A stretch of 64,000 bases of DNA, taken from NCBI GenBank assembly GCA_016866335.1, contig VGMT01000007.1:1-64000 (forward strand), written 5' to 3'. A model generated the notes under the pieces. That model searched no databases, was not told where the DNA came from, and saw only the letters and a program-made list of their open reading frames with translations. A program made the translations under genes and the position numbers. The DNA is from Bacteroidota bacterium. GTDB lineage: Bacteria > Bacteroidota > Bacteroidia > CAIKAF01. Of this stretch, positions 1-64,000 are shown in pieces (position 1 is the stretch's first letter; every line of letters starts with the position of its first letter).

Positions 1-11
1 CGACTTTAAGC

Positions 12-63
12 AAAAAAAACGGCGGCTTGGTTGGGTTGGGCGAGCAGAGTAAGCCCAACCCAA
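12..63 (-). terminator. Hairpin with T-run downstream of the serine hydrolase-like gene
   Basis: An 11-bp perfect inverted repeat (31-41 against 53-63, TTGGGTTGGGC/GCCCAACCCAA) has an 11-nt loop. Read on the minus strand it is followed about 10 nt later by eight T residues (complement of the A-run at 12-19). It lies just past the stop codon of the minus-strand gene ending at 132, so a transcription terminator is the simplest reading; the gap between stem and T-run makes it non-classical. Confidence 0.45.
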
Positions 64-131
64 GTTAGTCCGCTGATTTTTTTGCAAAGGAGGTATAGGG
101 GACAGCGGGAAAAGCCGCCCAAATTAAAAAA

Positions 132-1349
132 TCAATGGTGAGGGTGGTACTTTTCGTGAATTTCAAAGAAGGGGTGTTCGCCGGGAAAGGTGGGTTTTGG
201 GAAAGCAGGAATATCGATTTGGAACAGCTTATTGAGAAGCGAAGCGCGCACGAAGGCAATGGCCTCGGTCGCTGCTTTGCCTTCGGCATTGGTAACAATA
301 ACGATTCCTAGGTCGATTTCGGGGAACAAGGTGGTATGGCAGTAGAAGTTTCCTGCTGTGCCGTCGTGGGTAGAAATTCGGGTGGCGGGTTCTTGGTGAT
401 TAAGCCATCCCATGGCAAAGGTAGGCCGGCTAAAATGCATGTATTCGTATGTTTTTTTAGGCATATCTGCGTTTTTTCCTTGGAGGCCACGCAGTTGATG
501 TTTCAGGAAGAGGGAGTAATCCCAAAGCGGCATAGAAATGTCGCCAGCTGGGGCGAGAATTTCGGGAAGCTGATAGGGGGTGGAAGGCGGAACGGGGCTA
601 AAAAAAGTGCTTTTGGGGTCTGTTTTCCAATGTCCCCATGGTTGAGCAGGGCTAATCCGGTTTGGCCATCCGGTGGTGCAACGTAAGCCTAGGCCCTTAA
701 CAATATGTTGATCGAGCAATTGTTTGAAGGTTTTTCCGCTGACGTATTCCATCATGAGGGTAGCGAGGGCGTATCCACCGTTTGAGTAGTGGATTCCGGT
801 ATCGAGAGGAGGTTTAGCTAGTATCCAGAGGGCGAATTTGGCTCTTTTTTGAACGGCGTTTCCTTTAAAGGCAGGAATGGCTTGAAATTCGGAGGGTTTC
901 GCGAGTTCTGATACCTGAGCGCGGTGGCTTAGTAAATCGGCTAAGGTAAAGTTGGGGTATTTGGGATTTACTCTTTTTTTAAGAGAAGGAAAAAGGTCGA
1001 AGAAGCGCGTGTCCCAAGAAAGTTTGCCAGCTTGAACAAGTCGGGCAGCAATAAAGGAAGTAATTCCCATGGAGTTTCCCCCAAGGTGGAAGTAATTTTG
1101 TTCATTAACCAGATTTCCGTTGGGCCATTTGTGCAGGCCTTCTAAACGGACGGCAAGGATGGTGTCGCTGCGGAAAAGACCAGCTCCGATTGCGGGAAGG
1201 GGGTATGCACGGTAGGTATGAGAAATGGTGCGTTTAAGGTGTGTGGTGTCGGTCAAAATTCCTTGCCATTCAGTGATTTCTTGTGCTGGCAAAGTTGAAG
1301 CGACGGGGAAGAGAGGACAAAGGCTAAGGGTAAGAAAAAACCATCTCAT
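132..1349 (-). CDS. Exported serine beta-lactamase/DD-peptidase-fold protein lacking the SxxK motif
   Basis: A 405-residue protein with an N-terminal signal peptide (residues 1 to about 23, ending STLPAQ). It aligns with the class C beta-lactamase/penicillin-binding-protein-like serine hydrolase family (COG1680). The family's second and third motifs are visible: Tyr-Ser-Asn at about 188-190 and His-Asp-Gly at about 328-330. Where relatives have G-S-N-T-K (nucleophile Ser and base Lys) this protein reads GGNSM at 90-94, so both the catalytic Ser (Gly91) and Lys (Met94) are replaced; I checked this in the nucleotide sequence. The start at 1349 is chosen because it begins a clean signal peptide and lies 4 nt after a TACTTTTG box; a longer frame would run through tRNA-Leu. 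It is probably a catalytically dead or re-purposed envelope protein, but loss of function is inferred from motifs only. Confidence 0.85.
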   Translation of the reverse strand: MRWFFLTLSLCPLFPVASTLPAQEITEWQGILTDTTHLKRTISHTYRAYPLPAIGAGLFRSDTILAVRLEGLHKWPNGNLVNEQNYFHLGGNSMGITSFIAARLVQAGKLSWDTRFFDLFPSLKKRVNPKYPNFTLADLLSHRAQVSELAKPSEFQAIPAFKGNAVQKRAKFALWILAKPPLDTGIHYSNGGYALATLMMEYVSGKTFKQLLDQHIVKGLGLRCTTGWPNRISPAQPWGHWKTDPKSTFFSPVPPSTPYQLPEILAPAGDISMPLWDYSLFLKHQLRGLQGKNADMPKKTYEYMHFSRPTFAMGWLNHQEPATRISTHDGTAGNFYCHTTLFPEIDLGIVIVTNAEGKAATEAIAFVRASLLNKLFQIDIPAFPKPTFPGEHPFFEIHEKYHPHH

Positions 1350-1353
1350 AAAA

Positions 1354-1361
1354 CAAAAGTA
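1354..1361 (-). promoter_or_regulatory. Bacteroidota -7 promoter box, leaderless arrangement
   Basis: The minus strand reads TACTTTTG, matching the Bacteroidota -7 consensus TAnnTTTG, only 4 nt before the ATG at 1349. Transcription would be expected to start at or next to the start codon. No clear -33 TTTG was found. Confidence 0.5.
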
Positions 1362-1370
1362 AAGATATTT

Positions 1371-1378
1371 TACCTTTG
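1371..1378 (+). promoter_or_regulatory. -7 promoter box of tRNA-Leu
   Basis: TACCTTTG, a match to the TAnnTTTG consensus, ends 9 nt before the first base of tRNA-Leu. It is placed back to back with the box of the divergent serine hydrolase gene. Confidence 0.6.
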
Positions 1379-1387
1379 TTGAGGATA

Positions 1388-1469
1388 GCCGGAGTGGTGA
1401 AATTGGTAGACACGCACGTTTCAGAGGCGTGTGTCGCAAGACGTGCCGGTTCGAGTCCGGCCTTCGGCA
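1388..1469 (+). tRNA. tRNA-Leu (anticodon CAG)
   Basis: A full cloverleaf can be drawn. The acceptor arm GCCGGAG (1388-1394) pairs with CTTCGGC (1462-1468) with one G-T wobble; the discriminator is A at 1469. The anticodon stem CACGT/GCGTG encloses loop TTCAGAG with anticodon CAG, there is a long variable arm as expected of a class II tRNA, and the T arm contains GGTTCGAGTCC. CCA is not encoded. It reads CUG leucine codons. Confidence 0.95.
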
Positions 1470-1472
1470 CAA

Positions 1473-1498
1473 AAAAGAGGTTAAAGGCCTCTTTTTTT
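1473..1498 (+). terminator. Rho-independent terminator of tRNA-Leu
   Basis: Immediately after the tRNA, A-run plus GAGG (1477-1480) pairs with CCTC (1488-1491) plus a run of seven T, with loop TTAAAGG. This is a classical hairpin/T-run terminator. Confidence 0.7.
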
Positions 1499-1539
1499 GA
1501 TTTGTGATAAAACTCATGCTTAGATTGGTTGATTAAACG

Positions 1540-1547
1540 TATTTTTG
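1540..1547 (+). promoter_or_regulatory. -7 promoter box of the universal stress protein gene
   Basis: TATTTTTG matches TAnnTTTG, 20 nt before the ATG at 1568. Because the box lies inside the longer TTG-initiated frame (from 1529), it supports the shorter start. Confidence 0.45.
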
Positions 1548-1567
1548 TTGAACAAAAGAATCAACAT

Positions 1568-2287
1568 ATGCTTAGCAAACAACATCAAGACTTAATAGTA
1601 GTTCCTTACGATTTTACCCCCGAGGCCGATTCGGCTGTAAAGCATGCGTCCTCATTGGCTAAGGCAGGCAACGACAGAATTTCATTGATTCATATTTTAA
1701 ATTCGGAAAGCCGTTCTGTAATTAAAAAGCAAGGAGTTTCTGAGGTTCAGTTAAGGGACAAATTGGCCCAAATATGTGTGGAGAATCAAAGGTCGAATGG
1801 AGTAGAAACAACCTTTGAGATTCGAGAGGGGAGTATATTTAGTTCCATAGGTGATTATGTAACCGAGGAGAAGGCGGATTTGGTCGTGATGGGAACCCAT
1901 GGGGTATATGGAATGCAGCGGATATTGGGAGCGGACGTTTTGCGCATTTTGTATGGGTGTCAGGTTCCGGGCATCGTTGTTCAAATGAGGGAACCCAAAT
2001 CAGGAGGCTACTCTTCGATTGTAGTGCCCATTGATGAAAATAAATTTGGGAAAAATAAATTGGCTTATGCTGTGGCTGTAGCCAAGTATTTTGATGCCAC
2101 CATTTGCATTTATTCGGATTATTCATCCGACAAAGGGTTGTCGGGCACGATTGCCAATAATGTTCGATTTGCTAGGGAACTTTTCGAGAAAAATGGGGTT
2201 CAGGTTAATGTGGTTGAGCATGAAGAATTGAAAGGTGATTTCCCTAAGGCCGTGGTCCGGCATGCTACGGCCATCTCTTCGGATTAG
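1568..2287 (+). CDS. Universal stress protein, two Usp domains, cut short by in-frame TAG
   Basis: Residues 1 to about 140 form a complete Usp (UspA-like alpha/beta nucleotide-binding) domain with the typical VVPYDFTPEA beginning and VVMGTHG...GVYGMQRILG loop. A second domain starts near residue 150 (SIVVPIDENKFGKNKLAYAVA) but stops at a TAG at 2285-2287, one residue before the expected last beta strand and ATP-loop. The same frame continues open to 2446 and encodes that missing end (see next entry). Changing TAG to TTG would restore an A-D-L-I-V-I-type strand. The gene is therefore either a recent nonsense pseudogene, a sequencing error, or a read-through case. The start at 1568 is the first ATG; the longer frame begins with TTG and overlaps a promoter box. 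Confidence 0.8.
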   Translation: MLSKQHQDLIVVPYDFTPEADSAVKHASSLAKAGNDRISLIHILNSESRSVIKKQGVSEVQLRDKLAQICVENQRSNGVETTFEIREGSIFSSIGDYVTEEKADLVVMGTHGVYGMQRILGADVLRILYGCQVPGIVVQMREPKSGGYSSIVVPIDENKFGKNKLAYAVAVAKYFDATICIYSDYSSDKGLSGTIANNVRFARELFEKNGVQVNVVEHEELKGDFPKAVVRHATAISSD

Positions 2288-2446
2288 ATTGTGATTTCAT
2301 CGCGGCCAGATGAGGTAAACATTGTTGAATTGTTTTTTGGGCGAACGGAGGAGGAACTGATCAACAATGAGGCAATGATTCCTGTAATGTGTGTAAATCC
2401 TCACCAGGATTTATCGCATTTGAATACCAACGTTTTTAGCTGGTAA
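2288..2446 (+). pseudogene. Displaced C-terminal end of the universal stress protein
   Basis: In the same frame as the preceding gene and directly after its TAG, 52 sense codons run without a stop to TAA at 2444-2446. The translation starts IVISSRPDEVNIVELFFG and continues to AMIPVMCVNP, which is how a Usp domain ends (strand, glycine loop, then xIPVxxV). The TAA overlaps the ATG of the next gene (TAATG), the usual geometry of translational coupling, which indicates that 1568-2446 was one gene until recently. Confidence 0.75.
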
Positions 2447-3324
2447 TGGATAGGTTGGGGCAGGGGGCGGTGTACCTCTTGTTCCGTTTTTTGCTATTGG
2501 TATTGAGAATAGTCTTTGCTCTTCCTAGGGTTAAAGGTATAGTGGTTTGGCTGTTTCAGAAGGCAATCAGGTATAGAGGGAAGGTTGTTCGATCCAACTT
2601 GAAGTTGGCATTTCCTGAGAAAACGGAAGCCGAAATCCATCAAATTTCAACTCTTTTTTATGGTCATTTTGCAGACTTGATTTTGCAGCATATTCAGGGA
2701 TGGGGTTTTGAGGAGGGGGAGTGGAAAGGGGCGGTTTGTTTTGCTCCGGGGAATGCATTGGAGGACTATTCAGAAAAGGGGCAATCGAGCATTGTGGTAA
2801 TGGGGCATACCGGGAATTGGGAATGGGCTGGTTTGAGAGCTTCTTGGGTTCAGGGAGTTCAAATGGCAACCGTTTACAAGCCGCAGCGCAACAGATTCAT
2901 AAACAGATATCTACTTGAAGAGCGCTCGAAATTTGGAATGGAACAGGTGCCTATGAAAGGGGTAATGCGGTTTATTCAAACTTCTGAAAAGCCATTTTGT
3001 TTGACCTTTTTGGCTGACCAAAGTGGTCTAAGGGATTCTGAGTTTTACCCTACTTTTTTTGGAGTAGAAACCAGTTTTTTTGGGGGCTGGGCAAAAATTG
3101 CCATTCGAAAAGGCCTTCCTGTATTGTATGCCGGGGTAAAAAAGACAGGGGCAACGACCTACAAAGTGCATTTTGTTCCACTTTGGGATGGGAAAGGAAA
3201 AATGGAGGCCTCGAAATTGGTTCAGTTTTTTGCTCAAAAGCTGGAAGATGACATACGGCAACAGCCTGAAAATTGGTTGTGGAGCCATAGGCGGTGGAAA
3301 TGGCGCAAAAAGTTGAGGGAATAA
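2446..3324 (+). CDS. Lysophospholipid/lipid A acyltransferase (LpxL/HtrB family)
   Basis: A 292-residue inner-membrane acyltransferase that probably adds a secondary acyl chain to Kdo-lipid A using acyl-ACP. An N-terminal hydrophobic segment (about 8-35) anchors it. The catalytic HxxxxE motif is HTGNWE at about 124-129, followed by ADQS near 192 and the family's terminal signature ENWLWSHRRWKWR. Length fits the Bacteroidota single-LpxL type. The ATG overlaps the TAA of the ancestral universal stress protein frame, so the two were probably translated together; the TAG upstream may now weaken that coupling. Which acyl chain or position is used cannot be told from sequence. Confidence 0.92.
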   Translation: MDRLGQGAVYLLFRFLLLVLRIVFALPRVKGIVVWLFQKAIRYRGKVVRSNLKLAFPEKTEAEIHQISTLFYGHFADLILQHIQGWGFEEGEWKGAVCFAPGNALEDYSEKGQSSIVVMGHTGNWEWAGLRASWVQGVQMATVYKPQRNRFINRYLLEERSKFGMEQVPMKGVMRFIQTSEKPFCLTFLADQSGLRDSEFYPTFFGVETSFFGGWAKIAIRKGLPVLYAGVKKTGATTYKVHFVPLWDGKGKMEASKLVQFFAQKLEDDIRQQPENWLWSHRRWKWRKKLRE

Positions 3325-3424
3325 AACCGCGGTGATAAAAGGGGAATTAAAATTGAAACAGCGGTTTGAGGGTAGAGGTTGGGTTAATGATTCGTTAAAA
3401 GCCCAAGTATGTGCATCAAATATC

Positions 3425-3432
3425 TAACTTTG
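3425..3432 (+). promoter_or_regulatory. -7 promoter box of the exported thioredoxin gene
   Basis: TAACTTTG matches the TAnnTTTG consensus and lies 32 nt before the ATG at 3465, in the only intergenic gap (140 bp) of this stretch. No convincing -33 element was seen. Confidence 0.45.
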
Positions 3433-3464
3433 CTTGTTACAGAACCTTAGAAAACGTATAAACG

Positions 3465-4970
3465 ATGAAAAACCTGAAGGCAACCTTTGTATTTACACTG
3501 ATTTTAAGCTGTTTTACCGTAGTTGGAAGTTTAACTGCACAGGAATCTTTTCCTGAATACTCATTCAAATTTAAGATCAAGGGACTAAAGGATACGGTAG
3601 CCTACCTTGGCTTCCATATGGGTGATAAGAAGTATGTTCGGGATACCTGCCGAGTCAACTCAAAGGGAGAAGTTGAATTTACGCATTTAACTCGGCAAGG
3701 AGCTTCAGAAGTTTTAAAGGGGGGAATTTATTTATTCGTGCTTCCGAATATGCAATGGTTTGAATTTGTGGTAGCAGAGCCAAGCCTTTATATAGAAACC
3801 GATACTGCAAATTTTGTAGAAAACGCATTGATTAAAGGAAGCCTAGAAAACACCCTATGGTTTGATTATTTAAGGTTTGTATCAAAAGTTCAGAAAAAAG
3901 TTCAGCCCTTACAAAACCAATTGAATGCCATGGATAAAGAAGATCCGGCGCGCAAGGAATTGGAATCTACCCTTAAAGAAGAAAACAAAGTGATGGTCGA
4001 TTACAGGAGGAACACCATAGCTAAGTATCCGAGGGCATTTGTGAGTTGTATATTTAAAGCAATGGAGGAGCCTGAAATTCCAGAAGAAATAATGGCAAAG
4101 GCTCAAAGCAAAGAAAATGAAAATGGCCCCTATTGGTATTTAAGGACTCATTATTTCGACAGGTTTGATTTGACGGATTCAAGGATTTTGAGGACTCCCA
4201 TTTTCGAGCCCAAATTGACCTATTATTTTGAAAAATTGCTGCCCCAGTTGGCAGATTCGTTGGTTCCAGTGGCGATATCCCTTATCAAAAAGGTAGAGGG
4301 TAATCCTGAAATGTTCAAATTTGTGGTTCATTCCTTGACCTACATGTTTGAGCGGTCGAACATCATGTGCATGGATAAGGCATTTGTTCAAATGGTTAAT
4401 ACCTATTACAAATCAGGTAAAGCGGTTTGGTTGGATACGGCAACATTAAACAAGGTTGTAGAGAGGGCGACTAAATTAGAGCCCTTGCTATGTAAAGAGC
4501 GGGTGCCGAACATAATTTTGCCTGATACTGGGGGTGTTTGGCATAATTTATACGCACAGAACTACGATTATACCATTTTGTATTTTTGGGATGCAACCTG
4601 CGGGCATTGTAAAAAGACAACTCCCAAATTAGAGACCTTGTATCAGGAGTATTTAAAACCCAACCGTATTGGCTTGTTTACTGTTGAAGGAGAGGTTGAA
4701 ACCAAAGAGTGGAAGAAGTTTATTCGGGAGCATAATTTGACATTTATTTCAGTTTCGGACAATCCAGAAATTAGAGATAAGCCTGAGCAGGTTGTGCCAT
4801 CAAAGACCGATTTAAACAGTTTGAATTTCAGGAATATTTATGACTTGTCGTCGTACCCTGTGGTGTATGTTTTGGATAAGGATAAGACCATTATTGCAAA
4901 GAAATTGGGAGTTGAGCAGCTTCAGGATTTTTTGCAAAAGCGAATGGAGTTGGATAAAAAGGGTAAATAA
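3465..4970 (+). CDS. Exported thioredoxin-like protein (DUF4369/DUF5106 plus thioredoxin domain)
   Basis: A 501-residue envelope protein. A signal peptide (1 to about 26, ending SLTAQ) is followed by a DUF4369-like beta domain (about 30-130: FKFKIKGLKDTVAYLGFH), a helical DUF5106-like middle (about 135-340) and a thioredoxin-fold domain (about 345-490) with active-site Cys-Gly-His-Cys in FWDATCGHCKKTTPKLE. The CGHC pair and the cis-Pro region (SSYPVVYVLDK) are intact, so a periplasmic thiol-disulfide reductase/oxidase role is likely. This architecture is common in Bacteroidota; substrates are unknown. It stands alone with its own promoter box, 36 bp before ppk1. Confidence 0.88.
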   Translation: MKNLKATFVFTLILSCFTVVGSLTAQESFPEYSFKFKIKGLKDTVAYLGFHMGDKKYVRDTCRVNSKGEVEFTHLTRQGASEVLKGGIYLFVLPNMQWFEFVVAEPSLYIETDTANFVENALIKGSLENTLWFDYLRFVSKVQKKVQPLQNQLNAMDKEDPARKELESTLKEENKVMVDYRRNTIAKYPRAFVSCIFKAMEEPEIPEEIMAKAQSKENENGPYWYLRTHYFDRFDLTDSRILRTPIFEPKLTYYFEKLLPQLADSLVPVAISLIKKVEGNPEMFKFVVHSLTYMFERSNIMCMDKAFVQMVNTYYKSGKAVWLDTATLNKVVERATKLEPLLCKERVPNIILPDTGGVWHNLYAQNYDYTILYFWDATCGHCKKTTPKLETLYQEYLKPNRIGLFTVEGEVETKEWKKFIREHNLTFISVSDNPEIRDKPEQVVPSKTDLNSLNFRNIYDLSSYPVVYVLDKDKTIIAKKLGVEQLQDFLQKRMELDKKGK

Positions 4971-5006
4971 CGCCTTGGTATAAGCAGCTTCAATTCAGCG
5001 AAAAAG

Positions 5007-7043
5007 ATGGGTAAAGAAACGCCATTGTTTGATAGGGATTTATCTTGGCTGAGTTTTAATCATCGTGTTTTAGAGGAAGCGGCCGATTCCTCAGTTCCGC
5101 TGTTTGAACGGATTAAGTTTTTAGCCATTTACAGTTCGAATTTAGATGAATTTTATAGGGTTCGGGTAGCGTCTTTGCAATCCATAAGCGGAGAATCGGA
5201 AGGGGCGGATAAAAATTTGCTGGAAGAGATTGATTCATTGGTTCAGGTTCAGCAGGAACAATTTGGAGAAATTTTTTTGCATCAAATAATTCCAACTCTT
5301 CGAGATGAGGGGATTCGGTTGAATTTGAATGGAAACTTTCCTAGGACTTGGGCTGATGACCTTAGGCGGTATTTTATGGACAAGGTGGTTCATTTGCTTC
5401 ATCCCACTTTACTGAAAAAGAGCATGGTTCGGCCTTTTCTGTCGAATGGTTCATTAAACTTATTGGTAGAGTTGCATTCAAGGCGTCCATTAAAGAACGC
5501 CAATTCGGTACGAAAGCCAAAGTATGCCTTGGTTGGAATACCCGATTCGTTACCCCGTTTTTTCCAGCGCAGCGATGGACTTGGTGGGTATGATGTTGTT
5601 TTTTTGGATGATGTTATTCGGGTTAATTTAGGCCTACTTTTTTCGGGTTATACCATTGTTCATGTTCATTCATTTAAAGTTTCACGGAGTGCAGATTTAG
5701 GAATAGAAGATGAATTTGAAGGGAATTTGGTAGAAAAGATACGAAGCAGTTTAAGTAAAAGAAAGGAAGGGGTACCAAGTAGGTTTTTATACGATGAAGA
5801 AATGCCGGCTGCCATGTTGGGATTTTTGGTTCGGTATTTCAAGCTTGAAAACGGAGAACCTGTACCTGGGGGTAGGTACCATAGGTTTTCAGACTTTTTT
5901 GGATTTCCCAATCCATTTAGTCCCAGGCTGGAAAGGCCATTTCCACAGCCCCTTTCTGTACCTGCCTTGGATTCATATTCTACGATGTTTGAAGCCATAA
6001 AAAAAAGAGATTGGCTGCTTCATTTTCCCTATCAGAAGTACGATTATGTAGTGGAATTTTTTAATCAGGCTGCTTTTGACCCTAAGGTTGTAGAAATTAA
6101 GGCAACCCAATACCGTGTTGCCCCGAATTCGGCTATTGTCCAGGCCCTAATAAATGCAGCTAGGAATGGAAAGCGGGTGACCGTTTTTGTGGAGGTGAAG
6201 GCCCGCTTTGACGAAGAATTAAATTTGCTTTCGGCTCAACGAATGGAACAAGCAGGAGTCCGAATTATTTATTCGCATCCTGGATTAAAGGTCCATGCTA
6301 AAATGTGTTTGGTTACACGAAAGAGCCGGAATCGAAAGCGGCTTCGGAACTATGCCTATGTGGCCACTGGGAATTTCAATGAAAAAACGGCTCGAATCTA
6401 TTCTGACCAGGGTTATTTTACTTCGGATCCAGAAGTTTGTGGCGAAATGGAGCATTTGTTTAGGGAACTGCATAAACCAACTGGGCTTTGGCCCTTTAAG
6501 CATATTTTGGTTGCGCGGTATAATTTGGTGGAGGAATTTAAAAGGCTAATCGACAATGAGATATTGATGGCAGAAAGGGGGCTGCCTGCAGGTATTTACA
6601 TAAAAATGAACAACTTAGAGGAAGAGGGGATGATACGGCATTTGCAAACGGCTGCTGAGGCAGGGGTTCGGGTTCGGGTAATGGTTCGAAGTATTTGTAG
6701 ATTGGTTCCCAATGGGATAGAAGTTAGAAGAATAGTGGACAAATATTTAGAGCATGCGCGGGTTTTTTGTTTTGAAAATGCAGGTAACCCCCGGGTTTTT
6801 ATGGGAAGTGCCGATTGGATGGGAAGGAATTTGTTCAACCGAATAGAGTTGGTAATAGAGGTTCGTGATTCTCAATGGAGTAAGGAATTGAATGATGTAA
6901 TGGAAATACAATGGAGGGATAACTTATCGGCACGCAAGTTGAAATCTGATTTAAGTTCCGAGCGAATAGCATTAAACGGTGAGGCGGTTCGGGCCCAAAC
7001 GGCTATTTATGATTTTCTGAGAGATTCAAGTCAATCGTCCTAA
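5007..7043 (+). CDS. ppk1: Polyphosphate kinase 1
   Basis: A 678-residue enzyme that reversibly polymerises the ATP gamma-phosphate into inorganic polyphosphate. The order is N domain (LFDRDLSWLSFNHRVLEEA from residue 7, and LDEFYRVRVASL), head domain, then the two PLD-like catalytic domains. The phosphorylated catalytic histidine is in GLKVHAKMCL (about residue 432), and the YVATGNFNEKTARIYSD motif binds phosphate. Length fits the family (about 680-720). The ATG at 5007 directly precedes the conserved N-terminal motif. It is 36 bp downstream of the thioredoxin gene and may share its transcript; no exopolyphosphatase gene is adjacent. Confidence 0.97.
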   Translation: MGKETPLFDRDLSWLSFNHRVLEEAADSSVPLFERIKFLAIYSSNLDEFYRVRVASLQSISGESEGADKNLLEEIDSLVQVQQEQFGEIFLHQIIPTLRDEGIRLNLNGNFPRTWADDLRRYFMDKVVHLLHPTLLKKSMVRPFLSNGSLNLLVELHSRRPLKNANSVRKPKYALVGIPDSLPRFFQRSDGLGGYDVVFLDDVIRVNLGLLFSGYTIVHVHSFKVSRSADLGIEDEFEGNLVEKIRSSLSKRKEGVPSRFLYDEEMPAAMLGFLVRYFKLENGEPVPGGRYHRFSDFFGFPNPFSPRLERPFPQPLSVPALDSYSTMFEAIKKRDWLLHFPYQKYDYVVEFFNQAAFDPKVVEIKATQYRVAPNSAIVQALINAARNGKRVTVFVEVKARFDEELNLLSAQRMEQAGVRIIYSHPGLKVHAKMCLVTRKSRNRKRLRNYAYVATGNFNEKTARIYSDQGYFTSDPEVCGEMEHLFRELHKPTGLWPFKHILVARYNLVEEFKRLIDNEILMAERGLPAGIYIKMNNLEEEGMIRHLQTAAEAGVRVRVMVRSICRLVPNGIEVRRIVDKYLEHARVFCFENAGNPRVFMGSADWMGRNLFNRIELVIEVRDSQWSKELNDVMEIQWRDNLSARKLKSDLSSERIALNGEAVRAQTAIYDFLRDSSQSS

Positions 7044-7112
7044 AATGGGGGTGTGGTTTCCTTTGGCGAAAGGGTTGATTTAATTCCAAATTGAAAGGCT
7101 GGGGAATATGTA

Positions 7113-7143
7113 TTTGACAATGGCATCAAAAAGTATATTTTTG
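7113..7143 (+). promoter_or_regulatory. Complete Bacteroidota promoter (TTTG - 19 bp - TATTTTTG)
   Basis: TTTG at 7113-7116 and TATTTTTG at 7136-7143 are separated by 19 bp, the canonical -33/-7 layout for the Bacteroidota primary sigma factor. It lies 24 bp before the ATG of the TPR gene at 7168 and should drive the TPR-ribH pair. Confidence 0.7.
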
Positions 7144-7167
7144 TACCCTTAATAAAGACTACATACC

Positions 7168-7845
7168 ATGGTAGAAGAATTTGAAGAAGTAAAAAAAACC
7201 AAGGCATTTGATGCAGAGGCTTGGTTCAAGAAGAATCAAAAAACGGTATTGGGGGGCTTGTTGGTTTTAGCACTCGGCTTAGGTGTTTATTTGTACACCC
7301 GTGAAGGTGGCGACGATCCTGAAGAAATTGCTGCTTCTGAAGCCCTATTTATGGCCGAACACTATTTTGGTCAAGATAGTCTAGAAATAGCATTGAAAGG
7401 AAGGCCAGGAGATTTTGAAGGTTTTGAATCGATAGCTTCTAGTCAGAAGGGTACAGATGCGGGGAACGTAGCACATTTGTATGCCGGAATTTGCCATTTA
7501 AATCTTGGAAATTTTGAAAAGGCGATAACCTATTTGAAGGAATTCAAAGGTGAGGACCAGGTAATGTCTTCTATGGCTATTGGTTGTCAAGGCGACGCTC
7601 AATGGGAATTGGGTAAGACCCAAGAGGCAGCGGATCTTTATGTTAAGGCAGCCCGCAATTCAAACAATCGGTTTACTGCACCGATGTACCTTGAGAAGGC
7701 GGCCATGGTTTATGAATTGGAATTAAAAAATACAGAAAAAGCCATCGAATTGTACACCGAAATTAGGGACGATTATTATTCCTCTTTTCAGGGAAGCAAC
7801 AGTGAAAAACAACTCTTGCGCCTAACTTCGGCTCAACAGCCTTAA
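7168..7845 (+). CDS. Membrane-anchored tetratricopeptide protein (YfgM-like)
   Basis: A 225-residue protein with a cytoplasmic N-tail, one transmembrane helix (about 29-45, TVLGGLLVLALGLGVYLY) and a periplasmic TPR domain (about 60-225) with recognisable repeats such as AHLYAGICHLNLGNFEKAITYLKEF. The N-in, TPR-out layout matches YfgM/YfgL-context proteins that work with the Sec machinery or periplasmic chaperones in Proteobacteria; in Bacteroidota the role is not established. It lies 3 bp before ribH, an adjacency that I recall as frequent in this phylum, and has its own well-formed promoter. Confidence 0.85.
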   Translation: MVEEFEEVKKTKAFDAEAWFKKNQKTVLGGLLVLALGLGVYLYTREGGDDPEEIAASEALFMAEHYFGQDSLEIALKGRPGDFEGFESIASSQKGTDAGNVAHLYAGICHLNLGNFEKAITYLKEFKGEDQVMSSMAIGCQGDAQWELGKTQEAADLYVKAARNSNNRFTAPMYLEKAAMVYELELKNTEKAIELYTEIRDDYYSSFQGSNSEKQLLRLTSAQQP

Positions 7846-7848
7846 GTT

Positions 7849-8343
7849 ATGTCTTCGGAGGGTAAAAATTTGTCGGATGTTTCTGCCTTTTCAGCCGTTA
7901 AAGTAAAAAAGGACTTGCGCATCGGTCTGATTCAAGCCGTTTGGAACGAAGAGATTACCAACAAACTGCGCGAAGGAGCCGAGGGATTTCTATTGGAATC
8001 GGGAATAGAGGAAAGGCAATTGACCCATGTTCGTGTTTCTGGAGCCATGGAGTTGCCTCTGGCGGCTTTATGGTTGCTTGAAAAGGTAGATGCTGTAATT
8101 GTTTTAGGTTGTGTTGTTCGCGGTGGAACGCCTCATTTTGAATATGTGTGTCAAGGTGTAACTCAAGGTATTATTCAAGTGCAAATGCAAACCCATAAGT
8201 CGGTGGTATTTGGTTTGCTGACTGTGAATACAGAACAGGAAGCACTAGACAGGGCAGGGGGTAAGTATGGGAATAAGGGAAGAGAGGCTGGCGCTACGCT
8301 GCTGCAGCAATTGCATGTTAGGGAAGCAATAGTAGGTCTTTAG
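7849..8343 (+). CDS. ribH: 6,7-dimethyl-8-ribityllumazine synthase
   Basis: A 164-residue enzyme of riboflavin synthesis that condenses 5-amino-6-ribitylaminouracil with 3,4-dihydroxy-2-butanone 4-phosphate. The diagnostic stretches are intact: VSGAMELPLAA for substrate binding, VVRGGTPHFEYVC containing the catalytic His, and DRAGGKYGNKGREA for phosphate binding. Length is normal for the family. It is the second gene of a two-gene unit with the TPR protein; other rib genes are not in this window. Confidence 0.97.
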   Translation: MSSEGKNLSDVSAFSAVKVKKDLRIGLIQAVWNEEITNKLREGAEGFLLESGIEERQLTHVRVSGAMELPLAALWLLEKVDAVIVLGCVVRGGTPHFEYVCQGVTQGIIQVQMQTHKSVVFGLLTVNTEQEALDRAGGKYGNKGREAGATLLQQLHVREAIVGL

Positions 8344-8422
8344 CCGACCGAACAATTCCTCATTCGAACAGATGGTTTGGGAGGAGGCTAAAAAGGAAAG
8401 CAAAAGAGAGTCTCGTGGTACG

Positions 8423-8452
8423 TTCTAAATCAAGTTTAGAGTTGATTTAGAA
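8423..8452. terminator. AT-rich inverted repeat between convergent ribH and bcp
   Basis: An 11-bp perfect inverted repeat, TTCTAAATCAA (8423-8433) and TTGATTTAGAA (8442-8452), with an 8-nt loop. It lies at the meeting point of two convergent genes and includes the last codons of bcp. A bidirectional stop is plausible, but there is no long T-run on either side. Confidence 0.4.
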
Positions 8453-8900
8453 TGCGAATGGCTTCATCGATATGTTTATGCACATTCGTTTGGCTTGAAA
8501 AAACGTGGCGTATTATTCCATTTTTATCGATGACGAACGTTGTTCTGCCAGGCAGAACCAAAAGGGTTTTTGGAACACCATACATTTTACGGACCTGACC
8601 TAAAGAATCGCTGAGTAAGGTAAATGGAATTTGGTATTTTTCGGCAAATTTCATGTGTGCCTCGGGAGAATCTGAGCTGATTCCAATGACCAAAGCCCCA
8701 AGTTGTAAAAATTTTTCGTAGGAATCTCTAAAGCATTTGGCCTCAGCGGTACAACCGGGAGTGTCGTCTTTGGGATAAAAATAAAGGACCACAGGCTGCT
8801 TGGTCCTAAAATCCGAGAATTTAACGACTTGGCCATGCTGATTTTTAAGGACAAAATCGGGTGCAAAATCTCCGATTGAAAGGGTTTTAGTCGCAGGCAT
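8436..8900 (-). CDS. bcp: Thioredoxin-dependent peroxiredoxin, Bcp/PrxQ type
   Basis: A 154-residue cytoplasmic peroxidase that reduces H2O2 and organic hydroperoxides using thioredoxin. The peroxidatic Cys is in DDTPGCTAEAKCFRD (Cys about 47). A second Cys lies six residues later; in textbook BCP/PrxQ the resolving Cys is at +5, so the helix register is shifted by one and the disulfide may form differently. The C-terminal part (LPGRTTFVIDKNGIIRHVF) is typical. The start at 8900 is the first ATG; the upstream extension begins with TTG. Transcribed alone, convergent with ribH. Confidence 0.93.
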   Translation of the reverse strand: MPATKTLSIGDFAPDFVLKNQHGQVVKFSDFRTKQPVVLYFYPKDDTPGCTAEAKCFRDSYEKFLQLGALVIGISSDSPEAHMKFAEKYQIPFTLLSDSLGQVRKMYGVPKTLLVLPGRTTFVIDKNGIIRHVFSSQTNVHKHIDEAIRILNQL

Positions 8901-9085
8901 TACTTTGGTTCTAGCCAATAAAACACCGAAAGTAGCCGTATAGTTAACACATGGAAGGAAAAGGCTGGTTAAAACTTGTTAATGCAAAGCAAATTGGGCC
9001 CATTGTGAATAATGGGGCGCTTGAAGTAGGCTTTTTTAACGGAGATGTATCAACAGGCCAGAGCGAAAAGAGTATCTTTGAAATC

Positions 9086-10315
9086 ATGCGTGGAATCCTA
9101 GTTGAAAACCTTAGAATGGCAACAAGAGCGTTGACTGGGCAGTTGCTACGCACCATGATAACCATCTTTATTATTGGTTTTGGGATTATGTCGTTGGTTG
9201 GAATGCTTACGGCTATAGATGTTCTTAAACAAAGCATAAACACAACCTTTGCCGCCTTCGGCAGCAATTCGTTTACGATTCAGAATCGGGATTTTTGGCA
9301 AGGCGGGGGGCAAAAACAAAGGCCGCATCCTAGTATCCGTTATTCAGAGGCCGAGGCCTTTAAAGAACGGTTTGCCTTTCCATCCTTGGTTAGCATAAGT
9401 TCGGTTGCAACTCGGACAGGGGTGGTGAAAATTGGTTCTCGAAAAACCCACCCAAAGATAATGGTCATTGGAATAGATGATTCCTATTTGGAGGTTGGAG
9501 GTTATGCCATAAAAAAGGGCAGGAACTTTTCTCAACAAGAAATACAGCAGGGCAGCCCAGTTGCGATTATTGGTCAGGACATAGCCAAAACACTGTTTCC
9601 TGGTGAAACATCCTTGCAAAAGTCGGTTTGGGTTGGCAAGGTTCGGTTAAAAATAGTCGGCGAAATAAAGGAGAAAGGAGCTGGAGGGGGTATTAGCAAT
9701 GACCGGCAGCTGTTTGTTCCGATGCGTCAGCTTCAAATGTATTTTGCGGGCGATAAAGCATCGTATGTCATTACCGGCCGCACGAGTTCAGCTGCATTGT
9801 TGGATGAGGCCAGCAGCGAAGCGGTGGGGCTTTTTCGATCCATTCGTAAGGACAAGGCAGGACAAGCAGATTCTTTTGAAATTGAGAAGAGCACAGGTTT
9901 GGTGGGAGAAGTATTGGGCATGACAACCTATTTGCGTTTAGGGGCTTTTGCGGTGGCTTTAATTACCCTTTTGGGAGCTATGGTAGGACTTCTAAACATC
10001 ATGTTGGTTTCGGTTACGGAACGAACGCGTGAAATTGGGGTTCGTAAATCGTTGGGTGCCACGCGCCGAAGTATAGCCCAGCAGTTTCTTATCGAGGCCA
10101 TCGTTATCACCCAAATTGGGGGCCTTTTTGGGGTGGTTTTGGGTTTAGGGCTGGGGAATTTGGTGTCGGTATTTTTGGGGGGGACCTTTTTAATTCCGTG
10201 GAATTGGATTGTACTTGCTTTTGTAGTGTGTTTTGTTACTGGCGTTGGAGCTGGGCTCTATCCGGCTTTAAAGGCAGCAAAAATGAATCCGGTGGATTCA
10301 TTGAGGTATGAATAG
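9086..10315 (+). CDS. ABC transporter permease, MacB/FtsX type
   Basis: A 409-residue inner-membrane permease: TM1 at about 22-45 (MITIFIIGFGIMSLVGML), a MacB-like periplasmic core (about 50-280), then three C-terminal helices of an FtsX domain (from about 283), including the signature RTREIGVRKSLGATRRSI and the ending LYPALKAAKMNPVDSLRYE. An in-frame ATG at 8951 would add 45 residues with no family similarity, so I prefer 9086, which gives the usual length of about 410. No ATPase or membrane-fusion gene is adjacent, so its partner is encoded elsewhere. Such proteins export lipoproteins, peptides or macrolides, or act as mechanotransmitters; the substrate here is unknown. Confidence 0.88.
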   Translation: MRGILVENLRMATRALTGQLLRTMITIFIIGFGIMSLVGMLTAIDVLKQSINTTFAAFGSNSFTIQNRDFWQGGGQKQRPHPSIRYSEAEAFKERFAFPSLVSISSVATRTGVVKIGSRKTHPKIMVIGIDDSYLEVGGYAIKKGRNFSQQEIQQGSPVAIIGQDIAKTLFPGETSLQKSVWVGKVRLKIVGEIKEKGAGGGISNDRQLFVPMRQLQMYFAGDKASYVITGRTSSAALLDEASSEAVGLFRSIRKDKAGQADSFEIEKSTGLVGEVLGMTTYLRLGAFAVALITLLGAMVGLLNIMLVSVTERTREIGVRKSLGATRRSIAQQFLIEAIVITQIGGLFGVVLGLGLGNLVSVFLGGTFLIPWNWIVLAFVVCFVTGVGAGLYPALKAAKMNPVDSLRYE

Positions 10316-10343
10316 GATTTCAATTTAAATCAAGTTTTACTTT

Positions 10344-11585
10344 ATGGATACCCTAATTCATAATATTGGCCAATTGTGGATGGTAAATCCGGGCGACCGA
10401 GCCATGGGGGGCGCAGAAATGAAAGGTCTAGTCCCAATGGAAAATGCGTGGTTTCGAGTACGAGGAGAACATATTGTAGAGGTTGGGCAGGGGGATTTTA
10501 CAGAGGACTTGAACCTGCCCATTCATAAGGTGGATTGCGAAGGAGGTTTGGTTATTCCAGGATTTTGCGATAGCCATACCCATATTGTTTTTGCAGATTG
10601 GAGACCAGAGGAGTTTTTGCAAAAAATTCGAGGAATGAGTTACTCCGAAATTGCCGAACAAGGTGGTGGGATTTTAAATTCGGCAAAAAAGGTAAGATAC
10701 AGTAGCCATGCTGATTTGGTAGAAAAAGCCAAGAGCAGGGTTCTTGAGTGTATTGGCTATGGAACTTCTGCCATTGAAATCAAAAGTGGGTATGGATTGA
10801 ATGTCGAATCTGAACTTAAAATGCTGCGTGCCATTGCAGAACTGAAAAGCTGGTCGCCGATACCAATAAAGGCAACCCTGTTGGGGGCCCATGCCTTGCC
10901 AATTGAATACAAAGAAAATCGAAAGGCATATATAGAAATGGTGGTAAAAGAACTAATCCCGATGGCTGCTTCTGAGGGTTTGGCTGATTACTTTGATGTA
11001 TTTTGCGAACAAGGTTTTTTTACTCAGCAAGAAACCGAATTGATGCTTGAAGCGGCTTCTGGTTTTGGAATGCGGGGTAAAATTCATGCCAATGAATTGG
11101 GGTTGACAGGTGGGGTTCAGGCAGGGTTAAAATACAATGCATTAAGCGTCGATCATTTAGAGCATTTGGGTGAAGATGAAATACGGTTGTTGAAGCAGGG
11201 CAATACTCAGCCAACCCTGCTTCCAAGTACCGCTTTTTTTCTAAAAATGCCCTACCCAAATGGGCGAAGGTTGCTGGATGAAAATCTGCCGGTTGTTTTA
11301 GCTACGGACTTTAATCCTGGAAGTTCCCCGAGTGGGAATCCTTGGTTTGTATGGTCTTTGGCTAGTATTTTTATGAAATTTGAACCTGTTGAAGCCCTGG
11401 CTGCACTCACCTTGAATGGAGCCCATGCTATGGAACTAGGAGGCAAGTATGGCAGCATTTGGCCCGGGAAAGTGGCCTCATTTATAATTTTGCCTAAATT
11501 GAAATCACTATCTATGATTCCTTATCGATTTGGAGGCGGTTTAGCCTACCGGGTTTTTACCCATGGCAAAGAATGGGTCAAATAA
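10344..11585 (+). CDS. hutI: Imidazolonepropionase
   Basis: A 413-residue metal-dependent amidohydrolase that opens 4-imidazolone-5-propanoate to N-formimino-glutamate in histidine degradation. It shows the metal-binding PGFCDSHTHIVFA near residues 70-83, the EIKSGYGLN substrate loop, HANELGLTGG, VDHLEHL, and the C-terminal LATDFNPGSSP. Length matches HutI (about 405-415). It follows the permease by 28 bp, so co-transcription is possible though functionally unexplained. No hutH, hutU or hutG is in this window. Confidence 0.95.
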   Translation: MDTLIHNIGQLWMVNPGDRAMGGAEMKGLVPMENAWFRVRGEHIVEVGQGDFTEDLNLPIHKVDCEGGLVIPGFCDSHTHIVFADWRPEEFLQKIRGMSYSEIAEQGGGILNSAKKVRYSSHADLVEKAKSRVLECIGYGTSAIEIKSGYGLNVESELKMLRAIAELKSWSPIPIKATLLGAHALPIEYKENRKAYIEMVVKELIPMAASEGLADYFDVFCEQGFFTQQETELMLEAASGFGMRGKIHANELGLTGGVQAGLKYNALSVDHLEHLGEDEIRLLKQGNTQPTLLPSTAFFLKMPYPNGRRLLDENLPVVLATDFNPGSSPSGNPWFVWSLASIFMKFEPVEALAALTLNGAHAMELGGKYGSIWPGKVASFIILPKLKSLSMIPYRFGGGLAYRVFTHGKEWVK

Positions 11586-11616
11586 ACAAGGGGATACATA
11601 AATCAAAATGGCTAAC

Positions 11617-11624
11617 TATCTTTG
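11617..11624 (+). promoter_or_regulatory. -7 promoter box of the beta-propeller lipoprotein gene
   Basis: TATCTTTG matches TAnnTTTG and lies 16 nt before the ATG at 11641. Confidence 0.45.
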
Positions 11625-11640
11625 CATATAATCAACCTAA

Positions 11641-12633
11641 ATGAGAGCATCATTTTTTCTTTTTGCCTCTGTTATTGCTGGGCTTTACTCATGCTCGGGG
11701 GGCGATCCGATTCCTGTTGATACTTATTTTCAGGGTAAATCAATTTATTTGACCAGCGACATGGATGGTAAGCATCAGATTTATCGCTGGACACCTGATT
11801 CCTTGGTGCGTATTACCTTTGAGCCTGATTATCATTTTTGGTGGCCTCGATGCCAACCCAATGGAGATCGGATGATTTGCTTTCGGGGGCCATTGATGAA
11901 TGGATTGAGTACGAGCACCCTCTGGCGTTTTAAAAAGGATGGTTCTCAGGGCGAACTGCTTATAGACCCTACCACTTATGGATGGTTCGGTATGACATCG
12001 GCGAACTATTCTCCCGATGGTCGATGGATAATTTTAGCGGCCGAGGTGATGGATTCTTTGGTAGGGGATGAGCGTTGGCATCTTTTTGTTTGCGACAGTT
12101 TGGGAGACAATCCAAAACGGATAACCCCCTGGGGGCGGATGTACTATGATCCTTCTTTTAGCAAATCTACTCCTTTTGGAATAGTGTATTCGGCATGGCC
12201 TGACGGAACCCTTGGGCCATTCACCTACAATATTCGGTGGAGTTTAGAGGTGCATACGGCGAAGATTGATACCAGTGTTTGGCAATTGGTTGATGAGGTT
12301 CGGCTGACCGATGATGATGTTTTAAACTCAACCCCAATGCAGACCTCGAATGGACAACGGATTGTATTTTCGTTTGTAGAAGATCAAATAAACCCAAGCA
12401 TAAAAACAAATGTTCACTCGGTTTGGACCAATGGAACGGAAAATGTACAGTTGCTTAGAGATGGCCGAGCCAATTATCATCCGTTTTGGACTCCCGACGA
12501 TCAGACCATCGTGTTTCAACGTGGAGAATTTAATGTGTATTCGTTGTATGCCATTCGTTCAAATGGAGGAGGTTTGGTTCGAATATTGGGTGACGACACG
12601 AACAACTTCATGCAGCCGTTTGTTGAAGATTAA
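11641..12633 (+). CDS. Lipoprotein with PD40/TolB-like beta-propeller
   Basis: A 330-residue protein with a lipoprotein signal (lipobox LYSC, lipidated Cys at about 18) and repeated propeller blades of the PD40 type, visible as IYLTSDMDGKHQIYRW, WPRCQPNGDRMICF, ANYSPDGRWIILAA, and WTPDDQTIVFQRG. Such propellers in the envelope bind proteins or peptidoglycan-linked partners. It lies 6 bp upstream of a DUF5723-type outer-membrane protein, so the two are probably one transcript and may form a complex. The molecular role is not known. Confidence 0.82.
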   Translation: MRASFFLFASVIAGLYSCSGGDPIPVDTYFQGKSIYLTSDMDGKHQIYRWTPDSLVRITFEPDYHFWWPRCQPNGDRMICFRGPLMNGLSTSTLWRFKKDGSQGELLIDPTTYGWFGMTSANYSPDGRWIILAAEVMDSLVGDERWHLFVCDSLGDNPKRITPWGRMYYDPSFSKSTPFGIVYSAWPDGTLGPFTYNIRWSLEVHTAKIDTSVWQLVDEVRLTDDDVLNSTPMQTSNGQRIVFSFVEDQINPSIKTNVHSVWTNGTENVQLLRDGRANYHPFWTPDDQTIVFQRGEFNVYSLYAIRSNGGGLVRILGDDTNNFMQPFVED

Positions 12634-12639
12634 AAAAAA

Positions 12640-14163
12640 ATGGTGAACGCCCCAATTTTTAGAGGGCATCCTCTGCTATTTTTGGCATTTTGGATAGGCT
12701 GGATAGGCTTGATTGCTCAAGATTGGACTGGTTACCATAGTTCAAATTATGCTGGCATTCATGCGGTTAACTACAATCCGGCCTTTTTGGCAGGGAACAA
12801 CTATAAACTTGATGTAAGTTTATTGGCGGGGCATATTCAAATTCAAAATGATTTTGTGGGTTTAGATAACCAGGTAATATTTGAGCCAACGCGGACAGGT
12901 TCTGATCCTGATTTTAACCGACAGTACCTTCGTTTTAGCGATCATGCCCAGTTTTATACTGCCTTTGTCAATGTACATTTACAGGCCCCGTCTGTATTGT
13001 GGCAGTTTAGTCCTAGAGATGCCCTAGGTTTTGCCCCTGCTTTACGGGTTTTTATGAATGCGGATCATATAGACAGGCGGCTTGCAAGATTGGCCATAGA
13101 AGGGTTGGATTATCCTCCATATTGGAATTACAATCAGGACAATGTTTACATACGCATTGATGCTCATGCTTATGCTGAATATGCCTTATCGTATGCCCGC
13201 ACCCTTTACAACGACGAAGGTTTGGTGGTAAAGGCGGGAATAACTGGGAAATTGCTTCAGGGTATTTCAGCGGCTGAATTTCAAGGTACTGGTTTTACCC
13301 ATTCTGTTCAAAATATGGACACCATTGATATTCGAAGGTTTGATGGTGAATTGTATATGTCGCAGGGGGTCGCAAATCAATCTCCAGGTTTTCGTTTTGA
13401 GGGCGGGCCGTCGTTTGGGTTGGATTTAGGGGTGATTTTTGAAATTCATCCTGGAAATTATCAAAAGAAAGGTTTGGTGTCTCAACGGAATTATGTAAGG
13501 AAAAAGGGGTTGCTATCGGAAGATGAAACTCCATACACGGCCCGGTTTGGATTTAGTGTTTCCGATATTGGGGTGTTGTCGTATTCCACAGATCCACAGA
13601 GTGCTATTTTCTATATTGATCGGGATAGCATTCCCCTTGACGAATTTAATAACATAGGCTCTGCCTCTGGTTTAGGAACGTATTTGGAAACCAATTACCA
13701 AGGAATAAATTCAAACGACAGTAGTTTTTCTATGCTGTTGCCAACGACACTACGGTTTTTTGGGGATCTGAAATTTATCCATAATGTGGGGCTTCATGCA
13801 GGCTTACAGGTGGGTTTGTTTGGAGGTCGGGCTAGCCGATTTAAAAATGCCCAGCTCACTCAATTTATTGTAACCCCTAGGTGGGAAATAAAATGGTTTG
13901 GAGCCTATATGCCTTTTGGGATTGATGAGATGGGGCTTTTCAATTGGGGGATTTCGCTTAGAGCGGGTCCATTGGTAATTGGCACAGGCGACTTGCTAAG
14001 TAACCTGGCCAAGGGATATGTTATGGGGAGTAATTTTCACTTTGGATTGAGGTGGGTATTTCCCTTGGTAAACGCTCCCGCCCGAAATCCCGGTTGCAAT
14101 CCGTACGACCGATCTTACCGGGCAGCCACATTTTTAAAAAAGAAACGAGGTCGGCGGAATTAA
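12640..14163 (+). CDS. DUF5723-type outer-membrane protein
   Basis: A 507-residue exported protein with a signal sequence (about 1-28, ending LIAQ), then the N-terminal pattern of the Bacteroidota DUF5723 family (SNYAGIHAVNYNPAFLAGNNYKLDVSLL) and alternating amphipathic strands suggesting a beta-barrel. The C-terminus is unusual for a barrel: it ends with a basic tail (KKKRGRRN) after CNPYDRSYRAATF. The gene directly follows the propeller lipoprotein (6 bp). Function is unknown. Confidence 0.78.
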   Translation: MVNAPIFRGHPLLFLAFWIGWIGLIAQDWTGYHSSNYAGIHAVNYNPAFLAGNNYKLDVSLLAGHIQIQNDFVGLDNQVIFEPTRTGSDPDFNRQYLRFSDHAQFYTAFVNVHLQAPSVLWQFSPRDALGFAPALRVFMNADHIDRRLARLAIEGLDYPPYWNYNQDNVYIRIDAHAYAEYALSYARTLYNDEGLVVKAGITGKLLQGISAAEFQGTGFTHSVQNMDTIDIRRFDGELYMSQGVANQSPGFRFEGGPSFGLDLGVIFEIHPGNYQKKGLVSQRNYVRKKGLLSEDETPYTARFGFSVSDIGVLSYSTDPQSAIFYIDRDSIPLDEFNNIGSASGLGTYLETNYQGINSNDSSFSMLLPTTLRFFGDLKFIHNVGLHAGLQVGLFGGRASRFKNAQLTQFIVTPRWEIKWFGAYMPFGIDEMGLFNWGISLRAGPLVIGTGDLLSNLAKGYVMGSNFHFGLRWVFPLVNAPARNPGCNPYDRSYRAATFLKKKRGRRN

Positions 14164-14171
14164 GAAATAAA

Positions 14172-14197
14172 AAAAGGGAAAATTTCTTTTCCCTTTT
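14172..14197. terminator. Bidirectional hairpin terminator between convergent genes
   Basis: AAAAGGGAAAA (14172-14182) and TTTTCCCTTTT (14187-14197) form an 11-bp perfect stem with a TTTC loop; the A and T tracts supply a T-run in both directions. It sits between the DUF5723 gene (+) and the sigma factor gene (-). Confidence 0.7.
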
Positions 14198-14217
14198 ATT
14201 CAAATTTGGACTAATTT

Positions 14218-14736
14218 TTAGGCAATTGCTTGAGGATCAGCTAGTGAAATGGCAACTTGTTTGCGAGCAAGGAAGATCCTGCTTTTAATTGTACCGATAG
14301 GAAGGTTGAGTTCATCCGCAATTTCTTTGTACTTAAAACCTTCAAAATACATTTTCAGGGGAACTCTGAAATCTTCGCTAAGGGCATTCATTTCGGAATA
14401 AATTTCATTGTATCGGTAAGCCGACTCTGGATTGAAAGAATCTTTAGAGGATTGGGGCAATTCGGCTTGACCCACATCCGTGCCAAGGTCAACAATGCTT
14501 CTAAATTTAATTGAACGCCGGTAGTTGTTAATAAATATGTTTCGAAGGATGGTGTAAAGCCATGCTTTGAGGTTGGTGTCGGGCTGAAAACGATTTTGGT
14601 GCATGAACGCTTTTAACATGGTTTCTTGAACCAAATCATTGGCTTCTTCAACATTGGAGGTAAGGCTGAGAGCGTAGTAGCGAAGTTGTTCGCGGTAGGC
14701 TACCACGTCTGATGAAAAGGAGTTTGTAGAAGCCAT
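14218..14736 (-). CDS. Sigma-70 family RNA polymerase sigma factor (second of a tandem pair)
   Basis: A 172-residue group 4-like sigma factor: region 2 at about 10-80 (SNVEEANDLVQETMLKAF and AWLYTILRNIFINNYRR) and region 4 at about 115-165 (YFEGFKYKEIADELNLPIGT). It is a close paralogue of the gene immediately upstream (14813-15349); both share the phrase YFEGFKYKEIAD and SRIFLARKQ, pointing to tandem duplication. No anti-sigma gene is adjacent. Its 76-bp leader holds GTTTAAAG and GTTAAAC sites like those in front of its neighbours. The ATG at 14736 is chosen since upstream residues are not sigma-like. Together with the CarH-like gene it probably belongs to a light-responsive circuit. Confidence 0.9.
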   Translation of the reverse strand: MASTNSFSSDVVAYREQLRYYALSLTSNVEEANDLVQETMLKAFMHQNRFQPDTNLKAWLYTILRNIFINNYRRSIKFRSIVDLGTDVGQAELPQSSKDSFNPESAYRYNEIYSEMNALSEDFRVPLKMYFEGFKYKEIADELNLPIGTIKSRIFLARKQVAISLADPQAIA

Positions 14737-14745
14737 AGTGCAATT

Positions 14746-14774
14746 GTTTAAAGTAAAAGTAGTATAAGTTAAAC
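14746..14774 (-). promoter_or_regulatory. Candidate operator: GTTTAAAG and GTTAAAC pair
   Basis: GTTTAAAG (14746-14753) and GTTAAAC (14768-14774) start 22 bp apart in the leader of the second sigma gene. The same heptamer occurs in the leaders of the first sigma gene and the CarH-like regulator. No exact TAnnTTTG box is visible here (nearest TACTTTTA). Confidence 0.4.
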
Positions 14775-14812
14775 AGAATCCAAATTTTTGTTGAATTATT
14801 TTGACATAAAAT

Positions 14813-15349
14813 TCAACAATCTTTTTCGGGAATGGAGGTTGATGAGCGCAATTCACCCAAGGGGGCTTGGAGTTGTTTGCGGGCGAGGAAAATACGGCTT
14901 TTAATGGTGCCCAGAGGAAGCTGCATAATATCTGCAATTTCTTTGTATTTAAAACCTTCGAAATAAAGGTTAAGGGGCACTTTATACTCATCGTCCAAGC
15001 GTTCGACGGCCGCAGTAATTTCTTGGACTTGGTACATGGTTTCTGGGTAGGAACCTTTTGGAGATTCGAGTTTTACTAAGCCTTTTCCCTCAGGGCTTTC
15101 GTCTGAAACGGTTTGATTTCTGCTTTTTCTTCGGTATTCATTGATGAAAATATTCTTCATGATGGTGCATAGCCACCCTTTCAAGTTTGTATTTTCTAGG
15201 TATCTATTTTTATACAATAAAGCCTTTAAAAAGGTTTCCTGAAGAAGGTCTTCAGCGTCTGCTTCATTTTTGGTCAGGCTTAAGGCAAAAAAGTACAAAG
15301 GTTGCTTAAGGCCGAGAAGTTGAAAATCAAAAGAGGTTTTTGCTTCCAT
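14813..15349 (-). CDS. Sigma-70 family RNA polymerase sigma factor (first of a tandem pair)
   Basis: A 178-residue sigma factor with region 2 (ADAEDLLQETFLKALLYKNRY and GWLCTIMKNIFINEYRRK) and region 4 (LNLYFEGFKYKEIADIMQLP). It is co-oriented with, and 115 bp downstream of, the CarH-like regulator and 76 bp upstream of its own paralogue. In Bacteroidota a MerR-B12 regulator beside a sigma factor commonly precedes carotenoid genes; here no crt gene follows, and a second sigma is present instead. The start ATG at 15349 overlaps a GTTTAAC site. A hairpin (TTGTTGAAT at 14788-14796 with ATTCAACAA at 14811-14819) covers the gene's 3' end. Confidence 0.9.
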   Translation of the reverse strand: MEAKTSFDFQLLGLKQPLYFFALSLTKNEADAEDLLQETFLKALLYKNRYLENTNLKGWLCTIMKNIFINEYRRKSRNQTVSDESPEGKGLVKLESPKGSYPETMYQVQEITAAVERLDDEYKVPLNLYFEGFKYKEIADIMQLPLGTIKSRIFLARKQLQAPLGELRSSTSIPEKDC

Positions 15350-15412
15350 GTTTAACTTTTGTGCTTCAAAGTTAAACAAAAAGTGTTTAACAAAAAACAA
15401 AAATCGTTAAAC
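15350..15412 (-). promoter_or_regulatory. Promoter with four GTTTAAC/GTTAAAC sites
   Basis: Four copies: 15350-15356, 15371-15377, 15385-15391 and 15406-15412. They form two pairs, each with 21-bp (two-turn) start-to-start spacing. A -7 box TAACTTTG (minus strand, 15367-15374) overlaps the second site, so a bound protein would block RNA polymerase. I infer an operator for the CarH-like regulator encoded just upstream; no binding data exist here. Confidence 0.55.
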
Positions 15413-15464
15413 AAAGGCGAAATTGCCTATGCTTGGGAAGGGAAATGAGATAAGAAGTTGAGGT

Positions 15465-16358
15465 TCAGGAAAGCGTTTCGAGGAGCTCGGTTAGGCTTTC
15501 TATGGAAGGTAAATGCAACGTTTCTGGATTCAGGTCATTTTTTATCTCCAAAGCCAATGGGCCGCAAATACAAAGGGTGGTATTTGGAAATGCGTCTTGC
15601 ATTTGTTTAATGTAGGTTTTGGTTTTTTTGACTCCCTGCCCCAAGGTAAAATAGGTTAAGAATTTATGGGGATTGTAATCTTTAGAAACAGCAATTAAAT
15701 CGGGTAGAGGAACGGATTGTCCCAAGTAAAGAATGGGAAACCCGCGGAGCCGAATAATGTACTTGGCAAACAACAGGCCAATTTCATGCAATTCACCATC
15801 GGGTAAAAACAAGATAAAACGGGTGTTTTTGTTTGTTTTACCAATATGGGCATCGATGGCTACGATTAATTTTCGGCGTATCAAATTGGTTATAAAATGT
15901 TCTTGGGCCACATTGATTTCACCGGTACTCCACAACATTCCAACCTTTTGGAGGAAAGGCACAATTAGCCGAATCATCACGTTTTCAAAACCGTATCGGA
16001 TAGCACCGCTGGCAATCACTTTTTCAAAATGGATTTCGTCAAGGTCTAACATAGCTACGACGAGAGCATCGATTTGAACATCGAAGAAATCTCCTTCTGA
16101 AGAGGTTTGATGTGCCAGGCGTTCTAGTTCATTGCGAATTTCTGGGGTGCTCAGTTTTGAAATTTGGGAGATTCGACGGCCATTTTTAATGAGAACACTG
16201 ATGTTGAGCAGTGTTTTCAAATGTTGATCGTTGTAATATCGGATGTTTGTTTCGGTGCGATGGGGTTCAATAAATTGGTACCTCTGCTCCCAAATACGAA
16301 TAGTATGGGCTTTAATTCCCGTTATTCTTTCTATGTCCTTTATGCTATATTTGCCCAC
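15465..16358 (-). CDS. CarH/LitR-type MerR regulator with cobalamin-binding (light-sensing) domain
   Basis: A 297-residue repressor-type regulator. MerR winged helix at 1-72 (YSIKDIERITGIKAHTIRIWEQRY); cobalamin cap helix bundle at about 90-170; Rossmann-like B12 domain at about 175-295. The cap has the W-x9-EH signature of AdoCbl photoreceptors (Trp143, Glu153, His154), and the B12 loop is ELHEIG (ExHxxG form of DxHxxG, His191 as predicted lower ligand). The residue after the Trp is Ser, where Thermus CarH has the His that forms the light-state adduct. The start is GTG at 16358. The 58-bp leader contains two GTTTAAAC palindromes. Known relatives repress carotenoid and photoprotection genes in the dark and release DNA in light; that role is inferred here. 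Confidence 0.9.
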   Translation of the reverse strand: MGKYSIKDIERITGIKAHTIRIWEQRYQFIEPHRTETNIRYYNDQHLKTLLNISVLIKNGRRISQISKLSTPEIRNELERLAHQTSSEGDFFDVQIDALVVAMLDLDEIHFEKVIASGAIRYGFENVMIRLIVPFLQKVGMLWSTGEINVAQEHFITNLIRRKLIVAIDAHIGKTNKNTRFILFLPDGELHEIGLLFAKYIIRLRGFPILYLGQSVPLPDLIAVSKDYNPHKFLTYFTLGQGVKKTKTYIKQMQDAFPNTTLCICGPLALEIKNDLNPETLHLPSIESLTELLETLS

Positions 16359-16367
16359 AATAAAACC

Positions 16368-16407
16368 GTTTAAACTACAACACTCTCACCCCAATAATTG
16401 TTTAAAC
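16368..16407 (-). promoter_or_regulatory. Candidate autoregulatory operator: two GTTTAAAC palindromes
   Basis: GTTTAAAC at 16368-16375 and again at 16400-16407, 32 bp (about three helical turns) apart, between the metK stop and the GTG start of the CarH-like gene. They match the sites in front of both sigma genes, which suggests autoregulation. Confidence 0.5.
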
Positions 16408-16416
16408 GATTAAGAT

Positions 16417-17685
16417 TTACTGGATAGCGGCGCGGATAGAATCGACCAAATCGAGTTTTTCCCAGGTAAATAATTCCACCTGTTTTACGATAGGATTTGA
16501 ATTGGGAACAGGGAAAGATTTGGTGATGGTTTCAGGTTGCCTTCCCATGTGGCCATAGGCTGCGGTTTCCTGATAAATTGGGTTTCGAAGTTTCAATTTG
16601 GTTTCAATGGTATAGGGAGTCATGTCAAAAATAGCCAGTAGGCGTTCCGCAATTTGGCTATCGGATACCTTAACTTTAGAGGTTCCGTAGGTATTGACGT
16701 AAAGATTCATGGGTTGTTTTACTCCGATGGCGTAAGCTACCTGCACCAAGACCTCGTCGCAAATACCAGCAGCGACCAAATTTTTTGCCAAGTATCGGGC
16801 TGCATAGGCTGCAGATCGGTCAACCTTACTGGGGTCTTTCCCTGAGAATGCTCCACCCCCGTGAGCACCTTTTCCACCGTAGGTATCCACGATGATTTTA
16901 CGTCCAGTCAGGCCGGTATCTCCATGGGGACCGCCGATAACGAATTTTCCTGTGGGATTGATATGGTAAACAATATTTTCGTCAAAGAAGCTGGCGTATT
17001 GGCTGTATAGCGTTTTGACTCTCGGCATGACGTGGTCTAGGACATCTTGTTTGATTTTGGCCAACATAACCTTTTCGTCGGGGTCAAAATCGTCGTGTTG
17101 AGTTGAAATAACGATAGCCTGAATTCGTTTGGGTTTATTGTCGTCGCCGTATTCTAGGGTAACTTGCGATTTTGAATCGGGTCTAAGATAGGGCATGGGG
17201 CTGTTTTCCATACGGCGCAATTCGGCCAAAACCTTTAAAAGGGCATGGGACATATCCAAAGCGAGGGGCATGTAGTTGGCCGTTTCGTTGGTGGCATAGC
17301 CGAACATCATACCTTGGTCGCCGGCGCCTTGGTCTTCAGGGTTACCGCGGTCAACCCCTTGTCTAATATCACCAGATTGCTCATGGATGGCTGAAAGGAC
17401 GCCGCAAGAGTGTGCCTCAAACATATATTCGCTTTTGGTGTAGCCGATTTTGGCAATTACACCACGGGCAATTTCTTGAACATCTAGATAGGCGGAGGAA
17501 TGCACTTCGCCCGCCAAAACTACTTGACCAGTAGTAACCAAGGTTTCACAGGCTACTTTTGAATGGGGGTCTAAAGCGAGGAAATGGTCAATGATTGCAT
17601 CGGAAATTTGGTCGGCTACTTTATCGGGATGGCCTTCGCTCACAGATTCAGAGGTGAAATAATAGGGCATGATTTCAATTTTCAT
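16417..17685 (-). CDS. metK: S-adenosylmethionine synthetase
   Basis: A 422-residue enzyme making S-adenosylmethionine from methionine and ATP in the cytoplasm. It has [21 protein letters not shown] at the N-terminus, the [13 protein letters not shown] signature, [18 protein letters not shown] and [19 protein letters not shown]. Length fits the family. A TATATTTG promoter box ends 5 nt before the ATG at 17685; an alternative ATG at 17670 (MPYYFTSES) is also common in relatives. No SAM riboswitch is visible in the short leader. Confidence 0.97.
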
Positions 17686-17690
17686 TTTGG

Positions 17691-17698
17691 CAAATATA
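17691..17698 (-). promoter_or_regulatory. -7 promoter box of metK
   Basis: The minus strand reads TATATTTG (TAnnTTTG), 5 nt before the ATG at 17685. It is another near-leaderless arrangement, in the 48-bp gap behind apbE. Confidence 0.5.
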
Positions 17699-17733
17699 CA
17701 TCATCGGTGTCATTCAGCATTCATCCTTTTTTT

Positions 17734-18750
17734 TCAATTATCAAGCTTTTCGGCCAAGCAGTTCTTCATTTTGTCGGAAACAAAGGTTTGCCAAGTTCCG
17801 GCTTCCTCATAAATTAAGAAAATTCCAAGGTCAGGGTGTTCTTGTGAAAATGCAATAGCAGGCATGGTGCCCATAGCGAGCAGAGCGGTTGCCATGGCAT
17901 CGGCTTGGGCTGCAGTTTTTGCTAAAACGCTTACGCTCACCAATTGGTGGCTAACGGGATAACCGGATTTTGGGTCAATGACGTGGGCGTATTTTTTGCC
18001 ATTTCTTTCATAAAATTTGCGGTAGCTTCCGGAGGTTGCTAGGCCTCCCTCAACTTTTAAGATAGCTTGAAGGGCTCTGTTTTCATTTTTTGAAAGGGGT
18101 TTGTCGATGCCAATTTTCCAGGGTAGGTTTTGTGGGCTTTTGCCTTTGCACCGGACCTCTCCTCCAATTTCAATCATGTAATTATGGTGGCCGTGATTTT
18201 CAAAAAAATCTGCCAGAACATCAACGGAATAACCCTGGGCAATGGCATTAAAGTCGAGTTTAGCACCGGGGAATTTGGGAGTCAATTTCTGGCTAATGCT
18301 ATCGAATTGAAGGATCCTATCTAATCCGATCAAATTTTTTATGTGATTTAAAGCTAGGGTATCTATGCTGTGTGGGAACGTGTTTTTTGCATTGCCAAAT
18401 CCCCAAAACTGAATAAGAGGTCCAAGGCTGGGATCAAAGTACCCATTTGACTGCCAAAAAAAGTGCTGAGATAATTGCCAGCAATAATGAGCATGGGGGC
18501 CTAGGGGTAGATGGTAATTGCCCGCGTTCCATTTTGAAATCCACGATGAGCTGTCCCATAGGGACAATTCATGGTCGATGCTTTTTAAAATAGAATCAAT
18601 CGATGCGGCATAATCGTTGTTTCCATTAACTTCAATATAGAAAGTTGTACCTTGGGCATATCCTTGGTAGGTAGTAAATTCCTGTTGACTTTTTTGTGTG
18701 CAGCCTAGGATCAAAAGAAAAGCAAAACTAAAACGAAGGCAGGGGAGCAT
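17734..18750 (-). CDS. apbE: FAD:protein FMN transferase (ApbE), lipoprotein
   Basis: A 338-residue periplasmic enzyme that links FMN from FAD to a Thr side chain of target flavoproteins such as Nqr/Rnf subunits. The lipobox is LILGC (Cys about 17). Family motifs are LDFNAIAQGYSVD, the metal and FAD loop GGLATSGSYRKF, HVIDPKSGYPV, and AQADAMATALLAMG. The ATG at 18750 is chosen over a TTG five codons upstream because it starts a clean lipoprotein signal. It overlaps the 3' end of the CDF gene by 23 bp, so they are likely translationally coupled. No obvious flavoprotein target is encoded nearby. Confidence 0.94.
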   Translation of the reverse strand: MLPCLRFSFAFLLILGCTQKSQQEFTTYQGYAQGTTFYIEVNGNNDYAASIDSILKSIDHELSLWDSSSWISKWNAGNYHLPLGPHAHYCWQLSQHFFWQSNGYFDPSLGPLIQFWGFGNAKNTFPHSIDTLALNHIKNLIGLDRILQFDSISQKLTPKFPGAKLDFNAIAQGYSVDVLADFFENHGHHNYMIEIGGEVRCKGKSPQNLPWKIGIDKPLSKNENRALQAILKVEGGLATSGSYRKFYERNGKKYAHVIDPKSGYPVSHQLVSVSVLAKTAAQADAMATALLAMGTMPAIAFSQEHPDLGIFLIYEEAGTWQTFVSDKMKNCLAEKLDN

Positions 18751-19633
18751 GTGGAAGTTTTTCAACGGGTTCGACGTGAATTAGAACATCTTCAATTAAG
18801 GGCATTTGACCTTTTATTTTGTCTTTCAGGGCGTGAGCATAGGTATGTCCGAGGGCCACCGAAATTTCAGGGTCGACCCAAACATGCAAATCGACAAAAT
18901 ACCGAGCGCCTAGTTTCCGAATTCTACAAGTGGGAATTCCTTCAATAAAAGGGAGTTCCTGTCCGATTTTTAAAATTTCTTTGGCCATAGGTTGGTACAT
19001 ATCCTCGTCCATAAACTCGCTAAATGCCTTTTTGAAAATTCGATAGGCATTAAACATCAGTACTAGGGCAGAAATAATGGCAGCCGCTTCATCGAGCCAA
19101 GCGAATTTGGGTCCCAAAATATAGGCAAGGCCGATACCGAGCAAAGCAAAAATGGAACTAACGGCATCGGCTCTATGGTGCCAGGCCTCTGCTTCAAGAA
19201 CGGAGCTGTGGATTCGTTTTGCCTTTGCGCGGATGTATCGAAAAGAGGCTTCTTTCCAGGCCACAATGCTTAGCAAGGCAATTAAGGTAAATGGAGCGGG
19301 TAAAGATTGGGTTTTCTGAAGGTTGGTATAGGCTTGAATACCTATTCCTGTTGCAGATCCAAGTAGAAAAAAAACCACAACAAAAGTCAGCAAGCCTTCA
19401 AAACGTCCGTGGCCGTATGGGTGGTTTTCGTCGGGAGGCCTTTGAGCGTATTTTAAACCGAACCAGAGCAGCAAGGAGCTTAGGGAATCGGTAGCCGATT
19501 CTAACGCATCGGCAATTAAAGCAAAAGAGTTCCCCAAAATTCCAACAGCAGCCTTAAAGGCAACCAAAATCAAATTGCTTAACAGGCCAAAAAGCACGGC
19601 ATTTTTTGCGGAGTGGTTTGGCTGGGAGCTCAT
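18728..19633 (-). CDS. Cation diffusion facilitator (CDF) family transporter
   Basis: A 301-residue inner-membrane proton/divalent-cation antiporter. Six hydrophobic helices fall between about 12 and 200, followed by a cytoplasmic ferredoxin-like domain (about 210-295: GARYFVDLHVWVDPEISV). TM2 has the metal-site pattern in ADALESATDSLSS (the first position is Glu-flanked Asp rather than the His-Asp of zinc exporters), and the family marker HPYGHGRFE follows. Metal specificity (Zn, Fe, Mn) cannot be settled. It overlaps the Wzy-like gene by 4 bp (ATGA) and apbE by 23 bp. Confidence 0.92.
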   Translation of the reverse strand: MSSQPNHSAKNAVLFGLLSNLILVAFKAAVGILGNSFALIADALESATDSLSSLLLWFGLKYAQRPPDENHPYGHGRFEGLLTFVVVFFLLGSATGIGIQAYTNLQKTQSLPAPFTLIALLSIVAWKEASFRYIRAKAKRIHSSVLEAEAWHHRADAVSSIFALLGIGLAYILGPKFAWLDEAAAIISALVLMFNAYRIFKKAFSEFMDEDMYQPMAKEILKIGQELPFIEGIPTCRIRKLGARYFVDLHVWVDPEISVALGHTYAHALKDKIKGQMPLIEDVLIHVEPVEKLPHAPLPSF

Positions 19634-21078
19634 GAATTCATAATCTTGGCTTGAATTTGGGCGGGTTTAAATCGCAAATCCATTGCAACCAAAATGGCGC
19701 CCATGGCCCAAAATGGAACGGAAGCCTCATCGCTGTCTAAGAAATTATTTAGAACGGCATGTATAAAGTAGGTTGACAAACCAAGCAATGCGGCATAGCT
19801 TAAAATTAGTTCATCTCTTTCCAATTCAGGTCTTTGTACAACCCTAATTCCTGTTGAAATAAAAACAATAGCCAGAGCGATAAAGCTTAGGGCTCCCAAA
19901 AAACCTTGTTCAGAAAGGGCCAAAAAGTACTCGGAATGTGCAGTACCTAGGCTACCAAAATTTGTGCTAATTACCGTTAACTCGGTACTACGCTGGTAGG
20001 GGGCATACTTTTGAGCATAGGTGCCTGGTCCAAATCCGAAAACCGGTTTTTCTTCAAACATTCTGAAAGCGCATTTCCAGCGTAGAATTCGTTCAACGTT
20101 GCTGGCATCGCTGCTAATGTTTGATGCCGATTTAAAATGCTTAACTAAATCTCCGCTGCTTTCTTGTTTGTTTTTTTCTAAGGCCATCATCAATTCAGTT
20201 TGGAAGCTAAAAAGGGCAATGCCAATACTGAGAATGGTACCTAAGATCAACTTAAAGGGTATTCGAAGGCGAATGACAGCAAACATACCTAAGGCCAAAA
20301 TAATGCTAAGCCAAGCTGCCCTTGAAATAGAAAGAACGAACCCCAGAACCATGATTCCAAAAATCAGGAACATGGCTAGGCGTAAAAATTCGTTCATTTT
20401 TTTTCGAAATAGAACGGCAAATGAAAAGGGTAAAAACATAGCTAAAATGGCGCCGTAATGCGTATGGTCATTGTAAAAAGGCGTCATAACCCAATGGGCG
20501 GGTTGCTTGGCAAATCCAAATTGAGAATGGCGAATTAAGGTGTAAACAACCACTCCGCATAAGGGCAGAAGATAGGCCCCAAAAAAGCGAAGCATTTGTT
20601 TTTGCTGCTTAAACAGTTGAACACCGATAAAATAAAAAGCAGTAATAAACCAAATGCGGGTTGCCAAAACTTTGAAAGAGGCCAATGGTAGGGTGCTAAA
20701 CAAAGATGCAACGAGCATCCAAGCCAAATGTGTTAGAACGACCACTGTGGCTGGGTGCCGCCAGAATTCTTTACTTACGCTGCGTTCCAACCACCATTTA
20801 GCGTAAAAAAGTAGAGTTAAAAGAAGAATAAGACCCTCGGCGGGGAGACTAATAGCCATTCCCAAATCCATTTCTTTGACTTCCAATGACAAAGGGGTAA
20901 TGAAAACAGTGAATAGGAAGAATTTATCTAGAGAGGTGAAGAGCCAGATGATCAAAACCAAGATTAAGGGCAGGGCCATGAACCAAAAAAATTCAGAGGC
21001 AACGCATGCAGCCTGTATTGCTGCCAAGCCTAGGGCAAACCAAAGCCAGTTTGGAATCTGAATCCAGCGTTTTTCCAT
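19630..21078 (-). CDS. O-antigen ligase/polymerase (Wzy/WaaL-like) membrane protein
   Basis: A 482-residue protein with about 12 hydrophobic helices and one large periplasmic loop (about 280-385) holding the WaaL/Wzy-type motif region (FGFGPGTYAQKYAPYQ and TAHSEYFLALSEQGFLG). Such proteins polymerise or ligate lipid-linked glycans in the periplasm. The next gene upstream is a Wzz-like chain-length regulator 4 bp away, so this is a polysaccharide-assembly pair. Polymerase and ligase cannot be told apart from sequence. Confidence 0.85.
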   Translation of the reverse strand: MEKRWIQIPNWLWFALGLAAIQAACVASEFFWFMALPLILVLIIWLFTSLDKFFLFTVFITPLSLEVKEMDLGMAISLPAEGLILLLTLLFYAKWWLERSVSKEFWRHPATVVVLTHLAWMLVASLFSTLPLASFKVLATRIWFITAFYFIGVQLFKQQKQMLRFFGAYLLPLCGVVVYTLIRHSQFGFAKQPAHWVMTPFYNDHTHYGAILAMFLPFSFAVLFRKKMNEFLRLAMFLIFGIMVLGFVLSISRAAWLSIILALGMFAVIRLRIPFKLILGTILSIGIALFSFQTELMMALEKNKQESSGDLVKHFKSASNISSDASNVERILRWKCAFRMFEEKPVFGFGPGTYAQKYAPYQRSTELTVISTNFGSLGTAHSEYFLALSEQGFLGALSFIALAIVFISTGIRVVQRPELERDELILSYAALLGLSTYFIHAVLNNFLDSDEASVPFWAMGAILVAMDLRFKPAQIQAKIMNS

Positions 21079-21082
21079 TTTT

Positions 21083-22096
21083 TTAGCCCTTTGCTTGGCG
21101 GCTGGCTTGAAGGAAAGGTAGGGCCAAAAAGTACAGGACTCCTAAAATCAAGCCTGACAATGAAGCACCTAAGGCAATAAGCAGGCGTTTGGGGTAGGTT
21201 TTGGAATCGGCTTCGTAAGCAAAATCGATGGGCATAATTTGGGGAACAAAGCTTTCAGCATCGGTTTTTATTTCTTCTCTTTTTCGTTCAAGAAGAACCT
21301 TTTGCTCAGTGAGTAAATCCAATTCTGAAGACAAAGACAAATAGGCTGAGCCGTATTTTGAAAGGGTGTCTAATTTTTGTTGAAGGGCGGTAATTGCGCG
21401 TTGATTTCCGCTGGCTACTGCTGCCGCAAATTCTTTGTTTACAACTTCGGCCTGCGATTCATAATCGTTGATTCCTTTGTTTCTGATGATGCCCAAGGAA
21501 TCGGAAAGCAAATCAATTCGCTTTTCTAATTCGGAGTATTTGGCTTCTACAACCAGTAGGCCCTGTTGGGCTCTTTCTTGTTGGATTCTGTTTTTTAGGG
21601 TATCGAGTTTGTGGACCAAATCGTTGGCCATTCCAGCCGCCCGTTTTGGGTCGGTGTCTAAAACCGAAATTTCTACCGAATTAAATTCGGTGCGTCGAAA
21701 GCTTACATTTTCTTTGTATTTACGCATCATTTTGGTGCGTGCCTTTGCGGCTTTTGGGTCAATGTCGTAATGCTTCCATAAGTCATAGTTTGCAATGATG
21801 TACTCCCGAATTTCGTTGGCTTGCAAAATTTGGATAACCCGTTCGGCTTCTTCTTCTTCCCCATAGTCCAGAAAGTCCTTATCGGTGCCACGGCCTGTGC
21901 TTACCAGATTAGAAATTGACTGGGTTACGGCCGGATAAAAAACGGCGGTTCCCTTGTACTTCGGTTTTATTAAAAAGGAGAAACCGAAGGCAAGGAGCCC
22001 ACTAATGAAAGAAATGATGAGCAGTTTTTTCCAATGGGCCATTAAAAATTGGAATACTCCCGGTGAAGAGTTAGAGAATGGAGGTTGCGGGTTCAT
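21083..22096 (-). CDS. Wzz/GumC-like polysaccharide co-polymerase
   Basis: A 337-residue protein with two transmembrane helices (about 26-46, LLIISFISGLLAFGFSFL; and about 305-327, LIALGASLSGLILGVLYFL) flanking a periplasmic domain with long coiled coils (about 150-275). This is the topology of chain-length determinants. There is no C-terminal tyrosine kinase domain. The ATG at 22096 is preferred because the 32 preceding codons of the open frame lack family similarity. It lies 4 bp upstream of the Wzy-like gene. Confidence 0.85.
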   Translation of the reverse strand: MNPQPPFSNSSPGVFQFLMAHWKKLLIISFISGLLAFGFSFLIKPKYKGTAVFYPAVTQSISNLVSTGRGTDKDFLDYGEEEEAERVIQILQANEIREYIIANYDLWKHYDIDPKAAKARTKMMRKYKENVSFRRTEFNSVEISVLDTDPKRAAGMANDLVHKLDTLKNRIQQERAQQGLLVVEAKYSELEKRIDLLSDSLGIIRNKGINDYESQAEVVNKEFAAAVASGNQRAITALQQKLDTLSKYGSAYLSLSSELDLLTEQKVLLERKREEIKTDAESFVPQIMPIDFAYEADSKTYPKRLLIALGASLSGLILGVLYFLALPFLQASRQAKG

Positions 22097-22217
22097 AAGT
22101 ACAACTTTGGGTACGAAGGTAGCCAAAGAGAGGGATTTTTTTCTAATTAGGTTGAAATGATGCATGGGGTTGAACCGAGAGATAAAATACAATTAAGAAC
22201 CTGAAGGGAATTGGATT

Positions 22218-22360
22218 GCGGCAGGGATAGAGCAGGGTAGCGCGCAAACCGGTAGGGGTATGGGGGCGCTAGGCGCGGAGGCGACTTTAGGAGCCCCCGC
22301 AAGCCAGCTGCCCCCAAACCCTAGCGGTGCGTACTACCCGCGAAAGCCCGTAAGCCGCCC
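22218..22360 (-). repeat. 143-bp interspersed repeat, copy A (reverse)
   Basis: One of four equal-length copies. Oriented on the minus strand it begins GGGCGGC and ends CTGCCGC (terminal inverted repeat), with the conserved core TTGCGGGGGCTCCTAAAG followed by TCGCCTCCGC. It fills most of the 338-bp gap between the acyltransferase and Wzz-like genes; nothing else was recognised in that gap. Confidence 0.85.
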
Positions 22361-22434
22361 AAAAAAAATAGGCTCAAGTTCTGTTCTTCAAAAAAATAAT
22401 GGTCAAAGAAATGGAACCGATGTTGCCTCTATTT

Positions 22435-23577
22435 TCAGGAATTTAAATAGGGTAATTTTTGTTTCCAGCGGTTGATTGGGCGTTCCATAAAAATCCATGA
22501 AAAATGGGCCAAGCCAAAGGTGAGGAGGAAGAAAACAATCGGCATGGCAAATTCGGGTAATTTGAACCCTAAACGGGAGAAAATCGCCGTGCAAAAAGAG
22601 GGAACAAAGAAATGAAAAACGTACAAGCCGTACGAAATTTGACCCGTGTATTGAATCCAGCGTTTATTTAACAGTTGTCCAATCCACCCTGAAAATCCAT
22701 TTTCAGAAGCTTTTGCAATGATAAAAAAGGCAAGGATGGCAAAAAAGTATTCGTCCACCATTTCTTTGTACCAAATCCAGCCCCACCTATTGTAAGCAAA
22801 TAGACCCATTAAATAAAATAAAAAGACCAACGGCAAGCCAATAGGGTGGTTGATTTTGGATAAAAGGGACGGGGAGTAGCGTTGAATCCATGCAAGAATT
22901 CCGCCCAAAGCCAGCATAGGCATGCAAGCCAGGGTGAAATAAGAGGTTGCCATCCATTTACCCACGTAAACCGCCAAGAATATGCGCAGCAAAATTCCCA
23001 AGATGGCAATTCCTATCATCGCAAACAAAAGCCTTTTGGACTTAGGGAAGATGAGAAAAAGCCAAGGCCAAAAAAGATAAAATTGTTCTTCGACTCCTAG
23101 GGACCAAAAGTGGTTGAAATCGCCGACATACACATTGTGGATGGATTGATAAATATTGGTTGAATAGGTTAACAACCAAGGGAATAATTCTTTTGCCATG
23201 GGGTGATTTATGGCAAAAAGGAAGAAGATAATTCCATAGTATAACGGAAAAATTCGCAGGATTCTTCTAAGGTAAAAGCGGACCATGAAAGGCCTTGCGC
23301 CTTTGTTTGTTTGCTGCCTAATCTGATTTTCGTTCAGGAGAATTCGTGTGATAAGGAATCCGCTCAAAACGAAAAACAAGGTAACCCCGTGAATCAAGGG
23401 CAGGGCCACTAAGGCAGGATGGGTCCATTTCCATTGAACCCAATGTCCAACCATAACCATTCCGACAGCAAGAACCCTTAAACCATCTAATTGGGGTAAA
23501 TAGCCTAAAGGGCTGTTTACCTTTTTTAGGGAGGGGTTCGGCAGTGAAGGGTATTTCTGGGATTCGGCCGAGGTCAT
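22435..23577 (-). CDS. Acyltransferase 3 family membrane protein
   Basis: A 380-residue polytopic protein (about 10 helices) of the OafA/NodX-type acyltransferase 3 family. The hallmark N-terminal motif YLPQLDGLRVLAVGMVMVGH (about 27-46) and the FFVLSGFLITRIL motif (about 69-81) are intact; the SLGVEEQFYLFWPW motif near 160 is also typical. It probably O-acylates a surface glycan, fitting the Wzy/Wzz-like genes downstream. A 143-bp repeat separates it from the Wzz-like gene. Confidence 0.9.
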   Translation of the reverse strand: MTSAESQKYPSLPNPSLKKVNSPLGYLPQLDGLRVLAVGMVMVGHWVQWKWTHPALVALPLIHGVTLFFVLSGFLITRILLNENQIRQQTNKGARPFMVRFYLRRILRIFPLYYGIIFFLFAINHPMAKELFPWLLTYSTNIYQSIHNVYVGDFNHFWSLGVEEQFYLFWPWLFLIFPKSKRLLFAMIGIAILGILLRIFLAVYVGKWMATSYFTLACMPMLALGGILAWIQRYSPSLLSKINHPIGLPLVFLFYLMGLFAYNRWGWIWYKEMVDEYFFAILAFFIIAKASENGFSGWIGQLLNKRWIQYTGQISYGLYVFHFFVPSFCTAIFSRLGFKLPEFAMPIVFFLLTFGLAHFSWIFMERPINRWKQKLPYLNS

Positions 23578-23740
23578 GTAGGGTAATTGAGGGAGTGTCT
23601 AGGTAGGCTCGGTTTTAAAGGGGAGGGATTTTGGCTTAACAAGCCAAGGGCACCTTATTGAGAGCTACCTAATAGAGCACCACCACCGTAGCATTATGGG
23701 ATTAAAAAGGAACATCGATAAAGCTGCAGGGCGAAAAGAG

Positions 23741-26320
23741 TTAAGCCTTGGCCTTGCGTGATTCCATAAACCAACGACCCAATGCACCCAAAAGAAGGAG
23801 AGCAAGAATAGCGGATCCGGCGTAGCTGTATTTAGATGAGGTTTCAACTACATCGGGTTTAAAATACCAACGTATGGTGTGGGTTCCTGGGGCTGCTTCA
23901 ATAGCCCTAAGCAGGTAATTGGCTCTGTAACTAGCAATGGGCAATCCATCCATTTCAACCTTCCAGCCTTTATCGTAATACAATTCGCTGAAAACCAAAG
24001 GTTGGTACACTTTAGATTTGACGGTATACACAATTTCTTCGGGGGTATATACTTCGAGCTGGACCGTAGCGGTTGAGTCAAAATCACCTTTCCATGCTTT
24101 TACCGAGGGTTTGAATTTTTGGTCAACAAACACCACATCTTTGAGGTTGTAGGCGTTTTTCACGGCCTGAATTTCTTTGTCGGGGCCGGCAACAAATTCA
24201 ATGTTTTTAGGAAACCATGCAGCGCCATAGTGGTATGGATTTTCAATGGGCGATCCTTTGGGGTCAACAATAATGTATTTGGTGTTGAGCATATTTAGAC
24301 CAGCACAAGCAACAAATGCATTTCGGGCATCGAAAATGGTTTTAGCTCCCTGCAATCCAATTTGCATCTGCCTTAAATCACCATCGATTCGATTTTCAAT
24401 AAATTCCTGATATCTTTTCATTTTGGCGCCATGGTAACCGCCTATGGATTGATGGAAAAAGGAAGTAGTAGCGTCGTTGAATGGGGAGGCCGATATATTG
24501 AGGACCCGAATGCTTGGGTCACCGTCGTTCAAAATAACCAGATCGGCCGCTGTTTTAGGTTGGGCTTGTTCTTTGGGTTGAGCGGGTTGGTAAACAGACT
24601 CATCTAAGTATCTAGAACCGACTCCGCCCAAATCAATCGCTATAGCAAGGCCAAGGCCTACTGTTGCTTGTGTTAGGGTTAATTTTTGTTTCAACAATGC
24701 CCAGAGCAGACCTGCACCTATGAGGAGAAACAAAATGCTTCGTCCCAAATCGGCCCTGAGGATAGCCACCCTACCTTTTTCCATGGTGTCAATAATTTGG
24801 CCAGCGCCATCTCCAGTCAATCTAGAAATTTGATCGGCGTCTTCGGCGCGAACGATGTTTTGGAATAAAGACGGAGCAATGTAGCTTAGTGCCATAAAGG
24901 CAAAGGCGGCAATAAAAATGCCCTGTCCGACTTTTTCGTAGCTGATATTGAATTCCTTGTTGCCCAATTTAAAGGGTTCTTTTAATCTGGATGGAGATTC
25001 AAACAATTCATGTAGGGTTAAACCAAAAAGCAAGGGGAGTAAGAATTGGGGGATAACCATAATGGAGTTTACTGCCCTGAATTTGTTGTAACCTGGGAAG
25101 TAGTCAATAAACAGATTTGTAAGCCAGGGGGCATTTTTTCCTAATGCCAGCCACATTGTGAGCAACAAACCGATAAGGATGACCCATTTTAAACCTGACC
25201 GAACGAAGAACAATCCGAACAAACTCAAAACGATGATTAAAACACCGGCATAAATAACACCTCCCGCGGCATCTTGGTATCCCCAATATTGGTCAATATA
25301 CACGTATAATCCTTGCTGTTGGGCTTGAATTTGGAAATTTCGGATGGGTTCAAGTCCTTTGGCGCCAATGGATTTCTCGGCGGTTTCATTCAACAAGAGC
25401 AAACCGTTTTTGGGGCCTTTGTAGTTGGGAATCATCAGGGCAAAAAAGTCTCCTTTAGCGAAGCTATAGCCTGTGATGTAACTGCGTTGCAGCCCGCCTG
25501 TTTCTTCATTTGGGTCGATGGCTTTGGTTTCAGCGCTGAGTTCAGAAGGGGCGCGTGTGCTGTATTTTTGGTACTCCAAAACAGGCATGATTTGATTTAA
25601 ATTAGCAATCAAAGCTCCGCCCATAGCCAAAGAGAGAAGGCTGCCTGCTATGGCTAAATGTTTGAATTGTCTTGCTTTGATGCTGGCAAAAGCATGTTGA
25701 ATGAGCCAGATAGCCACAAAGAAAACCAAGTAATAGTAAATCATTTGATAGTGTCCTGCAAGGATAGCGCAGCTCATCATAATGCCCGTCATGGCAGCGC
25801 CTTCCAGGTATTTTTTTTGAGCCATCCAACCCATACCTGCGATAGCCCAAGGCAAATAGCCAATGGTTTGAACTTTGCCGAAGTGGCCAGCGGCCAATAC
25901 CACAGCGACATAGGAGGTGAGGCCAAAAGCAATGGCGGAAAGGACAGAGGCTTCAGGGCGGTTTTTAAAGGCGATCATCATCAAATAAAAACCAGCCATG
26001 GCTGACCAAAGGTACATGGCGACGCGGGTCATGCCTAAACCAACCAATTTGTTGACGGTAGGCGCGATAAAATTGCCTACCGGGGTAAAGTAAATCAAAT
26101 AGTTGGGCATACCGCTGAACATACGGTTGGTCCAAAGAGCAGGTCGCCCATGTTCGTTTTTAAAGTCAATGGCTTGCATGGCTGCGCCGCGCCACATATC
26201 GTCGTCGTGGGCTCTCAATTCCATTCCATCGAACAACTCAGCCTTTCCGATAATTATTGCAATGAGGAGCAAGGCGGCAAGGGAAACCGCATGTGGGATT
26301 AGGTGACGAAAACGTTCCAT
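23741..26320 (-). CDS. YfhO-family polytopic membrane protein
   Basis: An 859-residue protein with about 13 hydrophobic helices in the first 560 residues and a large C-terminal extracytoplasmic domain (about 600-820), ending with a final helix (about 830-850). The sequence RAHDDDMWRGAAMQ near residue 37, following TM1, resembles the acidic motif of GT-C glycosyltransferases. The family (YfhO, PF09586) includes enzymes acting on lipoteichoic acid or lipid-linked sugars in Firmicutes; in Bacteroidota the substrate is unknown. It lies 20 bp downstream of the malic enzyme gene and may share a transcript with it. Confidence 0.85.
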   Translation of the reverse strand: MERFRHLIPHAVSLAALLLIAIIIGKAELFDGMELRAHDDDMWRGAAMQAIDFKNEHGRPALWTNRMFSGMPNYLIYFTPVGNFIAPTVNKLVGLGMTRVAMYLWSAMAGFYLMMIAFKNRPEASVLSAIAFGLTSYVAVVLAAGHFGKVQTIGYLPWAIAGMGWMAQKKYLEGAAMTGIMMSCAILAGHYQMIYYYLVFFVAIWLIQHAFASIKARQFKHLAIAGSLLSLAMGGALIANLNQIMPVLEYQKYSTRAPSELSAETKAIDPNEETGGLQRSYITGYSFAKGDFFALMIPNYKGPKNGLLLLNETAEKSIGAKGLEPIRNFQIQAQQQGLYVYIDQYWGYQDAAGGVIYAGVLIIVLSLFGLFFVRSGLKWVILIGLLLTMWLALGKNAPWLTNLFIDYFPGYNKFRAVNSIMVIPQFLLPLLFGLTLHELFESPSRLKEPFKLGNKEFNISYEKVGQGIFIAAFAFMALSYIAPSLFQNIVRAEDADQISRLTGDGAGQIIDTMEKGRVAILRADLGRSILFLLIGAGLLWALLKQKLTLTQATVGLGLAIAIDLGGVGSRYLDESVYQPAQPKEQAQPKTAADLVILNDGDPSIRVLNISASPFNDATTSFFHQSIGGYHGAKMKRYQEFIENRIDGDLRQMQIGLQGAKTIFDARNAFVACAGLNMLNTKYIIVDPKGSPIENPYHYGAAWFPKNIEFVAGPDKEIQAVKNAYNLKDVVFVDQKFKPSVKAWKGDFDSTATVQLEVYTPEEIVYTVKSKVYQPLVFSELYYDKGWKVEMDGLPIASYRANYLLRAIEAAPGTHTIRWYFKPDVVETSSKYSYAGSAILALLLLGALGRWFMESRKAKA

Positions 26321-26340
26321 GGATAGGGTAGGTTTAAATT

Positions 26341-27525
26341 TTACAATCGGTCTTCGGGTTTTATGGCCTCAAACACAGCTTTAGCGACCTTGGGGCCCAC
26401 AGACATGTCTAGGGTTTCGGGAACTATGTTGTTTCGGTCAATGTTTTCTACGGCGTTGGCAATAGCCAAAGCTGCAGCAATTTTCATTCGTGTGGTTATT
26501 CTGCGTGCGTGTCCGTCTAGGGCACCCCTGAAAATACCTGGGAAAGCCAAAACGTTATTGATTTGGTTGGGCAGGTCGCTTCTTCCGGTTCCTACCACAG
26601 CGGCCCCCCCTTTGTAGGCTTCTTCGGGCATGATTTCGGGAACGGGATTGGCCAAAGCAAAAATGATGGCATCTTTAGCCATGGTCGCAATATCGTTGGC
26701 ATTAAGTAAATTCTCTTGGCTTACACCAATGAATACATCGGCACCCTTAAGGACGTCGTGCAGACTTCCAGAAACATTGTTGGGGTTTGTCCAGCTTAGC
26801 AGGCTTCGTTTGGTATCGTTCAAATCGGTTCTTCCTGCGTGAACTACACCCTTGGTGTCGCAAAGAATAACCTCTTTTACGGCAATACCTTGAAGGTCTT
26901 CGCCTCGGGTTGCACTATCCAGAAGTTTTGCGATGGCAACCCCAGCAGCACCGGCTCCATTGATCACAATTTTAAGGTCTTGGATATTTTTGTTCAAGAG
27001 CTTACAAGCATTGATCATACCGGCCAAAACAACAACGGCTGTTCCGTGTTGGTCGTCGTGGAAAACGGGAATACCCAAATCTTGAAGGCGGTCTTCGATT
27101 TCAAAGCATCTGGGGGCCGAAATGTCTTCAAGGTTAATCCCGCCAAACACAGGAGCTATTCTGCGAATGGTTTCAATGACTTCTTCGGTATCTTGGGTGT
27201 CAAGGCAAATAGGGAAGGCGTCGACATCTCCGAATTTTTTAAAGAGCATGGCTTTTCCTTCCATAACGGGAAGAGCGGCAGATGCTCCAATGTTGCCAAG
27301 GCCTAAAACGGCGGTTCCGTCGGTAACCACAGCCACCATGTTGCTTTTAATGGTATATTTCCAAACGTCGGCGGGGTTGGCATGAATTCTTTTGCACGGT
27401 TCTGCAACTCCTGGGGAATACAATAAACTCAATCCATCGCGCGAATCAATGTCCATTTTGGCCTGAATTCCAATCTTTCCACGTAGCGATTCATGCAGGG
27501 TCAGGGACTCCTTAAAATAATCCAT
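26341..27525 (-). CDS. Malic enzyme (NAD(P)-dependent, short form)
   Basis: A 394-residue enzyme decarboxylating malate to pyruvate. The N-terminal catalytic domain has SLLYSPGVAEPC (Tyr as general acid) and DGTAVLGLGNIG; metal and substrate residues are in GINLEDISAPRCFEIE and PVFHDDQHGTA. The NAD(P)-binding domain has VINGAGAAGVAIA. It stops at about 394 residues and so lacks the phosphotransacetylase-like C-terminal half of MaeB. Cofactor preference is not decided by the visible motif. Confidence 0.95.
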   Translation of the reverse strand: MDYFKESLTLHESLRGKIGIQAKMDIDSRDGLSLLYSPGVAEPCKRIHANPADVWKYTIKSNMVAVVTDGTAVLGLGNIGASAALPVMEGKAMLFKKFGDVDAFPICLDTQDTEEVIETIRRIAPVFGGINLEDISAPRCFEIEDRLQDLGIPVFHDDQHGTAVVVLAGMINACKLLNKNIQDLKIVINGAGAAGVAIAKLLDSATRGEDLQGIAVKEVILCDTKGVVHAGRTDLNDTKRSLLSWTNPNNVSGSLHDVLKGADVFIGVSQENLLNANDIATMAKDAIIFALANPVPEIMPEEAYKGGAAVVGTGRSDLPNQINNVLAFPGIFRGALDGHARRITTRMKIAAALAIANAVENIDRNNIVPETLDMSVGPKVAKAVFEAIKPEDRL

Positions 27526-27577
27526 AAAGGTGGTTTAGCTTAGTCAAACTTAATAAAGAAAATGGTAAGGGAGGTTG

Positions 27578-28651
27578 TTAACGAACGTAGCGGTAATCTT
27601 CTTTGCCCGTTAAGCCTACTATTACATTGTAAATCAAGTCAATAACTCGTTCAACATCTTCGGCTGCCACGGTTTCTACTGTAGTGTGCATGTATTTTAG
27701 AGGTAGGGAAATGAGCGCACTAGGAACACCTTCGCCGCTGTAGGCAAAAGAGTCTGTATCGGTTCCGGTGCTTCGTTCGGCCACAATGCGTTGAAATGAA
27801 ATTCCTGATTCTGTAGCTGTGTTAATGATTCGGTCAAGCAGTAGGTTATGAACGGCAGCTCCATAGGAAAGAACCGGCCCGCGTCCACAGGCAATATCGG
27901 CGTCTTCTTTGTTGTAGCCGGGGGATTGGGTGTCGTGGGTTACATCGGTAACAATAGCCACATCGGGTTTAATGCGCCGGGAAATCATTTCGGCTCCGCG
28001 CAGACCAATTTCTTCTTGCACGGCATTTACTGCATACAAGGCAAAGGGCAATTGAATGCTCTTTTCTTTAATGCGGCGCAGCACTTCGGCGATCATAAAG
28101 CCACCCATTCTATTGTCAAGGGCGCGTCCTGTAATGTATCTATCTCCATTAAGCCAGGTAAGCCCGTCGGTAAATGTGGCAACACAACCAATGTGAACTC
28201 CCATGGCCAAAACCTCATCGCGGTTGTTGGCGCCCACATCCAAAAATATGCTTTTCATGCTTGGGGCGGGTTCGTCTTTGTCGCGGGGGCGAACATGGAT
28301 GGCGGGCCAGCCGAAAATGGCAGGGATAAGGCCTTTTTTGGTGTGAATTACGGCCCGCATGCTGGGCGCTATAACGGCATCGCTTCCGCCATTTCGTTTT
28401 AATGTGATGTACCCTTTTTCAGAGATGTTGGCGACAAACCATGCGATTTCATCGGCATGAGCCTCAATAACAACTTTGTATTTGGCTTCGGGGTTTACAA
28501 CGGCTGCAACAGAGCCATAGGGGTCTGAAAAATAGGTGTCGGAGTACGGTTTAACGTAGTCTAGCCATATCTGCTGGCCAGGAGCTTCGTGCCCGGTTGG
28601 CGAATAGTTGTTTAGGTATCGGCTTAAAAATTCCTTCGATTGTGTATCCAT
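27578..28651 (-). CDS. M42 family metallopeptidase (glutamyl aminopeptidase/endoglucanase-like)
   Basis: A 357-residue, probably dodecameric di-zinc aminopeptidase. Metal ligands and catalytic residues are in EAHADEIAW (about 62-70), RALDNRMGGF (Asp bridging the metals), VQEEIGLRGA (catalytic Glu-Glu), and the terminal MHTTVETV. It is cytosolic (no signal peptide) and trims peptides. A long open frame on the opposite strand is a codon-bias shadow. It lies 53 bp upstream of the malic enzyme gene. Confidence 0.94.
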   Translation of the reverse strand: MDTQSKEFLSRYLNNYSPTGHEAPGQQIWLDYVKPYSDTYFSDPYGSVAAVVNPEAKYKVVIEAHADEIAWFVANISEKGYITLKRNGGSDAVIAPSMRAVIHTKKGLIPAIFGWPAIHVRPRDKDEPAPSMKSIFLDVGANNRDEVLAMGVHIGCVATFTDGLTWLNGDRYITGRALDNRMGGFMIAEVLRRIKEKSIQLPFALYAVNAVQEEIGLRGAEMISRRIKPDVAIVTDVTHDTQSPGYNKEDADIACGRGPVLSYGAAVHNLLLDRIINTATESGISFQRIVAERSTGTDTDSFAYSGEGVPSALISLPLKYMHTTVETVAAEDVERVIDLIYNVIVGLTGKEDYRYVR

Positions 28652-28667
28652 AACTGAGTATGAAGGT

Positions 28668-28692
28668 AAAAAAAAAGCCCCAACTAGGGGCT
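28668..28692 (-). terminator. Rho-independent terminator of rpmH
   Basis: On the minus strand AGCCCC-TAGTT-GGGGCT is followed by a run of T (complement of the A-run at 28668-28676). It lies 22 bp past the rpmH stop and is a textbook hairpin. Confidence 0.85.
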
Positions 28693-28713
28693 AGAATAGA
28701 TGTGCGGGAAATT

Positions 28714-28875
28714 CTATTTTTTAGGATAAAATTCGTCAGAAATAGTAAGGCGTTTGCGGCCACGACGGCGACGCGCTGCCAATACACGGCGTCCATTGGC
28801 CGTTGACATACGCTTCCGAAAACCATGTTTATTTCTTCTCTTGCGAATGGAGGGTTGAAACGTTCTCTTAGACAT
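28714..28875 (-). CDS. rpmH: 50S ribosomal protein L34
   Basis: A 53-residue, highly basic protein that I translated directly from the minus strand. It starts [20 protein letters not shown], contains [20 protein letters not shown] and ends with a short acidic/aromatic tail (SDEFYPKK), typical of Bacteroidota L34. A terminator follows at 28668-28692 and a TATTTTTG promoter box precedes. It is not next to rnpA or dnaA here. A longer frame covering this region (28551-28973) in another phase is spurious. Confidence 0.97.
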
Positions 28876-28914
28876 GACGGTGATTTATACGGTATGCTAT
28901 CAAAAATTGGACTG

Positions 28915-28922
28915 CAAAAATA
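28915..28922 (-). promoter_or_regulatory. -7 promoter box of rpmH
   Basis: The minus strand reads TATTTTTG (TAnnTTTG), 39 nt before the ATG at 28875. The rest of the 268-bp gap up to the PrsW gene shows nothing recognisable. Confidence 0.45.
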
Positions 28923-29143
28923 GGTTTTCTGTTTCAAACCACCAACTTTTAATTTGAAAACCTTTAAAACCAACTCTATTCTTCAGCGTCGATAATTAAC
29001 CCAAGAATGCAGGATTTTTTTGTGGTTGAGGCTACCTATTGGTTCGTGGTTAGCCTGTCCCTACGCGGGTTTTCTGTCTTGGTACTTGGTAGTTTAGGCA
29101 AGAATACACGCATATTGTGCTTTCCTGGCACACTAACCAATTC

Positions 29144-29836
29144 TCAATGGTCCATTCGTTGAATTCCAAATGGGGATGCATCTTGGTGCAGCCTGATGGC
29201 TTTTTTAGATAGGTAAATACTGAGTGCAAAGGTTCCAAGGGCCCCAATCAGAGTAAGAATGCCCCAGCCATGGAATAAAAAGAAATCGAATAGGCCGTGA
29301 AGTAGGGATGCCAAAAAGAGCGTCGGAATTAAAATGGGTACAGAAGGGTTCATTTTTTTGATTCCCAAAGCAAAACCAAGCAGAATGCCCCAAGTTGCAT
29401 GGGCGGGAACCGATAAGAACGCGCGCATTATTCCAGTGGCAACTCCATGTTCTGTAACGTACATGATGTTTTCAAGGGTGGCAAATCCCATGGCCGACAT
29501 CACGCAATAGGTTATTCCGTCAAAGGGTTCGTTGAATATTTTTTTAGGAAAAATAAGCCAACGAACGAATATGAATTTGCAGAATTCTTCGACCAATCCG
29601 ATGCCCAAAACGCAAGAAATTAAAGAAATAAAAAGCATATCTGATTCGGGTTCTGAGCCCAGAAACTGAGCTAAAAAAGAGAGTAAGAGGGTTGGAATTA
29701 CGCTAAGAACACCAAGAAGGAAGGCATACAAAAGCCAATGCAGGGGTTCTTTTTCCCATTTGTCTTTCCAGTAGATGAATATTCCAATGGCCAATCCAGG
29801 GGCAACAGCCAGGGCAATTAAGCTTAATTTAACCAT
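29144..29836 (-). CDS. PrsW family intramembrane metalloprotease
   Basis: A 230-residue protein with about seven hydrophobic helices. The CPBP-like PrsW signatures are present: GLVEEFCKF (Glu-Glu-x-x-Lys), FDGITYCVMSAMGFATLEN, and the helix histidines in PAHATWG and LLHGLFDF. PrsW of Bacillus cleaves the anti-sigma factor RsiW; no anti-sigma gene is encoded nearby, so the substrate is unknown. Monocistronic. Confidence 0.9.
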   Translation of the reverse strand: MVKLSLIALAVAPGLAIGIFIYWKDKWEKEPLHWLLYAFLLGVLSVIPTLLLSFLAQFLGSEPESDMLFISLISCVLGIGLVEEFCKFIFVRWLIFPKKIFNEPFDGITYCVMSAMGFATLENIMYVTEHGVATGIMRAFLSVPAHATWGILLGFALGIKKMNPSVPILIPTLFLASLLHGLFDFFLFHGWGILTLIGALGTFALSIYLSKKAIRLHQDASPFGIQRMDH

Positions 29837-29991
29837 AAAAAAGGAAGCAAATTGGGCAAGCCCATGTTCATAAAATGAATTTCTTTTAACCCCCTAAAAA
29901 TGAGTTCAGGGTTTATGAATAAACACCAAGGTAAAGAAAAAACAGTTGCATTTTACTTCAGGGAGTCGATGCATTGAGCAAGGCTTTTTAT

Positions 29992-32415
29992 TTAAAGGCC
30001 CATGTCTTCGCCCCCACTCATACCCTCTCCACGGCGGCGGTTTCGCTGTTCGGCCTTGAATGGTTTGCCAAATTTCCAAGTCAGCTGTGCTGTAAACCTC
30101 AAGGTCATGGGGTCCCGCATTACTTCTCCATCGAAATACAGGTCCCTCGATTTAAAAAGAAATCTTCTGGTATCAAAAATATCGGAAGCGTTTACAGCCA
30201 AAGAAAGTTTCCCGTCCAAAAAGTCTTTTCGCAGTCCGGCATCAACCCACAAGAAATAGGATATTTCACCCTGAGGAAATACCTGTGGGGCTTGATAAAA
30301 AATACTGGCTTGCCATTCCCATGTTTTGCCCATTTTATAGGTCCATTGGGAGCGAAGGTTTAAACTGAAGTTTTCGGCATCCAAAGCCCCTAAACTTGAA
30401 TTTCCAGCCATATAGGTGCGAAAAACATTTAGGGTAAAGGTTCCTGAAAGCACTTTTTTTATTCTGGCTCGGTACACCATTTCCAGCCCTGTGCTGTGCG
30501 AAAATCCAAAATTCGCCTGTTCCATTGTGGCAATACCGCTGGAGTCGATAGAAATTAGGCGTTGGATTGGGCCATCCACGTATCGATAATAGGCAGATGC
30601 ATACAAAAAATGGGGCCCCAGCATTTTACTGAATGAGAGTTCTAGGGCATCTGTAATTTCTGGGTTCAAATTGGGGTTTCCCTGCCGAATGTTAAAGGGG
30701 TCGCGGTAATCAGGAAAAGGGTTAAGGGACCAAAAGCCAGGGCGGTCGATGCGGCGCGAATAGCCCAAGGTGAAATCCAATCCAGTTTTAGGACTCCATT
30801 TTAGGTTTGCGGTTGGGAAAAACTGAATGTAGCGTTTGTCAAATGCAGGGATGTTTTTTAACACAAAGCCCTGAGCCATGGTGTATTCGCCGCGTAAACC
30901 TGCCTGATAATCTAAGGTTTTGTGGAGTTTTCCTGCAACCTGAACGTAGGTGGCGGCAACCCATTCGTCGTATCGAAATGAAGCGGTCCTTAGGGTGTCG
31001 GCAAACCAACCCGAAACTCCAAGGCTGTCGGTTTTTAAATCGGAATCGCTGCGCCGTAAATTTGATTTAATGCCGAACTCAATTTTAGAGAGTGGTTTCC
31101 ATTTCAGCATGTGTATTCTATCCAATTGAGCGCTAAGCACTCCATTTAGCGTTCCATTCTGGCTTCGGCTCAAAACAGTATCGACAACCGGAACCAAATT
31201 CATTTGTTCGAAATCTGCTTTTTCAATGTCTCCATTTAGGCTGCTTGAAATGGAAGCACTCCATTCAGAACCATTTTCATTTCCTTTTTTTGTCCACGAC
31301 AGGTTGATGTCGCCATTCCAGCCTAGTTCGGTATTGTTGACTTGCCTTTGGTAGCTGGTATTTGGAGCAAATAACGAATCTGAAAAGGTGTTTAGAAAAT
31401 GTTCTGGGTGGCTTTCTTGCCGTGGGCCTCCCAAATAGGTCAAGGATAGCGTGTTTTTTTTGTTGGGGCTAAATTCAACCGAACCCGATAAACTGGCATT
31501 CATATCGCTTCGGTCTCCTTTCACATCTTGATTTTGCCTTAAAAATGGTGTGCCTGGCAAGTAGCTGTTTCTACGGGTAAAACCACTCATAGGTCGCGTT
31601 GAACTTCGAAAAGAAAGCGAATTTACCAGCACCCAGGCCCCTTTTTTCAGGTTAAAACTTGCCGAGAGGTTAGAGTTGGCAGGCCAACCGCCTCCGGCAC
31701 TTAGCTGTCCAAACCTTCCGTCTGGGCGGTCATCTTTGGTTATGATGTTCAAAATGCTAACCCCTTCGGCGTCGTATTTGGCCGATGGCGAGGTAATCAA
31801 TTCAAATCGAACAATCGAAGCCGCCGGAATCTGCTCTAAAATTTGGCTTCTGTTTTCGGCATTCAATCCCGATGGCTTACCGTTGATGTACACAAGCAAA
31901 CTTCCACTGCCACGAACAGAAATGGCTCCGTCAACATCTACCTGAACCAAGGGGACTTGCCTTAAGGCATCCATGGCCGATCCACCCGCAGCTATGGTGT
32001 TTTTTTGAACATTAAAAATCTTGCGGTCAACCCCCAGTTCCATTTCGGGCCGGTCTTCGGTTAGGTTAAATTCCGAAATGGCCTGAGCGTTCGGATTTAG
32101 GATGAAAGTTTGGCCTATTTTCGTTTTCCAATCCTCAAAAAGCGTGTCTTTGAATGTGGTGTAACCTACGGCGCTTATGTGCAGAAGCAGAGGACTCCCA
32201 TCGGGCATAGGGAAATTAAATTTACCAGTACTGTCTGCAATTCCTCCGCCCAAGGTTTTGGAGGTATTACCCAAACTTTTTATGGCTACCGAGGCAAATG
32301 CCAAGGGTTTGCCAGAGGTGCCGTCTTTTACTCGGCCTTTGAACGATTGTTGATTCCATGCATGGCTGATGGGCATTAAGGCCAACATCAACCCAATTTT
32401 ACACCCTAATTTCAC
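29992..32415 (-). CDS. TonB-dependent receptor-like outer-membrane protein with carboxypeptidase-regulatory N-domain
   Basis: A protein of about 807 residues: signal peptide (1 to about 20, LALMPISHAW), a CarboxypepD_reg-like beta domain (about 24-100), a plug-like domain (about 120-220: MDALRQVPLVQVDVDGAISVRG), then a long beta-barrel of the OMP_b-brl_3 type. It carries out ligand uptake or export across the outer membrane; no SusD partner is adjacent. The open frame starts with TTG at 32421; the GTG at 32415 (giving MKLGCKIGL) is the better start and lies 16 bp after the M1 peptidase gene, so the two genes probably form an operon. The C-terminus is an odd Arg/Gly-rich tail (RNRRRGEGMSGG). 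Confidence 0.88.
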   Translation of the reverse strand: MKLGCKIGLMLALMPISHAWNQQSFKGRVKDGTSGKPLAFASVAIKSLGNTSKTLGGGIADSTGKFNFPMPDGSPLLLHISAVGYTTFKDTLFEDWKTKIGQTFILNPNAQAISEFNLTEDRPEMELGVDRKIFNVQKNTIAAGGSAMDALRQVPLVQVDVDGAISVRGSGSLLVYINGKPSGLNAENRSQILEQIPAASIVRFELITSPSAKYDAEGVSILNIITKDDRPDGRFGQLSAGGGWPANSNLSASFNLKKGAWVLVNSLSFRSSTRPMSGFTRRNSYLPGTPFLRQNQDVKGDRSDMNASLSGSVEFSPNKKNTLSLTYLGGPRQESHPEHFLNTFSDSLFAPNTSYQRQVNNTELGWNGDINLSWTKKGNENGSEWSASISSSLNGDIEKADFEQMNLVPVVDTVLSRSQNGTLNGVLSAQLDRIHMLKWKPLSKIEFGIKSNLRRSDSDLKTDSLGVSGWFADTLRTASFRYDEWVAATYVQVAGKLHKTLDYQAGLRGEYTMAQGFVLKNIPAFDKRYIQFFPTANLKWSPKTGLDFTLGYSRRIDRPGFWSLNPFPDYRDPFNIRQGNPNLNPEITDALELSFSKMLGPHFLYASAYYRYVDGPIQRLISIDSSGIATMEQANFGFSHSTGLEMVYRARIKKVLSGTFTLNVFRTYMAGNSSLGALDAENFSLNLRSQWTYKMGKTWEWQASIFYQAPQVFPQGEISYFLWVDAGLRKDFLDGKLSLAVNASDIFDTRRFLFKSRDLYFDGEVMRDPMTLRFTAQLTWKFGKPFKAEQRNRRRGEGMSGGEDMGL

Positions 32416-32431
32416 GCCCAAAACCTAATTT

Positions 32432-34342
32432 TTAATGTTGCTTAATAAACCGAACAGGGCGGCCTATATCTTCAAGCCAAAGGGCATAAACTCCGGGATT
32501 TAAGGTTTCAATGGACTTTCCTTCCGAAGGATTCCAAATACCGCTCATTACTTCGCGCCCAGCAACGTTTATTATTTTGAACGGGGTATTTCCGGCCAAT
32601 CCCGTTAGCCATACCTTTTCTGAACTAGGGTTGGGGTAAGGTTGTATGCTGTTGCCAACATGAGTAAGGTGCAGGTTCCCGTTCATGGTTATGCTGCCAT
32701 CTTGGTTTAAAAGCCATTGGTTTGGGTCAATTACCAATCCAGTCAATGAGCCTGAACAAGGCACAATAGCGGTCGAAATAGGTTGGGTAAGGTTCATTCG
32801 AACCAGCGTATCGCCGTTGGGTCGTTGAACCCTTAGCTCAAGGGGAACGTTGAAAAAGGGAACCGAAGTCGGCACCGAAGTGGTTTGACTCACCGATAGC
32901 CAAAGGGTGTCGTTTAGGTGTAAATATTCAACGCTAAAAGTCGGAAACCCCTCTCCATAATACCATTCCTGAAAAAAATCACTAAAATTAACTCCCGTAT
33001 GATTTTCCATCAATGCCTTAAACTGGGCCACGCTTGCTGTGCTGCCTCCATAGGTTTGAAGGTAAAGCCGCAAGCCAGAAAAAAAGACCGAATCGTTGTT
33101 TGCAATGGACCTCATGGTATGCAAAATGGCGGCCCCCTTATCGTAGGTTAGTCGGCCTGAAAAAATGCGGTTGACATCGGTGGTGTCGGGAACGTAAACG
33201 CTGCCCCCTGCTGACGACATTACATTTGTGTGGGTGGCATCCATCCAACTGCGGGCGTTTCCGTTTTGAACTTGCTCCCGATACAGGTATTCAGAATAGG
33301 AGGCAAAGCCTTCGTTCAACCAGATTTCTCGCCAATACGAGCAGGTTATATGGTCGCCAAACCATTGATGCCCCAATTCGTGTGCCGTGAGGTCTCGATT
33401 GAAAAAGCCTTGGGTGGTCATGGTTTGATGTTCCATTCCACCGCTAAATGGTGCCATGCAATGTCCGTATTTTTCGTCGGCAAATGGATAGGGGCCAAAC
33501 AGTTTAGAAAACTCCTCCATCATAGGAACCGTCTCGTCAATATCGGCCTGGAAATTGGGCAAGGTTCCCGGGTTGTCGTAAATGTAATTCAAAATATACA
33601 CGGGAGCAGAATTCACCGGATAGGCCGTTATGGCATATTCCACGTAGGTAGAAACCGAAACCGACAACAAGTAATAATCAATAGGGTGTTTATGCAGCCA
33701 TTCAAATCGGTGTCGGTTGTTCGAAACGGGTGTGATCGCCTCAAGAAGTCCATTGGAACCGGCTTTGTTTTGGGTTGAGGTGCTAATCCAAATTCGACAG
33801 GAATCTATTTTATCGGTTAGGCTTTGTTTGGCCGGCCACCAATCGCGGGCAGAATAGGGTTGTGATAAAGACCAAGTAACTTGGTTGCCCCAAGAAGGAC
33901 TGCTCCCGTTGGATAAGCCATTAAAAAATCCACCGTTTGGGGGGCTGCCAGCATAGGTAATGGAAGCGCTAAAGGTTTGCCCCTGTAAAATGCTGTTTGA
34001 AAGCGTTGCCGTAACTACATTGCCGTTGCGCTGATAGGGTACGGCTTGCCCGTTGATGCTTAGGTTCGATATGCTTAGGTTTGAATGCAGTTCTACAATG
34101 TACTGAGAAAGGGGCTGCAAGGCCACTGCCACCGTGGTAGCTTTTCCTGCAATGGCGTTTGATGTCCGTTCCAATTCTAAATCCAAATGTACATACCGCA
34201 CATCGTAAGCATTGGTACCCGGTACGTCAAGGTGAACTCCGGGTACAATTCCGCCCGAAGCGGTTTTTGAAATGGAACAGGGATGCTGACTGAAACCGTA
34301 GTTGGCCATCAGCGTGCCAATTAAAATGGGAAGAAATTTCAT
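32432..34342 (-). CDS. Secreted M1 family aminopeptidase with T9SS C-terminal sorting domain
   Basis: A 636-residue exported zinc peptidase. Signal peptide (1 to about 19, NYGFSQ); M1 N-terminal beta domain (about 35-240); catalytic domain with the GGMEH variant of GAMEN, the zinc motif HELGHQW and the third ligand in WLNEGFASYSEY; and a type A sorting domain at the C-terminus (IQPYPNPSSEKVWLTG to GVYALWLEDIGRPV). It is therefore secreted by the type IX system and either released or anchored at the surface. The ATG at 34342 starts the signal peptide; the longer frame runs into a 143-bp repeat. A TATCTTTG box ends 4 nt before the ATG. Confidence 0.93.
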   Translation of the reverse strand: MKFLPILIGTLMANYGFSQHPCSISKTASGGIVPGVHLDVPGTNAYDVRYVHLDLELERTSNAIAGKATTVAVALQPLSQYIVELHSNLSISNLSINGQAVPYQRNGNVVTATLSNSILQGQTFSASITYAGSPPNGGFFNGLSNGSSPSWGNQVTWSLSQPYSARDWWPAKQSLTDKIDSCRIWISTSTQNKAGSNGLLEAITPVSNNRHRFEWLHKHPIDYYLLSVSVSTYVEYAITAYPVNSAPVYILNYIYDNPGTLPNFQADIDETVPMMEEFSKLFGPYPFADEKYGHCMAPFSGGMEHQTMTTQGFFNRDLTAHELGHQWFGDHITCSYWREIWLNEGFASYSEYLYREQVQNGNARSWMDATHTNVMSSAGGSVYVPDTTDVNRIFSGRLTYDKGAAILHTMRSIANNDSVFFSGLRLYLQTYGGSTASVAQFKALMENHTGVNFSDFFQEWYYGEGFPTFSVEYLHLNDTLWLSVSQTTSVPTSVPFFNVPLELRVQRPNGDTLVRMNLTQPISTAIVPCSGSLTGLVIDPNQWLLNQDGSITMNGNLHLTHVGNSIQPYPNPSSEKVWLTGLAGNTPFKIINVAGREVMSGIWNPSEGKSIETLNPGVYALWLEDIGRPVRFIKQH

Positions 34343-34346
34343 ACGG

Positions 34347-34354
34347 CAAAGATA
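34347..34354 (-). promoter_or_regulatory. -7 promoter box of the M1 peptidase gene (leaderless)
   Basis: The minus strand reads TATCTTTG, 4 nt before the ATG at 34342, so the mRNA should begin at or beside the start codon. Confidence 0.5.
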
Positions 34355-34431
34355 CAGGTATAACATTGATTTTGGGTAGGTTTTGAGCCGACAATCTACC
34401 ATAAAATTCAGCAAAGATGAACCGGGACGCC

Positions 34432-34574
34432 GCGGGCGGGATTGAACCAGGTAGCCCAAAAGCAAAACGGCCATGGGCCCGCGTGCTGCGGAGGCGACTT
34501 CAGGAGCCACCGCAAAGCCGCTGGGCCCAGGCCGGTTTGCTGAGGACTACCGGTGAAAGCCCGATACCCGCCCC
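34432..34574 (-). repeat. 143-bp interspersed repeat, copy B (reverse)
   Basis: Same element as at 22218, here the most diverged copy (core TTTGCGGTGGCTCCTGAAG then TCGCCTCCGC; ends GGGGCGGG and CCCGCCCGC). It occupies most of the 313-bp gap between the M1 peptidase and DUF4397 genes; the rest of that gap is the terminator at 34582-34614 and the M1 promoter. Confidence 0.8.
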
Positions 34575-34581
34575 AAAACAC

Positions 34582-34614
34582 AAAAAAAACGGTCCAACCG
34601 AAGTTGAACCGTTT
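34582..34614 (-). terminator. Rho-independent terminator with TTCG tetraloop
   Basis: On the minus strand a 12-bp stem (AAACGGTTCAAC with GTTGGACCGTTT, one G-T pair) closes a TTCG tetraloop and is followed by eight T. It lies 42 bp past the stop of the DUF4397 gene. Confidence 0.85.
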
Positions 34615-34655
34615 AAATTTTTCAAACCTTGATTAAGCCAAGGTGGAATCAGATA

Positions 34656-36404
34656 TTATTTGATGAAAGGAATGGCTACGCGAGCGTTTTCACCAGTCAA
34701 AGTTAAGAAATACTGACCTGATGAAAGGCTGCTCATGTTGACCGAGATGCTGTTGTTGCCTTCGGTCAATGCAACGTTGCCAAACTTAGCAACTTCGCGA
34801 CCCAATCCGTTTACTATGCTCATTTCGGCATTGAAAGAACGGGTTGAAACGAAGGTCAAGGTTGAAACTTCGTTCACTGGGTTTGGAAACAAATTCATTT
34901 GGCTTAGACCGCTTGCGCTTTCCAATGACATTACAGGAGTCAATTCTACCAAATTTCCGCCGTTAGGGAAGGCAACCCACAAACCGAAAGGCTGTAAATT
35001 GGTTACGTTTTCGTCGTTAGGTGTTAGGAAGCCTGTTGCAAAAATGGTAAGACCAAGACCAGACAACGAAGTCAGCGGAGCTGCAAATGTAGCCACAGTG
35101 GTGTTGTTGTCGTTGGCAGGAGTAATACGGATTTGACCATCGGCAATGGTAGGGATAGGCAGATAACCTTGGTATTCGCCGAAGCTGATGTCGTTTACCA
35201 AAACGCTGCCAGTAGAACCAACGGCATCAACCATAGGAGCGTCAGGTGAATGGTGGAATACAGCGATGCTTACTGTGGTTGGACTGATTGACCAAGGACG
35301 CGAATTAGGAAGTACATCCAATCCGAAGGCTACGTTGCTGCCGTTTACACTAACCGAATGCGCAAAATTGGTTCCGCTTGTGTTGGCTAATCCCGCTGCA
35401 ACCACTTGATAGGTTGTATTTCTTGCCAACGATGCAGGAATTTTAACCAATGCACCTAGAGTGTCGGTTGTGTTTGGAGCCGAAAACAACACACGGTAGT
35501 TGCCAGAAGGAATCAACAAATATGGGGTAGCTTGCAAGTAGCCTACGTTGTTGAATGGAACAACAGCACCGGTTGAAGTTACCACGTCAATGTCAACGGC
35601 GGCAACCATTGGGTCTGGTGAATTATGTACAATTTGAATGCGGCTAGCATCGGTTTGTGGCAATGCCAATACGGTTCCATCAACCAAAGCTACAAACAGG
35701 CCAAAGGCTGGTTCTCCCATTGCTGGAGTCAATTTTCCAGAGGCAAAAACCACCCCGGCAGCGCCACCGGCGTTCAATGTAGCCAAAGGAATACCAAAGC
35801 CTTCAACCATGGTGTTGAAATCGGTGGCCGGAGTCAACAACGACAGCAAATCAGAGGCGGGCAACGAAGCCTGGCCAGAAAATGCGCCAAAAGCCAAGGA
35901 AGAAACAGCTGGAGTTAGGGCGTTCAGATTGGTGAAAACAGCTACTGCAGGAGCATCGGTGCTGCCATGGAAGATGTTTACATCAAAATTGTTTGAGCTT
36001 CCTGCTGTTAAAGCACCGGTTCCGAAAAACAGGTTAAATGGATGAGTCATGCTACCAACCTCGCCTGCAGCAACTGCCACATACGAAGAACCTGCGGTTA
36101 GGGTAGGAAGAGCAAACGATACCAAGGTGTCGTTGATGGTGGTACCCACACCGAACTCAGGAGCTACCGCTACACGGGCGTTGGTTAAACCTCCAGGCAC
36201 CTGCAAATAGGTTGTGGCTGCGCGGAAAGAAAGGTTGTCAATCAATGGATTGGAAGTAAAACCAGAGCCCAAGTCAACGTAGATATCTACGGTAGCCGCC
36301 GCTGGAGTTGGACAGTTATGAATAATTTGCACATTGGCATTTTGAGCCTGAGCAACCACGATTGTGGAAGCAACGGCCAACATCGAAAGAAATTGTTTTT
36401 TCAT
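34656..36404 (-). CDS. Secreted protein with four DUF4397 repeats and a T9SS sorting domain
   Basis: A 582-residue protein: signal peptide (1-20, STIVVAQAQ), then four tandem DUF4397-type beta domains that each start with a phrase like VQIIHNCP, VNIFHGSTDAP, IQIVHNSPDP or IAVFHHSPDAP (near 25, 140, 255 and 385), and a type A sorting domain (about 495-582, MNLFPNPVNEVSTL to GQYFLTLTGENARVAIPF). The repeats resemble cell-surface adhesin-like modules of unknown ligand. It is strongly Ala/Thr/Val biased, as expected for secreted structural proteins. It is followed by a strong terminator, suggesting abundant expression from its own promoter. Confidence 0.9.
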   Translation of the reverse strand: MKKQFLSMLAVASTIVVAQAQNANVQIIHNCPTPAAATVDIYVDLGSGFTSNPLIDNLSFRAATTYLQVPGGLTNARVAVAPEFGVGTTINDTLVSFALPTLTAGSSYVAVAAGEVGSMTHPFNLFFGTGALTAGSSNNFDVNIFHGSTDAPAVAVFTNLNALTPAVSSLAFGAFSGQASLPASDLLSLLTPATDFNTMVEGFGIPLATLNAGGAAGVVFASGKLTPAMGEPAFGLFVALVDGTVLALPQTDASRIQIVHNSPDPMVAAVDIDVVTSTGAVVPFNNVGYLQATPYLLIPSGNYRVLFSAPNTTDTLGALVKIPASLARNTTYQVVAAGLANTSGTNFAHSVSVNGSNVAFGLDVLPNSRPWSISPTTVSIAVFHHSPDAPMVDAVGSTGSVLVNDISFGEYQGYLPIPTIADGQIRITPANDNNTTVATFAAPLTSLSGLGLTIFATGFLTPNDENVTNLQPFGLWVAFPNGGNLVELTPVMSLESASGLSQMNLFPNPVNEVSTLTFVSTRSFNAEMSIVNGLGREVAKFGNVALTEGNNSISVNMSSLSSGQYFLTLTGENARVAIPFIK

Positions 36405-36565
36405 TTTAAAGGTGTTTAATTTGAAAGGGAAACATTGAACCTTAGTTTTTGTTTTCGCCGTTTTGAATTTTAAGAAACAAAACCACCCCAGTGTTCAGCA
36501 GATTCCTTGAATTGGTCAACATTTCCTTATTTTGCGTCGGTTTTATCTTTAACTAATTTTAAGGT

Positions 36566-37984
36566 ATGAATTGGGAGTATCAGCAACCAAACCAAGATGA
36601 CAACAGGTTTTTGATGGAACTGCTTGGAGCGGAACGGGTGCGTTCCGATTCCGATTCCATTCAATCGGCGGCATCCGATATGACCGAGGACTTGGTTTTC
36701 TTGCCCGGCTTGGTGGTTTTTCCCGAAACAACCCAAGAGGTAAGTCAAATTGCAATCCATTGCCATCAACGGAATATCCCCCTAACCGTTCGGGGCGCAG
36801 GGACCGGACTTAGCGGCGGGGCTTTGCCCGTACAGGGGGGAATTGTTCTTTCTACCGCCCGAATGAACGCACTGCCCACCATTGATGAAGCCAACATGCA
36901 GGTTTTTGTTCAACCCGGCGTGATTACCCAAGTTTTGCAAGAATGCGTTGAAGAAAAGGGCTTGTTTTATCCGCCCGACCCATCCAGCCGCGGTTCTAGT
37001 TTTATTGGGGGTAATTTGGCCGAATCCTCGGGTGGCCCACGGGCTGTTAAATACGGGGTTACAAAAGATTATGTGCTGAACCTTGAGGTGGTTTTGGCCG
37101 ATGGCCGTATCATGCAAACCGGTGCCCGGGTGCTTAAAAACGCAACCGGCTACAATTTGACCCAGCTAATGATTGGTAGCGAGGGTACCTTAGCCATTAT
37201 TACAGGTATTACGCTGCGGTTGATCCCTTTGCCGGCTTTGCGTTGGACCTTTTTGGTCCCTTTTCAGAATCCAAATCAGGCGGTTTCGGCCGTAGCCCAT
37301 GTGTTCAAAGCCGGGCTAACGCCCTCGGCCATGGAATTTATGGAGCGCGAGGCCATTGCCTACACCCTTGCAAAGCGGCCCGATTTGTCTTTTCCGGAAC
37401 CGAATTTGGCCCCGGCTTATTTGCTGGTTGAACTCGATGGTTTCGACGAAGACGAACTGCAGCGCCAAACCGAGAGGCTGATACCCGTTCTAGATGGCCA
37501 TCAGCCCAATGAAATTTGGATGGCTACCACCGCCGCCGAAACCGAGGGCCTTTGGAAGGTGCGACGTTCCATCGGCGAGGCCGTGAAATCGCATTCCATA
37601 TATAAGGAAGAAGACACGGTGGTGCCTAGGTACTTTTTGCCCGAATTGCTCAGCTATGTTAAGGACTTGGGTGCTGAGTTCGGCTTCGAATCGGTATGCT
37701 ACGGGCATGCCGGCGACGGAAATCTGCATGTTAATATTCTGCGCGGACAGCTGAGCGAGCAGGCTTGGGAGCAAGAATTGCCCAAGGCCATCCGCAAATT
37801 GTTTCAGAAGGTCAAGGAATTGGGCGGTACCTTGTCGGGCGAACATGGCATTGGTTGGGTGCAAAAAAACTACATGGATGTGGTTTGCAGCCCGGCTCAG
37901 CTGGACATGATGCGCGGAATTAAGGCGGTTTTTGACCCAAAGCACATTTTAAATCCGGGTAAAATTTTCCCAGATACAGACTGA
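36566..37984 (+). CDS. FAD-linked oxidase, GlcD/D-lactate dehydrogenase type
   Basis: A 472-residue flavoenzyme of the PCMH/VAO superfamily. The FAD-binding domain has TVRGAGTGLSGGALPVQGG (about 70-88) and PPDPSSRGSSFIGGNLAES; the C-terminal FAD-oxidase domain has CYGHAGDGNLHVN and LSGEHGIGWVQK. It oxidises a 2-hydroxy acid such as glycolate or D-lactate; which one is not decidable. No GlcE/GlcF partners adjoin. The gene looks visibly GC-richer than its neighbours, notably in its 3' half, and ends against a 143-bp repeat. The ATG at 36566 is the first in frame. Confidence 0.9.
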   Translation: MNWEYQQPNQDDNRFLMELLGAERVRSDSDSIQSAASDMTEDLVFLPGLVVFPETTQEVSQIAIHCHQRNIPLTVRGAGTGLSGGALPVQGGIVLSTARMNALPTIDEANMQVFVQPGVITQVLQECVEEKGLFYPPDPSSRGSSFIGGNLAESSGGPRAVKYGVTKDYVLNLEVVLADGRIMQTGARVLKNATGYNLTQLMIGSEGTLAIITGITLRLIPLPALRWTFLVPFQNPNQAVSAVAHVFKAGLTPSAMEFMEREAIAYTLAKRPDLSFPEPNLAPAYLLVELDGFDEDELQRQTERLIPVLDGHQPNEIWMATTAAETEGLWKVRRSIGEAVKSHSIYKEEDTVVPRYFLPELLSYVKDLGAEFGFESVCYGHAGDGNLHVNILRGQLSEQAWEQELPKAIRKLFQKVKELGGTLSGEHGIGWVQKNYMDVVCSPAQLDMMRGIKAVFDPKHILNPGKIFPDTD

Positions 37985-38010
37985 AGAATCGCTGCTTTTT
38001 TTGATTTTTT

Positions 38011-38153
38011 GGGCGGCAGCCGGGCTTTCAGGGGTAGTCCGCGGTGGCCGGAAAGCGGGCCCAGCGGGCTTGCGGTGGCTCCTAAAGTCGCCTCCGCGCC
38101 ACGCGGGCCCAGCTCCGGCCCCCTTGCGGGCAACTCCCTTCAATCCCTGCCGC
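38011..38153 (+). repeat. 143-bp interspersed repeat, copy C (forward)
   Basis: Begins GGGCGGCAGCCGGGCTTTC and ends with CAATCCCTGCCGC; the core is TTGCGGTGGCTCCTAAAG then TCGCCTCCGC. With the terminator at 38227-38259 it accounts for the 302-bp gap between convergent genes (FAD oxidase and YugP-like peptidase). Open frames through it are not genes. Confidence 0.88.
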
Positions 38154-38226
38154 AAAAACGAATCTGCCCCGGTATTTAATGGGTGGCTCAGCGCCTTTCT
38201 GCTTTTCAACTTGGCCGCATTACTAA

Positions 38227-38259
38227 AATAAAAAAGGGCCAAACAAACGTTGACCCTTT
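38227..38259 (-). terminator. Rho-independent terminator of the YugP-like peptidase gene
   Basis: On the minus strand AAAGGGTCAA pairs with TTGGCCCTTT (one G-T pair) around a short loop and runs into T-rich sequence. It lies 27 bp past the stop at 38287. Confidence 0.65.
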
Positions 38260-38286
38260 GCAATCTAAATAAGACCTGCGCTTAAA

Positions 38287-38976
38287 TTAATCGCGCCGCC
38301 CTAAAAACATCATTACATAATACAGCAGAACAGTAAGCGAAGATAGGGCCGCAACAACGTAGGTGGTTGCCGCCAAACGCAAGGCTTGACTCGCTTTTTC
38401 ATGCTCCTCTCCGTAGGTCAGTCCGGTGCTGTTCAACCACATCAACCCACGGTGCGTTGCATCGAATTCAACGGGCAGGGTAACCAAGCTAAACAGGGTG
38501 ATGGCACCCTGAGCCACGATAATGATTATGAGCATGGTTTCGTTGTTGTACAAGTTGAACATCAGCCCCCCAAAAATAGAAGCCAGAAAAATAAAGTTGA
38601 TAACCTGGTTGCTAATGTTAACCAATGGAACCATGGCAGACCGAAACTGCAAAAAAGGATAGGCCGTAGCATGCTGAACAGCGTGTCCACATTCATGTGC
38701 CGCTACCGCTGCTGCCGAAACCGAGGCTCCGTTGTACACCTCTGGGCTTAGGTTTACGGTTTTGTTTGCAGGATTGTAATGGTCGGTTAAAGTACCTTGA
38801 ACACAGGTTACCTGAACGTCGTTGATTCCGTTTTCCCTAAGCATTCGTTCTGCCACTTCTCGGCCGGTTAGTCCAGACTTCAATGGAACTTTGGTGTAGG
38901 CATTAAAACGGTTTTTCAGGCGCATGCCTACCAGCAAGCTAACCACCATAAAAAAGCCAATGATTAGAAATAACAT
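38287..38976 (-). CDS. YugP-like zinc metallopeptidase (membrane)
   Basis: A 229-residue membrane protein with an N-terminal anchor (1-17, MLFLIIGFFMVVSLLVG), a zinc motif HECGH within AAHECGHAVQHATAYPFLQFRS (about 93-114), and three more hydrophobic helices (about 130-150, 155-175 and 200-222). It belongs to the YugP/DUF zinc metallopeptidase_2 family, whose substrates are unknown. Monocistronic with its own terminator. Confidence 0.9.
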   Translation of the reverse strand: MLFLIIGFFMVVSLLVGMRLKNRFNAYTKVPLKSGLTGREVAERMLRENGINDVQVTCVQGTLTDHYNPANKTVNLSPEVYNGASVSAAAVAAHECGHAVQHATAYPFLQFRSAMVPLVNISNQVINFIFLASIFGGLMFNLYNNETMLIIIIVAQGAITLFSLVTLPVEFDATHRGLMWLNSTGLTYGEEHEKASQALRLAATTYVVAALSSLTVLLYYVMMFLGRRD

Positions 38977-39152
38977 AGTTTTAGATTATTTAATTTTGGA
39001 ATTCAAAGTTCGCATTTTTTAAAGGCATCTACAAGGTTGTTCAATCTCAGGCACGTTAAAATTGTATAAAGTGCATGAATGGAACGCTTACCTGGTATCG
39101 AATTGGTCTTTTTGGGTTTTAAAACAATCCTTTTGGGCAGATTGCTGCATTT

Positions 39153-40286
39153 TTAAACAGGCATTTCCATGACCTCATAGGTCTTGTAAATTTCTCCTCC
39201 TATGTTCAGTAAAGGCCTTTTCATGGGTTCATTGTCTTCCACAATGTAGCTGGCTTCGGCCCAAGTTGCGCCGCGTTCCAATCCCCGTTTGGTAATTTGC
39301 AGGTACATAAGGGCATCCAATCCTTTGCGTTGGTATTCGGGCAATACACCCAGAATAACAATTCGTACGCATTTTATTTTTTTGGCCTTGGTAAACATAT
39401 CTATCCAATTGAAGGGAAATAAATTGCCCTTCCACGACCGGAATACTTCGTTGTAATCGGGCAGGCAAATGCATCCCCCAACCACCTCGCCATCTACTTT
39501 GGCCAGCATAACCAATCGTGGGTCGGTAATTTGCTTTAATTCGGTGGTTATGTTGTCAAATTCGGCATCGGTTAAAGGCACCCAGCCGTGGTTGTTGACG
39601 GTAGTCCAGGCTTTGTTAAAAAGCCCCCTAAAGGTTTTAACTCCCTCGTCAAAACGCTTCATATCCAAATCGACCAGTTCAAAATTCAGGCGATGTTTTA
39701 ATGCAGCCTCAATCCGATCTATCCGTTCAAGGTTCTTTTCAAGAATTTTAGGTCCATCAAACCGAAAGGCGAACAATTTTTTGATGGGCTGCAAACCGTA
39801 AGCGGCATACAAAGAATAATACCAACGTGCGTTGTAGGTTGATAGAATTACATGTTGCTGGTCAAACCCATCAATCATTACCCCGTAATCTTCGTTTGAT
39901 GAAGGACTGGCGGGTCCCCGCATGTGGGAATAATTTCGGTCTTTCAACCATGCGCGGGCGGTATCCAAAAGGCTATTTGACACTTCAACATCGTTGATGC
40001 ATTCAAAAAAACCAAAAAAGCCCACCCGGTCTTTCCAGGTTTCGTTGTGAAGGTGGTTGACGATTGCCGCAATGCGTCCCAGCACTTTGCCATTTCTTTC
40101 CGCAATAAAGGCCTCCATTTCCCCATGTTGAAAAAAGGGGTTTTTGTCTTTTTGAAATACCTTTCGGTAACTGCTTTTTAATGGAGCCACCCAAATAGGA
40201 TCGTTTTTGTAAATCTCCCAAGGGAAAAAAATGAATCGTTCCCAATCTGATTTGCTTGAAACTGTGCGTATAGTTATTTGGCTCAT
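39153..40286 (-). CDS. GNAT-fold N-acetyltransferase-like protein
   Basis: A 377-residue cytosolic protein. The C-terminal part (about 275-370) has GNAT-like acyl-CoA motifs: VRIVILGVLPEYQRKGLDALMY (motif A with Q-R-K-G-L) and a following RGATWAEASYIVEDN. The N-terminal half (ITIRTVSSKSDWERFIFFPWEIYKNDPIWVAPL, then AFIAERNGKVLGRIAAIVN) also resembles a half-GNAT. It is a well-known conserved hypothetical in Bacteroidota. The substrate is unknown. It is divergent from the methyltransferase gene at 40421. Confidence 0.75.
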   Translation of the reverse strand: MSQITIRTVSSKSDWERFIFFPWEIYKNDPIWVAPLKSSYRKVFQKDKNPFFQHGEMEAFIAERNGKVLGRIAAIVNHLHNETWKDRVGFFGFFECINDVEVSNSLLDTARAWLKDRNYSHMRGPASPSSNEDYGVMIDGFDQQHVILSTYNARWYYSLYAAYGLQPIKKLFAFRFDGPKILEKNLERIDRIEAALKHRLNFELVDLDMKRFDEGVKTFRGLFNKAWTTVNNHGWVPLTDAEFDNITTELKQITDPRLVMLAKVDGEVVGGCICLPDYNEVFRSWKGNLFPFNWIDMFTKAKKIKCVRIVILGVLPEYQRKGLDALMYLQITKRGLERGATWAEASYIVEDNEPMKRPLLNIGGEIYKTYEVMEMPV

Positions 40287-40386
40287 TCTGCTTTTATTAG
40301 GGTTTCGGCCGAAGCTGCAATTCGATTTTTTTCAGGGTTAAAAGTAGCGATTTTGCGATTAGATTGCCAAAGTGCTGGGCTAGGGC

Positions 40387-40417
40387 TTGGCCTGTGTTTC
40401 AATGCGTTTTACCTTTG
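40387..40417 (+). promoter_or_regulatory. Promoter of the methyltransferase gene, leaderless
   Basis: TTG at 40387-40389 and TACCTTTG at 40410-40417 are 20 bp apart, matching the Bacteroidota -33/-7 pair. The ATG at 40421 is only 3 nt after the -7 box, which also argues against the longer TTG-initiated frame from 40364. Confidence 0.6.
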
Positions 40418-40420
40418 AGC

Positions 40421-41137
40421 ATGGCTAAGCACACGGGGTTCAATACTGTTTTCCGTTTCAAGGAATTTACCTTGCACCAAGGCAATGAGGTTTTTCGGTT
40501 GGGTACCGATGCCGTTTTATTGGGTTGTTGGGCTCATCTTTCGGTTCAGGGTGGGCCCATTCTTGATGTGGGCACAGGAACCGGCGCACTGGCACTGATG
40601 GCGGCCCAACGGACTAGCCGAGAAATTTTGGGTATTGACATATCGGCCGAATCGGTAAACCTAGCTCAAAAAAATGCAAATTTAAGCCCTTGGTCATCCA
40701 GGATTCGGATGCTCGAGGCCTCCATCGAATCGTTTCAGCCCGAGGTTTCTCCCTACGATATCCTAATGAATCCTCCTTATTTTTTAAATCATACTCCCAA
40801 CGCTCGGGCAGATTTAAGTTCAGCGCGGCACGGGAGTAGCGATTTACCTATGCGGTGGTTCGGTAGCCCCGCCTTTTTGAACATGGAACAGGGCAACATT
40901 CACATGATTATTCCCTCGAGTTCTTTTTTGATTTGGGAAAAGGCATGGAAACACCATGGTTGGTTTTTGAATAGGCATTTAAGGGTTCAAGGACGTTATC
41001 AGGGTCCAATAATTCGGTCGGTTTTAGGTCTTAGCCGAACCCAATCTAGGGTGCACATGGAAGAAATGTACGTTTACGAATTAAACGGAGACCGCAGCGT
41101 GGGGTATCGGAACCTTAGCGCTCAATTTTATTTGTGA
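40421..41137 (+). CDS. tRNA1(Val) adenine(37)-N6-methyltransferase-like (TrmN6/YfiC)
   Basis: A 238-residue class I methyltransferase. SAM-binding motif I is ILDVGTGTGALALMAAQ (about 48-64), motif II region is ILGIDISAESVNLAQKNA, and catalytic motif IV is ILMNPPYF (about 121-128), the NPPY of N6-adenine methyltransferases. The N-terminal RFKEFTLHQGNEVFRLGTDAVLLG is the TrmN6/YfiC signature. The target is probably A37 of tRNA-Val. Confidence 0.9.
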   Translation: MAKHTGFNTVFRFKEFTLHQGNEVFRLGTDAVLLGCWAHLSVQGGPILDVGTGTGALALMAAQRTSREILGIDISAESVNLAQKNANLSPWSSRIRMLEASIESFQPEVSPYDILMNPPYFLNHTPNARADLSSARHGSSDLPMRWFGSPAFLNMEQGNIHMIIPSSSFLIWEKAWKHHGWFLNRHLRVQGRYQGPIIRSVLGLSRTQSRVHMEEMYVYELNGDRSVGYRNLSAQFYL

Positions 41138-41155
41138 GGCACTGAGGCTTTAGGG

Positions 41156-42448
41156 TTAATTATCTAGCGCGATTCGAGCCTTAACTTCTTGAATTTTTCG
41201 CTCACTTACCCGAGTCATTAAAAAATGAAAGGAATCAATTTTTATTTCTTCGCCTTGCTCGGGAATTCCCTGAAGGTGATAAAGAATGAAGCCCGCTAAG
41301 GTTTCATAATCTTCATGCTCCGGAATGTTAAGGTTGTATTTGCTATTTAAGGTATCGATTTCAAGCCTGCCCGACCACAAAAAAGTGGTTTCATCAAGTT
41401 GCCTGTCGGTTAAAGCGTCCTTATCGTGTTCATCTTGAATTTCACCCACCAATTCTTCAATGATATCTTCTAGGGTAATTAGGCCAGCGGTTCCTCCATA
41501 CTCATCAACCACAATGGCCAACGACTTGTGCTGCTGGATAAATTGTGTCATTATGTCTTTTATGGGAGTGGTTTCGGCTACAAAAAAGACAGGACGCAAA
41601 ATCGCTTTAATGGAGGGAGGGCTGGTAAACAAATCAAAACTATGTGCAAAGCCAATCACCTCGTCAATGCTATCGGAATACACAACAATTTTTGAATGCC
41701 CCGATTCAATAAAAGACTTCCTTAGGGTTTCTATGTCGGCCAACTGCTCAATGGCGGTAATTTCATTTCTAGGAATCATGCATTCCTTGGCTTTGACCGA
41801 AGGAAATTCAAGGGCATTTTGCAAAATCAAAACTTCGTTTTCAACCTTGGCCTGTTCCTCTTTTGCATCTTCTGTAAGCTGCCTTAGGTAGTAGTTTAGG
41901 TCAGCCAGATCTACCCCTTGGCTTTGGTTGTCGGTTTTGATTTTCAATACACTGCGAACAACCCAATTGCTAAAACCAGTAATGATGACCACAGGCAATT
42001 TTAAAACTACATAAAATGCATAGGCAGGCCCAGAAAAAATGGTCAGCATTTTGTTGGGCCGCAATGCAAAAACGGCTTTAGGAAGGTATTCAGCAAAAAA
42101 TAAAATCAAAATCGTGGCAATACTGGTTTGAACAATTAGGCTTGTAAGCTCGGCCCCTTGCGGCCCAAATTTTGAAACATAGGCTTCATTTACAATGGGA
42201 GTCAACCAATTTCCCATAATCAAACCATACACGACCAAGGCCAAATTATTGCCTACCAATAAGGTGGCAATAAATCGGGATGGATTTTGGGTGAGTATAC
42301 TTAACATTTTGGCGGTAAGGCCTTTACGGTTTTTCTCAAGTTCCAATTTCAATTTGTTGCCTGTAATAAAGGCAATTTCAACACCCGAAAAAAAGGCTGA
42401 AAGCAGTACGGCGGTTAACAGCAATACAAAATCAGCGAAACTCATCAT
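41156..42448 (-). CDS. CNNM-domain/CorC hemolysin-family membrane protein
   Basis: A 430-residue protein: CNNM/DUF21 membrane domain with 3-4 helices (1 to about 190, FVLLLTAVLLSAFFSGVEIAFI), a tandem CBS pair (about 200-320), and a CorC_HlyC domain at the C-terminus. The IVVDEYGGTAGLITLEDIIEELVGEI stretch (about 325-350) is the family hallmark. It is implicated in Mg/Co homeostasis; GldE of gliding bacteria has the same architecture, but no gld gene is nearby. ATG at 42448 is preferred; the upstream frame opens with TTG. It ends the coaX-OMP-TPR-lptC series. Confidence 0.88.
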   Translation of the reverse strand: MMSFADFVLLLTAVLLSAFFSGVEIAFITGNKLKLELEKNRKGLTAKMLSILTQNPSRFIATLLVGNNLALVVYGLIMGNWLTPIVNEAYVSKFGPQGAELTSLIVQTSIATILILFFAEYLPKAVFALRPNKMLTIFSGPAYAFYVVLKLPVVIITGFSNWVVRSVLKIKTDNQSQGVDLADLNYYLRQLTEDAKEEQAKVENEVLILQNALEFPSVKAKECMIPRNEITAIEQLADIETLRKSFIESGHSKIVVYSDSIDEVIGFAHSFDLFTSPPSIKAILRPVFFVAETTPIKDIMTQFIQQHKSLAIVVDEYGGTAGLITLEDIIEELVGEIQDEHDKDALTDRQLDETTFLWSGRLEIDTLNSKYNLNIPEHEDYETLAGFILYHLQGIPEQGEEIKIDSFHFLMTRVSERKIQEVKARIALDN

Positions 42449-42611
42449 GGCGTAAAAGTAGGCAAAAGGGAATTCAATTGTCAACGGATTCGGCAATTGA
42501 ACTTAAAACCTTTTTAAATATTCACAGTGCCTGCATGCAACTGCGACGCAATGCCGAAGGCCCAACCCAAAATGAAACCCTACCTAATTTCTGAAATTAG
42601 AGGGCAATCTT

Positions 42612-43154
42612 TTATTCGTTGACCACAAAACTACCCACCGGAACCAAAAATTGATACTCGGTAAAGTCTAAATTTGCCCTCATTCCCAACCCCCGTATAA
42701 GTTGGTTCCCCGACCGTATTCCTACTTCTTCGGGGCAGGTAATTTCCCCCTCTTTGTTGGGCATCTCCTTCCAATACAATACCGTTGTTTTAAGGGTGTC
42801 TCCTTTGGGATTTGTAACGACAACCGAGCCGCTTGCTCGAATTATGCTTGTTTTTTCAAACATCACAGCAGAATCGGCCGACAAGCTCGAAATGACCCTT
42901 CCTTGACCATCTAAAAACCGCATATTTAATCCTTGAGGCATTTGGCTTCTGGGGTTCTCGCCTCCAAAAATCTCTCTTAAGGGGGCCTTCATTTCAAAGC
43001 GTTGCTTTCCAGAATCGCTGTAGGCCAATACAAAATCCTTGGTTACCAGCAATGGAATGTTGTTCGATTGGGGCAAGGGTATTACCTCTTGCAAATTGTT
43101 TGAGCAAGCAATGAGACCCAATCCCAACCCAAGCCAAACTAAGACTTTGCGCAT
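42612..43154 (-). CDS. lptC: LPS export protein LptC (lipoprotein form)
   Basis: A 180-residue periplasmic protein of the Lpt bridge that passes lipopolysaccharide from LptBFG to LptA. Here the N-terminus is a lipoprotein signal (lipobox LIAC, Cys about 17) instead of the E. coli-type helix, common in Bacteroidota. The beta-jellyroll pattern is visible (VLAYSDSGKQRFEMKAPLRE, GRVISSLSADSAVMFEKTS, IIRASGSVVVTNPKGD, LIRGLGMRANLDFTEY). It starts 4 bp after the TPR gene, so the two are one transcript. Confidence 0.88.
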   Translation of the reverse strand: MRKVLVWLGLGLGLIACSNNLQEVIPLPQSNNIPLLVTKDFVLAYSDSGKQRFEMKAPLREIFGGENPRSQMPQGLNMRFLDGQGRVISSLSADSAVMFEKTSIIRASGSVVVTNPKGDTLKTTVLYWKEMPNKEGEITCPEEVGIRSGNQLIRGLGMRANLDFTEYQFLVPVGSFVVNE

Positions 43155-43158
43155 GTTT

Positions 43159-44544
43159 TTAACGGGTACGAACCGTGGTGGTGGTTTGAATCCAGCACCC
43201 TACGTTTACCGTATCTCCGTCTTTCATTTCGATGAAGAAGCAATCCGATTTCAAAGGATATGACCCAGCCATGTTGTTCAATCTTTTTTGTGCCTTTTCC
43301 GCAACCGAGGGGTCAAGATTTTTGGCTTTAATGTACTGGTCAGATGCTGCCCAATAGGCCCCAAACGAAGTACATTTGTCGTCTGTACTGCAGGACCCAC
43401 CTGAACTGGCATACAAATCGCCGATAAAAATATAGGGCTCCCCCCAGTTGGGAAGAATTTCTGCCGCCATACGAGCCGCCTGCCGTGCTCCAGATAAACT
43501 GCCAGCTTCTCGTTGAGCCGAAGCTTGGACCATTAGAAATTTCGCCTTTTTGGTTGGATCTTCCTCCAAATCAACGGCTTTTTTAAATGCGCTTACAGCT
43601 TTAGCTTCTTCTTTTGAGATGGTATACATTCTACCTAAGCGAAGGTAAGCCGTGGCATTCGGAAAGAATTCCGCATTTTTTTCCATGATGGCAAGAAGAT
43701 TGACGTTGCCAGCATATTCAGGTTTTTTGGCGCAAGATTTTCTATCCAATGCCGCTGAGGTCTTTCTGATCCAAGAAGAATCTCCAGATTTACTTGCAAA
43801 GTCTCGTTCCACAACTTCCATCAAGTTTTCGCAGGTCAAGCAGGGACCAGCCAATTCGCTGACCTTATTTTGTGCTAAGAGGAAGTTGTTCAATTTAACG
43901 CTATCTGCTTCACCTACTTTTTCAAGGCCAAGGTCAATAAAATCGCTAATCAAATTGTAGGCATCAATCACATCTCCGCAGTCTTTTTTGTTGGCCTTAC
44001 GCAAATAGGCAGTATAAATCATATGCAAATACATAACCTGAGCCTCGGTGTTTTCTTTTTCCAATTCCAAGGCACGTTTGCTCATGGTGTAAATCTCTTC
44101 CACTTGGTTTTTATCATACACTGCCAAAGCTTTCACTTTCTTTCCTAAAATAAAGCCTTCGGTTCCATATTTGGAATCTTGCCTCCCTGCTTCAAAACGC
44201 TTTTCATAGAGCAAAAACAGCGTGTCAATCCATCCTTTTTTTCTGGTTTCATCGCTTTCAGATTTAATCAAATCTTGAAGCATAACTTCTCCCCGAATAT
44301 AAAGTCCGGTTCCAGGAGTCAAGCAATTCGCAATCAAATATCGGAAAGCCGGTAAGGCATACTGGTAGTCCTTAATTTTGGCATTGTCGGTAAAAATTTG
44401 GAACTCTTTTTTGCATTCCTCGCTTCCAGAGGCTTCTCCTTCGGCTGCGGGTTCGTCTTGCGCCCAAGCCAGGTTGTTCATACTCCCCAGAGTTAGCAAT
44501 CCAAAGCTAAGTAATCCGATGTGCAAAATCTTAAAACGCTTCAT
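43159..44544 (-). CDS. Exported tetratricopeptide-rich protein
   Basis: A 461-residue envelope protein with a signal peptide (1 to about 29, MNNLAWAQ) and helical repeats of TPR type, clearest at about 285-345 (TAYLRLGRMYTISKEEAKAVSAFKKAVDL and KFLMVQASAQREAGSLSGARQAA). Five or more Cys residues (for example SEECKKEF, GPCLTCEN, GGSCSTDDKCTSFG) suggest structural disulfides. It lies between a predicted outer-membrane protein (20 bp) and lptC (4 bp), a set I recall as recurring in Bacteroidota; a role in envelope assembly is inferred from context only. Confidence 0.82.
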   Translation of the reverse strand: MKRFKILHIGLLSFGLLTLGSMNNLAWAQDEPAAEGEASGSEECKKEFQIFTDNAKIKDYQYALPAFRYLIANCLTPGTGLYIRGEVMLQDLIKSESDETRKKGWIDTLFLLYEKRFEAGRQDSKYGTEGFILGKKVKALAVYDKNQVEEIYTMSKRALELEKENTEAQVMYLHMIYTAYLRKANKKDCGDVIDAYNLISDFIDLGLEKVGEADSVKLNNFLLAQNKVSELAGPCLTCENLMEVVERDFASKSGDSSWIRKTSAALDRKSCAKKPEYAGNVNLLAIMEKNAEFFPNATAYLRLGRMYTISKEEAKAVSAFKKAVDLEEDPTKKAKFLMVQASAQREAGSLSGARQAARMAAEILPNWGEPYIFIGDLYASSGGSCSTDDKCTSFGAYWAASDQYIKAKNLDPSVAEKAQKRLNNMAGSYPLKSDCFFIEMKDGDTVNVGCWIQTTTTVRTR

Positions 44545-44564
44545 GGCTCTTTTTTTGTTAAAAG

Positions 44565-45953
44565 TTAATTAAATCTAGGTTGATCAAACCACCAATCTCG
44601 AAGAGAAACCCCCAATGTAATTCGGAAGAACAATTCCCGGTATGTTCCAGGAGCTTCCGATCCCACCAAGAGTACCTGGGCGCCAAGATTTAGGTATGAA
44701 CCCAAATATTTGCTTTGCCCCATATTTCTTCCTCTTCTAAATCCATGATTGAACGGTAATCCTAAACCAATTCCCATGCCAAATTCGGTGACTGGGAATT
44801 TTTCTGGCTGAAAAGTATTGATTTGATAATGTAAACCCAATCGGGCAATGGTGTTTTTTGAAAACACGGAACCGCTTGGTTTTTTCTTCCAGTTCCCAGG
44901 TTGGCATTGAAATCCTGAGCCAATCCCCCAGGCATCGGCGTAGAGCCCCGAGGGGTCATTAAAATACCGAAACTGGCTGCCCGAACTAAAATGGGCATCA
45001 GCAACCCAAAGCCATTTGCCGGGATTACTCCACTGCAATCCCGCGCGAATTACACCGGGCATCTGCACAGCAGCTCCCGATTCTTGGCTTAACTGAATTG
45101 TGTCTCCCACGATGTTGTAGGCACCGGCAACGTACTGCATGCCTAGCTGCATTCTCGAGGCCGTTATGGGCATACTGGGTTGGTATGAAATGCCCAGCAC
45201 CAATTCCTGATGCTTCCTTATTGTATCCACTCTTCCCTTTGTATTGGTGACAAACCGTTTAAAGTTCAATTCAAACCGATGTTGAATGCCCAAATCGTAG
45301 GAAAAGGATCCGGCCTCTACTTCCTCTCTGTTTCGAGTAGAGAAAAAGCCTTGATTTGAAGGCAAAATCAAATTTCGATCTCGGGTCAGCGAGCCAAACG
45401 TATAATGAAAGCCGGCTCCAAGGCTGAAACGCCGAAATAGAACAATTCCATGGTACCAAGAAAGCCGATTCCAACCACCACTGCCATTAAAAGCCCGTTC
45501 AACGGGAATGGTATCGCCATTGCTAATTAGGGCCGAGGAATCTCGCATGGAGTACCCGATTTGCGAAAAGGGGGAAAACGAAAGGGCCATAGAGTACTGG
45601 AAACCACGGGTTTTTCGCACCACAGGCAATCCCAAACTAAAGTTATTTACGAATAGATTGCCAAAGCTGTACGTTGAATTTCCAATGGTTCGGCTTCCAC
45701 TGTTTATTTCGGTTCCCACCTGAAGGGTAACCAAATCTACCGCCGAAATAGAAGCCGGATTTAAGAAGCTTAAACTCATGGAATCACGCAAGGCCGCTCC
45801 TGTTTGCCCCATCACTGAACCATGCTGAGCGAAAGGCCTTTGCCATTCCCCTATGCCATAAATTGAGAAGGGCGAGAAGTCATCTACCTGCGCTTTGACG
45901 GTTCCAATCCATGCAAATACTGCGAAAAATACTATCCGTTTGAGTCTGTGCAT
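44565..45953 (-). CDS. Predicted outer-membrane beta-barrel protein
   Basis: A 462-residue protein with a signal peptide (1 to about 22, AWIGTVKAQ) and then DDFSPFSIYGIGEW, an opening typical of a conserved Bacteroidota outer-membrane family. Many alternating amphipathic strands follow (for example FSLGAGFHYTFGSLTRD and FELNFKRFVTNTKG), ending with a barrel-like C-terminus LFFRITLGVSLRDWWF. Two ATGs lie upstream in frame (45971, 45965); 45953 gives the cleanest signal peptide. It overlaps the 3' end of coaX by 22 bp. Function unknown. Confidence 0.78.
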   Translation of the reverse strand: MHRLKRIVFFAVFAWIGTVKAQVDDFSPFSIYGIGEWQRPFAQHGSVMGQTGAALRDSMSLSFLNPASISAVDLVTLQVGTEINSGSRTIGNSTYSFGNLFVNNFSLGLPVVRKTRGFQYSMALSFSPFSQIGYSMRDSSALISNGDTIPVERAFNGSGGWNRLSWYHGIVLFRRFSLGAGFHYTFGSLTRDRNLILPSNQGFFSTRNREEVEAGSFSYDLGIQHRFELNFKRFVTNTKGRVDTIRKHQELVLGISYQPSMPITASRMQLGMQYVAGAYNIVGDTIQLSQESGAAVQMPGVIRAGLQWSNPGKWLWVADAHFSSGSQFRYFNDPSGLYADAWGIGSGFQCQPGNWKKKPSGSVFSKNTIARLGLHYQINTFQPEKFPVTEFGMGIGLGLPFNHGFRRGRNMGQSKYLGSYLNLGAQVLLVGSEAPGTYRELFFRITLGVSLRDWWFDQPRFN

Positions 45954-46684
45954 GTGCGATTCCATTTCCATAAGTGCACCATTCCTTCAAAAACCAAAAG
46001 GGGCGCGGCAAAGATGCGATTTTTAGGGTTAGCCTCAAAATAACGTGAATCTCCGCCCGTTAGGTAAACGATTCCTTCGGGTTTTTGTTTTTTAAAGCGC
46101 TCGATTCCCTTTTTTATTTCTACATTCCAGCCACCCAAAGCCCCTAAAATCAAAGCTTCCTGGGTCGTCTTTGGGAATGGATTTAGATGGTTCGGCTTTA
46201 AATCTTCAAAGGTTACCAAGGGCAAACGGCCTGTGTAAGCGTTCATGGCTTTGGCACGCAAGTTCAATCCAGGTGAAATCGCTCCAGCAAGATGCCCCCG
46301 AATTGAATCCAAATAATCGAAAGTTACGCAAGTGCCTGCATCAATGATTAAGCAGTCGGCCTTTGGATTTCGGTAAAATGCGCCTGCTACTGCCGCCATC
46401 CTGTCTGATCCCCAACCGTTTCGGTCGTATTCGCTGTTAAAGGGAAGGTTGGTCTCAGCTCCAAGGCTTAATATTGGCCCAGTCCATTCCGATACAATCC
46501 TTGGAATTTTATTGGAGACACTGCAAACAACCAAAGGGGCCCCGCTTTTTGCCTCATCTAAGGTCAATCTTTCCGCCGGTTCTTGAGTCCATTCCCATTT
46601 GTCCATTTCTTCATTCCATAGACTCACCTTGGCAGACGAATTGCCCAGATCTATCGCATAAAGAAGAGTTGAACTGGTATTCAT
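45932..46684 (-). CDS. coaX: Type III pantothenate kinase
   Basis: A 250-residue ASKHA-fold kinase for the first step of coenzyme A synthesis. Motifs: phosphate 1 loop AIDLGNSSAKVSLW (about 10-23), the NGWGSDRMAAVAGA pantothenate and catalytic Asp region, DAGTCVTFD phosphate 2 loop, and GAISPGLNLRAKAM. Type III kinases are K+-dependent and insensitive to CoA feedback. It heads the minus-strand set with the outer-membrane protein, TPR protein and lptC, directly downstream of the tRNA-Phe terminator. Confidence 0.95.
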   Translation of the reverse strand: MNTSSTLLYAIDLGNSSAKVSLWNEEMDKWEWTQEPAERLTLDEAKSGAPLVVCSVSNKIPRIVSEWTGPILSLGAETNLPFNSEYDRNGWGSDRMAAVAGAFYRNPKADCLIIDAGTCVTFDYLDSIRGHLAGAISPGLNLRAKAMNAYTGRLPLVTFEDLKPNHLNPFPKTTQEALILGALGGWNVEIKKGIERFKKQKPEGIVYLTGGDSRYFEANPKNRIFAAPLLVFEGMVHLWKWNRTCTDSNG

Positions 46685-46719
46685 TTTATCTGATTTGGGG
46701 TTTAGCCCTCAGCGAAAAC

Positions 46720-46743
46720 AAAAAAACCCCGTTGCCGGGGTTT
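46720..46743 (-). terminator. Rho-independent terminator of tRNA-Phe
   Basis: On the minus strand AAACCCCG-GCAA-CGGGGTTT followed by T residues forms an 8-bp GC-rich stem with a GCAA tetraloop. It lies directly after the tRNA and 36 bp before the coaX ATG. Confidence 0.88.
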
Positions 46744-46744
46744 G

Positions 46745-46817
46745 TGGTACCAGTTGGAATCGAACCAACGACACAAGGATTTTCAGTCCTTTGCTCTACC
46801 GACTGAGCTATGGTACC
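46745..46817 (-). tRNA. tRNA-Phe (anticodon GAA)
   Basis: On the minus strand the sequence starts GGTACCATAGCTCAGTCGG and ends in TGGTACCA with a perfect 7-bp acceptor. The anticodon arm AAGGA-CTGAAAA-TCCTT places GAA as anticodon, and the T arm GTTGG-TTCGATT-CCAAC is intact. CCA is not encoded beyond the discriminator A. Length 73 nt. Confidence 0.96.
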
Positions 46818-46831
46818 TTTATTGGGGAGTG

Positions 46832-46839
46832 CAAATGTA
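46832..46839 (-). promoter_or_regulatory. -7 promoter box of tRNA-Phe
   Basis: The minus strand reads TACATTTG (TAnnTTTG), 14 nt before the first tRNA base. Confidence 0.5.
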
Positions 46840-46953
46840 TAAAAAAAATGCAATGCTAAACCCTTGAAGCCAACTTTATGTTCATAGGGAATACCAGTAG
46901 GGTAAGAAGTTCGGCAGGCTTTAAAAATTCGCGGTTTTTTGGACCTCACTGAA

Positions 46954-47442
46954 TCAGAAGCTGTACATCAAACCAACATGGGGTACCAAAGCAACCGATG
47001 TGGCTGAACCCAAAACAATGGGCATGCGCACTCCTCCCTCTGCAAACAGAAAAGGGGTAAGCTCGTATCGGTAGCGAACATCAGGCTGCAGAAGAAGGCC
47101 TCCGCCCCCACCGCCAAATAAGCCTCCAATTCCAGCATTGGTAATCAACTGCCCTTTGCTCAATGGAATATGGTAGCCGCCTTTTGCCACAAAAGAAAAG
47201 GCCGCCCCGCCAAAATTAATGGTTACCAACCCTGCTTCTATTCCCCCCGAAATCTTAGGGCTTATCGTATAGCTTATATCTGCGTTCCATTGGAACCATG
47301 CAAAGGTGGAACCATTTATAAAAGCCGGACCAATAGCCAAATTACTGCCCGTGAAAAATCCTATTGGCACCCGGTAGGTCTGGGCATTGGACGAAAAAGA
47401 AATTCCCAAGGCCAACACAAAAAACAAAGCTATTTTACGCAT
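46954..47442 (-). CDS. Small outer-membrane beta-barrel-like protein
   Basis: A 162-residue exported protein with a signal peptide (1-20, ISFSSNAQ) and about eight predicted amphipathic strands with glycine-rich turns (for example KISGGIEAGLVTINFGG and GIGGLFGGGGGGLLLQPDVRYR), ending FVPHVGLMYSF-like with terminal Phe, the usual barrel end. Size fits an eight-strand OmpA/OmpW-like barrel. No specific family recognised; function unknown. Confidence 0.75.
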   Translation of the reverse strand: MRKIALFFVLALGISFSSNAQTYRVPIGFFTGSNLAIGPAFINGSTFAWFQWNADISYTISPKISGGIEAGLVTINFGGAAFSFVAKGGYHIPLSKGQLITNAGIGGLFGGGGGGLLLQPDVRYRYELTPFLFAEGGVRMPIVLGSATSVALVPHVGLMYSF

Positions 47443-47520
47443 ACGAAAGCTGGATTTAAGGTGTTAATTGTTCTGCAAAATTAAGCCAAAAACTTCGTAA
47501 ACGCAAACTTTCGATTTAGT

Positions 47521-50337
47521 TTAATCCTCCGCCTTTTTCAGTATAATTGGCATGTCTAGAGCTTCCAGTTTGCTTTTTAATTGTGTGTAATCGGCCACAA
47601 CCACCACCCAAACAGATTGAGCATCCAAATACCGCTTAAGGTGAAAATTCATTTGCTCTAAATTTAAACTTTTAAGCATGTTCTTTTGCTTAACTGGGTA
47701 ATCTTCCATGGCTTGGTAGGTTAAAACATTCTTTAAAATGGATTGGCGCTGCCAAGGAGTTTCGTAATTTAAAGCGTCGCGTTGCACCATGGCCATGCGG
47801 GTAAAATCCATTTCTGATTCTGTGGGTCCATCGCTTAGGTATTTCTTAATTTCCTTGGTAATTTCATAAAGGGTGGAATCGGTGGTGCCATGCAAAAATG
47901 AACCCGAAATTTGATAATATCCCAAATGCTGGTTCGACTGATAAGCACCTCGAACCCCATACGTATAGCCCTTATCTTCTCTTAAATTTAAGTTCAACCT
48001 GCTGTTAAAAGCACCGGAAAATGGGAAAATAGCTACTGTCGACATAAAATGAGGCCCCAGCGCTGAGTAAGGCATGCCAGGGGAAACCCACCGGATTTCG
48101 GACTGAGCTGAACCTGGTTTGTCAACCACAACCAAGGTTGGCCTCATTGGGAACTTAAGTTCAGGAATCACGAATTTGCTTTCTACAGGTTGTCTTTTTA
48201 ACTTGTTAAGGAAACCCAATTCGTCTTCCAATTCTTGGGCGTTAGAAAACCCTACGGCCGAAATTTGAGTTTTTGAAGGCTGGAACACCTTGTCGTACCA
48301 ATCCAAAATGTCTTTTCTTGTTATCGAGCTTGAACTTTTAATGCTTCCTGCCTCCGGAAGACCTGCCCGATGGCCTTCCATTAAGGTGGCATTTACCATA
48401 TCTGAGGCCAATGCGCCAGCATTGGTTTTTCTGTTTTTCAAATTCTCAATCTGTTGTTTTCTTAACCGTTCTATATCCTCTGCATCGAATGCCGGCTTTA
48501 ATAAACGCTCCTCTACGATTTGCAACACTTCCGTTAGGTCCTTTTTAAGGCAACGAATTGAAATTCCAGTTTCAAGATTTGTGTTATAAAATGAAACCGA
48601 TGCCCCCAACGATTTTAATTTGTCGTTCAATACTTCGGTCGCAGTGTTAAGGGTTTTCTCTTCCAAAAGATCAACCATTAACTGCCCCACACCAGCCAAT
48701 GGAATGGATTCACTCCAATACCCCATTGGCCAAGAAATTTGAAGGGAAATTAAGGGCAATTCTGGGTACGATGTGCCCACCGCTGTTGCACCTGATGCAA
48801 GGGTTTGTTTCCAAATTTTCATTGGACTATCCGAAATTTCAGCGGAGGCCTTTGGTTTCTTTGAACGATCAAAATTGTCTTTTCCCTTGGTGTAGGTTAA
48901 ATTGGCATATTCTGAAAGATCAGGATTATAGCCGGCCGGAGTCGCTGGCCTTCCCGAATTGTCGGGCGCGGCTGCCGCCAATTCGCCCTCTTTGGGTAAA
49001 CACGACAAATATACGGCAGGTTTTCCTTTTAGGTATTTTTTGTAAACAGCCATTACTTGGTCTGGGCTTACCTTCCTGTATCGATCAATTTCGGTTAGTC
49101 TATTTTTTGGAGAGCCAGTAAACGTTTGATAATACGCAAGCTGGGCAGCTTTGCCCGAAATTGACGCTAGTCCCTGTATAGCTTCTGCCTCTTGCTGATT
49201 GGCAAAACGCTCGATATCTTCTGCCGTTACGCCCCGTTTTTCAAATGCCAACAATGCCTTCTCCCATTCTAATTTTAAATTTGGCAACGTTGCATTGGGA
49301 AAACCGGTCAGGCTAACAGAAATGTACCCCGCTAACTCGGCTGTAGAGTGGTATGCATAGGCCGACTTTGCTTTTTGAGTTTTTTCCAATTGCTGATACA
49401 ATATTGAACTTTTTCCATTTCCGATTAAATCAGATAAAATGTCAAGGGCTGCCTCATCTTCATGCCTAGATTCTACCGTAGGGTAGGTGATTGAAAGCAA
49501 TGGAAATCGAATTTTGTCTTGGTACGAAACAAATTTATCTGAATCCAATTTCACCGGTTTTGGTTTCATGGATTGAACCTCAGGCCCTTTAGGGATCGAG
49601 CCAAAATAGGTTTTGACCCAGTTTAAACACTGAGCACGGTCAAAATTTCCAGCAATGGTAAGGGTGGCATTGTTTGGACCATACCACCTTAAGAAAAAAC
49701 GCTTTAGGTCCTCTAGGGTGGCCGCATTTAAATCTTCTATATATCCTATGGTGGTCCATGAATATGGGTGCCCAAAAGGGTAAAGGGCTTCCATGGTTTT
49801 TTCATATACCAATCCGTACGGTCTATTGTCGTAGCGCTGCCCACGTTCGTTTTTGACGGTGGCCCTTTGAATTTCAAACTTTTTAAGCGTAACCGCATCT
49901 AAAAAAAATCCCATCCGGTCTGCCTCCAACCACAACGCTGTTTCTAATTGGTTAGATGGCAGTGTTTCAAAATAGTTGGTCCTATCTAAATTGGTTGTTC
50001 CGTTTAAAGTTCCGCCCGCCTCTGTTACAATTTTGAAATGTTCTTCATCGGCTACATTGTCTGAACCCTGAAACATCATGTGCTCAAAAAAGTGAGCAAA
50101 CCCTGATCTTCCTGGCATTTCTCTTGCTGACCCTACATGGTAGGTAACATCTACATGCACCATTGGATCTGAAGAATCGGCATGCAAAATTACCGTTAAT
50201 CCATTGTCTAACTGGAACTTTTCATAGGGTATTATCCATGGATATTGAGGGTCAGAAACCTGCGATTCTATGGGTTTCCACTGTGCAAAACCAGGTAGGC
50301 TGCAGCCCAAAATCAACCAAAAGGAAATCCGTTTCAT
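47521..50337 (-). CDS. M16 family zinc peptidase (two-domain pair in one chain)
   Basis: A 938-residue exported protein with a signal peptide (1 to about 19, SLPGFAQ). The first M16 half carries the inverted zinc motif FFEH within FAHFFEHMMFQGSDN (about 75-89) and the downstream Glu in ATVKNERGQRYDNRPYG. The second half (about 515-930) lacks a zinc motif, as in pitrilysin-like enzymes where it is structural. It probably degrades peptides in the periplasm. The ATG at 50337 begins the signal peptide; the longer frame opens with TTG. Confidence 0.92.
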   Translation of the reverse strand: MKRISFWLILGCSLPGFAQWKPIESQVSDPQYPWIIPYEKFQLDNGLTVILHADSSDPMVHVDVTYHVGSAREMPGRSGFAHFFEHMMFQGSDNVADEEHFKIVTEAGGTLNGTTNLDRTNYFETLPSNQLETALWLEADRMGFFLDAVTLKKFEIQRATVKNERGQRYDNRPYGLVYEKTMEALYPFGHPYSWTTIGYIEDLNAATLEDLKRFFLRWYGPNNATLTIAGNFDRAQCLNWVKTYFGSIPKGPEVQSMKPKPVKLDSDKFVSYQDKIRFPLLSITYPTVESRHEDEAALDILSDLIGNGKSSILYQQLEKTQKAKSAYAYHSTAELAGYISVSLTGFPNATLPNLKLEWEKALLAFEKRGVTAEDIERFANQQEAEAIQGLASISGKAAQLAYYQTFTGSPKNRLTEIDRYRKVSPDQVMAVYKKYLKGKPAVYLSCLPKEGELAAAAPDNSGRPATPAGYNPDLSEYANLTYTKGKDNFDRSKKPKASAEISDSPMKIWKQTLASGATAVGTSYPELPLISLQISWPMGYWSESIPLAGVGQLMVDLLEEKTLNTATEVLNDKLKSLGASVSFYNTNLETGISIRCLKKDLTEVLQIVEERLLKPAFDAEDIERLRKQQIENLKNRKTNAGALASDMVNATLMEGHRAGLPEAGSIKSSSSITRKDILDWYDKVFQPSKTQISAVGFSNAQELEDELGFLNKLKRQPVESKFVIPELKFPMRPTLVVVDKPGSAQSEIRWVSPGMPYSALGPHFMSTVAIFPFSGAFNSRLNLNLREDKGYTYGVRGAYQSNQHLGYYQISGSFLHGTTDSTLYEITKEIKKYLSDGPTESEMDFTRMAMVQRDALNYETPWQRQSILKNVLTYQAMEDYPVKQKNMLKSLNLEQMNFHLKRYLDAQSVWVVVVADYTQLKSKLEALDMPIILKKAED

Positions 50338-50424
50338 CTTTGTTTTTGTTTGTCCAAAGATAAAAACTATTTGCCCCAATTAGATTTCCCTGCAAATTGA
50401 AACTTCTGTTGCCATTCAAGGCAT

Positions 50425-50901
50425 TTAAAACAATTGAAATGTAAAGGGCAATAAATGCTCAATCCCACTGCAACGGGTTAATTGGTCTCCTGGCCCTTCA
50501 AAAATAATTTCAATGGGTTCGTTGTTTTGCCTAGCTTGCGATTCTGAAATTACCTGCCGGCAACCGCCGCAAGGGGCATACACACGTTCTGCATCTTTGA
50601 ATTTAGAAACAACCGCAATGCACAAGGTTTTGATTTTGGCCTCTGGATGCGTTGCCCCTACAAAATTCAAAACCACCCGCTCTGCACACATTCCACTTGG
50701 ATAAGAGGCGTTTTCTTGATTGGATCCCGCTACAATTTCACCCGATTCCAATTGAACTGCCGCACCCACAAAAAAACGACTGTAAGGTGCGTGAGCTTTC
50801 AACGCAGCTTTACGTGCTTCTGCCAAAACCAATGCCTCACTTGAAGTCAATGATGTTTCTGGAAAGCTATAAAATTCAGGGGCAATGGCCATTTTTTTCA
50901 T
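50425..50901 (-). CDS. cdd: Cytidine deaminase
   Basis: A 158-residue zinc hydrolase converting cytidine and deoxycytidine to uridine and deoxyuridine. Zinc ligands and catalytic Glu are in MCAERVVL (about 72-79) and APCGGCRQVISE; substrate residues in APYSRFFVGAAVQ and NQENASYPSG. This is the short homotetrameric type. It stands alone, 235 bp from the divergent M17 peptidase gene; nothing else was recognised in that gap. Confidence 0.95.
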   Translation of the reverse strand: MKKMAIAPEFYSFPETSLTSSEALVLAEARKAALKAHAPYSRFFVGAAVQLESGEIVAGSNQENASYPSGMCAERVVLNFVGATHPEAKIKTLCIAVVSKFKDAERVYAPCGGCRQVISESQARQNNEPIEIIFEGPGDQLTRCSGIEHLLPFTFQLF

Positions 50902-51146
50902 AAACTATGAATTGAGAAAGGGCGTCAAAGGTACATTATTTTGCATACCTATCGGCAAAATGTAAGCAATGCTGCCTTTTTAGCCTAACCTTGGCCTTTG
51001 AGCAAAGCGGTTTTAGGGAACTTTGTTCCTATAAATTGGCATCCGTAAGACCAGGAATCAGCCGTTTTGGCCATAATCGGTTCTTGCCGGGTTTAGTCCA
51101 TTTGATAAAATGATGTTAACACTAAGATAAACCGCATTTGAGTGCC

Positions 51147-51154
51147 TACCTTTG
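51147..51154 (+). promoter_or_regulatory. -7 promoter box of the M17 peptidase gene (leaderless)
   Basis: TACCTTTG, 4 nt before the ATG at 51159. The box lies within the longer TTG-initiated frame from 51138 and so supports the shorter start. Confidence 0.5.
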
Positions 51155-51158
51155 CTTT

Positions 51159-52550
51159 ATGAATTTTCCGATTATTTCTAAATACGCCGACGAAACCGCG
51201 GCAGGTGCCGACACCTTTCTGTTTTTTGGGGTACCTTCTCAAAAATCAGGAGCTTGGCCTAGACTTCTTGAACCTTGGATCGAATCATGGATGCAGAATC
51301 TGCCAACCTCAGGCTTGTTTTCATTTCAGCATAAGGATTTCAATGCCTTTTTGATTCTTCCAGCAACCTTGAATTTCGAGGATTTTCGCAGGCAAGCTTC
51401 TGCTATCAAGGTCGGAAATTCAACCTATTTGTTTTCGGTTCTATCCCAACCATTAACCTTGGTCGGGCTAGAAGCCATTGCTTTATCAAATTATTCCTTT
51501 AAGCGCCTTAATCCCACGTATTTCGTTTGCCCCGATGCAGAAGAACCTGCTTTGGTAACCCTTTCTATTTTGATTGATTCGGTGTATCAGGTACGCGACT
51601 GGGTTAACAGACCACACAACCAATTGAACAGTACAGCGCTTCATTCCGAAATTCAACGCATTGCTGCTAAGTACGGATTGAAATACGAGGGGCTGGGCCC
51701 TAAGGCCATTGGAGCTCTCAAAATGGCAGGTCTTGAAGGAGTTAATAAAGGAAGCGACAATCCCCCACTCTTTGCAATTCTTGAATATTGCCCAAAGGGA
51801 ATGGAAAAGGAGAATCCCATTGTTTTGGTTGGAAAAGGAGTTATGTTTGACACCGGGGGACACAGCCTAAAAACAGCGAAGGGAATGGAAGAGATGAAAG
51901 GCGATATGGCGGGCGCCGCAACTGTTTTGGGTGCCATGATGGCTTTGGCTCGCTACCAGCACCCCCATAAGGTGGTCGCCCTTTTGCCGATCACCGACAA
52001 CCGTCTTTCCCCTTCAAGTTTAAGTCCTGGCGATATTTTAACCTATTCGAATGGCCTAACTGTCGAGGTCTTAAATACCGATGCCGAAGGCAGGTTGATT
52101 TTGGCCGACGCCCTTCTGTACGCATCAAAACTAAACCCGGCCTTTGTTTTAGATATGGCAACGCTGACTGGCTCGGCCCATGCCGCCGTAGGCGAAGGAG
52201 CGATGGTCGCCTTTCAGTCGGGCGCCAACCAAGTTTTTGATAGGGTAAAGAAAGCAGGAGAAAGGGTAGGGGAGTATATTGTTGAATTCCCGCTTTTGCC
52301 GGAGTATGAGGAGCAACTTAAATCATCGGTTGCCGACCTTAAAAACATTGGCGGTGGCTTAGCGGGGTCTATCACCGCGGCCCTGTTTTTAAAACGATTT
52401 ACCAACTACCCCTGGATTCACATTGATTTATCTATGGCTTTGGCTGCTTCGCCCTGCTTTTATCGTTCCGCCGGGGGAACTGCTGCAGGCGTACGTCTTT
52501 TGATTGACTTTTTTAACGAGGATTATTCCTATTCAAATCCCAACCCATGA
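51159..52550 (+). CDS. M17 leucyl aminopeptidase family protein
   Basis: A 463-residue cytosolic metallo-aminopeptidase. The N-terminal regulatory domain (1 to about 150) is followed by a catalytic domain with VGKGVMFDTGGHSLKTAKGMEEMKGDMAGAA (metal ligands Lys, Asp, Asp and catalytic Lys) and the signature NTDAEGRL. The sequence is of the Bacteroidota subgroup with GGHSLK. It removes N-terminal residues from peptides. Its stop overlaps the start of pdxA by 4 bp (ATGA), indicating coupled translation. Confidence 0.93.
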   Translation: MNFPIISKYADETAAGADTFLFFGVPSQKSGAWPRLLEPWIESWMQNLPTSGLFSFQHKDFNAFLILPATLNFEDFRRQASAIKVGNSTYLFSVLSQPLTLVGLEAIALSNYSFKRLNPTYFVCPDAEEPALVTLSILIDSVYQVRDWVNRPHNQLNSTALHSEIQRIAAKYGLKYEGLGPKAIGALKMAGLEGVNKGSDNPPLFAILEYCPKGMEKENPIVLVGKGVMFDTGGHSLKTAKGMEEMKGDMAGAATVLGAMMALARYQHPHKVVALLPITDNRLSPSSLSPGDILTYSNGLTVEVLNTDAEGRLILADALLYASKLNPAFVLDMATLTGSAHAAVGEGAMVAFQSGANQVFDRVKKAGERVGEYIVEFPLLPEYEEQLKSSVADLKNIGGGLAGSITAALFLKRFTNYPWIHIDLSMALAASPCFYRSAGGTAAGVRLLIDFFNEDYSYSNPNP

Positions 52551-53620
52551 AAGAGCGTAACCAAGCGTTGAATGTGGCGATTTCGGTAGGAGACATCCAT
52601 GGGGTGGGTCCCGAAATTATTTTGTCAGCCTTTCAGGAATCCCAACTTTTCAAGTGGTTTACTCCTCTGGTGTATGATCCTGCAGGAGCTTTGCCTCAAC
52701 TTAAATCATCGTTTCCAGAACTCTTCCAAGATTTTGTCTGCGAAATTGGACCACAGGACCTCATTCGGCCTAAAAAAATCAATTTGCTGGATGTTCCCGA
52801 AATACCTATCCCTTTAAAACCAGGAATTCGAAATCCAGAAGGGGCAAAATTTGCTGTGGATTCACTTAGGCTGGCCGTTTCGGCCGTGAAAAATAAGCAA
52901 TGCGATTTCTTGCTTACCTGCCCCCTTGACAAAACGTACATATCCAATTCTGGCATGCCTTTTCCAGGCCATACCGAATTTTTGGGTATTGAGTTCAATG
53001 GCTCACCCCAAATGATTATGGTTTCAGGCCAACTAAGGGTTGGATTGCTTACCGGGCATATGGCCTTAGAAAAGGTGGTCGGATCAATTCATGTTGACTC
53101 CATTGTAGAAAGCCTTCGGCAGTTGAATGAAACCCTTAAAAAGGATTTTCAGGTTGTTCGGCCAAAAATTGCCGTACTTTCCTTGAATCCCCATGCCGGA
53201 GACAACGGTAAATTCGGGAATCAAGAGGCCGATATTATCCGCCCGGCCCTAAATGCTTGCGTCGATTCACACCGCATTCTGGCCTTCGGGCCCTTCGCAT
53301 CCGATGGTTTTTTTGGCTCAGGCGCTTTTCGAGAGTACGACGGGGTTCTTAGTATGTACCACGATCAAGGCCTAACCGCATTTAAAGCCCTTGCAGGATT
53401 TGAAGGGGTTAACTATACAGGTGGATTATCCGTTATTAGAACCTCGCCCGATCATGGTCCAGCTTTTGATTTGGCAGGAAAAGGCCTGGCCGACCCAACC
53501 TCATTCAGAGAGGCTCTTTTTGTGGGCCGAGAAACGTATTTCAACCGAGCTCTTTCCTCCGAACTCCTGAAAAACCCACTGGTAAATGCCCCTAGAACCC
53601 ATGGCGGTTTTGATCATTAG
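52547..53620 (+). CDS. pdxA: 4-hydroxythreonine-4-phosphate dehydrogenase
   Basis: A 357-residue NAD-dependent enzyme of DXP-dependent vitamin B6 synthesis. Motifs: SVGDIHGVGPEII (about 13-25), PFPGHTEFLG, LTGHMALEKV (metal His), LNPHAGDNGKFGNQE (metal His and Asp), and MYHDQGLTAFKAL. The TSPDHGPAFDLAGKG end is also typical. It overlaps the M17 peptidase gene by 4 bp and is separated from atpD by 126 bp. Confidence 0.96.
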   Translation: MKERNQALNVAISVGDIHGVGPEIILSAFQESQLFKWFTPLVYDPAGALPQLKSSFPELFQDFVCEIGPQDLIRPKKINLLDVPEIPIPLKPGIRNPEGAKFAVDSLRLAVSAVKNKQCDFLLTCPLDKTYISNSGMPFPGHTEFLGIEFNGSPQMIMVSGQLRVGLLTGHMALEKVVGSIHVDSIVESLRQLNETLKKDFQVVRPKIAVLSLNPHAGDNGKFGNQEADIIRPALNACVDSHRILAFGPFASDGFFGSGAFREYDGVLSMYHDQGLTAFKALAGFEGVNYTGGLSVIRTSPDHGPAFDLAGKGLADPTSFREALFVGRETYFNRALSSELLKNPLVNAPRTHGGFDH

Positions 53621-53674
53621 GCCATCTTGATTCCCTGCATTTGGCGATTGTCAATATCTTTTTCAAAATTTTAA

Positions 53675-55264
<1,590 letters not shown>

Positions 55265-55267
55265 GAA

Positions 55268-55507
55268 ATGAATCTCTTAGTTGTAACACCCGACCAAACC
55301 CTCTACGATGGTTCAGTCAAACTGGTGCAGTGCCCCGGTTCAGATGGCTCCTTTGAATTGATGGACAAACACGCCGCTTTAATTAGTACCCTTAAAAAGG
55401 GACTGCTACGCATTGTTGAAACTTCTGGCACCGAAATATCCATCGATATTCTTTCTGGAGTCGTAGAAATTTCTGACAATCAGGTTACCATCCTAGCGGA
55501 AAAATAA
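55268..55507 (+). CDS. atpC: F1 ATP synthase subunit epsilon, short form
   Basis: A 79-residue protein covering only the N-terminal beta-sandwich domain (NLLVVTPDQTLYDGSVKLVQCPG and VEISDNQVTILAE). The C-terminal two-helix inhibitory domain of E. coli epsilon (about 139 residues in all) is absent, as is usual in Bacteroidota. It should couple F1 to the c-ring but cannot give the helix-insertion type of inhibition. Confidence 0.95.
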   Translation: MNLLVVTPDQTLYDGSVKLVQCPGSDGSFELMDKHAALISTLKKGLLRIVETSGTEISIDILSGVVEISDNQVTILAEK

Positions 55508-55549
55508 GCCTTCCTTTCTTATTTTTCTAACCTGCCTCTAACCTGTCTT

Positions 55550-56122
55550 TTACCGCTGGGTAAAATGATAACGAACTATATTTGCTACCCGCTGGCTCCA
55601 TGCCCGCTCGGTATGTTCAGCCCCTTCATAAAGCTGCCATGACAAATTTTCTTTGTCAACGGCCCCCTTTAATAATTCAATGAACTTAGGATTTAAGCTA
55701 AGGTACATCCTGTCTAACGTTCTTGTTCCCGAATCAAAATACCAACGTTTTTCCTTTAAATCCTGAATTTTCTGACTCAAATAGCCATAAAAGGCATCGG
55801 GTAAAGGATTGTTTTCGATCTCAAAAATACCAGGCCAATGCGTACTTAGGCAGGCAACACCACCCCATTGTTCCGGGTATTCACACATTCCGTACCAAGA
55901 AATTAATCCCCCCATGCTACTTCCTACCAAAACATTGGCTGACGCTGCTTTATTCACTTCAAATTGGCCTTCAATCTGGGGCCGAACTGTCGTCATTAGA
56001 AACGACAAAAACCTATTTGAGCTCGGTTTAAATTCCGCGTCGGTCTTACCCAATTTTTGTAAAACTCCGTTTACAGCTTTTCTTTCTATTTGATTTAGTG
56101 AGTTAAACGGATTTTCTGGCAT
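55550..56122 (-). pseudogene. N-terminally truncated esterase-like alpha/beta hydrolase
   Basis: The 190-residue frame covers only the second half of an esterase-D-like alpha/beta hydrolase: the nucleophile elbow GSSMGG (Ser about 68), ACLSTHWPG, and the late His in GAEHTERAW. Homology starts in the middle of a strand and reads upstream of the ATG as GRHAEYMPENPF, after which similarity ends. A second frame just before it reads SIVIPPFAQK, and a one-base change in the CAAAA tract (about 56150) would join the two into SIVIPPFAQKGRHAEY; but about 100 N-terminal residues are still absent, because the FAH gene ends only 137 bp away. A decayed remnant is most likely. Confidence 0.65.
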
Positions 56123-56259
56123 GTATTCGGCATGGCGACCTTTTGGGCAAAAGGAGGAATAACAATGGAATAAAAATGTGAAAATGAGCTGTACCTCCTC
56201 TCCATTCTCTGAAAAAACAAGGGCTTGATTTTTCGCAAGACATAAATGAATATTCTTCT

Positions 56260-56871
56260 CTAGCGTACCCGAACTCTAAACATGGATTGACCTTCCAAAA
56301 ACCCTTTTAATTCATCCCCTGGGCGCACAGGTCCTACTCCCGATGGGGTGCCGGTAAAAATAATATCTCCAATTTTTAAACTAAAGTATTGGCTAATGTA
56401 GGCTATCAATTTGGGTATGGAATGTACCATGTTTGCCGTATTCCCCGATTGAACTATGGCATCATTTTTATGCAATTCAAATTTCAACTCCCCTAGATTG
56501 CTAATGCCTGTAACCGCCTTAAAATCTCCGATGTAGGCCGACCCGTCAAAGGCCTTTGCTTTTTCCCATGGCAACGCTTTTGCTTTCAACTCCTGTTGCA
56601 CATCTCGAGCCGTAAAGTCTATTCCTAAACCAATTTCTGAAATATACCGGTAGGCAAACTCTTCTTCTATGCATTTGCCATGCCGTCCAATTTTCAAAAG
56701 CAATTCACATTCATAGTGTATGTCGTTTGAAAAAGTTGGAATCACAAAGGGATTGTTCCTTTGCATCACAGCCGAATCAGGTTTCATAAACAAGACAGGC
56801 TCTTCCGCCACCTCATTTCCCAACTCTCGGGCATGCTCAGCATAATTCCGGCCCACACAAATAATTTTCAT
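56260..56871 (-). CDS. Fumarylacetoacetate hydrolase-family protein
   Basis: A 203-residue metal-dependent hydrolase/decarboxylase fold. It begins MKIICVGRNYAEHARELGNE, with metal ligands in DIHYECELLLKIG (Glu-x-Glu) and GIDFTARDVQ (Asp), and the end GDIIFTGTPSGVGPVRPGD. This is the minimal YcgM/FAHD1-like form, so acylpyruvase or oxaloacetate decarboxylase activity is possible; the exact substrate is unknown. It lies 3 bp downstream of the MetS-like gene and may be transcribed with the NSS transporter. Confidence 0.9.
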   Translation of the reverse strand: MKIICVGRNYAEHARELGNEVAEEPVLFMKPDSAVMQRNNPFVIPTFSNDIHYECELLLKIGRHGKCIEEEFAYRYISEIGLGIDFTARDVQQELKAKALPWEKAKAFDGSAYIGDFKAVTGISNLGELKFELHKNDAIVQSGNTANMVHSIPKLIAYISQYFSLKIGDIIFTGTPSGVGPVRPGDELKGFLEGQSMFRVRVR

Positions 56872-56874
56872 TTT

Positions 56875-56982
56875 TTATTTATTTGCCGATGGTTTCTTAA
56901 GTACTTTCCAAAAGTAATAGACGGTATACCCAATAACGATGGTTTGGGTTATTAAATAGGTAATCAGTGCCGAAGTATTCAT
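56875..56982 (-). CDS. MetS-like small subunit of the NSS transporter (35 residues)
   Basis: Translated directly from the minus strand: MNTSALITYLITQTIVIGYT, then VYYFWKVLKKPSANK. It is a single transmembrane helix (about 4-24) with a positively charged cytosolic tail. Its ATG overlaps the transporter stop (ATGA at 56979-56982), and it ends 3 bp before the FAH gene. Size, helix, basic tail and position match the MetS-type small subunits described for MetP/MetS NSS transporters of Corynebacterium. It falls below usual gene-length cut-offs. Whether it is needed for transport here is inferred. Confidence 0.8.
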   Translation of the reverse strand: MNTSALITYLITQTIVIGYTVYYFWKVLKKPSANK

Positions 56983-58958
56983 TCCCGTATTTTTTTTCGT
57001 TTTACATGAGCCAAATAAACCAAAAAGGCAATCCCAGCAAACAAAATCAAAAGCAAAGCCCTTCCTACATTTAGTAGCAAAGCATGTTCTCGCTTTAAGG
57101 CTATTTCTCGTTTTAATTTTTCCGATTCCAAGGGCTGTTTGAACGCTTCGCTTTGCTTTAATTGTGCCTCCAATACCTCAATCTCCTGGTTTTCACTGGC
57201 ATTTACTGCCTTTTTAATTAAACTGCTGTTGTCTAAATTCCAGCCCTTTCCACTAAATAAATTCGAAAATTCCTGTGCCCAATCCTGGGTTTCTTCCACC
57301 CTGTATGCCTCTTTGCTCAGGGCAGGAATCTGACCCTGCACCCAAGATTTTATTTCGGCTCGCGTTTTAAACCTTGCCTTAAATTCAGATTTTGGAAGAG
57401 CCCCCGATACCATTCCTCCCTTTACAGCAACTTCTTCAAACCCTTCCTTTTGCAACTGACTTCCAACGGCCATTGCTTTTTGCTCAGACCCTGCAGAAAT
57501 ATGCAAAACCGAGGTGGTGGGAGGTGTTAAAAGTGCACCCGTAAATACCGCCAACAACATCAGCGGTGTAACATAAAGAATCACCACCTTAAAAACAGAA
57601 GGTATCCACATGTCTGACCCCAAATTGATTTCTTCCCACCCCTTATTTAATCCAAAAATCCAAGCAAACAAAATGGCCTCGGCCAAAGCAAAAAACACCA
57701 GGCCAACGGTTCCAGCCCAGTAGTCGTATTCATCAAAAATGGGTTGCGATAAAAAGGAAATCCGTCCATTTGAATCGTAATCTACCACATAACCCAAAAC
57801 CGTAGGCAATCCAAACATCAAAACAACCAATCCAAAACTAAGGGCTGCTTTTTTATGCGGTACTTTAAACTCATCTTTTAAAAATCCAATCCAAGGCGTT
57901 CCCATGGCCAACGATGAGGTTATTCCGGCAAAAAACAACAAGCCAAACCAAAAAAATCCAGCAAATTTTGCCAGAATTGGGCCCCATTGCTGAAATAGAT
58001 AGGGCATGGTTTGAAATGCCATGCCAAACCCTGCGTTGTCTAACACCCAATCAATTCCTAAGTACCCAGCCGCTATGGGTATAACAATCATGCTCCCCAA
58101 TACAACCTCTACAAATTCATTGGTGAATCCCGATGTAGTTGCGTTTAGTGCTATATCGCCCTTTGATTCTACATAACTGGCATAACAATGAATGGTTCCC
58201 ATTCCCAACGAAAGGGTAAAAAAGATTTGCCCGGCGGCAGCCAGCCATACCTTTGGATTGGAAAGGGAATCAAATTGTGGAGTCCATAAAAAATTAATTC
58301 CATCCCAGGCATTCGCATCGGGAACAGCCGTTGAAGCTCCTGAAGTACCAAGGGTTAGTCCACGAATGGCTAATATTAAGCCAAATAAAATCAACATTGG
58401 TACCCCAATTTTCGCTACCTTTTCTATGCCCGATAATCCTGTTGACAAGATGTAGGTGTTTAAGCCCAAACACACCAGAAAGAAAACCACGGCTTCGTAA
58501 GGAATGCCGGTTGAACTTTGGCCAGCATCTATGTATTTTAAAAAGAAATAGGCAGATTCACCTTGCGACAAATCCGCAAAGGTTCCCACCACGGAATGGT
58601 ACATGTACGATAAGGTCCACGATTCTATATAGCAATAGTAACAGGCTACGGCTACGTTGGTGAATATCCCAAACACGCCGAGGTATTTCCATACTGCCCT
58701 TTTTCCCATTGAATCAAAAATAAACGGGGTGCTATGGTTCCCTTTCCGACCTCCGTACCTTCCCATAGCCCATTCTATCCAAAGCAAGGGAATTCCCATG
58801 AGCAAAAAACAGATTAAATAGGGAATGATAAACGCTCCGCCACCGTTCTGCACAGCTTGAACAGGAAAGCGCAAAAAATTTCCTAATCCCACTGCATTGC
58901 CAGCCATGGCCAATATTAATCCGAGCCGTGACCCCCATTTTTCTTTTTCTAACGACAT
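56979..58958 (-). CDS. Sodium:neurotransmitter symporter (NSS/SLC6) family transporter
   Basis: A 659-residue LeuT-fold transporter of 12 helices. TM1 shows GLILAMAGNAVGLGNFLRFP, the unwound sodium and substrate site of the family; TM6 and TM8 signatures follow (FFTLSLGMGTIHCYASY). It moves amino acids with sodium. A soluble segment of about 130 residues lies between TM11 and TM12 (about 500-635, from SVLHISAGSEQKAMAVGSQL to the charged EAQLKQSEAFKQPLESEKLK helix), which is not usual for the family. The ATG at 58958 is chosen; the longer frame opens with TTG. A MetS-like partner overlaps its stop. Confidence 0.93.
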   Translation of the reverse strand: MSLEKEKWGSRLGLILAMAGNAVGLGNFLRFPVQAVQNGGGAFIIPYLICFLLMGIPLLWIEWAMGRYGGRKGNHSTPFIFDSMGKRAVWKYLGVFGIFTNVAVACYYCYIESWTLSYMYHSVVGTFADLSQGESAYFFLKYIDAGQSSTGIPYEAVVFFLVCLGLNTYILSTGLSGIEKVAKIGVPMLILFGLILAIRGLTLGTSGASTAVPDANAWDGINFLWTPQFDSLSNPKVWLAAAGQIFFTLSLGMGTIHCYASYVESKGDIALNATTSGFTNEFVEVVLGSMIVIPIAAGYLGIDWVLDNAGFGMAFQTMPYLFQQWGPILAKFAGFFWFGLLFFAGITSSLAMGTPWIGFLKDEFKVPHKKAALSFGLVVLMFGLPTVLGYVVDYDSNGRISFLSQPIFDEYDYWAGTVGLVFFALAEAILFAWIFGLNKGWEEINLGSDMWIPSVFKVVILYVTPLMLLAVFTGALLTPPTTSVLHISAGSEQKAMAVGSQLQKEGFEEVAVKGGMVSGALPKSEFKARFKTRAEIKSWVQGQIPALSKEAYRVEETQDWAQEFSNLFSGKGWNLDNSSLIKKAVNASENQEIEVLEAQLKQSEAFKQPLESEKLKREIALKREHALLLNVGRALLLILFAGIAFLVYLAHVKRKKIRE

Positions 58959-59028
58959 AAAGCCTACATTAAGGATTTGCAACCGAAGATACAATTCTTT
59001 TTTAAGGCAGCCTTTTTAGGTTGATTTG

Positions 59029-59171
59029 GGCGGCAGCTGGGCTTTCAGCGCTACTCCGCGGTTGCCGAAAGGCTGGCCCAGCTGGTTTGCGGGGGCTCCT
59101 AAAGTCGCCTCCGCACCTAGCGGGCCAGGCTTCGGCACCCTTGCGGGGTAGCTGCTTCAATCCCTGCCGCA
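59029..59171 (+). repeat. 143-bp interspersed repeat, copy D (forward)
   Basis: Begins GGGCGGCAGCTGGGCTTTC and ends with CAATCCCTGCCGC; the core is TTTGCGGGGGCTCCTAAAG then TCGCCTCCGC. It ends 5 bp before the stop codon of the Hpt-like gene (minus strand) and lies between that gene and the start of the NSS transporter gene. Confidence 0.88.
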
Positions 59172-59175
59172 GCCA

Positions 59176-59550
59176 TCATTTGACCTTAAGGTTCCTTTTT
59201 TCTAGGGCCTCCATTTGCTTGATTTCAAACCCTAATTCGTCCTGAACGGAAAGCAATTCTTCCCTCAGATTTTTTACCTCCTCCAAGCCTTCCGGAGCTG
59301 CAATCAAGCTTTGTTGCAAGGCAGAAATCCTTTGACTCAGTTCTGTATAGCCCAAGGTCCGAAGGCCCGAAAGCCAGCGGTGCTGAATTTCAAACAACCT
59401 TGCAGCGTCTTTTTTTTCTATTGCCCTTTCCCATTCCATTAAGGTTTTTTGAAATTCATCTAAGAATTTGCTCAACAGCCTTTGCATGGTGGGTTTATCT
59501 CCGCCTATGGCTCTAAACATAGAATTTTCTGGACTCCAAAACCTACTCAT
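59176..59550 (-). CDS. Hpt-like histidine phosphotransfer protein
   Basis: A 124-residue, all-helical protein. Its central part (LLSKFLDEFQKTLMEWERAI, then ARLFEIQHRWLSGLRTLG) matches the Hpt four-helix bundle with His57 at the phosphorylation position. The canonical HxLKGS becomes HRWLSG, so the flanking Lys and Gly are replaced. It overlaps the response-regulator gene by 8 bp, so the pair is translationally coupled and is presumably a dedicated phosphorelay pair. No hybrid kinase is encoded nearby. Low-similarity call based on pattern. Confidence 0.7.
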   Translation of the reverse strand: MSRFWSPENSMFRAIGGDKPTMQRLLSKFLDEFQKTLMEWERAIEKKDAARLFEIQHRWLSGLRTLGYTELSQRISALQQSLIAAPEGLEEVKNLREELLSVQDELGFEIKQMEALEKRNLKVK

Positions 59551-60901
59551 TATTCGATCCTCGCTCTCTTTTTAATAAATTATAAATGCTGCTTTTTGAT
59601 ACCTGTAGTTTGTCGGCTACAACCAGAACCTTCTGCTGGTACTTATCTAAATAATGAAACACAATATCTTTTTGATATTCCTCCATGGATTTTTCTTCGT
59701 TTAACCACTGGGTATCCTGCTTACTTTGACTTTGAATAACAATGTCATCTGCCTCAATGAATAAGTCCTTTGATAAAACAATGGCCAGATCAATAATCGC
59801 TTTTAATTCCCTTAAATTTCCCGGAAAATGGTGGCTTTGTAATTTTTCCATGGCTTTTTTTGAAAACCTGTGCGAACCATTCTGTCGATTGCCATTGGAT
59901 TGTTCTATAAACCAATTTGCCAGCAATTCAATATCTTCTTTTCTTTGAACAAGCGGGGGCAGTTCAATCTGCATTTCGGTCAATGTAAACAGCAAATCTG
60001 CTACATGGGGATTAAGTTGCATCCATTTTTCTGAAGTCGTTTGGCTCGAAAAAAGAAGTCTTCCCGAAATTTCAAACCGATAGTTGCTTCCTTTGGAATA
60101 AAAATGTTTACTCCGTTGAATTTGAGCCAATTGTTCCAAAATTGAAGCCGATAAACGCTCAAAATGTTCTATAAGAAGGGTTCCCTTCCCAATTTGAACA
60201 AGTAAGCCGGCCTCACGTTGTATGCCAATCGAGCTAATGAGTTCCCGTCCAAAAAGTACCTGTTCACATTGTTCTTCTGAAAGGCCTATGGGACTAAAAA
60301 CCTGAAAGGGCTGAGAGGCTAAACCTGCTTGTTGATGAATGTACTTGGCCATGGTTTTTTTCCCAGTTCCGCTGGGCCCAAAAATCAAAATGCCCGTACC
60401 CGATTTAGCCGCCTTTTCGGCTATGCTTTTTGCCCGCTTAAAATTAGCGTCTTTTCCTATCAAAAATACCGGTTGAATGGATTTTAGCAATTCTTCTTTT
60501 AAACGCTGATTTTCCCGCTCCAGTTTGGCTTCCTTAATTAGGTTTTTAACAATGTTCCACAGCCGGTCGCGGGTTTGATCGTTCTTGACCAAGTAATCGT
60601 ATGCCCCATGCTTTAAAAGGTCAACAGCGGTTTCAATGTCTTCTTGAGCCGAAACTACAACCACTTTTGCTTTTTGGTCTTTTTCTAAAATGGCCATAAG
60701 CGCATCTTTGCCCTCCATATCTGGCAACCTGTAATCAAGGGTAACCAAAGCTGGTTTAAATTGTATGGCTTCAATACACGAATTCGCTGTACTGAAACGC
60801 CTTACCTCCACATTTGGAAACAACTGTACCGCCGCCTCTAAAAACTCGCCATACCATGGATCGTCTTCTACGATAAAAATCCGAATCACTTCGTCCACCA
60901 T
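59543..60901 (-). CDS. Response regulator with degenerate NtrC-like AAA+ domain and Fis-type HTH
   Basis: A 452-residue regulator. Receiver at about 5-120 is intact (VEDD acidic pair, phospho-Asp in TLDYRLPDMEG, conserved Ser/Thr in VVVSAQED, Lys in YDYLVKND). The AAA+ domain (about 145-380) keeps Walker A GPSGTGKKT and the sensor-2-like FPGNLRELKAI. But GAFTGA is missing (the loop reads FGRELISSIGIQREAG), and Walker B DE becomes EH in GTLLIEHFE. The HTH is at about 420-445 (VADKLQVSKSSIYNLLKR). The GAFTGA loop contacts sigma-54, so it is unlikely to activate sigma-54 promoters; ATP hydrolysis is doubtful. It overlaps the Hpt-like gene. Confidence 0.85.
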   Translation of the reverse strand: MVDEVIRIFIVEDDPWYGEFLEAAVQLFPNVEVRRFSTANSCIEAIQFKPALVTLDYRLPDMEGKDALMAILEKDQKAKVVVVSAQEDIETAVDLLKHGAYDYLVKNDQTRDRLWNIVKNLIKEAKLERENQRLKEELLKSIQPVFLIGKDANFKRAKSIAEKAAKSGTGILIFGPSGTGKKTMAKYIHQQAGLASQPFQVFSPIGLSEEQCEQVLFGRELISSIGIQREAGLLVQIGKGTLLIEHFERLSASILEQLAQIQRSKHFYSKGSNYRFEISGRLLFSSQTTSEKWMQLNPHVADLLFTLTEMQIELPPLVQRKEDIELLANWFIEQSNGNRQNGSHRFSKKAMEKLQSHHFPGNLRELKAIIDLAIVLSKDLFIEADDIVIQSQSKQDTQWLNEEKSMEEYQKDIVFHYLDKYQQKVLVVADKLQVSKSSIYNLLKRERGSNNE

Positions 60902-61016
60902 GATAAATTGGGTTTTCGTGTATAAATGTAACCCTTAGAAATTAAATTCAAAAACTACTTTCGGCCCCCCCGCTAAAGGGGAGTTTAGTTTTAGGGCCCT
61001 TTTTTACCTTTACACT

Positions 61017-61598
61017 ATGTTTCGTTTGCAATTACCTACCGACCCTCGTTGGGTGAACCTGGCCGCTCAAGATTTGGAAGAAATTTTAACCGACCACGCT
61101 TGGTGCGAGCAAAAGGCAGCTTCTTCTGCCATTTCTTTGATGGTTCAATTCTCCGAATTCCCTGAATTGGTGGAACAAATGAGCGCTCTGGTTAAAGAAG
61201 AAATGGAACACTTTCAACGGGTATTTTATTTGTTGAAGGACCGTGGATTCTCCTTGGGTCGAGAACGAAAAGATGCCTATGTGGGCTCTTTGCTGGATTT
61301 TCAGCGAAAAGGGCAATCGGTCCTGTACCGATTGCGCGATAAATTGTTAATGGCTGCATTGATTGAAGCCCGCAGTTGCGAACGATTTCGCTTGCTTTCT
61401 GAGCAACTTCCTGACCCTGACCTTAAGGCATTCTACCGGGAATTAATGGAAAGCGAAGCAGCTCATTACACCCTTTTTATTACCTTGGCCCGAGACCTTA
61501 CAGGCCGAGGTGCCACCGATGAACGCTGGAAAGAATGGCTTGATTACGAAGCGGGAATTTTACTCCAGTTTTCTCAAGGCAAAGGCATTCACGGATAA
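61017..61598 (+). CDS. miaE: tRNA-(ms2io6A)-hydroxylase
   Basis: A 193-residue ferritin-like di-iron monooxygenase that hydroxylates the prenyl group of ms2i6A37 in tRNAs reading U-initial codons. Iron ligands are spread over ILTDHAWCEQKA, KEEMEHF (Glu and His), EARSCERF and ESEAAHY. The opening FRLQLPTDPRWVNLA is diagnostic for the family. Length fits. Divergent from the response-regulator gene, with a weak TACCTTTA promoter-like box 4-5 nt before the ATG. Confidence 0.94.
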   Translation: MFRLQLPTDPRWVNLAAQDLEEILTDHAWCEQKAASSAISLMVQFSEFPELVEQMSALVKEEMEHFQRVFYLLKDRGFSLGRERKDAYVGSLLDFQRKGQSVLYRLRDKLLMAALIEARSCERFRLLSEQLPDPDLKAFYRELMESEAAHYTLFITLARDLTGRGATDERWKEWLDYEAGILLQFSQGKGIHG

Positions 61599-61709
61599 TT
61601 TTAATTTTTAATATTGTAGAATAGGTCCTTAGCGTTTTGCCCAAAACAGAACATTTGCCTACATTTAGATGCATTTCAATCCCTTTGAATAAAATTTCAC
61701 CTTTATCCT

Positions 61710-63014
61710 ATGATGCGTTCGGTCCTTTTAATGCTGCTTGGCTGTATTTTATCTTCCACCCTTTCTGCCCAAGGGGTTTTAATCTCTCCAGCAGGCGGGC
61801 AGCCCAATAACTCGGCCATCCTTGAATTGGCCGACACAACCCGGGGGTTTTTGCTGCCACGATTAAGTACCCTTCAACGAAACAGCATAGCAAACCCCGC
61901 CATAGGCCTGCAGGTGTACAATACCAGCACTCAGTGTCTTGAAATGTTTTTGAGCTCGGGATGGAAGAAGGTAAGTTGTGTTTGCCAAAACCTCCCAAAC
62001 GCAAGCTTTACATTTAGTCCGGCAAGCCCTGGATTTGGACAAAATGTGGCTTTTTCTCCTGTTCAGGCTGGACTTCAATATCAATGGCAATTTACCTCGG
62101 GAAATCCTGCTTCGTCTGTTTCATCTAACCCTTCGGTTAGCTGGTCAGGAGCGGGCACCTATAAAGTTGTATTGCAGGTTACCGATGTGAATGGCTGCAG
62201 CAGCCTTGATAGCCAGAATGTGGTGGTTTCAAATTGCCCAACAGGAACCCAAACCTTTTCCGCCAACGGGAACTTGGCAAGCGGAAGCATTCAGTCTTTT
62301 ACTGTTCCAGCTTGTGTCACCTCTATCACAGTTGAAACTTGGGGAGCTCAAGGCGGTAGTACGAATACAGCAAATGGAGGTTTAGGTGCTTATGCAAAAG
62401 GTACATTTTCGGTGGTAGGTGGAGAAGTTATTCGCATTTTAGTGGGCCAACAAGGGGAAGCCGGCTCCAGCGGTCATGGAAATTGCGGCGGAGGCGGTGG
62501 TGGTAGTTTTGTAACCAGGAACAACAACCAACCCATGTTGGTTGCTGGTGGAGGCGGAGGCGCAGGAACCGCAAACACAAGCGCCATACGGAACCCCGAC
62601 CCTGGACAAACTGGCAACAATGGAACAGCTGGAAAAGGAAACGGTTTGGCCGGCGGAACAGCTGGCAATGCCGCCCCTTCGGTTTGTCCAAACTGCGGTT
62701 CTACCAACGGAGCCGGATTGCTTAGCAACAGCCAGGCCTATGGCGGCGGCTACGGGACCAGCGCCATTGCCTTTGTAAATGGAGGCAATGGATCAACCTC
62801 GGCAAACGGATTTGATGGTGGCTTTGGTGGGGGTGGAGCTGGAGCTTTTGGTGCCGGCGGTGGGGGAGGCTATTCGGGAGGTGGGTCGGGAAATTACACC
62901 AGTACTACCGACAACAGTGGGGGCGGCGGTGGAGGTTCTTTCAACGGAGGTTCAAACACAACCATGCAATCGGGAATCCAAAGTGGAAACGGACAGGTAA
63001 TTATAGCTTGGTAA
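61710..63014 (+). CDS. Secreted protein with PKD domain and ALK/LTK-like glycine-rich domain
   Basis: A 434-residue exported protein: signal peptide (1 to about 20, SSTLSAQ), a short Bacteroidota-type N-module (ILELADTTRGFLLPRLSTLQR), a PKD-like domain (about 95-175: ASFTFSPASPGFGQNVAFSP and GTYKVVLQVTD), and a glycine-rich domain (about 190-434). The latter has the phrase order of ALK/LTK glycine-rich domains: AYAKGTFSVVGGEVIRILVGQ, GGGGGGSFVTRNNNQPMLVA, then GGGGGA and a final GNGQVIIAW. Cys-Gly pairs around CGGGG and CPNCGS may form disulfides. No type IX sorting domain is seen. It overlaps the antiporter gene tail-to-tail by 14 bp. Confidence 0.85.
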   Translation: MMRSVLLMLLGCILSSTLSAQGVLISPAGGQPNNSAILELADTTRGFLLPRLSTLQRNSIANPAIGLQVYNTSTQCLEMFLSSGWKKVSCVCQNLPNASFTFSPASPGFGQNVAFSPVQAGLQYQWQFTSGNPASSVSSNPSVSWSGAGTYKVVLQVTDVNGCSSLDSQNVVVSNCPTGTQTFSANGNLASGSIQSFTVPACVTSITVETWGAQGGSTNTANGGLGAYAKGTFSVVGGEVIRILVGQQGEAGSSGHGNCGGGGGGSFVTRNNNQPMLVAGGGGGAGTANTSAIRNPDPGQTGNNGTAGKGNGLAGGTAGNAAPSVCPNCGSTNGAGLLSNSQAYGGGYGTSAIAFVNGGNGSTSANGFDGGFGGGGAGAFGAGGGGGYSGGGSGNYTSTTDNSGGGGGGSFNGGSNTTMQSGIQSGNGQVIIAW

Positions 63015-64000
63015 TGGGTTCGACCATTTTCCCGAATGCCTTTTTAAGCAATAGGGGGGTGGTTAGGGTGGTTACAATTCCCATGATAACCAAAATTGAA
63101 AATACTTCTGTATTTATAAGGTTATTGCGGTAGGCAATATTGGCAATAACCAATTCCATAATGCCCCGTGCATTCAATCCAATCCCTAAGGTGAACGAGG
63201 TTTTTGTTGATAATCCTGCCATTCGGCCCCCCAAAAATCCACCTATTATTTTTGTTAAGTACGAAACAAGCAATATTCCCAACAACAGTCCAACATGCTT
63301 AATTGAGGTGAAATTAAATTCAAGTCCTATTCCTGAGAAAAAAATAGGAGCCAAAAAACCCATGGCCATATTGCTGCTGGTTTTTTCAATGGCATGCAAA
63401 TTGTTTTTACCAATCAGCGATTCGCTAATAAGCATTGACCCAAAAAAGGCACCTACAATAAAATGAAGCCCCAAATTTTCGGTGAAGGTTGAAAACAATA
63501 AAATAAAAGCGAAAAACAAGGCAAACAAGGGTTCCTTCCCCTTTAAAAAAGCCATCAGTTTGTCCAAGGATTCTTGAATATAATTCCCCCTTTTTAATAG
63601 CTTTCGAATCAACAGGTAAGCGAAACTGAGTAGGACCAAAAAAACAATCAATTTTAAAAAGGAAACTCCACCGGCTTTAAGAATAGACATTACAGACATA
63701 TCGGTATCTTTAATGTTGAGCAAAACCCCCAGAATTGAAAGGGCAAGAACATCGTCAAAAATGGCAATCGAAATGATTTTTTGACCTACCTCTGTATTAA
63801 TTTTACCTAAATCCATTAGAATACGAATGCTCACCGGAAGCGCCGTTATGGCTACGCACAAGCCTATAAAAATGCTGGTCATGATATCTTGCTTAAAAAC
63901 AACTCCAACCCCTATTCCTCCAAAAATGGGAATGAAAAAGGCCATGATTGAAATGACAATGTTCCGACCCCTCAACGATTTTAAGATATCGTCAATGTTG
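63001..64000 (-). CDS. CPA2-type cation:proton antiporter, 5' end outside the window
   Basis: About 333 residues of a multi-helix Na+(K+)/H+ exchanger of the KefB/NhaS3-like CPA2 family. The visible part has at least nine hydrophobic helices, the ion-site region ITALPVSIRILMDLGKINTE and SIAIFDDVLALSILG (conserved Asp-Asp), and LTLGIGLNARGIMELV near the end. The frame stays open to the window edge (codons before the TTG at 63975 read NIDDILKS), so the true start lies beyond 64000. It ends in a 14-bp overlap with the convergent glycine-rich protein gene. Confidence 0.88.
   Translation of the reverse strand, partial: NIDDILKSLRGRNIVISIMAFFIPIFGGIGVGVVFKQDIMTSIFIGLCVAITALPVSIRILMDLGKINTEVGQKIISIAIFDDVLALSILGVLLNIKDTDMSVMSILKAGGVSFLKLIVFLVLLSFAYLLIRKLLKRGNYIQESLDKLMAFLKGKEPLFALFFAFILLFSTFTENLGLHFIVGAFFGSMLISESLIGKNNLHAIEKTSSNMAMGFLAPIFFSGIGLEFNFTSIKHVGLLLGILLVSYLTKIIGGFLGGRMAGLSTKTSFTLGIGLNARGIMELVIANIAYRNNLINTEVFSILVIMGIVTTLTTPLLLKKAFGKMVEPITKL

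Follow-up and report, generated by a model that had tools for sequence, protein, structure and literature searches.

A MerR-B12 regulator gene of an aquatic member of the Bacteroidota probably encodes a CarH-like, AdoCbl-based photoreceptor-repressor that controls two local sigma factor genes and a distant rhodopsin-blh operon. This reading is drawn from features of the nt and aa sequences, i.e. the identities of the genes, a recurrent inverted repeat (the candidate operator), its association with the regulator, its overlap with a promoter box of the first sigma gene, and its presence before the rhodopsin gene. The source genome is 2.45 Mb in 62 contigs and is 99% complete; the window, which is the whole 64,000-nucleotide stretch that was analyzed, is on contig C7. 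The genome was screened by sequence pattern and through the stretches around the matches. The genes of the locus are as follows.

16417-17685, minus strand: metK, directly upstream of the regulator gene and separated from it by a 58-bp gap (16359-16416).
15465-16358, minus strand: CarH-like MerR-B12 regulator, 297 aa, GTG start, with MerR_1 and B12-binding_2 domains.
14813-15349, minus strand: sigma1, ECF-type sigma-70 factor, 178 aa, with regions 2 and 4.
14218-14736, minus strand: sigma2, ECF-type sigma-70 factor, 172 aa, with regions 2 and 4.

The regulator and sigma genes are all on the minus strand, thus the regulator is 5′ of sigma1 and sigma2 despite its higher coordinates. An earlier note on this DNA described a MerR-B12 regulator with the W-x9-EH signature followed by two co-oriented, paralogous sigma-70 genes, and domain matches, strand and an identity of 76 of 171 residues between the two sigma sequences bear this out. 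Both sigma sequences score above the cut-offs of PF04542, PF08281 and TIGR02937 (the ECF superfamily model). No anti-sigma gene, a common though not essential neighbor of ECF sigma genes, is found beside them; the transcription unit ends there and the next gene is convergent. The note also stated that pigment genes are absent nearby, and no crt, photolyase or rhodopsin homologue is present in the 64 kb window. Genes of the first two kinds are present elsewhere in the genome: crtZ-crtI-crtB-crtY is on contig C44 and photolyases are on contigs C16 and C12. At one photolyase locus (L155:5522-8921) phrB photolyase, a gene encoding some 195 aa and one for a cryptochrome/photolyase-related protein adjoin one another, and the order of the two photolyase-type genes is retained in relatives of the genus.

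Among 295 Bacteroidia genomes, 187 encode the regulator. The merR-sigma-sigma order is kept in all six genomes of the genus that were examined, so that loss of the order in relatives, which the earlier note gave as grounds for refutation, was not observed. The note also asked how common the double-sigma form is. It is present in these six genomes, whereas in the remaining genera of the family, and at most Bacteroidia loci elsewhere, a single sigma gene or none adjoins the regulator. The view that a single sigma gene beside such a regulator marks a crt cluster holds in part. Some regulator-sigma pairs do have crt genes downstream (Chitinophagaceae and others), however pairs free of crt genes are common in Bacteroidia, and the isolation of the present locus from crt genes is therefore ordinary in this class.

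The regulator displays the adenosyl-capping Wx9EH signature as W143-x9-E153-H154, and all three residues are invariant in 74 homologues. The lower-ligand motif, of the D/ExHx2G type, is E189-L-H191-E-I-G194, where E189 and H191 are invariant in the homologue alignment. The spacing of the rest of the B12 motif (x41-SxT/V-x22-27-GG) fits, with T238 and G266 kept; S is replaced by Y and the second G by P (Y-F-T, G-P). Pfam analysis shows PF13411 and PF02607 above cut-off and PF02310 below it (19.2 vs 32.1). The AlphaFold model has a pLDDT of 90.9 and its top PDB matches are all Thermus CarH, with similarity over the full-length fold (5c8e, E = 3.2e-16). By fold and photoreceptor residues the protein appears to be a relative of the CarH/LitR-type B12 photoreceptors, and it is predicted to be a light sensor. 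A supply of AdoCbl is plausible, given that an adenosyltransferase gene is present in the genome.

The position of His132 of Thermus CarH is occupied by Ser144 in the regulator and a His is absent there in 74 of 74 homologues; the only invariant histidines of the cobalamin domain are those of the EH motif and of the lower ligand. In Thermus CarH, His132 is the light-state ligand (bis-His), and without it most of the protein is tetrameric in the light, although an earlier report of disassembly of His132-less CarH is also mentioned (PMC10442372). The mechanism of photorelease must thus differ from that of Thermus CarH. In the putative light release either another ligand replaces His132 or bis-His ligation is not needed. 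The regulator scores 121.4 bits against the NCBIfam CarH equivalog NF052513, where the curated cut-off is 400 bits. Because of this low score, the missing His132 and the inverted operator described below, it is named here a CarH-like variant and not a CarH equivalog.

The sequence TGTTTAA-N16/17-TTAAACA recurs upstream of the sigma genes and is the candidate operator. The earlier note had mentioned sites of the GTTTAAC type; these exist and are the key feature of the system. The arms are symmetric, with T/A flanks on both sides, and form a true inverted repeat. The half-site TAAACA agrees with the TnnACA core of the CarH repeats but occurs as an inverted pair, whereas the characterized CarH operators are tandem 11-bp direct repeats, nAnnTnnACAn (PMC8156234, PMC9304148). 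The inverted operator is new here. A looser direct-repeat pattern, TGTTTAA-N10-20-GTTTAA, gave two matches, neither of them at the genes considered here.

When spacers of 0-40 were counted in the regulator loci, a few of which were counted twice (once from each collection), N16 was found at 93 sites and N17 at 41, with 0-10 sites at each other length. Among 60 sigma genes, from which identical proteins had been removed, 58 have at least one upstream site with no more than one mismatch, compared with about 0.4% in resampled sequence, and 38 have two or more. Doubled operators are mostly about 35, 44 or 55 bp apart, which is consistent with location on one face of the helix. The extended exact form, TTGTTTAA-N16/17-TTAAACAA, is found 200 times in the 295 genomes vs 8 times for the reversed control pattern. 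It is present in 116 of 187 genomes that have the regulator and in 3 of 108 that do not (Fisher p ~1e-27, with genomes treated as independent). The sites in the window are as follows.

15384-15413, minus strand: operator distal to sigma1, TGTTTAAC-N14-GTTAAACA, with N16 between the 7-mers, exact.
15349-15378, minus strand: operator proximal to sigma1, N16, exact; its final base coincides with the A of the ATG.
15367-15374, minus strand: TAACTTTG, which matches the Bacteroidota -7 box TANNTTTG, inside the proximal sigma1 operator at offset +4.
14745-14775, minus strand: operator before sigma2, N17, exact, conserved in three relatives (G028, G105 and casp15).
16368-16375: GTTTAAAC palindrome upstream of the regulator, in the metK gap.
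16400-16407: second GTTTAAAC palindrome upstream of the regulator, in the metK gap.

TTG...TANNTTTG is the flavobacterial promoter consensus (PMC3587595). Among 61 sigma promoters, 12, one of them that of sigma1 in the window, have the -7 box starting exactly four bases inside the proximal operator, and this is the commonest offset. The position of the box inside the operator suggests occlusion of RNA polymerase. The two GTTTAAAC palindromes are possible autoregulatory half-sites. As a case for autoregulation the pair was rejected; it does not have the operator spacing, and a proper site is found before merR in only 5 of 73 relatives.

Four exact operators are present in the 2.45 Mb genome, two at sigma1, one at sigma2 and one at a rhodopsin gene; three further sites with one mismatch are all within reading frames. 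The rhodopsin locus is at the following positions.

C38:19022-19785 (L264:11002-11786): rhodopsin gene including its operator, just to the left of position 1 of the window.
C38:19755-19785: rhodopsin operator, exact, 32 bp before the start codon.

The rhodopsin is of the light-driven proton-pump type; its sequence matches Bac_rhodopsin PF01036 with 148 bits and displays the D-T-E helix C motif RYVDWLLTVPLMCVE and a Met at the colour-tuning position. The gene for blh (beta-carotene 15,15′-dioxygenase) follows in a rhodopsin-blh operon. Comparison with G028 and G105, in both of which rhodopsin and regulator are on one contig, shows that the end of contig C38 abuts the start of the window, which places rhodopsin about 16 kb from the regulator. 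The rhodopsin site is present with one or no mismatch in 5 of 5 genus genomes searched. Farther upstream than the rhodopsin operator, some 120-150 bp ahead of the start of the gene, two directly oriented TTAAAC half-sites are also conserved in this genome (L264) and in G028 (L266). Among the 30 best-scoring Bacteroidia rhodopsin loci, 14 have a site with at most one mismatch and 16 do not, vs about 0.5% in resampled sequence. Of the 62 genomes with a rhodopsin, 61 encode the regulator, vs 126 of 233 others, figures that are uncorrected for habitat and ancestry.

In other genomes operators precede crtZ, crtI, merR, folE, 6-pyruvoyl-tetrahydropterin synthase, fasciclin and DUF4397 genes. Of these, crtZ, crtI, merR, folE and 6-pyruvoyl-tetrahydropterin synthase are kinds of gene expected in a light regulon. 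Operators before GTP cyclohydrolase I (folE) or 6-pyruvoyl-tetrahydropterin synthase-like genes (L253/L270:5971, L236:2124, L234:1502 and L276:6316) indicate that pterin synthesis looks to be part of the same regulon. An operator is also located upstream of a four-domain fasciclin protein (L277:6191 in G095, and L263). The DUF4397 gene of the window (34656-36404, minus strand) encodes a protein with a T9SS tail, and similar proteins in six other genomes (L235, L239, L241, L242, L247 and L249) have an exact operator upstream; an exact site of the family is also present in G198. The window gene was rejected as a target: its best match of the right spacing has three mismatches and lacks conservation within the genus.

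The earlier note proposed a search for GTTTAAC sites near photolyase and crt genes and a relay that acts in trans with sigma outputs. The search yielded the sites at sigma1, sigma2 and rhodopsin, and direct control of the crt and photolyase genes of this genome by the CarH-like regulator was rejected, as those loci have no site at two or fewer mismatches. Any light response of these genes would therefore have to run through the sigma factors. Action in trans agrees with the sites at distant genes, but the relay does not appear to be through sigma factors only: operators at both sigma promoters and at rhodopsin-blh point to an output beyond them, with rhodopsin as a candidate direct target. A comparison by eye of the crt and photolyase upstream regions gave no convincing motif for a sigma-specific promoter. 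A short TTTTTTGTTA stretch is conserved shortly before crtZ in three genomes of the genus, at L153 (upstream of 7413), L156 (5715) and L157 (11800), and could be a sigma1/sigma2 promoter element.

The inverted repeat could instead be read as a promoter recognized by the neighboring ECF sigma factor, with TGTTTAAC as -35 element, the N16/17 spacer and TTAAACA as -10 element, such that the sigma factor activates its own gene and drives rhodopsin directly. The spacer of 16-17 nt is promoter-like, the sites are just before sigma and rhodopsin genes, and AAC is common in ECF -35 elements. A true inverted repeat with symmetric flanks is however as expected for a dimeric binder, its arms carry the CarH half-site core, the site is often doubled at the spacings given above, and it is found before merR or crtI in loci where no sigma gene adjoins (L237 and L041). 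This promoter reading is thus considered unlikely. A role in activation, as in classical MerR proteins, instead of repression is considered very unlikely. Membership of the MerR family is in its favor, as is TTG-N19-TANNTTTG in some loci, a long spacer typical of MerR-activated promoters; but the operator covers the -7 box itself, and all characterized CarH proteins repress in the dark (PMC9304148, PMC8156234).

The signal may also be cobalamin, or the B12-methionine-SAM state, and not light, since the regulator gene sits directly after metK on the same strand at a distance of 58 bp. CarH binding requires B12 and His132 is missing, which would also fit. On the other hand the region upstream of the regulator differs in G250 and G274, where the metK end present in the window, G105, G028 and casp15 was not found. 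The adenosyl-capping W and EH are invariant in the 74 homologues, and the candidate targets (rhodopsin-blh, crt and folE) point to light and not to methionine. A cobalamin sensor is accordingly rated improbable, and control by light is retained as the preferred reading.

The two sigma outputs proposed in the earlier note stand as two sigma genes, although separate outputs are doubtful. In region 4.2 the sigma1 and sigma2 sequences are identical at 23 of 28 positions and the GTIKSRIFLARKQ -35 recognition helix is the same in both, so that recognition of the same promoters by the two is quite possible. The second sigma gene would then be a dosage duplicate with no output of its own, which has a little under an even chance; this would deny only the two outputs and is compatible with the photoreceptor-repressor reading. 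Against simple duplication, the linker is identical at only 15 of 54 positions and each sigma gene has its own operator. In the gene tree sigma2 forms one clean orthologue group within the genus, but sigma1 of the subclade that includes the window is on a long, fast-evolving branch (1.19 changes per column), with sigma1 of G250 and G274 less diverged. Sigma1 also looks to be under purifying selection much as merR is (dN/dS of 0.058 for sigma1 between G028 and G105, and 0.042 for merR between G105 and the window), where dS is near saturation and the ratios are therefore only a rough sign.

In the preferred reading, which by analogy with CarH supposes binding of the operator, repression by that binding and release in light, the AdoCbl-loaded regulator would in the dark bind the inverted half-sites over the housekeeping promoters of sigma1 and sigma2. 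It would also occupy the site before the rhodopsin-blh start codon and block transcription. Light would break the Co-C bond of AdoCbl and the regulator would leave the DNA, allowing synthesis of rhodopsin, of the enzyme for cleavage of beta-carotene to retinal and of both ECF sigma factors. The sigma factors would then drive more light-response genes in trans, possibly including crt and photolyase genes.

For the class Bacteroidia as a whole, chances appear evenly balanced that a His132-less CarH variant with an inverted operator couples rhodopsin phototrophy, carotenoids, pterin synthesis and sigma factors to light, together with B12 supply, with a mode of release that differs. Rhodopsin control would be directly testable in any cultured relative, now that an operator and a candidate B12 photoreceptor are at hand. 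If the proposal is true, it could account for the way in which light harvesting is switched on in these bacteria, and light harvesting would depend on the supply of vitamin B12. Photorelease in this CarH family must, moreover, proceed by means other than the known bis-histidine switch. In the literature covered, which takes in few subscription papers, no paper was found that joins a CarH/LitR B12 photoreceptor with control of a bacterial rhodopsin; the description of MliR of Bizionia, a MerR-like Bacteroidota regulator, mentions neither CarH nor cobalamin.

The system shares with Thermus thermophilus CarH (LitR), its best structural match, the MerR DNA-binding domain, the four-helix and Rossmann cobalamin domains, Wx9EH, ExHxxG and the TnnACA half-site core. 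Unlike it, the present regulator (about 27% identical) does not have His132, its operator is an inverted pair where that of Thermus consists of tandem 11-bp direct repeats, and its candidate targets are sigma factors and rhodopsin in place of an adjacent crt operon. Myxobacterial CarH/CarA provide a parallel for dark repression over a promoter and for variable operator design (PMC9304148). There, however, the crt operon is repressed directly and the ECF sigma factor CarQ belongs to a separate, anti-sigma-controlled pathway (PMC8156234). The clusters of MerR-B12 regulator, single sigma factor and crt genes in Bacteroidota (e.g. Chitinophagaceae, L089-L115) are similar in regulator and sigma families, gene order and operators, but have one sigma gene with crt directly downstream. 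Flavobacterial proteorhodopsin-blh operons display the same DTE pump motif, Met at the colour-tuning position and adjoining blh; control of rhodopsin expression in Dokdonia was stated as unresolved (PMC3587595), whereas here a candidate regulator is identified.
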